This document shows positions 1 to 39,878 of a DNA stretch of 39,878 bases, piece after piece. The translations under genes were made by a program, and so were the position numbers. Origin of the DNA: Spartobacteria bacterium (GTDB taxonomy: Bacteria > Verrucomicrobiota > Verrucomicrobiia > Chthoniobacterales > Chthoniobacteraceae); contig JANXZI010000044.1 of assembly GCA_025355595.1 (NCBI GenBank), positions 1 to 39,878 on the forward strand, in the 5' to 3' direction. The stretch's first letter is position 1, and each line of letters begins with the position of its first letter. Below the pieces are notes generated by a model, which worked only from the letters and a program-made list of their open reading frames with translations, was not told where the DNA came from and made no database searches.

Positions 1-126
1 GAAGGCTACCTCGCCGAACGCAACCTCGCCCCGAAACCCTATCGCTGGCGGGCCAAGGGTGCCGACATCCTCGCCAAGCTCCAGCGCGCCAAAATCGCCC
101 TGGAAACCGTTACATCACGGACTTAA
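1..126 (+). pseudogene. IS630-type transposase, C-terminal fragment (cut by window edge)
   Basis: Frame 1 is open from the window edge to a TAA at 124-126 and encodes about 41 residues containing NLAPKPYRWRAKGADIL and a following basic KLQRAK stretch. This is the usual C-terminal tail of one IS630 transposase subgroup (N-x-NPKPF-x-W then ILxK). The DDE catalytic part, if present, lies outside the window, so I cannot tell whether the element is intact. It is too short for the ORF track. No clear terminal inverted repeat is recognisable downstream. Confidence 0.6.
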
Positions 127-812
127 GGGACATGACACTAGAGCCTGTACGGAACTTCATGGAGCAGCAGGGCTAAAGGCCTGAAACAAGCCAGCCTAGG
201 GCTGCGCTCGTGCCTCGCTTTCCCTAGGGCAACGTTGCGAATTTGTTCCTGGGTTGTTGAGCGGCGCATCAGTTTAAAGAATGAGTCTTGCCGGGCTGCC
301 ACTGCCACATGGCGCGTTCCCTGTGATGGCGCACAACACCCGCGCATTTCCGAACTTGAAGTGGAGTGCTCACGGTTACGGCGAGAGAATGACGATTTGC
401 GGTGGCGCTTGGAAACGGAGACAGAGCCAAGCGCGCCCGTTCACACGATTAAGCCAGTTCCGGGATCCAAGTCCCGTGCTTAGGCAGGAACAGAAAGTTC
501 GTCGGCAACCGCAAAGATCGCACTTTTCTGCATGCTATTGCGCGGACGTGAGGACGTGTTTGCCATCCGGTGGGTCGGGAAGGATGGCCGGGGGCACTGA
601 GGCTGATGAAGGCGATTTATGGGTGAAAAGTCCGCCCAACGCGAAAGATCACTGCCGCTGTTTCGACGGCATGAGGTCGCCGCTCATAAAGTCACATAAG
701 CTGGCCAGTAATACCCCGTCTTGAGCAGTTCCCCTCTGCAAGCCACCGGCTTGCCCGGCGGACTGACTAAAAAATATCAATTTGTGCGGGCTCGGGCGTC
801 CTGAAGTGCCGC
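127..812. other. Gene-poor stretch between transposase tail and secreted-protein gene
   Basis: Nearly 690 bases without a gene I can support. The two ORFs here (235-483 and 281-724, plus strand) overlap in different frames, have no ribosome binding site, and match no family I recognise. One of them contains a heptad-like Leu/Arg/Glu stretch (SELEVECSRLRRENDDL) that could be a relic of an insertion-sequence OrfA, but this is too weak to call. One dispersed palindromic repeat lies at about 170-236. Base composition is lower in GC than the flanking genes, consistent with decayed mobile DNA. Confidence 0.5.
170..236 (+). repeat. Diverged copy of a long dispersed palindromic repeat
   Basis: GGGCTAAAGGCCTG followed by AAACAAGCCAGCCTAGGGC at 170-202 aligns closely with GGGCCAAAGGCCCG followed by CAAACCTGCCAGCCCCGGGC at 30583-30616. 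In this copy the following AACG block is displaced by about 28 bases that end in a second CCTAGGGC, as if a short insertion created a direct repeat. The second arm of the element is not clearly recognisable here. Confidence 0.5.
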
Positions 813-3158
813 CTATGGCCATGCGCGAAGCCGGAAAAAACGGGCTGTGGCGGACGACGTATCTGTTACGGATTGCAAGGTGCCGTCCCCGAGGTGCGCC
901 GAACCCGGGACGAGAGTCCAGATTCCGCCCTCCAAAGAGTCCGTAAAATCTACGACATAGTTGCGGTCTGCCAAGGTGGGAAAAAAGAGCGAAAATGTCG
1001 TAGTGGAATCAGCAGCGCGAGTCGCGACGACTTGGCTGATTTGCGGGGGTGGATTGCCGGCGGGCGGGTTAGTATTCGGGAGGATAGGCGTCGTTGGGGC
1101 GGGCGTATTCGAGAAGGCCGACTGGCCGGCAGCATTGGTTGAGCGCAGACGGTAGTAATAGGTCGTCACGGGATTCAGACCGGAATCGGTATAACTGCTC
1201 ACATTGGGAGCGAACGAGAGCGTTTGCAGGGCCGTGGTAAAATCCGCGCTGGTGCTGCGCTGGAGCGTGAAGGCCGTTTCGTTTGAGCTATTGTCCGCCC
1301 AGCGCAGCGTGATGGTATCGGCGGACGAGGCGGAGGCCCATAAGCCGCTTGGTGCCGCGGGGGGCGCGCTGGCAGCGGCGATGAGCACATAGTCAAGGCG
1401 TGTCGCCTCATCGGCGGCATTGCCTGGGTCGATGGTGAGCTGTCCGTCGGTCACGATGACTGCGTGGGTCTGGTTCACAAATTGTCCTGCGTTGAGGCTT
1501 TGCCCGGTCCAGTAGTTCACGCCCTCGACATTAGCCGTGTAAGTGGACGGATAACTGCCGTCTCCGATTCCAACCGTCACTTCATAAGTTCCGTTCGGCA
1601 CGGCTATCTGCCAGATCCCGCCGGAGCGCATCTGACAGAGTGTGGCGAGGCGCCTGTCGTTACTGTCCCGCCGATTCCGCATGTCGCCGGTGTGGCTGAA
1701 ATTCCACCCATAAGTCAGCCCATTTCCCCGGGCGCCATAAGTCTCGCCGGTGTCGGAGAAATAGCCCACCGCAGGGCTTCCTTCCGCCGGCTGAAAGTTG
1801 ATATTCGCCGCGAAGGCTGCACCGATGATGACGGTCACCGCACTCGATGTCGTCGTGGCCCCGCTGTTATCGGTTGCTTTGGCAGTAAGTGCGTAGGTGC
1901 CAGCCGCCGGATTACTCCACGCGAAGCTAAACGGCGGGCTCATGGTTTCGCCCAACTTCGTCGCGCCGCTGAAGAACTCCACTTTGCTCACACTCCCGTC
2001 GGCATCCGAGGCGGTGGCCGTGATGGTAATGCTGCCAGGTGTGGTGAACCTCAAATCCGTCGCCGGGCTGATGATGCTTACGGAGGGGGCCGCGTTGGCG
2101 GGCGGGTTTTGCACCGCCGCTCTGGCACCGACCACGGCATCCATCAACGGCTGTGGAATCTCCCCCGGCGCGTTCCAATTCACTTCCTCGCAATAGAGCC
2201 ACACGTAGTCGTCGCAGCGGCGCAAGGCACGTTCGAGCGTGGTGCGCATGATCGAGGGATCCATCGGCTGGCCGGCGAACATGAAATTATAGAGGCCGAA
2301 GGAAATGCTGATCTTCAGCGGCCAGACAGGACGCAGATAGTTTGAAATGAAGGGGCAATTCTCGGTGGCCGATGCGATGCTGGTCTTGCGATAATCGTAG
2401 GAAAGCTGGAAGTCGGCCACCGTCCGATAGGCATAGACTTCGCCGCCATCGATGAACTTCGCGCGGCTGTCCAAGCCTTCGATCAGGCCAGCGGAAAACG
2501 GTCCCCGCAGTTCTTCAAGCGTCCAGTTTGTCTGTCCGCCGCGCACCTGATCCGGCGTGCCGGAGAAACTGGAATACGGCCCGTGCAAAGCCATGACGAC
2601 GATTTCGGGATATTCGCCGGCGATGGCTTTCGCGATCTGTTTGCCGCGCAGTCGCGCCTGTTCGCGATACTGATCGAGCGATTTGGAAGGATCGCTGCAA
2701 TCCTCTGGATAATTGAAAAGCGAATCCTGATACGGCTCGTTGTCGAAAAATATTCCCGCGACTCCTTTCTCCTTCAGCACCTTCGCCAGCAGGCGAAAGT
2801 TTTCGACGGTGACCGACCAGTCGCCGAAAAAATCCGCGGGCCGATCCACGTTCACGACGGCGAAGTTATGCCGCATCCGCGTAAAAACGAGGCCATTGAG
2901 CGGCGCGAAATCGCCGGACATCTCCACATAGCTGCGAGCGGCGCCGTTCATGAGAGCGGAACCGGTCGCAGTGGTGATCGCCAGCCCATCGAAAGGGAGC
3001 GTTTCGATGTGGGCGAAATGGTCGCGGACGTATTCCGGGCGGGTGCGATAATCGGCCTGCTGCGCATTGATGAGCAAGGGTGCGGCGCCGCATGATGCGA
3101 CCGCGGCCTGCAGCGCGAGCGGCATAATCATCAGCCACATTCTCACGGAGCGGGACAT
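813..3158 (-). CDS. Secreted multi-domain protein: TIM-barrel-like glycosidase-type domain, Ig-like, carbohydrate-binding-like and FN3 modules
   Basis: About 781 residues. I place the start at 3158 (MSRSVRMW), where AGGGG lies just upstream, because it puts a hydrophobic signal peptide (MWLMIMPLALQAAVASCGA) near the N terminus; the longer ORF adds a 16-residue unlikely leader. Residues about 30-350 resemble a glycosidase-like barrel with acidic motifs (IFFDNEPY, CEEVNW) but I cannot name the family. Then come an Ig-like module (about 355-445, PSVSIISPA...VEFFSG), a lectin-like beta domain (about 448-600, with YGWNF and PNGTYEVTVGIGDG), an FN3 module (about 605-695), and a C-terminal beta domain ending in FFRLRAWP. 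There is no PEP-CTERM tail. It is divergent from the EPS operon, so a role in processing the exported polysaccharide is possible but inferred only from position. Confidence 0.75.
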   Translation of the reverse strand: MSRSVRMWLMIMPLALQAAVASCGAAPLLINAQQADYRTRPEYVRDHFAHIETLPFDGLAITTATGSALMNGAARSYVEMSGDFAPLNGLVFTRMRHNFAVVNVDRPADFFGDWSVTVENFRLLAKVLKEKGVAGIFFDNEPYQDSLFNYPEDCSDPSKSLDQYREQARLRGKQIAKAIAGEYPEIVVMALHGPYSSFSGTPDQVRGGQTNWTLEELRGPFSAGLIEGLDSRAKFIDGGEVYAYRTVADFQLSYDYRKTSIASATENCPFISNYLRPVWPLKISISFGLYNFMFAGQPMDPSIMRTTLERALRRCDDYVWLYCEEVNWNAPGEIPQPLMDAVVGARAAVQNPPANAAPSVSIISPATDLRFTTPGSITITATASDADGSVSKVEFFSGATKLGETMSPPFSFAWSNPAAGTYALTAKATDNSGATTTSSAVTVIIGAAFAANINFQPAEGSPAVGYFSDTGETYGARGNGLTYGWNFSHTGDMRNRRDSNDRRLATLCQMRSGGIWQIAVPNGTYEVTVGIGDGSYPSTYTANVEGVNYWTGQSLNAGQFVNQTHAVIVTDGQLTIDPGNAADEATRLDYVLIAAASAPPAAPSGLWASASSADTITLRWADNSSNETAFTLQRSTSADFTTALQTLSFAPNVSSYTDSGLNPVTTYYYRLRSTNAAGQSAFSNTPAPTTPILPNTNPPAGNPPPQISQVVATRAADSTTTFSLFFPTLADRNYVVDFTDSLEGGIWTLVPGSAHLGDGTLQSVTDTSSATARFFRLRAWP

Positions 3159-3278
3159 TGCCCCTATATGAACCCGATCGCCCACGCCTGCAACAGCGAT
3201 GGGCATAGAGTATCCGAGGCTGGAACGTGCCTCACTCCTTCCTTCCCATCGGAATGCATCCTGCTAAAAGGCGGACCG
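3159..3278. promoter_or_regulatory. Divergent intergenic region at the head of the EPS operon
   Basis: The 120 bases separate the secreted-protein gene (minus) from the first EPS gene (plus) if the beta-barrel start is the GTG at 3279. Both transcripts must start here or within the coding edges. I do not see a convincing -35/-10 pair on either strand, so this is a placement by gene layout only. Confidence 0.35.
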
Positions 3279-4610
3279 GTGAAAATCATTCTTCCGCTGC
3301 TGCTTGGGATTGCGACGCTTCCTGCAACAACTTTCGCGCAGGAACTGCCCTCCAGCGGACCCGGCGCAACTCCGGTGGAACCGGAGGGCTTGGACCTCGG
3401 CAGATCCCTTCTGGTTTCCGAAGCGGTGCAGGGCGGCGCGACCGATGTGGCTCAACCCGCGGGCGAGCCAGTTGCGCTCACCGAAGCGGGTGACGCGAGC
3501 CGCCGGGGACGCTGGCGGGTGGCACCGCACTTCCGTGCGAAGGGCACCTATGACGACAATATTTTCATCCAGTCGAAGATCAAAGTCGCGGACTACATCG
3601 GCACGCTGGAGCCGGGAATCGCGCTCGGGTTTTGGGATTCCAATGAGGCTCGCGAGCGGTTTCTCGAGCGGCGGCGCAGCGCGGCGCTGATCGAGCACGA
3701 CGACGGGAGTTTCGTGGTGGCGGACTACACGGCGATGCTGCTCGGTTTTGCGAAAACGACGTCGCAGAATTCGCTCGATCACGACGGGACGCTTGATGCG
3801 CAGTGGCAGTTCCAAAAGCTGACGCTGGGTGCCAGCCTTCACGCTGAGGCGAAGTCCGAGACGAACACTGACGTGGGAGCCCGCGTGCGGCGCAAGACGG
3901 TGACTGCGGCATTCACTGCGAGCTACCAGATCAGCGACAAGACGCGGTTTGGGTTTGCCATCCATCACCGGACGAATGAGCCGGAAAATTACCTGCGGAC
4001 GGTGGAATGGAGCGGCGAGGGTTCGCTGGATTACGCCATTTCACCGAACACGCGGTTTGGCTTCGGCTTCACCGCGGGGCGGGTGCAGGTGGAAAGGAGC
4101 GCCGATCAGACTTTTCAGCGGGCGCTCGCGCGGATGGATTATTCGCTGAGCGAGAAGGTCGCAGTCGAATTCCGCGGCGGTGTCGAATTCCGGCAGTCGG
4201 GCGGACGGGTGGGTGACCAGACGAACCCCGTCTTCGACCTCCGTGCTGACTGGACGCCTGCACCGGGGACGCGGATCGGGCTGGAGGCGACCCGGCATGT
4301 GGAGCCCTCGTGGGAGCGCCCGGATCAGGATTACACGCTCACGGGAGTGGCGCTGAGCTTTCGGCAGACGATCCGTGGGGGCCTGCATTTTTCGGTCGAA
4401 GGCGGCTATCACGTCGCCGAATACTCGAGGACACTTCCCGGCGAAGCTCGCACGGACCGGTATTTTTTCGTCCGTCCGGCGTTGCTTTACAATTTTGCCA
4501 CATGGGGAAATGCCGGAGTGACCTTTGAGCACCGGCGCAACGAATCGGACCGTTCCTCGTCGAGCTTTCGGAACAATCAAATCAGCGTGGAAATCGGCGT
4601 GACCTACTGA
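3279..4610 (+). CDS. Outer-membrane beta-barrel protein of the EPS locus
   Basis: 443 residues. I chose the GTG at 3279, preceded by AAAGGCGGA, because it begins a clean signal peptide (VKIILPLLLGIATLPATTFAQ, cleavage near TFA-QE); the ORF-track start at 3168 adds 37 residues that would bury it. From about residue 80 the protein is made of alternating amphipathic strands (for example TRFGFGFTAGRVQVER and KVAVEFRGGVEFR) and ends in the aromatic residue Y of VEIGVTY, the usual C-terminal signature for barrel insertion. Barrels of this size stand next to wza/wzc genes in many EPS loci (EpsL-type) and are thought to help the chain cross the outer membrane. The exact family is not certain. It is the first gene of the operon. 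Confidence 0.7.
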   Translation: MKIILPLLLGIATLPATTFAQELPSSGPGATPVEPEGLDLGRSLLVSEAVQGGATDVAQPAGEPVALTEAGDASRRGRWRVAPHFRAKGTYDDNIFIQSKIKVADYIGTLEPGIALGFWDSNEARERFLERRRSAALIEHDDGSFVVADYTAMLLGFAKTTSQNSLDHDGTLDAQWQFQKLTLGASLHAEAKSETNTDVGARVRRKTVTAAFTASYQISDKTRFGFAIHHRTNEPENYLRTVEWSGEGSLDYAISPNTRFGFGFTAGRVQVERSADQTFQRALARMDYSLSEKVAVEFRGGVEFRQSGGRVGDQTNPVFDLRADWTPAPGTRIGLEATRHVEPSWERPDQDYTLTGVALSFRQTIRGGLHFSVEGGYHVAEYSRTLPGEARTDRYFFVRPALLYNFATWGNAGVTFEHRRNESDRSSSSFRNNQISVEIGVTY

Positions 4611-4757
4611 TGGCACTAAAAAGGCTTTGGCAGCGGTCATCATCTCTCGAATTTTCACCAACAAGAACTCCCAACCAAGTTCCGGGCGTCGCCGAATGCA
4701 TCTCCAACACGACACAGAAATGTCGAAACCAGGTTCCATGGATCAGACGCGAAGCGA

Positions 4758-5375
4758 ATGAAAAAGTCCCTCACAGTGCTGGGTCTTGTGCTTCACCTTT
4801 TCGGCGCGCACGTCCGCGGCGAGTCTCCGCCGGGAGACCGGAGCGTGCCCGTCGCACCGCCGGTGAAGACTGCGGCGAGCCACCTCCTGGCGCCCGATGA
4901 ACTGATCGAGATCAAGGTTTTCCAAGAACCCGAGCTGACGACCTCGACGAGGATTCCGAGTGATGGCCGGATTAATTTTCCGCTCATCGGTGACGTGGCC
5001 ATCGCAGGGAAAAGCGTGCAGCAGGCCACCCAGATGATCCAAGACCGCCTCGGCGCGCGATTCCTCGTGAACCCGCAGGTGAGCATCGCGATCATCGAGC
5101 CGGCGAAGCGGCTTTTCACCGTGCTCGGACAGGTGCAGCGGCCGGGCACGTATCGGTTCCCGGACCGGCAGTCGCTGGATCTCATGCAGGTCATCGGCAT
5201 CGCCGGCGGCTACACCCGGTTGGCGGACGCGGGGAAGATCACGGTCAAGCGCCATGTCGGCGGGAAAGAGACGGTCTTTCGCATCAATGGAAAGCAACTC
5301 GCGACGGATCAAAAATCGAGCCCGTTCATGGTCGCGGACGGCGACCTCATCAGCATCGGGGAACGTCTTTTCTGA
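4758..5375 (+). CDS. wza: Wza-type polysaccharide export protein (Poly_export + SLBB)
   Basis: 205 residues with an N-terminal signal peptide (MKKSLTVLGLVLHLFGAHVRG; no lipobox cysteine visible, so probably not a lipoprotein, unlike E. coli Wza). Residues about 42-115 form the Poly_export domain (LLAPDELIEIKVF, DGRINFPLIGDV) and about 118-200 an SLBB domain (FTVLGQVQRPGTYRFP). At this length it is shorter than E. coli Wza and lacks the second SLBB and C-terminal amphipathic helix that makes the outer-membrane pore. The upstream beta-barrel may supply the outer-membrane passage instead (inference). It is two bases from the wzc-like gene. Confidence 0.85.
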   Translation: MKKSLTVLGLVLHLFGAHVRGESPPGDRSVPVAPPVKTAASHLLAPDELIEIKVFQEPELTTSTRIPSDGRINFPLIGDVAIAGKSVQQATQMIQDRLGARFLVNPQVSIAIIEPAKRLFTVLGQVQRPGTYRFPDRQSLDLMQVIGIAGGYTRLADAGKITVKRHVGGKETVFRINGKQLATDQKSSPFMVADGDLISIGERLF

Positions 5376-5377
5376 AC

Positions 5378-7510
5378 ATGGACGCAGACAAACCCAAGCA
5401 GACGATCGTTTTGCCGACGGACCTCCGGGCCCTGTGGCATGTGCTGATGGAAAAGGTGTGGGTCATCGCAGGCATCGTCGCGGTTTGCACGGTGGCGGGA
5501 TTTTTCTACGCGATCCGTCTGCCGAAGCAGTATGAGGCGACCTCGACGGTCCAAGTGGAGGCTGACCGTCAGACGCTGATGAAGGCGGAAAATCGCAAAA
5601 CGGACGAGCCGGCGAACGAAATAATCCTCAAGACGATCGAGCAAAATCTGCGCAGTCCCGCGCTCGCGCTGCGGCTGATCCTCCACCCGGAAGTGAAGTC
5701 CGATCCGGCCTTTCTCCGCGGCATCGCGCGCCCTGCATCGGAGGAACGGCTACGTGCGGCGCTGTCCAGCGAAATCACCGTCCGCGTCCGGCCCGGAACG
5801 CGGCTCGTGGATGTCACCATCGAGGACGAAAACCCGGCGTTGGCGCAGAAGCTCGCGCGCCTTCTCGTCGAGGAATTCCTCACGGCCAGTGCCGACGGAA
5901 GGGTGGCAGTGGCGCAGGGTGCGAATTCTTACCTGCGGGAAGAAGCGGATCGTCTGAAGGCCCGCCTCGCGAAATCCGAACATGCAATGCAGCAATACAA
6001 GGAGCAGCACCAGGCCGTGTCGCTGGAGGACAAGCAGAACATCGTCGTGGAGCGGCTGAAGGAATTGAACGCAAAAGTCACCACGGCAAAATCGGAACGC
6101 CTGAGACTTGAAACCGACTTCGCGCAAATCCAGACGATGGCCGGGAAGCCGTCGGACCGCCTGCTGGCGCTGTCGAGCATCGCGAATTCTCCTGCGGTCA
6201 GCGAACTGCGCCGCAAGCTGGGAGAAAAGGAAAACGAGTTCGCCGCGCTGACCCAACGCTACAAGGCCGAGCACCCGAAATACATCCAGACGACCAGCGA
6301 ATTGCAGGGATTGCGGACGGCCCTCGGCGAAGCGATCCAGAACGCCGGACAGACCATGAGCGTCTCGCTCGACGCGGCCAAACTCACCGAGAGCAAACTC
6401 GAGGAGGCGCTCCGCGCGCAGGAAAATCTCGCGCTTGCGCTGGGCAAAATGGCGATCCCGTACGAAGCGCTCGAACGCGAAGTCGTCTCCGATCGCGCGC
6501 TTTACGATTCGCTGCTCGGTCGCCTCAAGGAATCCGAAATCGGGCAGGACGCGTCGCAATACTCGGTGCGGATGGTGTCACCGCCCATGCTGCCCGAGAT
6601 TCCGTCCAAGCCGAAAAAATCCCTCATCCTCCTGATGAGCATCGCCGCCGGTCTCGGCATCGCGCTCAGTTTCGTGCTCGGTGCGAGCCTGCTGGATACC
6701 TCGCTGAAGACCGTGGATCAGTCGGAGAAATTCCTCGGGCTGACCTTGCTCGGCGCGATCCCCACCGCCAAGAACGCCAAGCTCGAACAGACGCGCTTGA
6801 TGCTCACCGAGAATTCGCAATCCGCGATCGCGGAGACCTTCCGCGCTCTGCGGACCTCCGTGCAACTCGCCGCTCCGGACGGCGCGTTTCGCTGCGTGCT
6901 TTTCACCAGCGGCATTCCGGGAGAAGGCAAAAGTTTCTGCGCGATCAATTACGCCGTCGCGCTCGCACAGCAGGGCCTCCGCACATTGCTGATTGATGCC
7001 GATGTGCGCCTGCCGAGCATCGCCCGGGTGTTCCTCGGAAATGATGGCGCGCCGGGCTTGACTGACCTCCTGCTCCGACGCCGCGAACTCGGCGAAGTCG
7101 TCCGCCGCACCGACGTCGAAAACCTTTCGATTCTCCCCGCGGGAAGCCGCGTGCCGAATCCCGCCGAACTCTGTGGCCAGACATCGTTCTCCGAGATGCT
7201 CCACGCCGCGAAGGCCACGTTTGATCGAATCGTGATCGACACCGCGCCCGTCCATGCGGTCAGCGAAACACTCATCCTCGCGCCGCAAGCCGACGCCGTC
7301 TGCCTCGTCGTCCGCGCAGGAAAAACGCCGGGGCCGGTGGTGGCGCGCGCGCTGAAAAAAATCATCGAGAGCGGCGCGTGCGTGCCCGGCTTTGTGCTGA
7401 ACGGCGTTTCGACGAGGAACAACGGTTACTACTATCACTACCACGCTCCGGGCTACGGCAAGGACGAGGTTTACGGCGCGAGTGGGCAGCGGGCGGGAGG
7501 GAAAGCATGA
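5378..7510 (+). CDS. wzc: Wzc-type chain-length determinant / tyrosine autokinase
   Basis: 710 residues, the full length of a one-piece BY-kinase. A transmembrane helix at about 26-45 (VWVIAGIVAVCTVAGFFYAI), a periplasmic Wzz domain with long coiled coil (about 170-380), a proline-rich segment (PPMLPEIPSKPKKS) before a second transmembrane helix, then the cytoplasmic kinase. Walker A is GIPGEGKS at 512-519, Walker A' LLIDAD ends near 542, Walker B IVIDTAP is near 618. The C terminus carries a tyrosine cluster (GYYYHYHAPGYGKDEVY), the autophosphorylation tail. It would set EPS chain length and couple polymerisation to Wza export. No cognate Wzb-type phosphatase gene is present in this window. 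Its stop overlaps the next start (ATGA). Confidence 0.9.
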   Translation: MDADKPKQTIVLPTDLRALWHVLMEKVWVIAGIVAVCTVAGFFYAIRLPKQYEATSTVQVEADRQTLMKAENRKTDEPANEIILKTIEQNLRSPALALRLILHPEVKSDPAFLRGIARPASEERLRAALSSEITVRVRPGTRLVDVTIEDENPALAQKLARLLVEEFLTASADGRVAVAQGANSYLREEADRLKARLAKSEHAMQQYKEQHQAVSLEDKQNIVVERLKELNAKVTTAKSERLRLETDFAQIQTMAGKPSDRLLALSSIANSPAVSELRRKLGEKENEFAALTQRYKAEHPKYIQTTSELQGLRTALGEAIQNAGQTMSVSLDAAKLTESKLEEALRAQENLALALGKMAIPYEALEREVVSDRALYDSLLGRLKESEIGQDASQYSVRMVSPPMLPEIPSKPKKSLILLMSIAAGLGIALSFVLGASLLDTSLKTVDQSEKFLGLTLLGAIPTAKNAKLEQTRLMLTENSQSAIAETFRALRTSVQLAAPDGAFRCVLFTSGIPGEGKSFCAINYAVALAQQGLRTLLIDADVRLPSIARVFLGNDGAPGLTDLLLRRRELGEVVRRTDVENLSILPAGSRVPNPAELCGQTSFSEMLHAAKATFDRIVIDTAPVHAVSETLILAPQADAVCLVVRAGKTPGPVVARALKKIIESGACVPGFVLNGVSTRNNGYYYHYHAPGYGKDEVYGASGQRAGGKA

Positions 7511-8736
7511 GCCCGCCGGCAAAATTTTCGTCGCCATCCCCCGACCGCGAGCCCGGCGGGATGCGCGTGCTCATGGTCACCGGAATTTTCCCGCCCGACC
7601 GCGGTGGCCCGGCGAGCTACGTCCCGGAGATGGCCCGCGCGCTCGTGAGACTCGGCCACAAAGTCGAGGTCATCTGCCTCAGCGACACGCTCGCCAATGA
7701 CGACTCGATCCATCCGTTTCCCGTCCGGCGGATTCGCCGTGGAATATTCTGGCCGGTGCGCATCGTCCGCACGGTCTTTGAAATTTGGCGTGCGGCGCGG
7801 CGCAACGATCTCGTGTTCGTCAGCGGCCTCGGGTCCGAGTCCGCCCTCGCCGCGCTCCTCGCCGGCCGGCCCGCCATTCACAAGATCGTCGGCGATTACG
7901 CGTGGGAGCGGGCGGTCAGCCGCGGATGGTTTTCCGGCACCATCGACGCGTATCAGGTGCATCGGAAATCGCTGAAACTCGCCACGACCGATCTCGTGCG
8001 GACGCTTCCGCTGAAGCTCGCCCGCCGGATTTTCGTGCCGAGCAATTACCTCGGCCGCATCGTCGGTGGCTGGCGGATCGCACCGGAAAAAATCTCCGTG
8101 ATCCACAATGCCGTCGCCATTCCCGCAGCGAAAACGCCGCTCATCGTGCTGCCGCCGTGGCAGGGCAAGACGCTCATCACCGTCTGCCGGCTCGTGCCGT
8201 GGAAAGGTGTGGACGCCCTCATCCGCGCGCTGCCAACGCTGCCCGACACGCGCCTCGTCATCGCCGGCGACGGACATCTGCGCGCCGAACTCGCGGCGCT
8301 CGCCGAATCGTCCGGCGTCGCGCAACGCACCATTTTCCTCGGCGACGTTCCGCATTCGGAAATCGCCGGCTGCCTCGCGCAGTCAGCTGCGTTCATCCTG
8401 AATTCCACCTACGAGGGACTTCCCCACGTCGTGCTCGAAGCAATGGCCGCGGGCCTCCCCGTCATCGCCACGGACGCGGGCGGGACGAGCGAAGTCGTCG
8501 AGCATGAAGTCACCGGCCTGCTCATTCCCGTCGGCGATTCCGGCGCACTGCGATCCGCCGTCGAGCGGCTCTGGCGCGATCCTGCGCTGTGCCGGCAACT
8601 GACCGCGAACGCGACCGAGTTGCTGAGCAAGTACTTCGATTTCAATGTCATGGTGCGCTCGACCGAGGCGCTGCTTTTGTCCATGATCGGATCGTCGCGC
8701 GGCGCAGAACCGCTCCCCGTGGAGGAGACGCCATGA
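7507..8736 (+). CDS. GT4-family glycosyltransferase (EPS glycosyltransferase 1)
   Basis: 409 residues. The start at 7507 overlaps the wzc stop as ATGA and has GGGAGGG upstream; the longer ORF (7378) lies inside wzc. A further possible start is MRVLMVTG at 7561. The N-terminal half has the glycine-rich FPPDRGGPASY of GT-B enzymes; the C-terminal donor half has CRLVPWKGVD, and the EX7E motif is intact in YEGLPHVVLEAMAAG. Expected to be a cytoplasmic, retaining, nucleotide-sugar-dependent enzyme adding one sugar to the undecaprenyl-linked repeat unit. The donor and linkage cannot be told from sequence. Confidence 0.88.
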   Translation: MSPPAKFSSPSPDREPGGMRVLMVTGIFPPDRGGPASYVPEMARALVRLGHKVEVICLSDTLANDDSIHPFPVRRIRRGIFWPVRIVRTVFEIWRAARRNDLVFVSGLGSESALAALLAGRPAIHKIVGDYAWERAVSRGWFSGTIDAYQVHRKSLKLATTDLVRTLPLKLARRIFVPSNYLGRIVGGWRIAPEKISVIHNAVAIPAAKTPLIVLPPWQGKTLITVCRLVPWKGVDALIRALPTLPDTRLVIAGDGHLRAELAALAESSGVAQRTIFLGDVPHSEIAGCLAQSAAFILNSTYEGLPHVVLEAMAAGLPVIATDAGGTSEVVEHEVTGLLIPVGDSGALRSAVERLWRDPALCRQLTANATELLSKYFDFNVMVRSTEALLLSMIGSSRGAEPLPVEETP

Positions 8737-9875
8737 GCGGGCTTTCCGTGCTCTCGTTTGGCTTCACGCGCGGCCTCTGGGACGGCGAAGGCGCGGAGGA
8801 TGTGCAGCGCATGATGGGCTACGCGCAGCATCTCGACGCCTACGTCGTGGTCACAAATTCCTACAGGCGCCACGGCCTGAAACCGCTCGCTCTTGCGGAA
8901 AATGTCGAGGCGATCCCGACCGATGCATTCGGCCCGCTCCACAGCATGTGGAGGATGCTGCGCATCGGCGTGAGCATTCTCCGGCGGAAAAAAATCACGC
9001 TCATCCAGGCGCAGGATCCGCTCGGCACCGGACTCGTCGCGGTCCTGCTTGGGAAAATTTTCCGCCTGCCCGTCAACATCTGCAGCTATGGCCCGAACGC
9101 CTACGATCCGCACTGGGTCGCGAGCCATTGGAAGCATCGCCTTCTCGCGCCGCTCTCCCGCTGGATCATGCGCCAGAGCCGTGGAATCCAAGTGGATGGC
9201 CAGCTCACCGCCAACCGTCTAATCAACGCCGGATACGGCCCGGACAAAGTCGCCGTGAAACCCGTCGTCCCCGCGAATCTCGACCGGTTCCTGCAAATTG
9301 ATCGCGCGCCGCGGAATCCTACCCAGCCCGTCCGCCTGCTCTACGTCGGCCGCTTTGCCGCGCAGAAAAATCTCGGGATGCTCATCGCCGTGGCCAAGCT
9401 GCTGCGCGCGCGCGGATGCACTTTCGAGATGTCACTCGTCGGCGATGGCCCGGAACTCGCCAGCCTCAAATCCGCCATCGAGCGCGACGGTCTGGAGCCG
9501 CTTGTGAAGTTCCGAGGTCAGATGCCGCGCGACCAGATCGCCGGAGCTTTCGCGGATGCGGACATCTTCGTGCTCACGTCGGATTACGAAGGCTACCCGC
9601 GCGTGCTCATGGAAGCCGCCGCGGCAGCCTTGCCGGCGGTGACCACGGCGGTGAGCGGCGCGGATGACGCCATCGCCGACGGCGTGTCCGGCCACATCGT
9701 CCCCATCGGTGACGCGGCAGCCGCGGCGGAAAGACTCGCCGCCTTAATCGAGTCCGCCGAGTTGCGCAATCGCATGGGAGTCGCCGCCCGCGCCCACATT
9801 CGCGGGCAGCTCGATCCCGCGGCCAACGCGCCGCGCCAAGTGGCCATCTGGCGTCGCGTCGCCGAGCCGCACTGA
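8733..9875 (+). CDS. GT4-family glycosyltransferase (EPS glycosyltransferase 2)
   Basis: 380 residues, beginning at an ATGA overlap with the previous gene and preceded by GGAGGAG. The ORF-track start at 8589 lies inside the upstream gene and is not used. The C-terminal GT-B half shows LLYVGRFAAQKNLG, LVGDGPEL and an intact EX7E motif in YEGYPRVLMEAAAA. The N-terminal half contains IQAQDPLGTGL and NICSYGPNAYDP. It should transfer a sugar to the lipid-linked EPS intermediate at the cytoplasmic face; substrate unknown. A gap of only 15 bases separates it from the next glycosyltransferase. Confidence 0.87.
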   Translation: MSGLSVLSFGFTRGLWDGEGAEDVQRMMGYAQHLDAYVVVTNSYRRHGLKPLALAENVEAIPTDAFGPLHSMWRMLRIGVSILRRKKITLIQAQDPLGTGLVAVLLGKIFRLPVNICSYGPNAYDPHWVASHWKHRLLAPLSRWIMRQSRGIQVDGQLTANRLINAGYGPDKVAVKPVVPANLDRFLQIDRAPRNPTQPVRLLYVGRFAAQKNLGMLIAVAKLLRARGCTFEMSLVGDGPELASLKSAIERDGLEPLVKFRGQMPRDQIAGAFADADIFVLTSDYEGYPRVLMEAAAAALPAVTTAVSGADDAIADGVSGHIVPIGDAAAAAERLAALIESAELRNRMGVAARAHIRGQLDPAANAPRQVAIWRRVAEPH

Positions 9876-9890
9876 CCCGCAAAATTTCCC

Positions 9891-10991
9891 ATGCGCCTGC
9901 TCCTTTTCAATCTCGTCACCGATGTGAAGCACCCGATCCTCGGCTTCACCACGCAATGGATTCGCGCCCTCGCCGCGCGCGTCGAGAGCATCGACGTCAT
10001 CACCATGCAAGCCGGCGAGATCGCCGTGCCGGACAATGTGCGGGTCCATTCCGTCGGCAAGGAACGCGGCTACTCCGAGCCCCGCCGCGCGCTGGAATTT
10101 TACCGCCTGCTTTTCCGCATCCTCCGCGAGCGGCGCATCGATGGCTGCTTCTCGCACATGATCCACGTTTTCTCCGCGCTCGCTGGGCCGGTGCTGCGCG
10201 CACGCCGCATCCCGCTCGTGACGTGGTTTGCGCATCCCACCCTCTCGCGGTCGCTGAAGGTCGCGCACTTCTTTTCCAACCGCATGGTGACCAGCCTGCC
10301 GAACGCCTATCCGTATCACAAAAACAAGCTCGCCGTGATCGGCCAGGGGATCGACACCACGCTCTTCGCGCCCGCGGCGTCCGTGGCGGCGGACGACGGG
10401 ATGATCCTCTGCGTGGGCCGCATTTCGCCGGTGAAAAATCACGCCACCCTGCTGCGCGCGATGGCGCTGCTGCCCGCACGTATTCGCCTCGTGATTCTCG
10501 GCGCTGCGGCGAGCGCGGAAGACCAAGCGTGCGCAGCCGGGCTGCGCCAGCTCGCACCGGAACTCGGGCTGGAAGCGCGGGTCGTTTTTGCGCCGCCAGT
10601 GCCGCCCGACGAACTGCCGGCGCACTACGCCCGGTGCGCGGCGCATGTGAATCTCACGCCCGCTGGATTCGGCGACAAAGTCGCGTGGGAAGCGATGAGC
10701 TGCGGACGCCCGTGTCTCGTCGCAAACGAGGACTTCCGCGAGACGCTCGGCGAACAGCAGGACGCGCTTCTTTTCCGGGACGAAAACGATCTCGCCGCGA
10801 AGCTGTCCGCCCTGCTCGGCAAGACCGCTGCCGAGCGGGACGCCATCGGCCTTTATCTCCGGTCGCAGGTCGAGCGCCTGCACTCGCTGCCGCGCCTGGC
10901 GGAACGCATTTTGGAACAAATCGCTTTGGTGCGCGCCGGACGGACGCAAGCGCAGCCGGTCGCCAGGAGGGAGGGGGAACGGCCATGTTAA
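9891..10991 (+). CDS. GT4-like glycosyltransferase with atypical donor-site motif (EPS glycosyltransferase 3)
   Basis: 366 residues in the GT-B fold pattern: an N-terminal acceptor half, then ILCVGRISPVKNHATLL and LVILGAAA typical of the donor half. At the place of the EX7E motif it reads GFGDKVAWEAMSCG: the second glutamate is there, but the position eight residues before it is glycine rather than glutamate. Variants with DKVxxEAMxxG occur in some GT4 enzymes, so it may be active. No clear Shine-Dalgarno sequence is visible before the ATG. The end overlaps the methyltransferase start by 7 bases. Confidence 0.8.
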   Translation: MRLLLFNLVTDVKHPILGFTTQWIRALAARVESIDVITMQAGEIAVPDNVRVHSVGKERGYSEPRRALEFYRLLFRILRERRIDGCFSHMIHVFSALAGPVLRARRIPLVTWFAHPTLSRSLKVAHFFSNRMVTSLPNAYPYHKNKLAVIGQGIDTTLFAPAASVAADDGMILCVGRISPVKNHATLLRAMALLPARIRLVILGAAASAEDQACAAGLRQLAPELGLEARVVFAPPVPPDELPAHYARCAAHVNLTPAGFGDKVAWEAMSCGRPCLVANEDFRETLGEQQDALLFRDENDLAAKLSALLGKTAAERDAIGLYLRSQVERLHSLPRLAERILEQIALVRAGRTQAQPVARREGERPC

Positions 10992-11623
10992 GAGGCGGCA
11001 ATCCCGAAAAGCTTTTTGCCGAGGGTCTCGCTGAAACCGTCCGCGATGCGCAGGACATTCTCGATGTCGGCACATCGCAGCGCTACGCGAAGGAACTGCG
11101 TCCGTATGAAGGCTTGTTCAAGGGCAAGAATTACATGGCCGCAGGCTATCAGCCGAGTTCGGCCTACGGGGCCTACAACTGCGATTGCCATCAGGACGTT
11201 CAAAAGATGACGTTCGCGGACACCTCGTTCGACGCGGTTCTCTGCATCGAAGTGCTCGAACACGTGGCTGATCCCTTTGCCACCGCCCGGGAACTTTTGC
11301 GAGTCTTGCGGCCCGCTGGCCGACTGCTTCTGACCACGCCGTTTTTGTACGGCTATCATGGAAAGCAAGCGGATGCCCACTCTCCCAGCCACGAAAGTTA
11401 TCCGGATTATTGGCGGTTCACGCATCAGGGCCTGGAGCACCTTTTTTCTGGATTTCGGAATGTGCGGGTCAGTCCGCTGTACGGCCCTGTCGAATTTCGT
11501 CTGGACCAATTTCTGAGGGAACGCGTGATCGCATTTCCGCTGTTCCGCAAGCTGGTGGACTGGGTGGACCGTCCGAAGCGCGGACGCGCGACTTCGCGGC
11601 ATCTCCTGCTGGCCGTGAAGTAA
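10985..11623 (+). CDS. Class I SAM-dependent methyltransferase of the EPS locus
   Basis: 212 residues. The start at 10985 is fixed by the strong AGGAGGGAGGGGG just upstream; the 555-residue ORF is a longer reading through the previous gene. A SAM-binding motif I (DILDVGTSQ), an acidic-loop region, FDAVLCIEVLEHVADP and GRLLLTTPFLYGYHG are typical of Methyltransf_11-type enzymes. It probably O-methylates a sugar of the repeat unit or caps the chain, as methyltransferases in Wzx/Wzy loci do, but the acceptor cannot be read from the sequence. The stop is 7 bases before the flippase start. Confidence 0.82.
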   Translation: MLRGGNPEKLFAEGLAETVRDAQDILDVGTSQRYAKELRPYEGLFKGKNYMAAGYQPSSAYGAYNCDCHQDVQKMTFADTSFDAVLCIEVLEHVADPFATARELLRVLRPAGRLLLTTPFLYGYHGKQADAHSPSHESYPDYWRFTHQGLEHLFSGFRNVRVSPLYGPVEFRLDQFLRERVIAFPLFRKLVDWVDRPKRGRATSRHLLLAVK

Positions 11624-11630
11624 CACGAGA

Positions 11631-13151
11631 ATGATTGCCTCCCAAAAAATCATCTCCGCGCTGCACGCGAATTGGTGGCTGAATCTCGCCGGCCTGCTGT
11701 TTTCTTTCGGTGCTTCCGTCGTGCTCGTGCGCGCGATGCCGGCCGGACTTTTCGCCGAATATGGCGCGGTCATCGCGATGATCGGACTCGCGACCCTCGT
11801 CTTCGAGGTCGGGGCGAACAGCGGGCTCACGCGCTATTTGAAAGAAGCGGGCGACCAGCACGCGCGCGGCACTTTCTACGTCCGGATGCAGCGCCGACGC
11901 TGGCTGGCAGCGCTCGCGTGCGGCGTGGCGCTCGCCGCTTTCGGGCCGATGTATGCGCGCTCCACGCAGTTCGCGAACCTCGCGGCGGAGCCGTGGCTCT
12001 TCGCACTCATCGCCGCAATCGTCGCCGCGACTCTCACGCGGCTGCTCGCCCATTACGGACTGCTCGCACTTTTCGAGACGAAGGTCGCGCTGCTTCTTCA
12101 GCAGGGATTTCTCGTCGGGCGCTCCGTGATTCTCGCGCTGATCGCCCTCGCTGGCGGCGGACTTTTTGCCCTCGTCGGCGCAATGGTCGCGATCGGCTGC
12201 ATCGAAGCGCTGATCGTCCACCACCGGCTCTGGAAGCTGATCGGCGCAGAGCGTGCGCCGGTGCCCGCGGCCTTCGTCAATCGCGCGCAGAAGTTTGGCC
12301 TGCTCACCATTTTCGACAAGGCGTGCGCGATGCTCGGCAGCGGTTCGGTGCTGCTCCTCGTGCTCGCGCCGAATCATACCGCGACGACCATCGCCTTCCT
12401 CGCCCTCGCGGTCGATCTCGTCGGAAAACTCGTGGGCCTCACGGTCATGCCGATGGGCAATCTCGTCGCGCCGTATCTCAGCCACACGGGCGATGATCCC
12501 GCCGCGCAGGGTCTCGCGGTCGCGCGCGTCGTGAAGCTTTCCAGCCTGCTCTACAGCCTCAGCGTCGGCGCGGGTTTGCTCGTGCTGCCACCGTTCATCA
12601 CCGCGGTGTATGGCGCGCGCTACAGCGGCTCGATTCCGCTCGCGCTCGTGCTGCTCGTGCCGACGGCATTTGAAAACTGGATCCGCGGCTCCTGCTCGCC
12701 CGCGCTCCTGCGCAACGGCCGCTATCGCGCCCTCGCGAAAGTGAACATCGCGCAGGCCGTCGTCACCCTCGCCGCGCTCGCGCTGGTCTGGCGTCAGCCG
12801 GTGGAAATGGTTCTCGCGGTCGTCGGCGGAGCGCGGTGCTGCGTCGCGGCCTTCAATCTCGTCCTGCTCCGCGAACTCCTTCCCGCGCGCACCTACCGCG
12901 TGCCGGCGCTCAGTGCGGCGATCAGCCTGCTGAGTTGCGCCGCAGCTTTTGCGTGGAGTTCGCTGCTGCCTCTGCCGCCGCTGGCGCGGGCCGTCGCCGC
13001 GATGCTGTCGTTCGGTCTTCTTTTTTACATCGGGGTCCGCTGCCTCGTTTTCCGCGACGCAGACACGCTGCACCTCGCGCGCCGGATCGTCGGCACGCGC
13101 CTCGGATTTCTCCACCGGCTCCTCCCCGCGCCACCGCAGCCGAATACATGA
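11631..13151 (+). CDS. wzx: Wzx-type lipid-linked oligosaccharide flippase
   Basis: 506 residues, almost entirely hydrophobic helices with short charged loops, about 12-14 membrane segments. The N terminus (NWWLNLAGLLFSFGASVVLVRAMPAGLFAEYG) is the typical opening of the polysaccharide biosynthesis (Polysacc_synt/MATE-like) family. Its role would be to flip the finished undecaprenyl-diphosphate repeat unit across the inner membrane for Wzy. The ends overlap the polymerase start by ATGA. Wzx proteins diverge strongly, so specificity cannot be inferred. Confidence 0.82.
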   Translation: MIASQKIISALHANWWLNLAGLLFSFGASVVLVRAMPAGLFAEYGAVIAMIGLATLVFEVGANSGLTRYLKEAGDQHARGTFYVRMQRRRWLAALACGVALAAFGPMYARSTQFANLAAEPWLFALIAAIVAATLTRLLAHYGLLALFETKVALLLQQGFLVGRSVILALIALAGGGLFALVGAMVAIGCIEALIVHHRLWKLIGAERAPVPAAFVNRAQKFGLLTIFDKACAMLGSGSVLLLVLAPNHTATTIAFLALAVDLVGKLVGLTVMPMGNLVAPYLSHTGDDPAAQGLAVARVVKLSSLLYSLSVGAGLLVLPPFITAVYGARYSGSIPLALVLLVPTAFENWIRGSCSPALLRNGRYRALAKVNIAQAVVTLAALALVWRQPVEMVLAVVGGARCCVAAFNLVLLRELLPARTYRVPALSAAISLLSCAAAFAWSSLLPLPPLARAVAAMLSFGLLFYIGVRCLVFRDADTLHLARRIVGTRLGFLHRLLPAPPQPNT

Positions 13152-14506
13152 TCGCGCTTCTGCTCATCGTCGTGGCGCTCTGCGCTTTGCTGCCCAGCCC
13201 GTACGTCGTGGCGGCGCTTCCGGCGATTTGGACTGCGCAAAACGCGCTCCTCGGCGAAGACGCGGTGCTCGTCAGTGCCGGCTCAGCGCATCTTGCGCTC
13301 GTTGACTTCGTCCTCCTGATCCTGCTCGTGAAGCTGATCGCCACGGTCATCGCGACGAAGGAACTGCCAGTCCATAAGCCGCTCTACCTCGCGCTCGCGG
13401 CGTATGTCGGCGTGCACCTTATCGCCTCCATCGCCGCGGGTGCGAAGTTTGGCGGCGGCCATTTGACCCAGTGCCTGACCTCGCTCGCGCGTTTCGTTTC
13501 AGCAGTCGTCGTCGTGCCGATCATGGCGACAGCGGTGACGAGCGTGCCGCAGGCGAAGCGTTGCATCGCGATCCTCCTCGCCACGCTCGCGGCGCTCGCA
13601 GCCATCCAGTTTATCAATTTTTTCGGCGCGAGCCACGGCATCGTCATCGGTGAAGTGCAGGGCGCGGAACGCGGCGAAGTCCGCTACTTCGGCCCGCTCG
13701 GCGATTCGGTCGGCGTGGTCCTGTTGCTCGGCTACGTGGCCTCGCTCTGTTTCGCCAGCATCGCGGGAATCGTCGCCTTTCTCGGAGGCATCGTCGTCAC
13801 CGCGGGGCTTGGCGCGATAATTGCATCTGCGGTGGCCACCTTGATCTTCCTGCCTTGCGCCGCCAAAATCGCAGCCGCCCGCGTCTTCGCGCGGCGCACC
13901 GTCTGGCTGCTTCCGTTGCTCGGATTCGCCGTGATCGTCCTCGCGTTTGGCCCGGCGCTGCCGCTCGCGAAAACGCTGCTCGACCGCTTCGGCCGGGGCG
14001 ATGTCTCGAGCAGCGCCGGCCAGCGGGGCGCGTCCGCGAAACTCGCGGTGGTGATGGCCCTCGACAACCCGCTGCTCGGGGTCGGCTACATGGGCTACTC
14101 GGCCTCGCTCGAACGCTACGGCGGCGACCGCTTTTTCAACCTGAGCCATCCCGACGGCGCGACGGCCAATGCGAATAATCAATTTCTCCAGTCGCTCGCG
14201 GATGGCGGCCTCGCGGGGGTCATTGCCTTTGGCGCGCTGGTGATCTGCGCCGCACGGCTCCTGCTCACCGTGGCCCGACGCAGTGGCGACCCGTTCCTTC
14301 GCACGTTCCATCTCGCCGCGTTCATCTGGCTGCTCGCGCAGGTTTTTGGAAACCTCGCCGCGGTGTGGCTCGTGCCGTCGGCCTACGTCGGGCGGCTGCT
14401 CTGGATTCTTCTCGGCATCGCCGTCGCGCTCGAACGGCTGCTGCCCGCGACCGTCTCACAAAAATCACCGCTCGCCCGCGCGCCCTCGACTCTCATTCCC
14501 GTATGA
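13148..14506 (+). CDS. wzy: Wzy-type O-antigen/EPS polymerase
   Basis: 452 residues starting at the ATGA overlap with wzx; the ORF-track start at 12836 is upstream inside wzx. Many transmembrane helices (about 10-12) with one large external loop of about residues 285-345 carrying SSSAGQRGASAKLAVVMALDNPLLGVGYMGY and NANNQFLQSLADGGLAG. That pattern (G-x-G then HN/NNxFLQ...GL.G) is characteristic of the Wzy_C O-antigen ligase/polymerase family. Placed directly after Wzx, polymerase is more likely than ligase. It overlaps the next glycosyltransferase by ATGA. Confidence 0.82.
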   Translation: MIALLLIVVALCALLPSPYVVAALPAIWTAQNALLGEDAVLVSAGSAHLALVDFVLLILLVKLIATVIATKELPVHKPLYLALAAYVGVHLIASIAAGAKFGGGHLTQCLTSLARFVSAVVVVPIMATAVTSVPQAKRCIAILLATLAALAAIQFINFFGASHGIVIGEVQGAERGEVRYFGPLGDSVGVVLLLGYVASLCFASIAGIVAFLGGIVVTAGLGAIIASAVATLIFLPCAAKIAAARVFARRTVWLLPLLGFAVIVLAFGPALPLAKTLLDRFGRGDVSSSAGQRGASAKLAVVMALDNPLLGVGYMGYSASLERYGGDRFFNLSHPDGATANANNQFLQSLADGGLAGVIAFGALVICAARLLLTVARRSGDPFLRTFHLAAFIWLLAQVFGNLAAVWLVPSAYVGRLLWILLGIAVALERLLPATVSQKSPLARAPSTLIPV

Positions 14507-15657
14507 AAGTCCTCCACGTCATCACTGGCATTGACCGCGGCGGCGCGGAAAATCATCTGCTCGATTTGGTGAGCCATCAGCGTGCTTCGGGCATGGAGGT
14601 CGTCGTCGCGTATCTGCGCGGGAAAGGATACTGGGCGGCCACGCTTCGGGAACTCGGCGTAGCCGTGCATGACCTCGGCCTGAAGTTTTACGGCGATTTG
14701 CGGCCGCTGGCGAAACTGCGGCGGATCATCAAAGGCGCGGAGTTCGATCTTATTCACGCGCACCTGCCTCCCGCGGAACTTTATTCGCGCCTGGCACTGC
14801 TGGGCCTTGGCGTGCCGCTCGTCATTTCCAAGCACAACGAAGAACGTTTTTACGACGGCCCGGCGCAAAAGGTCGTCGGTCGTTGGGTGGGAAAAAGAGC
14901 ACGGTGCGTCATCGCGATTTCCGATGCCGTGAAGCGCTTCATGAGCGGTGCCGGGCTCGGTCTCGACCCGCGGAAATTTGAAACCATCCATTACGGAATT
15001 GACGCCGCGCCTTTTGCAAAAGTCCCGCGCGACGAGGTGGCGGCGCTCCGCGACGAATGGCGGATTCCGGCAGGCGCGCTCGTCGTCGGCTTCGTGGGCC
15101 GGCTGGTGGCGCAAAAGGACATCGGCACGCTGCTCCGCGGCTTTGCCAAGTTCTCCGCCTCCGACGAAAATGCGCGATTGGTCATCGTCGGGGAAGGGGC
15201 GCTGGAAGCATCCCTCCGTCAGCTTGCCGAGGAACTGGGCATGGCCGGCCGGATCGTCTGGGCCGGATTTCGCAGCGACATCCATCGCGTGATGAGCGCG
15301 TTCGACATCTTCGCGCTCACTTCGACCTACGAAGGCCTCGGTCTCGTTCTGCTCGAAGCGATGGCCTCGCAGCGGCCCGTCGTCGCGACCCGCGTGGGAG
15401 CGATTCCCGAAGTGGTGATCGACGGGAGAACCGGCGTGCTCGTCGGTTCCGGAAACCCGGACGAACTCGCGGCGGCATTGCAAAAACTGCACGACGAGGC
15501 GTTGCGCACGCAGCTCGGAACAGCCGGACGGCAGCGAGTCCTGCAAGAATTCACGCTCACAAAAATGTGCGGGCAGACCGACCGCGTCTATGCGCAGAGC
15601 GCGCGGCGCGGAAAAACTCCGGAGGCGATCCCATGTGCGGAATCTACGGCCAACTAA
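14503..15657 (+). CDS. GT4-family glycosyltransferase (EPS glycosyltransferase 4)
   Basis: 384 residues starting at the ATGA overlap with wzy. The N terminus MKVLHVITGIDRGGAENHLLDLV is a textbook GT4 opening. The C-terminal half has VGFVGRLVAQKDIGTLL, IVGEGALE and intact EX7E in YEGLGLVLLEAMAS followed by PVVATRVGAIPEVV. It is a cytoplasmic enzyme expected to add one sugar to the lipid-linked unit. The last 25 bases overlap the start of the amidotransferase gene in another frame, so translation of the two is likely coupled. Confidence 0.88.
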   Translation: MKVLHVITGIDRGGAENHLLDLVSHQRASGMEVVVAYLRGKGYWAATLRELGVAVHDLGLKFYGDLRPLAKLRRIIKGAEFDLIHAHLPPAELYSRLALLGLGVPLVISKHNEERFYDGPAQKVVGRWVGKRARCVIAISDAVKRFMSGAGLGLDPRKFETIHYGIDAAPFAKVPRDEVAALRDEWRIPAGALVVGFVGRLVAQKDIGTLLRGFAKFSASDENARLVIVGEGALEASLRQLAEELGMAGRIVWAGFRSDIHRVMSAFDIFALTSTYEGLGLVLLEAMASQRPVVATRVGAIPEVVIDGRTGVLVGSGNPDELAAALQKLHDEALRTQLGTAGRQRVLQEFTLTKMCGQTDRVYAQSARRGKTPEAIPCAESTAN

Positions 15658-17528
15658 GCCGCTCCGGCATCGATCCCGTGCAGGGTGAGACGGCCACGAA
15701 CCGCCTCTTTCATCGCGGCCCCGATGAATGCGGCACCTGGCACGGCGACGGGATTTTTCTCGGGATGCGCCGGCTGAGCATCATAGACCTCGCGGGCGGG
15801 CAGCAGCCGATCTGGAACGAAGACCGGACGTGCTGCATCGTCTTCAACGGCGAACTCTACAACTTCCGCGATCTCCGTCCGGAATTGGAAGCGAAGGGGC
15901 ACGTCTTCCGCACGCGCAGCGACACGGAGGTCATCCTGCACGCGTACGAGGAATGGGGCACGGATTGCCTGAAGCGCTTCAACGGCATGTTTGGCATCGC
16001 GATCTGGGATGCACCTCGCCAGCGGCTCTTCCTCGCGCGTGACCGCATCGGCGAGAAGCCGCTCTATTACTATCACGACGGCGAGCGGCTCATCTTTTCC
16101 TCCGAGATCAAGGCGATCATGTCCGACCCGTCGGTGCCGCGGGAAATCAATCCGCGCGGGCTCTCGAACTTCCTCGCCTTCGGCCACGCCGTCGCGCCGG
16201 AGACGATGTATCGCCATGTCTCGAAGCTGCTGCCCGGCCACTTCCTCCTCGCGGAAAAGGGCGGCATCCGCATCGCCGAGTATTGGGATGTCGGTCACGA
16301 GCCGCAGTTGGCGGCGGGCGAGACGCTCGGTGAAAAGGAACTCGCCGAACGCGTGCGGGCGCTCCTCGACGACTCAGTGCAGCGGCGCATGATCGCCGAC
16401 GTGCCGGTCGGCGCGTTCCTCAGCGGCGGCGTGGATTCGAGCGCGATCGTGGCGCTGATGAAACGACACGCGACCGGGCCCGTGAAAACCTTCTCGCTCG
16501 GGTTCACCATCGGCGGCGCCTACAACGAACTCTCCGACGCGCGCTCCGTCGCCGAGCACCTCGGCACGGAGCACCACGAGTTGCGCGTCGAAAGCGCCGA
16601 TCTGGTCGAGACGCTGCAGACGCTCGTCTATCAGTACGACGAGCCGTTCGGCGACCCCGCCTGCTTCCCGCTTTACCTGCTCAGCCGATTCGCCCGCGAG
16701 CACGTGAAAGTGGTGCTCGCCGGCGATGGCGGCGACGAACTTTTCGGCGGCTACCGGCGTTACGCGGCAGACCGTTTCGCGGGGCTCTACCAAAAGCTGC
16801 CGTCCCTGCTGACGAAAAATTTTCTCCCCGCGCTCGCGGCTCGGCTGCCGCGGTTCCGCCGCATCAAGCGCACGCTCCAGACGCTGCATATCGCGGATCC
16901 TGCGGCGCGCTACGCATCATGGCTGCGCGTATTCACGCCGGCGATGCAGGCCGAGCTGCTCGGCCACGGACCTCTCGCGGAAACAACCGGCTACGATCCG
17001 GCGTGGCCTTATCCGCAGTACTACCACCGGCTCAATGGCGCGACGCAATCGGATCATCTGAACCGGCTGATGTATGTGGATGTGAAGACGTGGCTCCCCG
17101 ATGCGTACATGGAAAAAGCGGACAAGGCCACGATGGCTTGCAGCCTGGAAGCGCGCTTGCCGCTGCTCGATCACCGGCTCGTCGAGCTGGCGTTTCAGAT
17201 TCCCGGCCGGTTCAAAATCCGCGGGAGCGCGATGAAGATGATCCTCAAGAACGCCGTGCGCGATCTCGTGCCCGCCGCCGTGCTCACCCGGCCGAAGCAT
17301 GGATTCGCCGTGCCGCTCGATCCGTGGTTCCGCGGGCCGCTGAAGGATTTCACTTTCGAAATCCTGCTCGACGACCGGACGCGCCGTCGCGGCTACTTCG
17401 ACAGCGCGTTCGTCGAACGCCTCTGGCGCGAACACCAGGAGGGCCGCCACGTCTGGGACTCGCATCTCTGGCTGCTGCTCAACTTCGAACTCTGGCACCG
17501 CACCTACCTCGACGGAGTGCCCGTATGA
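15633..17528 (+). CDS. asnB: Glutamine-hydrolysing asparagine synthetase-type amidotransferase
   Basis: 631 residues. Met-Cys start (MCGIYGQ) places the class II glutaminase nucleophile at Cys2 after Met removal; GGAGGCGATCCC precedes the ATG. Residues about 1-195 are the glutaminase domain (FHRGPDE, RRLSIIDL, VFNGELYNF, RTRSDTEV); about 230-600 the ATP-pyrophosphatase domain with the P-loop SGGVDSS at 264-270 and GDGGDELFGGY. AsnB-like proteins are regular members of EPS loci, including exosortase-type ones, where they are thought to amidate a carboxylated sugar or peptide substituent rather than make free asparagine. That role here is inferred from context. It overlaps the next gene by ATGA. 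Confidence 0.88.
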   Translation: MCGIYGQLSRSGIDPVQGETATNRLFHRGPDECGTWHGDGIFLGMRRLSIIDLAGGQQPIWNEDRTCCIVFNGELYNFRDLRPELEAKGHVFRTRSDTEVILHAYEEWGTDCLKRFNGMFGIAIWDAPRQRLFLARDRIGEKPLYYYHDGERLIFSSEIKAIMSDPSVPREINPRGLSNFLAFGHAVAPETMYRHVSKLLPGHFLLAEKGGIRIAEYWDVGHEPQLAAGETLGEKELAERVRALLDDSVQRRMIADVPVGAFLSGGVDSSAIVALMKRHATGPVKTFSLGFTIGGAYNELSDARSVAEHLGTEHHELRVESADLVETLQTLVYQYDEPFGDPACFPLYLLSRFAREHVKVVLAGDGGDELFGGYRRYAADRFAGLYQKLPSLLTKNFLPALAARLPRFRRIKRTLQTLHIADPAARYASWLRVFTPAMQAELLGHGPLAETTGYDPAWPYPQYYHRLNGATQSDHLNRLMYVDVKTWLPDAYMEKADKATMACSLEARLPLLDHRLVELAFQIPGRFKIRGSAMKMILKNAVRDLVPAAVLTRPKHGFAVPLDPWFRGPLKDFTFEILLDDRTRRRGYFDSAFVERLWREHQEGRHVWDSHLWLLLNFELWHRTYLDGVPV

Positions 17529-18748
17529 ACACCGTGAAAATCGCCCACGTCACCACCATTGATGCCTCGCTGCATTCGCTCCTGCTGAATCAAATGCAGA
17601 GCTTGCAGGCGGCGGGTTACGATGTCGCCGGCATCTCCGCCGCCGGGGCCGCCGTGCCGCTGATCGAAGCCGGCGGCGTGCGGCATCTGGCCGTCCCGAT
17701 GAGCCGCAATCTGTCGCCGCTGGCCGATCTTGTGTCGCTGTGGCGGCTGTATCGCACGATGCGGCGCGAGCGCTTCACGATCGTCCACACCCACACGCCG
17801 AAGGCCGGCCTCCTCGGCCAGCTCGCGGCCCGGCTCGCGGGCGTGCCGGTCGTCGTGAACACGATTCACGGTTTCTATTTTCACGAGCACATGCGCCCGC
17901 TCGCGCGGCGGTTTTACATTTTCATGGAAAGGATCGCGGCGTTTTGCTCCGACCTCATCCTCTCGCAGAACGCCGAGGACATGGAGACGGCGGTGCGCGA
18001 GGGCATTTGCCGCCGGGAAAAAATCGCGTTGCTCGGCAATGGGATCGATCTTTCCGGATTCAACGCAGACGCGGTTTCCGCGGACGACGCATTGCGCTGC
18101 CGCGAGAAACTCCACATCCCCGCGGATGCCCCAGTCGTGGGTTTCGTCGGCCGCCTCGCGGCGCGGCGGAAAGGCTTCCTCGATTTTCTCGCCGCCGCGA
18201 AACGCATCGCCGCGCTGCGGCCCGACGTGCGCTTTCTCATCGCGGGCGATACCGATCACGGAAAGCCGGACGCAGTCGAGCCCTCCGTCGCTGAGGACTA
18301 TGGCATCGCGGACCGGTGCGTTTTCGTCGGGCAACTCCCGAACACAGCGTTACCCCGGCTTTACAAGGTGATGAGCGTGCTCGTCCTGCCATCCCTTTTC
18401 GAGGGCGTGCCGCGGGTGGTGATGGAGGCTTCCGCGATGGGCGTGCCATCCGTCGTCAGCGATGTGAAAGGCAACCGCGAAGCCGTGGATCAGGATGGCA
18501 ACGGACTGCGCGTGCCGTTCGGCGAGGTGCCCGCGCTCACCGCGGCGATCCTGCGCATCCTGACCGAACGCGACACCGCGCAACGCATGAGCATCGAGGC
18601 CGTGCGGATCGCGGCCGGGCGCTTCGATGAGCGGCTGGTCTTTGAGAAAGTGAAGCAGGAATATGCGCGGCTGCTCCTTGCCAAAGGTCTTCCGCTGCCC
18701 ACGCCGCGCACCAAGGAAAAGGAGGAACTGCAGCCATGCACCGCCTGA
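17525..18748 (+). CDS. GT4-family glycosyltransferase (EPS glycosyltransferase 5)
   Basis: 407 residues starting at an ATGA overlap with asnB. The N-terminal half contains IAHVTTIDASLHSLLLNQ, VHTHTPKAGLLGQLAARLAG and NTIHGFYFHEH, the pattern of enzymes near the PglA/GalNAc-transferase type of GT4. The donor half has VGFVGRLAARRKGFLDFL and the EX7E motif FEGVPRVVMEASAMG. Because it lies directly before the pglC-like gene, it is the best candidate for adding the second sugar to the bacillosamine-like first sugar, by analogy with pglA next to pglC; this is inference. It overlaps pglC by 13 bases. Confidence 0.86.
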   Translation: MNTVKIAHVTTIDASLHSLLLNQMQSLQAAGYDVAGISAAGAAVPLIEAGGVRHLAVPMSRNLSPLADLVSLWRLYRTMRRERFTIVHTHTPKAGLLGQLAARLAGVPVVVNTIHGFYFHEHMRPLARRFYIFMERIAAFCSDLILSQNAEDMETAVREGICRREKIALLGNGIDLSGFNADAVSADDALRCREKLHIPADAPVVGFVGRLAARRKGFLDFLAAAKRIAALRPDVRFLIAGDTDHGKPDAVEPSVAEDYGIADRCVFVGQLPNTALPRLYKVMSVLVLPSLFEGVPRVVMEASAMGVPSVVSDVKGNREAVDQDGNGLRVPFGEVPALTAAILRILTERDTAQRMSIEAVRIAAGRFDERLVFEKVKQEYARLLLAKGLPLPTPRTKEKEELQPCTA

Positions 18749-19371
18749 TCGGAAAACGGCTCTTCGACCTCGCGCTGGTCATTCCCGCGCTGCTCCTGCT
18801 CGCGCCGGTATTTTTCGTCGTCGCGCTCCTCGTCCGCTGCAAGCTCGGCTCGCCCGTCCTTTTCCGCCAAGAGCGTCCGGGGCTGCGGGGAAAGCCGTTT
18901 GTGATGCTCAAATTCCGCACCATGACCGATGCTCGCGGCACCGACGGCGAGTTGCTGCCGGATGAAGATCGCGCGCACCCATTCGGCCAGATGCTGCGCC
19001 GCACGAGCCTCGATGAACTGCCCGAACTGCTCAACGTGCTCAAGGGCGAGATGAGTCTCGTCGGCCCGCGCCCGCTGCTGATGCGCTATCTTCCGCGCTA
19101 TTCGCCGGAACAGATGCGGCGACACGAGACGCTCCCCGGCATTACCGGCCTGGCGCAGGTGAGCGGGCGCAACAACCTTCCGTGGGAGGAAAAGTTCGCG
19201 CTCGATGTCCAGTACGTGGACCGATGCTCACTCTGGCTGGATATCAGAATCCTGCTGCTGACCGTGCGCGCAGTGACCGGTGCGGAGGGCGTGAGCGCAG
19301 GATCCCATTTTAGTTCGCCGGAATTTATGGGCACAGCCGCCCGCGACCGCGACGGAAAGGAGAGCGCATGA
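18736..19371 (+). CDS. pglC: PglC-type phosphoglycosyl transferase (initiating sugar-1-P transferase)
   Basis: 211 residues, the size of the minimal monotopic phosphoglycosyl transferases and not of polytopic WcaJ/WbaP. An N-terminal re-entrant membrane helix (LFDLALVIPALLLLAPVFFVV), then FRQERPGLRGKPF, KFRTM, the catalytic Asp93-Glu94 in SLDELPELLNVLKGEMSLVGPRP, and PGITGLAQVSGRN. It transfers a UDP-sugar phosphate to undecaprenyl phosphate, the first step of the repeat unit. Neighbouring pglD, pglE and pglF genes suggest the sugar is N,N'-diacetylbacillosamine. The stop overlaps pglD (ATGA). Confidence 0.88.
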   Translation: MHRLIGKRLFDLALVIPALLLLAPVFFVVALLVRCKLGSPVLFRQERPGLRGKPFVMLKFRTMTDARGTDGELLPDEDRAHPFGQMLRRTSLDELPELLNVLKGEMSLVGPRPLLMRYLPRYSPEQMRRHETLPGITGLAQVSGRNNLPWEEKFALDVQYVDRCSLWLDIRILLLTVRAVTGAEGVSAGSHFSSPEFMGTAARDRDGKESA

Positions 19372-20015
19372 ACGCAACTAACTGCATGTATCTATATGGT
19401 GCCGGTGGCCATTCCAAGGTCATCCTCGATATCCTGCAAAGCTTCGGAATACGCGTGAAGGGCGTCTTTGATGATAATCCCGCCGATGCCAAACTGCGCA
19501 TTGTGAAGGTTGCCGATGGTATTCGGCTGCTCGGGGAAGGATTTCCGGAATTAGATGCACCACTGATCATATCTGTGGGAAACAATGCCAGACGGGCTGA
19601 ATTGGCATCCTTGATCAAGGCGAACTATGGGACAGCCATTCACCGCAGCGCCATTATCGCCTCCACGGCCACCATCGGTGTCGGAACCGTGATCCTGCAT
19701 GGCGCGATCGTGCAGGCCGATGCGCAGATCGGGGCACACGTTCTGATTAATACGGCTGCAAGCATTGATCATGACAATATCATCGGTGACTATGCGCATG
19801 TCTCGCCGCACGCGACGTTATGCGGCCATGTCGAGGTAGGCGAGGGCACACATATCGGCGCCGGCGCAGTGGTCATCCAGAAGGTCCGCATCGGGCGTTG
19901 GTGTACCGTCGGTGCCGGGGCGGTCGTGCTTCGGGACATACCCGACTTCTCGACAGCCGTGGGCAATCCAGCACGGGTGATCAAAGTAGGCAAGAAGGAG
20001 GCAGCCACGTCATGA
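19368..20015 (+). CDS. pglD: PglD/NeuD-type UDP-amino-sugar N-acetyltransferase
   Basis: 215 residues. An N-terminal Rossmann-like part (LYGAGGHSKVILDIL) is followed by a left-handed beta-helix of hexapeptide repeats (ASTATIGVGTVILHGAIVQ onward) and a C-terminal cap (VGNPARVIKVG). His135 in SIDHDN corresponds to the catalytic histidine of this family. It would acetylate the 4-amino group of the UDP-sugar with acetyl-CoA, giving UDP-diNAcBac. Codon use changes here: ATA, CTA/TTA and GGT codons appear that are scarce in the genes before it, suggesting a different origin. It overlaps the next gene by ATGA. Confidence 0.85.
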   Translation: MNATNCMYLYGAGGHSKVILDILQSFGIRVKGVFDDNPADAKLRIVKVADGIRLLGEGFPELDAPLIISVGNNARRAELASLIKANYGTAIHRSAIIASTATIGVGTVILHGAIVQADAQIGAHVLINTAASIDHDNIIGDYAHVSPHATLCGHVEVGEGTHIGAGAVVIQKVRIGRWCTVGAGAVVLRDIPDFSTAVGNPARVIKVGKKEAATS

Positions 20016-22762
20016 AACATTCCCTGCCCAACGGAAATCCAGATTCCCAGTCTGATGGAATGAGCATGGGTGAGTGCTACGACATAGCGATCGTCGGGTC
20101 GGGCATTTCCTGCGCTTACACCTTGATCCACTACATCGCGCTGCTGGAGAAGCAGCCGCCCGGAAAGTCCATCAAGGTAATTGTCTTTGAGAAGTCCGGT
20201 GAATTTTGGAATGGCATCCCCTATGGCAGTCGCTCAGGCCGCTATTCGTTGCTGATATCCTCACTGAAGGAGTTTCTGCCTCAGAACGAGGAGCGCGAGG
20301 CTTTCGCAGCGTGGCTGAGTAAGAACCGCGACTGGGTGTTTGACAGATTCAAGCAGGGAGATGGAGAACTGGCGACGAAGTGGCTTCGAAGCAATGAAAA
20401 GGCGATGGCCGACGGTCTCTGGGACCACCTGTTCATTCCACGATATACCTTCGGATTATACCTCCAGGAACGCCTCACGGACCTTCTGCAACGGGCCGCC
20501 GCGAGGCGCCTTCTTGAGTGCAGCATGGTGTCGGCAAATGTGGTGGATATCGAGCGCGTGAATCACCTTCACCGGATCCATTTCGTGAGTGCGGCGGCGG
20601 AAAGTGCCGTGCTGGTGAACAAGGTGATCTTGGGGATTGGCAGTCCGCCGAATGGCGTGCTGGAGCAGCCAAAGGAAGACGGTGCTGACGAGAGCGGGTG
20701 CCTGATCGGCGACATGTATGAGCCATCGGTGGAGTTCAATATCCGGCGGATTACGGAGGCATTAAAGCAGTCCAAAGGTGATCAAGGCCAGAGCAAGCAA
20801 GTGTTGATCGTCGGAGCCAACGCCAGCGCTCTGGAGGCACTTTATTGGCTGAATAACTCCAGGGAGTTGCACGGCTTAATCAGCAAGTTCTCCATCCTTT
20901 CCTCGAAGGCGGCATTCCCTCATCGCATCAGCCGCGAAGTGACACTGGCCAACTACTCCCCAAAGCATCTTGGAGCACTGGTGAAAGCCGGAGCGCACAC
21001 CGCAAAGCAGATCCTCGACGCGATTCGGCAGGATGTGGCGCATGCCACCGCGCAAAACATCAACGTCGCCGACCTGTTTGGTGATATTTCGAGGGGGATG
21101 ATCGAGGCGCTGAATCAACTGGAGGTCGTCGAGCAGAAGAAGTTTGTCGCGAAGTATGGGGTGGAGATCGGCAGATTGCAGAGACGTGCCGGTTCAGATT
21201 ACCTGGAGGTGGTGGATGCCTTGGCTGCGCAAGGCCGGATCGAGATGCTCAAAGGCAGGTGTGTCCGGTGCGTGCCGCTTGGCGATAGTGATCTTGGATG
21301 TGAATTTATGACCGGCAAAAGTGGGAAGGAGATGATTCTCGCGGGTCCGTTTGCGGTCGTCATCAGTTGTGCCGGTTTCCAAGATGTGACGAGGTCGTCC
21401 TCCACCTTGATGCGAAACCTGATCGGGCGAAAGATTTGCGTGCCGAACGCGTCCAAGCGCGGATTTCGGATCAGCGAGAGCTTTGAAACAAGCAAGGGCT
21501 GCTATTTGATTGGCCCCTTGGTCGCGGGCAACTTAGCGGGCAAGCTGAGGATTTGGCACGCGGAGAGTTGCACTCGGATTATTGCCATGTCCAGGCAGTT
21601 GGCAGCGGCATTGATGCCCAAGGAAATCCGCAGCCCGAGGAGGCTTCCAGTGCTCATCGGTCACATCATGAAAGTGCTGGGCACCGCGGACCATGATGAA
21701 TGGATGGATGTGCTCGCCAGCACCGCGCAGCACGACTTCTATCACCTGCCACAATATCATCGTGTCGAAGAGGCGCGCGGCGAGGGAGTGGCGCAGCTTT
21801 TCGCCTATCGCGAAGGCGACTGCGTGATCGCGCTTCCGCTCATGCTCCGACCGGTGGACGATGCAGTGCCCGATGGATGGAAGGACGCGACATCGGTCTA
21901 TGGATACGGTGGCGCGGTTGCATCGCACCAAGAGGTGCCGGAAGCGGTCGTGAGAAACTTTCGGGCCGCACTGAAGGAGGCGCTCATGGAGCGCCGGGTG
22001 GTCGCGGCCTTTTCGCGGCTTCACCCGCTGCTTCCGCAGAGCGACCTGTTCGCAGGTCTGGGCGAATGCCGGCTTCACGGGCAGGCCGTCTCGGTGGATC
22101 TCACGCTGCCGCCGGAGGATCAACGGGCGCGCTACCGCAACGCCTACAAGACGCGCCTCAACAAGCTCCAGCGCGAGGGTGTCGTCTGCGTCCACGACGC
22201 AACGAAACGTCATCTGGCGGAGTTCATCAGCATCTACCGCGAAACGATGCGGCGCGTGAACGCGAACGACTCCTATTTTTTTGGCGACGATTATTTCACG
22301 CGGCTCGCCGAGGAACTCGGAGACAAGCTGCAATTGTTCGTGGTCCGGGTGAGTGAAACCGTGGCCGCCGCGGGCCTGTTCACCCTTTGCGATGGCATCA
22401 TCCAGTTTCACCTGGGTGGGACGCGGGACAGCTTCCTCGGCGTCTCGCCCATGCCATTGCTGATCGACACCGTCCGGCTGTGGGGCAACGAAATGGCTGC
22501 GCGGGTGCTGCATCTCGGCGGCGGTGTCGGATCCAAGAACGACACCCTGTGGCATTTCAAGGCGGGCTTTTCCGATCGCCGGCACGATTTTGCCACATGG
22601 CGCTGGATCGTCGTTCCGGAGGTCTATCGCGGACTGTGCGAGGAACGGCGGCGGCTGGATGACTTCAACAACAGCGCGGCGGTGTCGGCGGAGTTTTTTC
22701 CCGCTTACCGATGCCCGGCGGCACCGCGTCTCGCGGTCCCCAGCGAAGTCGCGAACACATGA
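20012..22762 (+). CDS. Fusion protein: FAD/NAD(P)-binding oxidoreductase-like domain + FemAB/BioF2-like GNAT acyltransferase
   Basis: 916 residues from the ATGA overlap with pglD. Residues about 22-540 look like a flavoprotein of the FAD/NAD(P)-binding type (PF13454-like): dinucleotide-binding fold DIAIVGSGISCAY at about 24-36, a second nucleotide fold QVLIVGANASALEAL at about 263-277, and VVISCAGFQD further on. Residues about 553-900 match the GNAT fold of FemAB/BioF2-like acyltransferases (PF13480-like): YKTRLNKLQREG, QFHLGGTRDSFLG, LHLGGGVGSKNDTLWHFKAGFS. I know of no standard enzyme with this layout. Context suggests modification of the amino sugar or its acyl/aminoacyl substituent. The first half is visibly lower in GC than the second, and a start signal sits at the junction (see separate entry). 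Confidence 0.7.
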   Translation: MKHSLPNGNPDSQSDGMSMGECYDIAIVGSGISCAYTLIHYIALLEKQPPGKSIKVIVFEKSGEFWNGIPYGSRSGRYSLLISSLKEFLPQNEEREAFAAWLSKNRDWVFDRFKQGDGELATKWLRSNEKAMADGLWDHLFIPRYTFGLYLQERLTDLLQRAAARRLLECSMVSANVVDIERVNHLHRIHFVSAAAESAVLVNKVILGIGSPPNGVLEQPKEDGADESGCLIGDMYEPSVEFNIRRITEALKQSKGDQGQSKQVLIVGANASALEALYWLNNSRELHGLISKFSILSSKAAFPHRISREVTLANYSPKHLGALVKAGAHTAKQILDAIRQDVAHATAQNINVADLFGDISRGMIEALNQLEVVEQKKFVAKYGVEIGRLQRRAGSDYLEVVDALAAQGRIEMLKGRCVRCVPLGDSDLGCEFMTGKSGKEMILAGPFAVVISCAGFQDVTRSSSTLMRNLIGRKICVPNASKRGFRISESFETSKGCYLIGPLVAGNLAGKLRIWHAESCTRIIAMSRQLAAALMPKEIRSPRRLPVLIGHIMKVLGTADHDEWMDVLASTAQHDFYHLPQYHRVEEARGEGVAQLFAYREGDCVIALPLMLRPVDDAVPDGWKDATSVYGYGGAVASHQEVPEAVVRNFRAALKEALMERRVVAAFSRLHPLLPQSDLFAGLGECRLHGQAVSVDLTLPPEDQRARYRNAYKTRLNKLQREGVVCVHDATKRHLAEFISIYRETMRRVNANDSYFFGDDYFTRLAEELGDKLQLFVVRVSETVAAAGLFTLCDGIIQFHLGGTRDSFLGVSPMPLLIDTVRLWGNEMAARVLHLGGGVGSKNDTLWHFKAGFSDRRHDFATWRWIVVPEVYRGLCEERRRLDDFNNSAAVSAEFFPAYRCPAAPRLAVPSEVANT
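21638..21652 (+). promoter_or_regulatory. In-frame internal Shine-Dalgarno and GTG at the fusion junction
   Basis: AGGAGG at 21638-21643, a 6-base spacer, then GTG at 21650-21652, all in the frame of the 916-residue fusion. Starting there would give a stand-alone 370-residue FemAB/GNAT protein; a second in-frame ATG follows at 21668. The AGGAGG is read as Arg-Arg with codons otherwise scarce here. It may be a relic of a once separate gene or a working second start. Confidence 0.5.
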
Positions 22763-23919
22763 CTATGGACAAACCACCCCGAATTTACCTCTCTCCGCCG
22801 CACATGGGCGCCCTGGAGCTGGCGTTAGTGAAGGAAGCATTCGCGACGAACTGGATCGCGCCGCTCGGGCCGCACGTCGATGGCTTTGAGCGCGAACTGG
22901 CGGCTTATGTCGGCGTGCCGCACGCGGCGGCGCTCTCGTCGGGCACGGCGGCGCTGCACCTCGCGTTGCGCTTAGTCGGCCTGCAGCGTGGTGACGAAGT
23001 GCTGTGCTCGACCTTCACCTTCAGCGCCAGCGCCAACCCGATCGCCTATGAAGGCGCGACGCCCGTTTTCATAGATTCGGAAAATACGAGTTGGAACATG
23101 GACCCGGGGCTCCTCGCCGAGGAACTCGACTCTTGCGCCGCCCTCGGACGCCTTCCCCGCGCGGTCATCGTCGTCGATCTTTACGGCCAAAGCGCAGACT
23201 ACGCACCAATCCTCGATGCCTGCGCCAAGTATGCCGTGCCGGTCATCCAGGATTCCGCGGAAGCGCTGGGAGCGACTTATCGCGGTGCGGCTGTCGGACA
23301 GCAGGGACACTTCGCGGTGTTCTCATTTAATGGCAATAAGATCATCACCACCTCTGGCGGAGGGATGCTTGTCGCAAAAGATGCCGCCTTGATCGAGCGC
23401 GCACGCTTCCTCGCCACCCAGGCGCGCGATCCCGCGCCTCATTACCAGCACTCGGCGATTGGTTTTAATTATCGCATGAGTAACGTCCTGGCCGGCATCG
23501 GGCGCGGACAGCTCTCCGTGCTGCCGCAGCGAATCGCCGCGCGCCGGACTAACTTCCAATCCTATCGGGCCGCACTCGGCGACGTGCCCGGCATTAGTTT
23601 CATGCCGATCCGCCCCGACAGTGAGCCTAACTATTGGCTGACCTGCATCATGATCGATCCGGAAAAATTCGGCGCCTCGCGAGAGGATGTGCGTCTGGCA
23701 CTCGAAGCCCACCATATCGAATCGCGGCCGCTCTGGAAACCGCTCCATTTGCAGCCGGTCTTCGCCAGCAGCCGCGTGCGCGGCGGCGCTTTATCCGAAG
23801 GGCTGTTCGAGCGCGGCCTTTGCCTGCCCAGCGGCTCGAGCCTTTCACCCGATGATCTGAACCGGATCTGCGCACTAATCCTCGAAACGCCGCGAAGCCT
23901 GGCGGCCCCCGACCTATGA
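22759..23919 (+). CDS. pglE: PglE-type UDP-4-keto-sugar aminotransferase (DegT/DnrJ/EryC1/StrS family)
   Basis: 386 residues from the ATGA overlap with the fusion gene (MTMDKPPRIYLSPPHMG). Typical fold type I, PLP-dependent sugar aminotransferase: ALSSGTAALHLALRL near 71-85, DLYGQSADY, the aspartate in QDSAEALGATY, and the Schiff-base lysine K194 in SFNGNKIITTSGGGM, a motif typical of PglE/LegC-type enzymes. It would transfer an amino group from glutamate to the UDP-4-keto-6-deoxy sugar made by PglF. The order pglD-fusion-pglE-pglF supports a bacillosamine-type pathway. It overlaps pglF by ATGA. Confidence 0.88.
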   Translation: MTMDKPPRIYLSPPHMGALELALVKEAFATNWIAPLGPHVDGFERELAAYVGVPHAAALSSGTAALHLALRLVGLQRGDEVLCSTFTFSASANPIAYEGATPVFIDSENTSWNMDPGLLAEELDSCAALGRLPRAVIVVDLYGQSADYAPILDACAKYAVPVIQDSAEALGATYRGAAVGQQGHFAVFSFNGNKIITTSGGGMLVAKDAALIERARFLATQARDPAPHYQHSAIGFNYRMSNVLAGIGRGQLSVLPQRIAARRTNFQSYRAALGDVPGISFMPIRPDSEPNYWLTCIMIDPEKFGASREDVRLALEAHHIESRPLWKPLHLQPVFASSRVRGGALSEGLFERGLCLPSGSSLSPDDLNRICALILETPRSLAAPDL

Positions 23920-25880
23920 TCCGCGCGCTCGGACGTCCCATCCTCCAGCGAATCATGCGGGACCGGCCGCTCCGCCTGATTGCTCTTACGTTCACCTATG
24001 CACTCGTCATCGGGCTGAGCGTCATCTTCGCGTATCTGCTGCGGTTCGATTTTGATATTCCCGCGTGGATCCGCCCGAGCGTCCTCTCCGTCTGCCTGAT
24101 CACGGTGTCCGTGCATCTCCTGTGCATGTTTTGCTTCCATCAGTTCGACGGGCTGCTCAGCTATTTCAGTACGCCGGATTTGCGACGGCTCATGCTCGCA
24201 TGCACGACGGCGGTGTTCGCGCTCGGTGCGATCCGATTAATTTTTGGGACCGGATTCGCGCCGCCGAAGGGCGTCCTTCTCATGCACTATCTTCTCAGCA
24301 CGCTGGCGCTCAGCGGACTCCGCCTGAGCTTCCGGCACATCCGGCAGATTGCCTTCGCAAATGGTGGGCGAACGGTCGTCAAGCCGCGCCGTGTGGCCAT
24401 CGTTGGCGCGGGCGATTGCGGCGCGGCCCTGGCCAAGGACCTTCTGGCAAAGCCGTGGCTCGCCCTGTTACCCGTCGCATTCTTCGACGACCACCGCAGC
24501 GCCCGTTGCAGCATCCACGGCATCGCCATCGCAGGCATCCCGGAGCACATCGCCGAATTCAAAGAAAAGCTGAACCTCGACGAGGTCATCATCGCCATGC
24601 CGTCCGCGCCCGCGATGCGCATCCGCGAAATCCTGATCCTCACACGCGACGCCGGCCTTCCATGCCGGACGGTGCCTTCGCTGGATCAACTGGCGACCGG
24701 CCGCGTGAGCGTGAGCAATTTGCGGCCCGTCGAGATTCACGACCTGCTGGGCCGTGCCCCGGTGGAAATCAAAGGTGACGCCGTGCGGGAAATCATCGAA
24801 GGCCACACCGTCATGGTCACCGGCGCCGGCGGGAGCATCGGCAGCGAACTGTGTCGCCAGATTCTCACCTTCGGACCGGCCGCACTGATCCTTGTCGAGC
24901 GTTCGGAGCCGCAGCTTTTTGTCATCGAGCAGGAGCTACTGGGCCAGAAAAACGCCGCCACATTGCTTCCGGTCGTCGGCGATGTCACACAGCGCAACCA
25001 AATGCTGGAAGTTTTCCGCCGCTTCCGACCGCACGTCATTTTCCACGCGGCGGCCCACAAGCATGTGCCCCTGATGGAACTCCAACCCGGGGAAGCGATC
25101 CGCAACAATGTCTTTGGGACTGCACTGCTCGCCGACCTCGCCATCGAACACGCCGTGGAGCGATTCGTCTTTGTCTCTACGGACAAGGCCGTGAACCCAA
25201 CCAATGTGATGGGCGCAACTAAGCGGCTCGCAGAAATGTACATCCAGTCGCTCGCGACGCGGTCGTCACGCACCAAGTTCATGGCCGTGCGCTTCGGCAA
25301 TGTGCTCGGCTCATCCGGGAGCGTCGTGCCCACCTTCACACAGCAAATCGCGGCTGGCGGGCCGGTGACCGTGACCCATGCCGAAGTCACCCGCTATTTC
25401 ATGACGATTCCGGAAGCCGTCTCTCTGGTCCTCCAGAGTTCCGCCTTCGGCAAGGGTGGCGACATTTTCGTCCTTGATATGGGCAAGCCGGTGCGAATTC
25501 TCGACCTCGCACTCCAGATGATCACACTTAGCGGCCTCGTCCCGCACAAGGATATCGAGATCCAGGTCACCGGGCTCCGTCCCGGCGAGAAACTCTACGA
25601 GGAACTCAGCCACGGCGGTGAAAGTGTCAGTGCGACGGCGCACCCAAAAATCGCACGGCTGCTCTCAACCCCGATCCATCACCGTTTCGCCGATGCCTTC
25701 CTGATGGAACTGTACCGCGCGCTAAAGGAAGGCCCATCGGACTCAGCCAGCCTCAAAGCACTGCTGACAACAATGCTGCCCGAATACACTCCATTTGTAT
25801 CCACGCCACCCGACAGTTCGGTTCCCCATGCGCATCCCAGCGCTCCGCCTGACTGTATTCGCAGCCTTGATCTCGGATAG
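23916..25880 (+). CDS. pglF: PglF/WbpM-type membrane UDP-GlcNAc 4,6-dehydratase
   Basis: 654 residues, full length for the membrane-bound class. Four N-terminal transmembrane helices (about 20-140), a Rossmann-like CoA-binding-type domain (about 155-275, VAIVGAGDCGAALA), then the SDR domain: VTGAGGSIGSEL at about 301-312 and FVSTDKAVNPTNVMGATK. Thr422, Met432 and Lys436 have the same spacing as the Thr-Met-Lys triad described for PglF, where Met replaces the usual SDR tyrosine. It would convert UDP-GlcNAc to the 4-keto-6-deoxy intermediate. It is the last EPS gene; no intrinsic terminator is obvious after it. The terminal 50 residues are low-complexity and poorly conserved in style. Confidence 0.88.
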   Translation: MIRALGRPILQRIMRDRPLRLIALTFTYALVIGLSVIFAYLLRFDFDIPAWIRPSVLSVCLITVSVHLLCMFCFHQFDGLLSYFSTPDLRRLMLACTTAVFALGAIRLIFGTGFAPPKGVLLMHYLLSTLALSGLRLSFRHIRQIAFANGGRTVVKPRRVAIVGAGDCGAALAKDLLAKPWLALLPVAFFDDHRSARCSIHGIAIAGIPEHIAEFKEKLNLDEVIIAMPSAPAMRIREILILTRDAGLPCRTVPSLDQLATGRVSVSNLRPVEIHDLLGRAPVEIKGDAVREIIEGHTVMVTGAGGSIGSELCRQILTFGPAALILVERSEPQLFVIEQELLGQKNAATLLPVVGDVTQRNQMLEVFRRFRPHVIFHAAAHKHVPLMELQPGEAIRNNVFGTALLADLAIEHAVERFVFVSTDKAVNPTNVMGATKRLAEMYIQSLATRSSRTKFMAVRFGNVLGSSGSVVPTFTQQIAAGGPVTVTHAEVTRYFMTIPEAVSLVLQSSAFGKGGDIFVLDMGKPVRILDLALQMITLSGLVPHKDIEIQVTGLRPGEKLYEELSHGGESVSATAHPKIARLLSTPIHHRFADAFLMELYRALKEGPSDSASLKALLTTMLPEYTPFVSTPPDSSVPHAHPSAPPDCIRSLDLG

Positions 25881-26014
25881 AAAAAAGAAGAACCGGCGGC
25901 AGTGCGCAGCCCCCATTTCCCGCCGACCCCAAACCCCGTGCCGAACGGTCCGGCTCTGCGGACGCCAGCCGCTGCAGTTCCTTTGCAGCGAGGGCTTGCC
26001 GCAATGGCAAAATC

Positions 26015-26288
26015 CCATGGGTCTGGATTCGCACCGATCGCGACACGGAGATCCGCCCGTTTCTGCCACACCCGCCGGCACCGCCTGCATCCCTATTCGC
26101 CCGAACTCAATCCGCAGGAACATCTCCGGGAGATTCGGGAAAAGGAATTTCCCATCCGGGGGGGCAGACATGGCCGGGGTGGTGCGAACCTTGGAAAGCG
26201 GCCTGCCACGGCTCGCCTCGGATCACGAGCACGGACGGAGATCGGCACCTGGCCTTGGATGCTTAGTCTCGTCTTGAAAGCGAAGTAG
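26015..26288 (+). pseudogene. Decayed IS630-type transposase, C-terminal part, frameshifted
   Basis: Pieces of one transposase appear in two frames: HPYSPELNPQEH and IREKEF in the 25902 frame, then ADMAGVVRTLESGLPRLASD in the 25795 frame, then TEIGTWPWMLSLVLKAK back in the first. These are in the order of the IS630 C-terminal region (PPYSPELNPxEHLWDEIREKxF ... WPWI). At least two frameshifts make it non-functional. The left end of the relic is uncertain; bases 25881-26014 show nothing else recognisable. Confidence 0.7.
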
Positions 26289-26452
26289 AATAAGATCGGT
26301 CGCCGAGTATCATCACGCGCTTCGGGCGCCCGAAGGTCTTTCGTGTTTCACACGCCGAGCGCCGACGAGTCGCCCCTACATTTGCGCATCGCCGCCAAGC
26401 GGTGGCACGTTTCGCGGCTGCCGTTCGGCGTGCGGCATCCTGCCCGCCGCAG
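26289..26452. other. Intergenic spacer after the transposase relic
   Basis: No gene is visible. It holds a half-degenerate copy of the GCCGACGA palindromic repeat (see next entry). Together with the pseudogene and bases 25881-26014 it forms a gene-free stretch of about 570 bases between pglF and the acyl carrier protein gene. Confidence 0.5.
26358..26380 (+). repeat. Single, partly decayed GCCGACGA palindromic repeat
   Basis: AGCGCCGACGAGTCGCCCCTACA. The left half matches the repeat consensus TAGCGCCGACGATTCGTCGGC; the right half is altered, so the palindrome is imperfect. It lies next to the IS630 relic and, unlike the other copies, has no partner nearby. Confidence 0.5.
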
Positions 26453-26713
26453 CTACGGCCGGTTTGCCACCACGTAGTCGTGCAGCGAATTCACCGTCGC
26501 GAGCGCCTGCTTTGCGGCGTCGGAATTCGGCACCTTCACGCCGAAGTGCTTCTCCAGGCCGACTACGAGTTCCAGCGCGTCAATCGAATCGAGACCCAAT
26601 CCTTCCGGGCCGAACAGCGGCATGTCGTCGCGAATCTCTTCCTTCGTCACTTTGAGCATGAGGCTCTCCACCATCATCGTCTTGATCGCGTCGCGGAGAT
26701 TTTCGTTGGCCAT
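26453..26713 (-). CDS. Acyl carrier protein (orphan)
   Basis: 86 residues, normal length for an acyl carrier protein, found inside a longer ORF (26453-27499) that is a shadow of tlyA. Start ATG at 26713 (MANENLRDAIK). The phosphopantetheine attachment serine is Ser43 in GLGLDSIDALEL, and the helix II/III surroundings (ELVVGLEKHFGVKV) fit. The DSID instead of the usual DSLD and the absence of fatty-acid synthesis genes nearby suggest a specialised carrier rather than the main AcpP, but this is inference. It is divergent from tlyA across a 16-bp inverted repeat. Confidence 0.88.
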   Translation of the reverse strand: MANENLRDAIKTMMVESLMLKVTKEEIRDDMPLFGPEGLGLDSIDALELVVGLEKHFGVKVPNSDAAKQALATVNSLHDYVVANRP

Positions 26714-26733
26714 GGTTTGAATTGGAGATTGCG

Positions 26734-26800
26734 ATTGCGGATTGCGGATGGTTGTTGCGCGCGCAGTGAAATCCGCAATCCGCAATCCGCAATCCGCAAT
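26734..26800. repeat. Heptamer tandem repeat forming a 16-bp inverted repeat between the acyl carrier protein gene and tlyA
   Basis: The left arm ATTGCGGATTGCGGAT (26734-26749) is exactly complementary to the start of the right arm (26771-26786) and again to 26785-26800. The right arm is four tandem copies of ATCCGCA plus ATCCGCA-phase ends. The loop is 21 bases. The right arm ends immediately before the TTG start of tlyA, so the hairpin covers the place where a ribosome binding site would be. It could be a selfish repeat or a shared regulatory hairpin for both genes. Confidence 0.75.
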
Positions 26801-27571
26801 TTGAAAACCCGGCTCGACCAACTCCTCTTTTCGCGCGGGCTCTTCGAGAGCCGGGAAAAGGCGCGGCGTGCGATCATGGCCGGGCAAGTGCGCGTCGCAG
26901 GTCATGTCGTGGACAAGGCGAGCCGGGAGTTTGCCGACGATGCGGCGGAAATCGAAGTCGCAGTGCCGGAGCGATACGTCGGTCGCGGTGGGTTCAAGCT
27001 CGAAGCTGCGCTCGCGCACTTTGCGATCAATCCCACCGGCCTCACATGCCTCGACATCGGCGCGAGCACGGGCGGCTTCACCGACTGCCTGCTGCAACAC
27101 GGCGCCGCGAAGGTGTGGGCGATTGATGTCGGCCACAGCCAGCTCGACTGGCGCATCCGCAGCGACGCACGCGTCGTCGTCCGCGAAAAACTGAACGCGC
27201 GGCATCTCACGCGCGACGACATTCCCGATCCCATCGCGCTCGCCGTCGCGGACGTGTCGTTCATCTCGCTCACGCTCATCTTGCCGCCCGCGCTCGGATT
27301 GCTTACCTCTGGCGGCGTGATCATCCCGCTCATCAAGCCGCAATTCGAACTCCGCCGCGGCCAAGTCAGCCGCGGCGGCATCGTGCACGATCCCCTCCTG
27401 CACGATGCGGCGGTCGCACGCATCCATGATTTTGTGGAAAAGATGCCCGCGTCTCCGCGCGCCGATGGCACTCCGGTGCGGCTGGAATGGTGCGGCCACA
27501 TTGCATCCCCGATCCTCGGCGGAGAGGGCAACAAGGAGTTTCTCGCATGTCTGCGCGCCACCTCGGCCTGA
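26801..27571 (+). CDS. tlyA: TlyA-family rRNA 2'-O-methyltransferase
   Basis: 256 residues. I choose the TTG at 26801 (LKTRLDQLLFSRG), since the S4 RNA-binding domain begins right there and no in-frame ATG, GTG or other good start exists between the repeat and it; the next Met is at 26876 and would cut the S4 domain. Residues about 3-62 are the S4 domain (ESREKARRAIMAGQVRVAG), then GRGGFKLEAAL and the SAM motif CLDIGASTGGFTDCLL, with IKPQFEL near residue 182. TlyA proteins 2'-O-methylate 16S/23S rRNA. It overlaps nadK by 25 bases; a tlyA-nadK pair is seen in other bacteria such as mycobacteria. Confidence 0.88.
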   Translation: MKTRLDQLLFSRGLFESREKARRAIMAGQVRVAGHVVDKASREFADDAAEIEVAVPERYVGRGGFKLEAALAHFAINPTGLTCLDIGASTGGFTDCLLQHGAAKVWAIDVGHSQLDWRIRSDARVVVREKLNARHLTRDDIPDPIALAVADVSFISLTLILPPALGLLTSGGVIIPLIKPQFELRRGQVSRGGIVHDPLLHDAAVARIHDFVEKMPASPRADGTPVRLEWCGHIASPILGGEGNKEFLACLRATSA

Positions 27572-28413
27572 TCGCGAATGACAGCAAGCCCGGCGCGCGC
27601 GAACTCGTCGCCGCGCTCGTGCGCGAATTCGCCGCGCATCCCGTGGAGCTTCATCTCGACCACCGCGCGGCGCGGCTGATCGGAGTGGAAAAATCCGCCT
27701 CGGAATCCGAACTCGCCACGCGCTGCGAGTTGCTCGTCGTGCTCGGCGGTGACGGCACGATCCTCGATGCGCTGCACGCGCTCGGCGACACGTTGCGCCC
27801 GCTTTTTGGCATCAATCTCGGCTCGCTCGGCTTCCTCACCACGGTTGGTGCGACCGAGCATCAGCGCGCGGTGGATGCGATCGTCGCGGGCGACTACATG
27901 CTGAGTGAACGCACACTGCTGAAAGTCGAGATCGTGCGCGACGGCGCGGTGATCCTTTCGCGCAATGTCCTGAATGATGCCGTCGCCAGCCGCGGTGAAA
28001 TCTCGCGCCTCGTACGGCTGAATGTCCGAATCGGCGACACCATGCTCACGCAATACAATGCCGACGGCCTCATCGTCGCCACGCCCACGGGCAGCACGGC
28101 GTACAGCCTCAGCGCAGGCGGCCCCATTCTCGATCCGGACAGCGGCGTCTTCATCGTGAATCCCATCTGCCCGCACGTGCTCACGAACCGCGCCGTGATC
28201 GTTGCCGACAGCACGCCCATCTCCCTCACGCCCGCGGATGAGGCACCGGATGTCATCCTCACGCTCGACGGCCGCGTGGTTCAGCGCATCGAGCGCGGCG
28301 ACGTGATCCGCATCACCCGTGCGCCGCAGCGCCTGCCGCTCGCCATGCTGCCGGGCGTCTCGTTCTTCGACGTGCTGAGACAGAAGTTGAAATGGAGCGG
28401 CGCAGCCGTTTGA
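27547..28413 (+). CDS. nadK: NAD kinase
   Basis: 288 residues from the ATG at 27547, preceded by AAGGAG at 8 bases; the ORF start at 27487 lies inside tlyA. The catalytic GGDGT motif is at 67-71 (VVLGGDGTILDAL), followed by NLGSLGFLT, the NE/D-type motif LNDAVASRG, and TPTGSTAYSLSAGGPI with the NAD-binding glycine-rich loop. It phosphorylates NAD to NADP in the cytoplasm. It is translationally coupled to tlyA by the overlap. Confidence 0.93.
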   Translation: MSARHLGLIANDSKPGARELVAALVREFAAHPVELHLDHRAARLIGVEKSASESELATRCELLVVLGGDGTILDALHALGDTLRPLFGINLGSLGFLTTVGATEHQRAVDAIVAGDYMLSERTLLKVEIVRDGAVILSRNVLNDAVASRGEISRLVRLNVRIGDTMLTQYNADGLIVATPTGSTAYSLSAGGPILDPDSGVFIVNPICPHVLTNRAVIVADSTPISLTPADEAPDVILTLDGRVVQRIERGDVIRITRAPQRLPLAMLPGVSFFDVLRQKLKWSGAAV

Positions 28414-28422
28414 TTTTCGAAA

Positions 28423-29283
28423 ATGTCCCGCATGATCCATCGCACCGCAGTCGCAGCGCTCACGTTCGCAGCGCTCTCATTCGCACCGGCGGAATCCGCC
28501 GCGCAAAAGCCCGCGAACCCTGCACCGCGAGCGGTGCCCGCCGTGCCTGCGAAGCCCTCGGTCTCCGACCACATGCGCGAGGAACTCGGCATCAATGAAT
28601 TCACCACTCCGAGCATCGCCGTGCTGCTGAAGGCGCTCACCGCCCTGCGGCCCGTGCCCTACGACGAGGTCGCGCGCGAACTCCCGGCGCAGAATCCCGC
28701 CGACCGCGCGCGCCTCGCCCTCTCGACCGGCGCGGTGATTGCGGATGGCTTCCTCGCCGTCGTCGCGGAAAAGCAGTCGCGCATCGAGCCCATCGCGCGC
28801 GCGCTGCTGCGGCAGGCAAAGGGTCTCGGCGTCGGCGAACACGTCACGCGCCACAGCCGCAGCATCCTCGAAAAGGCGCTCGTGAAAAACTGGACCGGCA
28901 TCCACACGGAACTCACCGGCACGCAGCGCGACGTGGAAGGCGGCATGATGGCACTGCGCGACGAGGAGATCTCGCATCTCGTCGCGCTCGGCGGCTGGTG
29001 GCGCGGGCTGGAGATCTCGTCCGGCATCCTCTCGGCCCACTACACCACGGACGGCGCGACGCTCATGGCGCAGCCCGCGGTGATTGATTATTTCACCGAC
29101 CGCATCTCGACGATGAATCCGAATTTCAAAAAGACGAAGCTGTGGGCCGGCCTGAACGACAACCTTGCCGAAGTGCGCAAGCTCGCCGTGAAGCCGGACA
29201 AGGCCGTGCCGAGCGTCGAGGAAGTGAAGGCCATCCGCGTGCTCGCAAAGGCGATGAACGATCTCATCGCCACGGCCGAGTAG
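28423..29283 (+). CDS. Secreted or periplasmic protein of unknown function
   Basis: 286 residues; I do not recognise the family. Start at 28423 (MSRMIHRTAVAA) or the internal Met at 28432, both giving a signal peptide (AVAALTFAALSFAPAESAAQ). A Pro/Ala-rich linker (about 27-48) precedes a mostly helical region of about 235 residues with LRPVPYDEVARELP, GGWWRGLEISSGIL and NPNFKKTKLWAGL. No cysteines after the signal and no obvious catalytic motif. It begins 9 bases after nadK, so it may be in the same transcript. Its TAG stop is the first three bases of a dispersed repeat. Confidence 0.7.
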   Translation: MSRMIHRTAVAALTFAALSFAPAESAAQKPANPAPRAVPAVPAKPSVSDHMREELGINEFTTPSIAVLLKALTALRPVPYDEVARELPAQNPADRARLALSTGAVIADGFLAVVAEKQSRIEPIARALLRQAKGLGVGEHVTRHSRSILEKALVKNWTGIHTELTGTQRDVEGGMMALRDEEISHLVALGGWWRGLEISSGILSAHYTTDGATLMAQPAVIDYFTDRISTMNPNFKKTKLWAGLNDNLAEVRKLAVKPDKAVPSVEEVKAIRVLAKAMNDLIATAE

Positions 29284-29304
29284 CGCAGACGATTCGTCGG
29301 CATA
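29281..29304 (+). repeat. GCCGACGA palindromic repeat, forward copy (pair 1)
   Basis: TAGCGCAGACGATTCGTCGGCATA. The palindrome core is GACGATTCGTC. One base differs from the copy at 33913. The TAG is also the stop codon of the upstream gene. Confidence 0.7.
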
Positions 29305-29390
29305 CGGCGTGCGATTTGCGACAGCGCGCTCGTTTCACCGCTGCGCCGCATTTTCCAAGATTGCGCGAGCTCTGTGCCGCACACGACTTC

Positions 29391-29414
29391 AGCCGACGAC
29401 TCGTCGGCGCCACA
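29391..29414 (-). repeat. GCCGACGA palindromic repeat, reverse copy (pair 1)
   Basis: AGCCGACGACTCGTCGGC followed by GCCACA reads TGTGGCGCCGACGAGTCG on the minus strand, the consensus in opposite orientation to the copy at 29281. The two are about 86 bases apart, like the second pair. Confidence 0.7.
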
Positions 29415-29500
29415 TTGGGCGGCACGGCATTTCAGCCCGCGCTTGCTTCGCGTCGCTCTCGCCGCTTCCGTGTCCCGCCCGCTCCCGCAAGAATACCGAC

Positions 29501-30547
29501 ATGCCCACCACCGACGCCATCCGCCAGCAACTCGCCACGGTTAAATATCCCGGGTTCAGCCGCGACATCATCAGCTTTGGCCTCGTGAAGGACATCGTCA
29601 TCACGGGCACCGAGGTCTCCGTGCAGCTCGCGATCACCGCGGCGGACGCGAAGATTCCCGCGCAGATCAAGGCGGAGGCCGAGGCTGCGATCCGCACGCT
29701 CGCGGATGTCACGAAGGCCACTGTGCGCGTGGACATTCACGCCCCGCAGCAGGCGGCTGTCGCGGGCGGTGCGATGCCGCAGACGTCGATCCCCGGCGTG
29801 AAGCACGTCATCGCCGTCGGCAGCGGGAAGGGCGGTGTCGGCAAGAGCACTGTCGCCGCGAACCTTGCGTGCGCGCTGCTCGCCGCGGGTGCGAGAGTCG
29901 GCCTGTGCGACTGCGACCTCTACGGCCCGAGCATCGGCGTGATGTTTGGCACGAGCGAGCGACCCATGGCCGACGAAGAGAACCGCATCATCCCCATCGA
30001 GCGCCACGGGCTGAAACTGATGAGCATGGGCTTCCTGCTCGATGACGCCGCGCCCGCAATCCTGCGCGGCCCGATGGTCACCAAATACACGCAGCAATTT
30101 CTCCGGCAGGTGAACTGGGACGGCCTCGACTACCTCATCCTCGACCTGCCGCCCGGCACGGGCGACATCCAGCTCACCATCGTGCAGACCGTCGCGCTCG
30201 CGGGTGCTATCATCGTCACCACGCCGCAGGAAGTCGCACTCATTGATGCGCGCAAGGCCGCCTCAATGTTTGAAAAGGTGAACGTGCCCGTGCTCGGCAT
30301 CATCGAAAACATGAGCTACTTCCTCTGCCCGAGCGACGGGAAGCGCTACGATATTTTCGGCAGCGGCGGCGGACAGCGCGAAGCAGATCGCTTGAAAGTC
30401 CCGCTGCTCGGCCGGGTGCCGATCGACATCGCCACGCGCGAGGCGGGTGACAAAGGCGCGCCGATCGTCATCGTCGAGCCCACGAGTTCCATCGCGAAGA
30501 CCTTCGGCAACATCGCGGCGAAACTGCGCGAGGCAGTACCTGCCTGA
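29501..30547 (+). CDS. mrp: Mrp/ApbC-type Fe-S cluster carrier ATPase
   Basis: 348 residues from the ATG at 29501; the ORF start at 29309 reads through the repeat region. Residues about 3-85 are a MIP18/DUF59-type domain (RQQLATVKYPGFSRDIISFGLV). The deviant Walker A is GKGGVGKST at 109-117, followed by DCDLYGPS, LDLPPGTGD and ENMSYFLCPSDG. Family members often have a CxxC in that last motif for holding a bridging cluster; here only Cys276 is present and the second position is Asp279. Other Mrp proteins also vary here, so function is not excluded. It likely carries Fe-S clusters to apoproteins. Confidence 0.88.
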   Translation: MPTTDAIRQQLATVKYPGFSRDIISFGLVKDIVITGTEVSVQLAITAADAKIPAQIKAEAEAAIRTLADVTKATVRVDIHAPQQAAVAGGAMPQTSIPGVKHVIAVGSGKGGVGKSTVAANLACALLAAGARVGLCDCDLYGPSIGVMFGTSERPMADEENRIIPIERHGLKLMSMGFLLDDAAPAILRGPMVTKYTQQFLRQVNWDGLDYLILDLPPGTGDIQLTIVQTVALAGAIIVTTPQEVALIDARKAASMFEKVNVPVLGIIENMSYFLCPSDGKRYDIFGSGGGQREADRLKVPLLGRVPIDIATREAGDKGAPIVIVEPTSSIAKTFGNIAAKLREAVPA

Positions 30548-30582
30548 GTGAGGCATGAAATTTCGCATCGCTGCTGCGGTGA

Positions 30583-30738
30583 GGGCCAAAGGCCCGCAAA
30601 CCTGCCAGCCCCGGGCAACGCCCTGGGTCATCGGCCACAAAATGATCCACGCCGTGAAGGGGCGGCTTCATCGTGTCTCGCCCCTTCAGGGATCTGGCTT
30701 TTTACGATCCAAACCCAGGGCGTTGCCCTAGGCTGGCA
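30583..30738. repeat. Long dispersed palindromic element with 25-base arms
   Basis: The arms at 30603-30627 (TGCCAGCCCCGGGCAACG...) and 30714-30738 are reverse complements with 2 mismatches in 25. Inside is a second hairpin, GAAGGGGCG and CGCCCCTTC. The left edge GGGCCAAAGGCCC matches the copy at 170. It fills the gap between mrp and the MarR gene and could also act as a transcription barrier. Confidence 0.7.
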
Positions 30739-30804
30739 TAGCCTCCACCGTTGGTGCTCAGACATCACGCGCTCAAACTTTCTGACCGCCACAAGAAACT
30801 CACG

Positions 30805-31278
30805 ATGTCCGACAAGATCACGACGAAGGAATCCTCCCGACGGCTCCCGCCGCTGCTGCGCCGCGCGTGGTATTCGCTGAACCAGACTTTCCGCCACCGC
30901 ATCGCCCACCTCGGCATCACGCCGGATCAATACAGCATCCTCCGCTGGCTGCACGAGGGCGACGTGCGCGGCCTCACGCAGCAGACGATCACGGATCTCA
31001 TGGCAAGCGATCCGAACACGATCACCTCGATTTTGCGCCGCATGGAAAACGCCGCGCTCGTCTCGCGCCACCCGCACGAGACGGATCGCCGCGCACGCCG
31101 CGTGCGCCTCGAAACGAAGGGCCACCGCGTTTTCACCGAGGCTTACGCGGCCGCGCGCATGCTCCAGGAAGAAACGCTCTCCGTGATTCCAGAATCCCGG
31201 CGCGCGCGCTTCCTGGCCGATCTCGATACCGTCGCGGAAGCCTGCTCCGAGGCAGCGAACCGGAAGAAGCCCGCGTAA
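30805..31278 (+). CDS. MarR-family transcriptional regulator
   Basis: 157 residues from the ATG at 30805 (MSDKITTKES); the ORF start at 30751 is within the repeat flank. A winged helix-turn-helix spans about 35-115: LGITPDQYSILRWL, GLTQQTITDLMASDPNTITSILRRMENAALV as the DNA-recognition helices, and the basic wing RHPHETDRRARRVRLETKG. C-terminal dimerisation helices follow. Ligand and target are unknown. It is isolated between the palindromic element and a convergent rhaB, so its regulon is not evident from context. Confidence 0.88.
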   Translation: MSDKITTKESSRRLPPLLRRAWYSLNQTFRHRIAHLGITPDQYSILRWLHEGDVRGLTQQTITDLMASDPNTITSILRRMENAALVSRHPHETDRRARRVRLETKGHRVFTEAYAAARMLQEETLSVIPESRRARFLADLDTVAEACSEAANRKKPA

Positions 31279-31415
31279 AAACCGCGCGCGGTGTTCGTCG
31301 CAAATCTCGTGGAAACGCACGGTGGCGAAACCAGTCGCCGAGCCTTTCCCAGCCCCGGCAATCCAGCCTGTGCCTTGCGAGATCCGGCATTGGAAAATCC
31401 CGGCTACCGATCCGC

Positions 31416-32882
31416 TCACCCAAACTTCGAAAACCGCGCGTGTGCATCACTCCAGCGCGACGCTGTGCGCGGCGTGAATGTCTCCACCGGGAATGACGCC
31501 TTCACGATGGCGCGGAGTGCCGCGTGGCTCGCGATGTGCCCGAGCGTGAGCGCTTGGAGAAGGACGTTGCCGATCGCCGTGGCCTCGACCGGGCCGGCGA
31601 TGACGGTGCGGTCGATCGAATCCGCGGTCATTTGGTTTAGCAGCGCATTCCTGCTGCCTCCGCCGACGATGTGCAGCGTGGGCAGCTTTTTTCCCGTCAC
31701 CGTTTCCATCTGCGTCATCAGCCCGGCGTACATGCACGCGAGGCTCTCCATTGCGCAGCGGGCAAATTGCCCCGGCGTTTCGGGCTGCGGCTGCCCGGTC
31801 GCGCGGCAAAACTCGCGGATCGTTGCGGGCATGTTATCCGGCCGCAGGAACACCGGGTCCGTCGGATTCACGAGCGAACGGAACGGCGCGGCCGCGGCGG
31901 CGAGCAGGGTCAGTTCGGAATAGTCGAACTCGCGCCCTTCATTTGCCCATGCACGGCGGCACTCCTGCAGAATCCAGAGCCCGCTCGCATTTCGCAGGAA
32001 ACGCGACGTCCCACCGACACCGGTTTCATTCGTGAAATTCGCTGCGCGGCCCGCCCCGCTGATCAGCGGCGAAGGAAGCTCCATGCCCGCAAGCGACCAT
32101 GTGCCACTGCTGAGGTACGCCCAGCCGTCGCCCTCCGCGGGCACCGCGGCCACGGCGGCGGCGGTGTCATGCACGCAGCCTGCGACGACTTCGATCGCTC
32201 CGAGTCCGGTCTCCGCCTGCGCCTGTGGCGTGAGCCTGCCGAGCCGCGTACACGGCGGAACGACTTCTGGAAAAATACTTCGCGGCAGACCGGCGAGACG
32301 AATCACCTGGTCGCTCCACATCCGGGTCACGGGATTCCACGCCTGTGTCGTGCTAGCGTTGCTCTCCTCCTGCACCGCGCGGCCGCTGAGCAAAAAATGA
32401 AACCAGTCGCCGATCATCAGGAAGCGCTCGGTGAGTGCGAACAGTTCCGGGGCGAACTTTTTTTCCGCAGCCAGTTGATACAGCGTGTTGATCGCGAGAA
32501 ACTGCGAGCCCGTCTCCTCGTAGATCGCTTCGCTGTGCGGCCCGGCGATTTCCGCGTACGGTCTCTTGGTGCGCAGATCGCGATAGCAAAACGGCAGCCT
32601 CAGCATCGGCTCGCCACTGCTCATCAGCACGTAATCCACGCCCCACGAATCCACGCTGATGCTCGCGACCGGAAGTTTGCGCAGGGCGACTTTCCTCAGC
32701 CCGGCCTTCACGTCCTCCCACAGTCGCGGCACGTCCCAGCGCAGCGTGCCTTGTAAATGGAGCGGCCCGTTTGGAAAGCGATGCATTTCCTCCAGCGCGA
32801 GGTTTCCTTCCGCGAGACTGCCGAGCATCACGCGGCCGCTCTCTGCACCGAGGTCCACGGCGATGTAATGGTGCACGCTCAT
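31416..32882 (-). CDS. rhaB: Rhamnulokinase (FGGY carbohydrate kinase)
   Basis: 488 residues, normal length for RhaB. The N-terminal FGGY half begins YIAVDLGAESGRVMLG with a phosphate-binding motif, followed by SVDSWGVDYVL (sugar-contact aspartate region); the C-terminal half has YLSSGTWSLAGME and the adenosine motif HIVGGGSRNALLNQMTADS. It phosphorylates L-rhamnulose to rhamnulose-1-phosphate. No rhaA, rhaD or transporter is next to it in the window, so its pathway partners must be elsewhere. It converges on the MarR gene. Confidence 0.9.
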   Translation of the reverse strand: MSVHHYIAVDLGAESGRVMLGSLAEGNLALEEMHRFPNGPLHLQGTLRWDVPRLWEDVKAGLRKVALRKLPVASISVDSWGVDYVLMSSGEPMLRLPFCYRDLRTKRPYAEIAGPHSEAIYEETGSQFLAINTLYQLAAEKKFAPELFALTERFLMIGDWFHFLLSGRAVQEESNASTTQAWNPVTRMWSDQVIRLAGLPRSIFPEVVPPCTRLGRLTPQAQAETGLGAIEVVAGCVHDTAAAVAAVPAEGDGWAYLSSGTWSLAGMELPSPLISGAGRAANFTNETGVGGTSRFLRNASGLWILQECRRAWANEGREFDYSELTLLAAAAAPFRSLVNPTDPVFLRPDNMPATIREFCRATGQPQPETPGQFARCAMESLACMYAGLMTQMETVTGKKLPTLHIVGGGSRNALLNQMTADSIDRTVIAGPVEATAIGNVLLQALTLGHIASHAALRAIVKASFPVETFTPRTASRWSDAHARFSKFG

Positions 32883-33090
32883 CTGCGTCGGACGGCAGGT
32901 TGTTCACATGCTGATCGGAGAAGTTCTATTTTCGAACGTCGATCCTTCTTCATCATAACCGTGTGAAGAACTCAGCCGACGGGCGTTCCACGCAGGAGCC
33001 ACGCGGGTTCCGCAAGGATCGGTGGCTGTGAAGAACTGAGGCACAGCGTTCGAGACAACTTCTGAAAGTCGGCACGCGGCATGTTGTTCG

Positions 33091-33840
33091 TCAGTTCTTC
33101 GCAGTTCTTGGTTTCTTATTCGCAGGCTTTCTCTTGGCCGGTTCAGCGGCAAATTCAGCGGTCTCCCAAAGCCGCTTGATCAGCGCGTCGCGGGCGGCGG
33201 CGGTCTCCGCGTCCTTCTTGCTGCGGCCTTTTCCTTCGCCGAGTTCGCTGCCGTTCCACGTCACTCTCGCGACGAAATCTTTCTGATGCTCGGGCCCCAC
33301 GGCGGAGAGAATCGGATAGACGGGACTCACCGGTGAGATCGCTTGGAGCACTTCCTGAAGCTGGCCTTTCGGGTTTTGATCCGGCGGGTCCACCTCGAGT
33401 GTGTCGAGGTCTTCGCGCGCCTCGGTGAGCACGATCCGGCGTGCGGTCACGTAATCCGAGTCGAGATAGATCGCACCGATGAGCGCCTCGTAGGCATCGG
33501 CGAGGGCGGAACTGCGCTCGCGTCCGCCGGAAGTTTCCTCGCCGCGGCCCATCATCAGATGCATGCCGAGGGAGAGCCGCTCCGCGTGCATTTTCAAGCC
33601 GTCGCGCGAGACGAGGCCGGAGCGCATCTTCGTGAGCTGGCCTTCGCTGAACTTTGGAAAATGATCGAACAGCCACTCGGTAAAGATGAGCTGGAGCACG
33701 GCGTCGCCGAGAAATTCCAGCCGCTGATTGTCGAAATGATGCCGCTGCGTCTCGTGCCCGAGCGACGGGTGCGTGAGCGCCTCCGCCAGCAGGAGCGGAT
33801 TGCGGAATTTATATTTCAATCGCTGTTCGAGGGGATTCAT
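33091..33840 (-). CDS. rnc: Ribonuclease III
   Basis: 249 residues from the ATG at 33840 (MNPLEQRLKYKF); the 412-residue ORF extends far upstream through repeats and is not credible. The catalytic signature RLEFLGDAVL holds Glu42 and Asp46; the second acidic pair is Asp115 and Glu118 in ALADAYEALIGAIYLD. A dsRNA-binding domain occupies about 154-230 (NPKGQLQEVLQ ... GKGRSKKDAETAAARDAL). A lysine-rich tail (KRKPANKKPRTAKN) follows. It cleaves structured RNA in rRNA and mRNA maturation. Confidence 0.92.
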   Translation of the reverse strand: MNPLEQRLKYKFRNPLLLAEALTHPSLGHETQRHHFDNQRLEFLGDAVLQLIFTEWLFDHFPKFSEGQLTKMRSGLVSRDGLKMHAERLSLGMHLMMGRGEETSGGRERSSALADAYEALIGAIYLDSDYVTARRIVLTEAREDLDTLEVDPPDQNPKGQLQEVLQAISPVSPVYPILSAVGPEHQKDFVARVTWNGSELGEGKGRSKKDAETAAARDALIKRLWETAEFAAEPAKRKPANKKPRTAKN

Positions 33841-33912
33841 CGGGGCGCAGATAAATAACTGACCATCCCGCAAAACGCTTTTGAAATTTGAGTTATTTCG
33901 AGTGCGGAGAAC

Positions 33913-33940
33913 TGTAGCGCCGACGATTCGCCGGCATAAA
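33913..33940 (+). repeat. GCCGACGA palindromic repeat, forward copy (pair 2)
   Basis: TGTAGCGCCGACGATTCG followed by CCGGCATAAA. It matches the copy at 29281 and lies upstream of the RNase III gene. Confidence 0.7.
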
Positions 33941-34043
33941 AAACGCGTGAGCGGAAACGAGGTACGAAGGCGTGCTACGCCTGTGCTCATCACCGTTCTG
34001 GACAGGACTTGAAAATTCCACGCGCCGATCTCTCGGGGCGCGC

Positions 34044-34070
34044 GGGGCCGACGATTCGTCGGCGCTACGA
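34044..34070 (-). repeat. GCCGACGA palindromic repeat, reverse copy (pair 2)
   Basis: GGGGCCGACGATTCGTCG followed by GCGCTACGA; on the minus strand it reads TCGTAGCGCCGACGAATCG. Opposite orientation to 33913 with about 103 bases between, the same layout as pair 1. It sits in the 280-base divergent gap between rnc and the OppA-like gene. Confidence 0.7.
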
Positions 34071-34120
34071 TAGCGGGACTGGAAAGCCGCACGCAGATCG
34101 TGCAACGTGCGCGTCCCGTG

Positions 34121-35722
34121 ATGCCCACCCTTCGCAGCCTGATCCTCTTTTTCCTTGTGATCACGATGGTCTCCGGCTGCGGGAGGCCGCCGGATCGTGC
34201 GGACCTCGTGGTAATCAATGGCGGCGAGCCGGACACGATCGACCCCGCAAAGATCCGCGGACAGCCCGAGGGCCGCATCGCGTATGCGCTGTTCGAGGGA
34301 CTCACGCGATACACGGTGAGCGGTGACACCGAGCCGGGGATGGCCGAACGCTGGGAGATTTCGCCCGACGGGCTGCGTTACACTTTCCATCTGCGCGAGG
34401 GCGTGAAGTGGACGAATGGCGACGTGCTCACGGCGGAGGATTTCGTCTGGTCCTGGCTGCGCGCGCTCCGCGAGCCGGAGGCGGAATACAAATATCAGTT
34501 CTACTACATCCGCGGCGCGGAGGCGTACGGCGAGGCGAAGGACGAGGCGTCGCGCCCGGGGGAAGGCACCGTCGCAGTGCGCGCGCCGGACGCACGCACG
34601 CTCACGGTCGAACTGAAAAACCCGACACCATTTTTCATAGACCTCTGCGCATTCTACACGCTGAACCCGGTGCATCGTGCGACCGTCGAGGCCGCAGAAA
34701 AATCCGGCAAGTCGTGGCTGCGGCCCGGCGCGATCGTGAACAACGGGCCATTCCTGCTCACCGAGTGGCGGCTGAATGATCGCATCCGCCTCACGCGAAA
34801 TCCGAAGTACTGGGACGCAGTGAATGTGAAAATGAATACCGTGGACGTGCTGCCTGCGCCGTCGCCGAACACGGCGTTCAATTTCTACCACAGCGGCGTG
34901 GCCGACCTCATCCTCGACAAGTCGCTCGTGCCGACCTCGCTCGTGCCGGAGTTGAAAAAGCGGCCCGACTACCACGCCACGCCGATCCTCGCGACATACT
35001 TCATGCGCTTCAATGTGAAGCGCGCGCCGTTCCGTGACGTGCGGGTGCGCAAGGCGTTCTCGATGGTCGTGGACAAGGTGCTGCTCACGGAAAAAGTCAC
35101 GCAGGCCGGCGAGCCGCCGACGGACGCATTCGTGCCGCCAGGCACCGCGGGTTACCAGCCGCCGGCGGGCGTGAAGCGCGATCCGGATGCCGCGAAAAAG
35201 CTGCTCGCCGAGGCCGGCTTCCCCGGTGGTGCGGGCTTTCCCGTCGTGCGCTACCTTTACACGAACAAGAGCGAGACGGATGAAAAAATCGCGGTCGAGG
35301 TGCAGGCGATGTTCAAGCGTGAGCTGGGAATTTCCGTGCTGCTCGCGAAGCAGGAATGGGCCGTGTATCTGAACACACTCTCGGCGCTCGATTTTGATTT
35401 CTGCCGCTCGTCGTGGGTCGGCGACTACCAGGATCCGAACACCTTCCTCGACATGTTCCTGACCGGCGGCGGCAACAACAACTGCGGCTGGAGCAACCCG
35501 CGCTACGACGAACTCATCGCGCTCGCCGCGAAGGAGACCGACGGCGCAAAGCGCTTCGACATTTTCCGCGAGGCCGAGACGATCCTCATCCGCGACGAGA
35601 TGCCGGTATGCCCGCTGTTCAACTACGTGGTGCTCATGTTTTACAGCGACCGTCTCGGCGGAGTCGCAGGCAATCTCATGGACGAACATCCGTTCCGCAC
35701 GATGCACTGGAAGACGAAGTGA
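34121..35722 (+). CDS. OppA-type peptide ABC transporter substrate-binding lipoprotein
   Basis: 533 residues from the ATG at 34121 (MPTLRSLILFF); the ORF start adds 7 residues and is less likely. A lipoprotein signal peptide ends at a lipobox VSGC with Cys20. The mature protein has the SBP_bac_5 hallmarks: EPDTIDPAKI, LFEGLTRY, GLRYTFHLREGVKWTNGDVLTAEDFVWSW and the C-terminal NPRYDELI region. It binds oligopeptides in the periplasm and would deliver them to an ABC permease; no permease or ATPase gene is in the window. It overlaps waaF (TGATG). Confidence 0.88.
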   Translation: MPTLRSLILFFLVITMVSGCGRPPDRADLVVINGGEPDTIDPAKIRGQPEGRIAYALFEGLTRYTVSGDTEPGMAERWEISPDGLRYTFHLREGVKWTNGDVLTAEDFVWSWLRALREPEAEYKYQFYYIRGAEAYGEAKDEASRPGEGTVAVRAPDARTLTVELKNPTPFFIDLCAFYTLNPVHRATVEAAEKSGKSWLRPGAIVNNGPFLLTEWRLNDRIRLTRNPKYWDAVNVKMNTVDVLPAPSPNTAFNFYHSGVADLILDKSLVPTSLVPELKKRPDYHATPILATYFMRFNVKRAPFRDVRVRKAFSMVVDKVLLTEKVTQAGEPPTDAFVPPGTAGYQPPAGVKRDPDAAKKLLAEAGFPGGAGFPVVRYLYTNKSETDEKIAVEVQAMFKRELGISVLLAKQEWAVYLNTLSALDFDFCRSSWVGDYQDPNTFLDMFLTGGGNNNCGWSNPRYDELIALAAKETDGAKRFDIFREAETILIRDEMPVCPLFNYVVLMFYSDRLGGVAGNLMDEHPFRTMHWKTK

Positions 35723-36714
35723 TGGAGCGCATCGTCATCCGCTCATCCAACTGGCTCGGCGACGCCGTGATGACCGTGCCCGCCGTGCGAGCGCTGAAAC
35801 GCGCGAACCCCGCCGCGCACCTCGCCGTGCTCACGCCGGGAAAAATCGCGGAGGTGTGGCGGCTCGTCGCGGAGGTGGACGAGGTAATCGCATTTCCCAA
35901 GGCGAAAATCCTCGGCGTCGCGAAGCTGATCCGCAGCGGCAAATTCGATACCGGCGTGATTTTCCCAAACAGCCTGCGCACCGGGCTGGAGATGTGGCTC
36001 GCGCGAGTTCCCCGGCGCGTGGGATACACCGGGCACTCGCGGCGCTGGCTGCTCACGGAGATTTGCGGCGTGGAGAAAAACGAGCCTGTGATCGGGCCGG
36101 CGCGGCATCAGGTGCATCACTACCTGCGCCTCGCGGAATTCCTCGGCGCGAACGCTGATGCGGATGTGAATTTCGGCTTTCCAAACGCTGCCGCAAAAAA
36201 GCGTGCGCCTGGAAAACCGGCGCACGTCGCGATCTGCGCTGGCGCCGAGTACGGCCCCGCGAAACGCTGGCTGCCGGAGCGTTTCGGCGAGGTCGTGCAG
36301 ACGCTGGATGATCCCGCCGGCGCGCGCTGGCAGCTCGTCGGCACCGCAAAGGATCGGGCGGTCGCGGAACGGATCGTCGCGCTTTGTCCCGCACCTGCCG
36401 AGATCGAAAACCTCTGCGGCAAAACGACGCTCGCCGAACTCATCGCCGTCCTGCGCGCGAGCGATGCGCTGCTCACGAACGACACCGGCACGATGCACCT
36501 CGCCGCGCTGCTCGGTGTCCCGACCGTCGCGATTTTCGGCAGCACCGAGCCTGCGCTCACCGGCCCGCTCGGCGGTGGCCACGCGATCGTGCGCAAGCGC
36601 GCCGAGTGCAGTCCGTGCTTCCTGCGCGAATGCCCGATTGATTTCCGCTGCATGAAGGAGGTCGAGTCCGCGACTGTGGCTGAAGCGCTGCGTGTGGTAC
36701 TCGCCGGAAAGTAG
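35722..36714 (+). CDS. waaF: LPS heptosyltransferase II-type glycosyltransferase (GT9)
   Basis: 330 residues, starting at TGATG where the OppA stop and this ATG share one base. N terminus IVIRSSNWLGDAVMTVPAVRALKR, the signature of the GT9 family; then AICAGAEYGPAKRWLPERFGEV and NDTGTMHLAALLGVPTVAIFGSTEP, the nucleotide-sugar binding region. A cysteine-rich C-terminal segment (CSPCFLRECPIDFRCM) is usual in WaaF. It would add heptose to the LPS inner core in the cytoplasm. The acceptor could differ, as other core genes are not nearby. Confidence 0.88.
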   Translation: MERIVIRSSNWLGDAVMTVPAVRALKRANPAAHLAVLTPGKIAEVWRLVAEVDEVIAFPKAKILGVAKLIRSGKFDTGVIFPNSLRTGLEMWLARVPRRVGYTGHSRRWLLTEICGVEKNEPVIGPARHQVHHYLRLAEFLGANADADVNFGFPNAAAKKRAPGKPAHVAICAGAEYGPAKRWLPERFGEVVQTLDDPAGARWQLVGTAKDRAVAERIVALCPAPAEIENLCGKTTLAELIAVLRASDALLTNDTGTMHLAALLGVPTVAIFGSTEPALTGPLGGGHAIVRKRAECSPCFLRECPIDFRCMKEVESATVAEALRVVLAGK

Positions 36715-36741
36715 TCCAGTGTTTCAGCCGGGAAAAAGAAA

Positions 36742-36767
36742 GCCCCAGCCTGGGCGATGGCTGGGGC
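36742..36767 (-). terminator. Intrinsic terminator for the minus-strand genes
   Basis: Perfect 9-bp stem GCCCCAGCC / GGCTGGGGC with an 8-base loop. On the minus strand it is followed by TTTCTTTTTCCC, a good U tract, so it terminates the PUR-like gene (stop at 36818). On the plus strand the tail GTTCATTTC is weak, but the hairpin also lies 28 bases after waaF and may act on both. Confidence 0.85.
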
Positions 36768-36817
36768 GTTCATTTCGGCCTGCGGGGATTCACAGGCCTT
36801 GCAATCCGTGGGGCGGA

Positions 36818-37048
36818 CTACAGCTTCGACTCGTATTCGACCAGTCGCGCAAGTGCTTCCAGGAAGTCCTTGAAGGCGGCCGCGGGCAGCATGATCGTGT
36901 CACGCCGCCCACCGACATCTTCGGTGATCTTCATGAAGCGCCCGCGCTGGTTCTCCTTGAGGTCAATGAAGAAGACCTTGCGGTCTATCGTCACCTTCTC
37001 AGAGGCGATGGGCTCGGAGGGCATCCTCGGTCCGGCGTTCTCTTGCAT
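36818..37048 (-). CDS. Small PUR-like nucleic-acid-binding protein (DUF3276-like)
   Basis: 76 residues from the ATG at 37048; the 115-residue ORF start has no support. VTIDRKVFFIDLKENQRGRFMKITEDVGGRRDTIMLP has the strand-strand pattern of PUR repeats as in the PurA/DUF3276 proteins of Bacteroidetes and related phyla, followed by a helix AFKDFLEALARLVEYE. These bind single-stranded DNA or RNA; the role here is unknown. The leader before the ATG is A-rich with no Shine-Dalgarno sequence. Confidence 0.7.
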   Translation of the reverse strand: MQENAGPRMPSEPIASEKVTIDRKVFFIDLKENQRGRFMKITEDVGGRRDTIMLPAAAFKDFLEALARLVEYESKL

Positions 37049-37234
37049 GTTTTTTTTGCTTTGGTTTTCAGGCCTCGAAATCCACCCCACGAAGTGTGGG
37101 ATGCGAGGTGATGGGGAGCGGCGAATTTGTGAAGCTACCCGTGCGTGCGCAAGTGCTAATTGCAAGTGTGACGGCGCAAAAATAGTTCCATCCGAGGCTA
37201 ATAAAAAATTACACGATGTCGGTTAGGGAGTTTT

Positions 37235-38203
37235 TCAGCGCAACCCCACTGCTCTGCGCACCCGCTCCATCGTGCGGTGTGCGACAGCGCGCGCGCGTTC
37301 GCCGGCGGATTTCACGATCGCATCCACCGAGCCGGGATCGGCGGCGAGTTCCGCGCGGCGCTGGCGCAGCGGGCTGAAAAATTCCCACAGCTCCTCGAAG
37401 AGCCGCTTCTTGAAATCGCCGTAGCCGATGCCGCCCGCGCGGAAGTCCGCCTCCATTTTCGCCACCTCCGCCTCGCCCGCGACGAGCCGGTAAAGTGCGA
37501 CGATGATCGAGCCAGCGGGATCCTTCGGCGACTCGACGGGCGTGGAGTCCGTCACGAGGGACATGATTTTTTTCCGCAGCGCCTTCTCCTCCTCGAAGAG
37601 CCCGATCGTGTTGCCGTAGCTCTTCGACATTTTCTGCCCGTCGAGGCCGGTCACCGTGGCGACCTGCGGGATGATGCTCGCCTCGGGAATCACAAAAAGG
37701 CCGTCGCCATAAGTGCGGTTCATCGAGGCCGCGATGTCGCGCGTGACTTCGACGTGCTGCTTCTGATCGCGGCCCACGGGCACGACGTTTGAGTCGTAGA
37801 GCAGGATGTCCGCGGCCATGAGCACCGGGTATGCGAAGAGCCCGTGATTCGGCGTCTTGTGGCGCGCGAGGTGATCTTTGAATGCGTGGCAATTTTCCAG
37901 CATCGGCATCGGCGTGTGGCAGCTCAGCAGCCATGCCAGCTCCGTGTGCTCGGGCACGTCGCTCTGGCGGAAGAGCACGGCTTTCGCCGGATCGAGCCCG
38001 CACGCGAGGAAGTCGAGCGCGACGGCGCGCGTGTTTTCGCGCAGTGCCTTCGGGTCATGCACGCTCGTGAGTGCATGATAGTCCGCGATGAAATAAAACG
38101 CCTCGCCCTTGTCCTGCCACTCGATGGCCGGCTTCATCATGCCGAAATAATTGCCGAGATGCGGCGCGCCGGTCGGCTTGATGCCGGAGAGGATTCGTTT
38201 CAT
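37235..38203 (-). CDS. trpS: Tryptophanyl-tRNA synthetase
   Basis: 322 residues from the ATG at 38203 (MKRILSGIKPTGAPHLGNYFG). The class I HIGH-type motif is PHLGN near 14-18, and KMSKS is near 190-195 (GLDGQKMSKSYGN). Length is normal for bacterial TrpRS. The longer ORF (to 38596) is a reading through the neighbouring gene. It charges tRNA-Trp with tryptophan. It is downstream of the cytochrome gene in the same direction (69 bases) and upstream of the PUR-like gene, so the three may share a transcript ending at 36742. Confidence 0.93.
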   Translation of the reverse strand: MKRILSGIKPTGAPHLGNYFGMMKPAIEWQDKGEAFYFIADYHALTSVHDPKALRENTRAVALDFLACGLDPAKAVLFRQSDVPEHTELAWLLSCHTPMPMLENCHAFKDHLARHKTPNHGLFAYPVLMAADILLYDSNVVPVGRDQKQHVEVTRDIAASMNRTYGDGLFVIPEASIIPQVATVTGLDGQKMSKSYGNTIGLFEEEKALRKKIMSLVTDSTPVESPKDPAGSIIVALYRLVAGEAEVAKMEADFRAGGIGYGDFKKRLFEELWEFFSPLRQRRAELAADPGSVDAIVKSAGERARAVAHRTMERVRRAVGLR

Positions 38204-38271
38204 GCGGCGTGGAAAATGGAAAGCCGCGCGCCCCGTGTCGAGCGCATCATCGGGCAGCAGATGCCGGTCCC

Positions 38272-39150
38272 TCAGAACTTGTAGTGCCCCAGCCCGCCCG
38301 CATTCAGCGCGCCGCCGAGGAAGCCCACGACGCTGATGAGAAACGCCCCGAGCAGCAGCGCGCCGCGGAAACGTCGCCGCGCGAGCGAACCTTCCTCGCA
38401 TTCCGCGATGCACACGAGGGTCGCGCATACCAGCGCCCACACGGAGACCGCCGTGCCGAGGATCTGGTGGAAGCGGTAGATCATGGCCAACTCGCTGCCG
38501 CTCACGATCGGGAAATTCGTGAGCCAGCCGAGCGCGGCCGTCGGCACACTGCTCAGCGCGCCGAGAACGGTGAGGAAGCGCACGAGCAGCATCCATTCAT
38601 CGCGCTTCAGCCACCACGCGATGGCCTCGGCGAAGACCGCAGTCATCAGCAGCCCCACGGGGAAATGCGTCGAGAGCGGATGAAATTTTCCGAGCCAGTT
38701 CGCGACCCGGCGGAGGAAGGACACCTTTGCCTCCGGCTTGCCTTCCTGCGGGGGAAGCGCCGCGGGGAGCTCATGCGGCGCGCCCGCGCGCACCCAGTCC
38801 TCGACGAGCTTCTTTTCGTCCGGTGTCAGCGGCGGCACATCCGCATCCTCGCCCGGCATCTCGTTGTTCTTCACCAGTTGGAAGAGTTCGGATTTTCCCG
38901 GCTCTCCGCGCACGATGTATTCGGGATTCTCCGCCATGCGCTTCAGATCCAAAACGTAGCCAAATTTCCCTTTCGGTTTCGGCAGATGCGCGCCGTGGCA
39001 GTCCGCGCATTTCGCCTCGAAGATTTTCAGGACATCGCCTGCCAGCCGCAGCTTCTCGTCCTTGCCCGGGCCTTTCGCCGGCGCGGGAGCCGCAGACGCT
39101 CCAGCCATCGTGAAAACTGCGGCGAGCAGCAGGAGGAAAACGCGCATCAT
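38272..39150 (-). CDS. Cytochrome c (planctomycete-type) fused to a DUF2231-like membrane domain
   Basis: 292 residues. Signal peptide (MRVFLLLLAAVFTMAGASA), then a heme-binding CADCH at 48-52 with Met98 (NNEMPGEDADVPPLTPDE) as likely axial ligand: the PSCyt1 pattern of planctomycetes and verrucomicrobia. From about residue 155 there is a four-helix membrane region (FHPLSTHFPVGLLMTAVFAEAI onward) like DUF2231 proteins. It is probably anchored in the inner membrane with the heme domain in the periplasm, for electron transfer. The partner is unknown. It is divergent from the YiiX-like lipoprotein gene. Confidence 0.82.
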   Translation of the reverse strand: MMRVFLLLLAAVFTMAGASAAPAPAKGPGKDEKLRLAGDVLKIFEAKCADCHGAHLPKPKGKFGYVLDLKRMAENPEYIVRGEPGKSELFQLVKNNEMPGEDADVPPLTPDEKKLVEDWVRAGAPHELPAALPPQEGKPEAKVSFLRRVANWLGKFHPLSTHFPVGLLMTAVFAEAIAWWLKRDEWMLLVRFLTVLGALSSVPTAALGWLTNFPIVSGSELAMIYRFHQILGTAVSVWALVCATLVCIAECEEGSLARRRFRGALLLGAFLISVVGFLGGALNAGGLGHYKF

Positions 39151-39263
39151 GTGGCTGTTTGTTTCAACTCATTCATCTCCGCGCTTCTTAGCAGGAACCG
39201 CGAAACTTTTGCCAGCATTCGTGCGAGCTTGCCGGGGCCACCCCGCGCTGGCAGCGTGCCGCG

Positions 39264-39878
39264 ATGTTCCTCCGTTTGCTGCTCTGCGTGTGTGTCGCGA
39301 TTTTTTCCGGCTGCCGTCCGGAGAAAAGATCCGCCGCCGCGCCGACCGAATACGTGCCGGAGCCCGGCGATTTTGTTTTCCAAAGCCTGCCGCACGATCC
39401 GCTCGTGGACGCGATCGAGGGGTCGAGCGGCTCGCCCTTTTCGCACTGCGGGATCGTGAAAAGACGCGATGTGGAAAAGGCGCATGGCGACAAATGGATG
39501 GTCATCGAGGCCATCGGCCCGGTGAAGGAAACGCAGCTCGCGCACTGGATCGCGCAGGGCCGCGGCAGCGCGTATGTCGCCTTTCGCCTCCGCGATCCGC
39601 TCGCGAAAAAAATCCCCGCGATCATCGCCGCCGCAGAAAAATACGCGGGCCGCCCGTACGACATCCACTACGACATGGACGACGAAAAAATCTACTGCAG
39701 CGAACTGCTCTACAAGGCCGTGCGCGACGCCACCGGCACGAAGCTCGACAAGATCCGCAAGCTCGGCGAACTCAAGTGGCAACCGTACGAAAAAGTGATC
39801 CGCCACATTGAAAACGGCGGCCTTCCGCTCGACCGCGAGATGATCACCCCGCGCGATTTTTCCGAGGCGCCCGAACTG
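39264..39878 (+). CDS. YiiX-like permuted NlpC/P60 cysteine hydrolase, lipoprotein (3'-truncated by window edge)
   Basis: 205 residues visible, continuing past the edge, so absent from the ORF track. Start ATG at 39264 gives a lipoprotein signal with lipobox IFSGC (Cys17). EPGDFVFQSL begins the domain, FSHCGIV carries His61 and IYCSELLYKA carries Cys145, in the His-before-Cys order of the permuted papain-like YiiX/YebB (PF05708-type) family, with KYAGRPYDIHYD between. These act on cell-wall or lipid amide/ester bonds; the substrate is unknown. Confidence 0.8.
   Translation, partial: MFLRLLLCVCVAIFSGCRPEKRSAAAPTEYVPEPGDFVFQSLPHDPLVDAIEGSSGSPFSHCGIVKRRDVEKAHGDKWMVIEAIGPVKETQLAHWIAQGRGSAYVAFRLRDPLAKKIPAIIAAAEKYAGRPYDIHYDMDDEKIYCSELLYKAVRDATGTKLDKIRKLGELKWQPYEKVIRHIENGGLPLDREMITPRDFSEAPEL

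Follow-up and report, generated by a model that had tools for sequence, protein, structure and literature searches.

The window, the whole 39,878-nt stretch of Spartobacteria DNA analyzed here, carries a Pgl-type locus in which all features described below lie on the forward strand. The locus consists of genes for a PglC-type phosphoglycosyl transferase (18736..19371; PF02397), a PglD-type sugar N-acetyltransferase (19368..20015; TIGR03570, 215 bits against an NCBIfam cut-off of 160.8), a 916-aa two-domain protein (20012..22762), a PglE/LegC-type aminotransferase (22759..23919; PF01041 and TIGR04181, 353 bits), and a PglF-type membrane 4,6-dehydratase (23916..25880; PF02719 and PF13727). Within 18736–25880, the PF02719, PF01041, TIGR03570, and PF02397 matches are above cut-off, and the best-scoring equivalogs for the aminotransferase and the dehydratase fall under theirs. 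The invariant histidine of the PglD homologue alignment is present. The PglD stop codon (TGA, 20013–20015) overlaps the ATG of the two-domain gene at 20012, and the stop codon of the latter (TGA, 22760–22762) overlaps an ATG at 22759, which shares its reading frame with the PglE start codon (ATG, 22765). The original prediction had seated this ORF between pglD and pglE of a bacillosamine (Pgl-type) EPS locus with an ATGA overlap on each side, and the coordinates and flanking families bear this out.

The 916-residue frame is uninterrupted, without internal stops in 20012–22762, and joins a flavoprotein resembling N-hydroxylating monooxygenases to a FemABX-like tandem-GNAT transferase, an assignment based on the stop-free frame, Pfam, and full-length homologues. 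Domain searches of both halves placed NAD_binding_9 (PF13454) at residues 26–211 (E 4.2e-17, 63 bits against a cut-off of 21.8) and Acetyltransf_6 (PF13480) at residues 707–838 (E 1.5e-7), in agreement with the earlier view of one ORF with two N-terminal nucleotide-binding folds and a C-terminal GNAT-type FemAB. The flavoprotein domain covers residues 22–539 (20075..21628), as delimited by Pfam, alignment with stand-alone PF13454 proteins, and AlphaFold2 (AF2) modelling with Foldseek, and the transferase domain covers residues 553–910 (21668..22741), as delimited by PF13480, a FemX profile match, and Foldseek. Residues 540–549 (21629..21658) form a linker with an AF2 pLDDT below 50.

The junction was inspected for signs of two separate genes. 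An in-frame ATG (residue 553) lies in an ATGA (21668..21671) whose TGA, at 21669, is in the +1 frame, and in the FemAB alignment residue 553 is the start position of orthologous stand-alone FemABs. Slightly upstream, AGGAGG-CTTCCA-GTG (21638..21652) may contain a ribosome-binding site and a start codon inside the frame, the Shine-Dalgarno-like AGGAGG standing 6 nt upstream of the GTG at 21650. FemAB may therefore also be made on its own by internal initiation. These signals, the ATGA overlaps at the adjoining junctions, the 792-contig state of the assembly, and the lack of the fusion in any genome of the same family would also fit two coupled genes accidentally merged via a small indel, natural or introduced in assembly, with the proteins working separately. 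However, 12 other genomes carry the two domains fused in the identical order, the homologue examples printed have no methionine at the junction, and codon likelihoods give no preference to the +1 frame ahead of ATG 21668, so that we consider an accidental join very improbable. On the same codon likelihoods and fused homologues, a frameshift or an error hiding a stop at the junction, as had been cautioned earlier, was rejected. Because full-length homologues exist in 12 genomes of Bacteroidota, the fusion is no assembly accident.

The search for further proteins with both domains yielded these 12 Bacteroidota homologues, which are 27–32% identical to the window protein; one of them is encoded on a single 4.13-Mb contig. 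A stand-alone flavoprotein gene, without the fusion, was detected in six further genomes. One genome has a single ORF of 1100 residues that comprises PglD, flavoprotein, and FemAB. The fusion was not found elsewhere within 213 order-level genomes or in a sample of the phylum, a genome-contig search with the whole fusion as query returned FemAB relatives only, and no relatives of the flavoprotein half were found in plasmids or viral contigs. The Bacteroidota homologues overturned the singleton status of the fusion, which is a recurrent architecture.

Five motifs characterize the flavoprotein half across the 19 family members. These are the FAD-binding motif GSGISCA (residues 29–35, 20096..20116; G29, G31, and I32 invariant), the family-specific motif EFWNGIPYGSRSG (residues 64–76, 20201..20239; F65, G68, Y71, G72, R74, S75, and G76 invariant), the NAD(P)-binding motif GANASALE (residues 268–275, 20813..20836; G268, N270, A271, S272, and E275 invariant), and the family motifs IGRLQRRAG (residues 386–394, 21167..21193; I386, G387, Q390, R391, A393, and G394 invariant) and WHAESC (WHxEHC; residues 515–520, 21554..21571; W515, H516, E518, and C520 invariant). 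GSGIS(C/T) and GANASALE are kept in the family, yet depart from the textbook FAD/NADPH motifs (canonical GxGxxG), the third glycine of the FAD motif being substituted. Alignment of the N-terminal half with stand-alone PF13454 proteins (about 490 aa) extends over the full length, and a profile-profile comparison of the family with 11 stand-alone PF13454 members, from which the sequence common to both alignments was left out, gave 99.9% and E 8e-36. In the phylogenetic tree, the 19 family flavoproteins formed a clade separate from the stand-alone PF13454 proteins, on a long branch with a support of 100/100.

Structural comparison supported the prediction that the first half is a nucleotide-binding oxidoreductase. 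The best 44 PDB matches of the structural model in Foldseek comprised only N-hydroxylating monooxygenases, including putrescine N-hydroxylase, DesB, KtzI, SidA, and PvdA, and aminoacyl-tRNA-dependent FemABX transferases. The monooxygenases, with a double-Rossmann FAD and NADPH fold, matched at a probability of 1.00 and E 1e-14 to 1e-12, with moderate TM-scores of about 0.5–0.68 by target at 9–14% identity. Two AF2 models built from different alignments both had such enzymes as the best PDB match, SidA/DesB/PvdA/FzmM for one and putrescine N-hydroxylase (7us3, 1.8e-14) for the other. At the sequence level, the wider PF13454 profile recovered the aspartate N-hydroxylase FzmM as its best PDB match (3e-8), the family-specific profile had no significant match among PDB sequences, the fusion as a single phmmer query against the PDB gave chance matches only, and the Pfam Lys/Orn oxygenase family PF13434 did not match the fusion at E 0.1. 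PF13454 is a broad and mostly uncharacterised family, and the fold matches further down the Foldseek list include thioredoxin reductases and Baeyer-Villiger enzymes. The flavoprotein may then be another FAD/NAD(P) oxidoreductase, oxidising not nitrogen but a sugar carbon or the (amino)acyl group that FemAB or PglD carries, for which the glycine-oxidase-type FAD enzyme acting after Fem-like glycylation in BD-12 synthesis offers a parallel. We consider this unlikely, though not negligibly so: N-hydroxylases outrank the remaining class-B flavoproteins with both models, and the SAxE portion of the NAD(P) motif presumably resembles the ornithine/lysine N-hydroxylase motif, which we treat as a lead only.

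The C-terminal half resembles Sba18/Sbb17 and FemX by fold (TMt 0.68–0.79), with a complex of Sba18/Sbb17 and streptothrisamine, an amino-sugar compound, among the matches (TMt 0.79), and the FemAB family profile matched FemX at 6e-20. The isolated half scored 14.3 bits with PF02388 (FemAB), below the gathering score of 24. Membership in the XrtA/PEP-CTERM FemAB family (TIGR03019) was rejected at 25.5 bits against a cut-off of 260. Lys305 of FemX has a catalytic role (PMC12945691), and its equivalent Lys850 (22559..22561), aligned with the FemX segment DSLYVFKHVF, is invariant in the FemAB alignments.

Gene neighbourhoods connect the flavoprotein to PglD more steadily than to FemAB. In 15 of the 19 flavoprotein loci, whether fused or not, the gene immediately upstream is pglD, at a gap of −20 to +5 bp. 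Taking the alignments, tree, and neighbourhoods together, the flavoprotein is a distinct PF13454 subfamily tied primarily to PglD rather than FemAB. The FemABs of the window's relatives are located between PglC and PglE. In related FemAB cassettes, ATP-grasp genes occupy the neighbouring place, and FemAB is fused to an ATP-grasp enzyme in one genome. A different flavoprotein, of the Pyr_redox/Lys-Orn-oxygenase type, adjoins PglC-FemAB-PglE in another. A candidate ATP-grasp orthologue replacing the flavoprotein in the window genome was discarded, being only a 26% match on another contig. The flavoprotein and PglD might themselves be the working pair, coupling an oxidation such as N-hydroxylation to acetylation of the UDP-4-amino sugar, with FemAB acting on a different sugar or at a later step and the fusion serving co-expression or channelling only. 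Consistent with this, two stand-alone flavoproteins have a PglD neighbour and no visible FemAB, the majority of the nearest FemAB cassettes lack both PglD and a flavoprotein of this PF13454 subfamily, and loci with two PglC and two PglD genes occur. However, flavoprotein-fused FemAB domains occupy three well-separated places in the FemAB tree and FemAB is fused to PglE in two other genomes, which suggests that both act on one amino-sugar branch. The separate pairing is thus improbable in our estimate, but since the flavoprotein and FemAB are each found without the other, a shared substrate is not required.

The finding of the fusion, usually beside pglD, in bacteria of two phyla suggests an undescribed modification of the rare sugar bacillosamine. 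The proposal builds on the computed architecture and its conservation in two phyla, on the folds and motifs, on the PglD linkage, and on the recurrent FemAB fusions. From sequences, structural models, and analogy, the fusion may be a bifunctional enzyme of a conserved family that N-hydroxylates and then (amino)acylates a bacillosamine-type amino sugar in exopolysaccharide or glycan synthesis, a reading whose chance we put slightly below even. The most likely amine target would be the 4-amino group installed by PglE on the PglF-made UDP sugar. The N-terminal half would use FAD and NAD(P)H to convert this amine to a hydroxylamine, and the C-terminal half, its Lys850 serving as Lys305 does in FemX, would equip the hydroxylamine or amine with an acyl group, either an aminoacyl group supplied by aminoacyl-tRNA or a different one, beside or in place of the PglD acetyltransferase. 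Loading of the modified sugar on the lipid carrier by PglC would follow. Inferred from sequence and models are the identity of the substrate, the assignment of the chemistry as N-hydroxylation, the acyl donor, and the step order, and an adenylating enzyme with a carrier-protein-like ORF in some Bacteroidota loci points to a carrier-bound acyl donor rather than aminoacyl-tRNA. Oxidation followed by acylation or aminoacylation of the amino sugar, as originally predicted, is the most sensible reading of the Foldseek matches to N-hydroxylases and aminoacyl-tRNA-dependent FemABX enzymes, as an argument from sequence and fold.

More tentatively, and with a chance well short of even, the surface polysaccharides of at least two phyla may contain N-hydroxylated bacillosamine, as a hydroxamate or O-aminoacyl-hydroxylamine, formed at the nucleotide-sugar stage by a PglD-coupled N-hydroxylase-FemABX fusion. 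If so, the best-studied bacterial trideoxy-amino-sugar pathway would have gained an oxidation step, and the hydroxylate-then-acylate logic of siderophores and azoxy antibiotics would be put to use in a surface polysaccharide. The N-hydroxylated sugar, predicted as new in cultivable Bacteroidota, could chelate metal or act as a cross-linking or rearranging group. PglD, flavoprotein, FemAB, and ATP-grasp would be tailoring enzymes swapping partners at one operon position, and a PF13454 clade without an assigned function in the libraries searched would gain one. No report of N-hydroxylated bacillosamine as a polysaccharide component, and nothing relevant on N-hydroxy amino sugars in polysaccharides or the flavoprotein-FemAB architecture, was found in the papers searched; an enzyme of such make-up, which the original prediction took to be undescribed, was likewise absent from these papers and the family libraries searched.

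Known systems share parts of this arrangement. All four gene types of the Campylobacter PglF/PglE/PglD/PglC pathway to UDP-N,N'-diacetylbacillosamine flank the fusion, but the classical pathway includes neither a flavoprotein nor a FemAB step. In Neisseria, the ATP-grasp enzyme PglB2 acylates the 4-amine of bacillosamine with an alternative group, giving a glyceramido sugar, but by different enzyme classes and with no flavoprotein. HfsK is a FemAB-like/GNAT acyltransferase tied to exopolysaccharide (PMC5362036). Like the C-terminal half, HfsK and the XrtA/PEP-CTERM FemABs are exopolysaccharide-linked, but they have no flavoprotein attached. SidA, PvdA, DesB, KtzI, putrescine N-hydroxylase, and FzmM share the two-dinucleotide-domain fold of the N-terminal half, but differ in their 9–14% identity, FAD motif, lack of a FemAB, and siderophore or N-N-bond pathways. 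Orf11 of BD-12 synthesis glycylates an amino sugar with Gly-tRNA; together with the streptothricin-type Sba18/Sbb17, it resembles the C-terminal half as a FemABX-like, aminoacyl-tRNA-dependent enzyme with an amino-sugar-containing acceptor and ranks among the best fold matches, but at about 18% identity, in an antibiotic pathway, and with no N-hydroxylase-like flavoprotein attached. In valanimycin biosynthesis, the flavin N-hydroxylase VlmH forms a hydroxylamine and the FemABX-like VlmA adds an aminoacyl group from aminoacyl-tRNA (PMC11705231, PMC12945691). Although VlmH/VlmR and VlmA are not joined in one protein, VlmH belongs to the two-component monooxygenases and is not described as a PF13454 member, and the substrate is isobutylamine in a small antibiotic rather than an amino sugar in a polysaccharide locus, this system has the same pairing of a flavin N-hydroxylase with a FemABX-like GNAT as is predicted for the fusion.

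The fusion gene at 20012–22762 (+) forms one continuous two-domain ORF of 916 residues, as originally predicted, and its frame is unbroken. Pfam matched PF13454 at residues 26–211 (63 bits, cut-off 21.8) and PF13480 at residues 707–838 (32 bits, cut-off 22), and both families were recovered with slightly higher scores when the halves were scanned separately. Two dinucleotide-binding motifs lie within the N-terminal half, which can be aligned along its entire length with ~490-residue PF13454 flavoproteins encoded by stand-alone genes, in agreement with the two nucleotide-binding folds expected there. The placement between pglD and pglE, with ATGA overlaps on either side, was likewise confirmed; the neighbours are PglC, PglD, PglE, and PglF, in a locus beginning with Wza at 4758. 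Elsewhere in the window (9891–11623), the long ORF at 9956–11623 probably represents a pair of genes, the first glycosyltransferase-like (9891–10991) and the second a methyltransferase from ~10988.

At the domain junction, an in-frame ATG corresponds to the native FemAB start, an ATGA is present, and a Shine-Dalgarno-like AGGAGG precedes GTG 21650, so that partial separate translation of the FemAB half is possible. A hidden frameshift at this point was considered, but codon likelihoods do not favor it. The G+C content of pglD (57%) and the flavoprotein part (56%; 19368–21649) is below the 61–67% of the other operon genes, which suggests that these two stretches were acquired together, possibly as an imported pair.

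The fusion is single-copy in the window genome (a 792-contig assembly), and no second full-length fusion was found among 57 relatives, 40 family-level genomes, and 213 order-level genomes. The FemAB half is present at 55–61% identity in several of these genomes, within a conserved cassette, PglC-(ATP-grasp)-FemAB-PglE-PglF. It is joined to a PglE-type aminotransferase in G055 and G048, which represent two genera from a different family within the order (L018:852–3119, where the PglE start has no internal Met, and L021:9607–11877), and to a PylC-like ATP-grasp protein in G028 (L020:2699–4852). PylC-like ATP-grasp genes also occur near FemAB in L019 and L022–L025, and several Bacteroidota loci contain genes related to them in sequence. 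The G020 cassette additionally carries an ATP-grasp gene followed by an unrelated second type of flavoprotein, Pyr_redox/Lys-Orn-oxygenase-like (L019:5784–7109), directly upstream of PglC-FemAB-PglE. Given this cassette and these changing partners, FemAB is predicted to be part of the amino-sugar step, recombining with several partners. A fragment at the start of G020 contig C246 (L030:3–287, at a contig end), 42% identical to window flavoprotein residues 429–503, is possibly a second copy of the flavoprotein family in the window's taxonomic family.

Bacteroidota were searched in 297 genomes around a Winogradskyella genome and in a family-level sample of 251 genomes around G890. G890 carries a full-length fusion without a stop on a 4.13-Mb contig (30% identity over residues 22–900). 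The proposed search for other proteins with both domains yielded 12 full-length fusions in the 251 genomes, including G890, while the flavoprotein is a separate gene in six. G1088 and G1153 encode flavoprotein-FemAB-FemAB proteins of ~1235 residues (L098:7621–11328, L099:8464–12156), whose second FemAB is the type joined directly to the flavoprotein in L101–L104. In G1296, PglD, flavoprotein, and FemAB share one ORF of 1100 residues (L105:8100–11399), confirmed by Pfam. Judged from sequence, the fusion is thus a conserved and recurrent architecture. Three to six tandem PF13480-type genes lie downstream of the fusion at L101:14822–19658, L102:1619–8373, and L104:2828–7641.

Phylogenetic analysis grouped the flavoprotein family into one clade (100/100) apart from ordinary PF13454 proteins. 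The flavoprotein-fused FemAB domains fell in three well-separated places in the FemAB tree, where the starred branches require a minimum of four label changes. The two large fused Bacteroidota groups are sisters in the flavoprotein tree, yet carry different FemABs, and FemAB domains have therefore been exchanged in Bacteroidota. In the FemAB tree, the window domain branches within the FemABs of its relatives, which are unfused or joined to other partners (98/89). From its placement in both trees, the window fusion is either independent of the Bacteroidota fusions or has had its FemAB replaced. Whichever origin holds, flavoprotein-FemAB coupling was selected more than once.

Structural prediction of the halves and linker was carried out with AF2, using ordinary PF13454 relatives as the alignment for the N-terminal half (pLDDT 73.7) and a family alignment for the full length (pLDDT 86.3, pTM 0.64; linker 540–549 disordered). 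N-hydroxylating monooxygenases were the best PDB matches of both models; the top 44 matches of the full-length model were all such enzymes or FemABX enzymes, including Sba18 and Sbb17 with streptothrisamine, and FemX. The FemAB profile matches FemX at 6e-20, with Lys850 aligned to its active-site lysine. The wider PF13454 profile best matched FzmM, an aspartate N-hydroxylase. Because the family-only flavoprotein profile had no significant PDB match, the putative N-hydroxylase-like assignment is based on fold and distant homology. Invariant motifs across the 19 flavoproteins include GxGI, GxxYGxRSG, GxNASxxE, QRxAG, and WHxExC.

Of the 19 flavoprotein loci, 15 have a pglD-type gene directly upstream, at distances of −20 to +5 bp, and the window order PglC-PglD-fusion recurs in several loci, e.g., L068 and L101–L104. 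These PglDs form two subtypes and keep the invariant histidine. Some Bacteroidota fusion loci contain an AMP-binding enzyme (L095:13402–15126, Pfam-checked; L096:5904–7649; L099:4678–6416) adjoining a carrier-protein-like ORF of ~80 residues (DGW-S motif in L096 and L099), which may supply a carrier-bound acyl group. A formyltransferase gene (L106:11529–12290) adjoins PglD and a stand-alone flavoprotein; in siderophore biosynthesis, N-hydroxylases are likewise known to be paired with formyltransferases.

The architecture is real and, in the sample of genomes searched, recurrent; no description of it turned up in the searches made, in line with the original statement that no such enzyme was known. 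Its component kinds, an N-hydroxylase-like flavoprotein, a FemABX transferase, and the bacillosamine pathway, are already known, and the fusion offers a testable, possibly new sugar chemistry. The flavoprotein half may N-hydroxylate the 4-amino sugar, which would then be (amino)acylated, the oxidized nitrogen being acylated by PglD or by FemAB. In siderophore hydroxamates, N-hydroxylases likewise act before acyl transfer, and the FrbG substrate is a CMP-bound amine (PMC7347517). Orf11 of BD-12, which glycylates an amino-sugar intermediate using Gly-tRNA, resembles the proposed route in its aminoacyl-tRNA transfer to an amino sugar. In valanimycin biosynthesis, a flavin monooxygenase forms isobutylhydroxylamine, which the FemABX-like VlmA seryl-esterifies using Ser-tRNA (PMC11705231, PMC12945691), a sequence of flavin N-hydroxylation and FemABX-like aminoacyl transfer like that proposed for the fusion.
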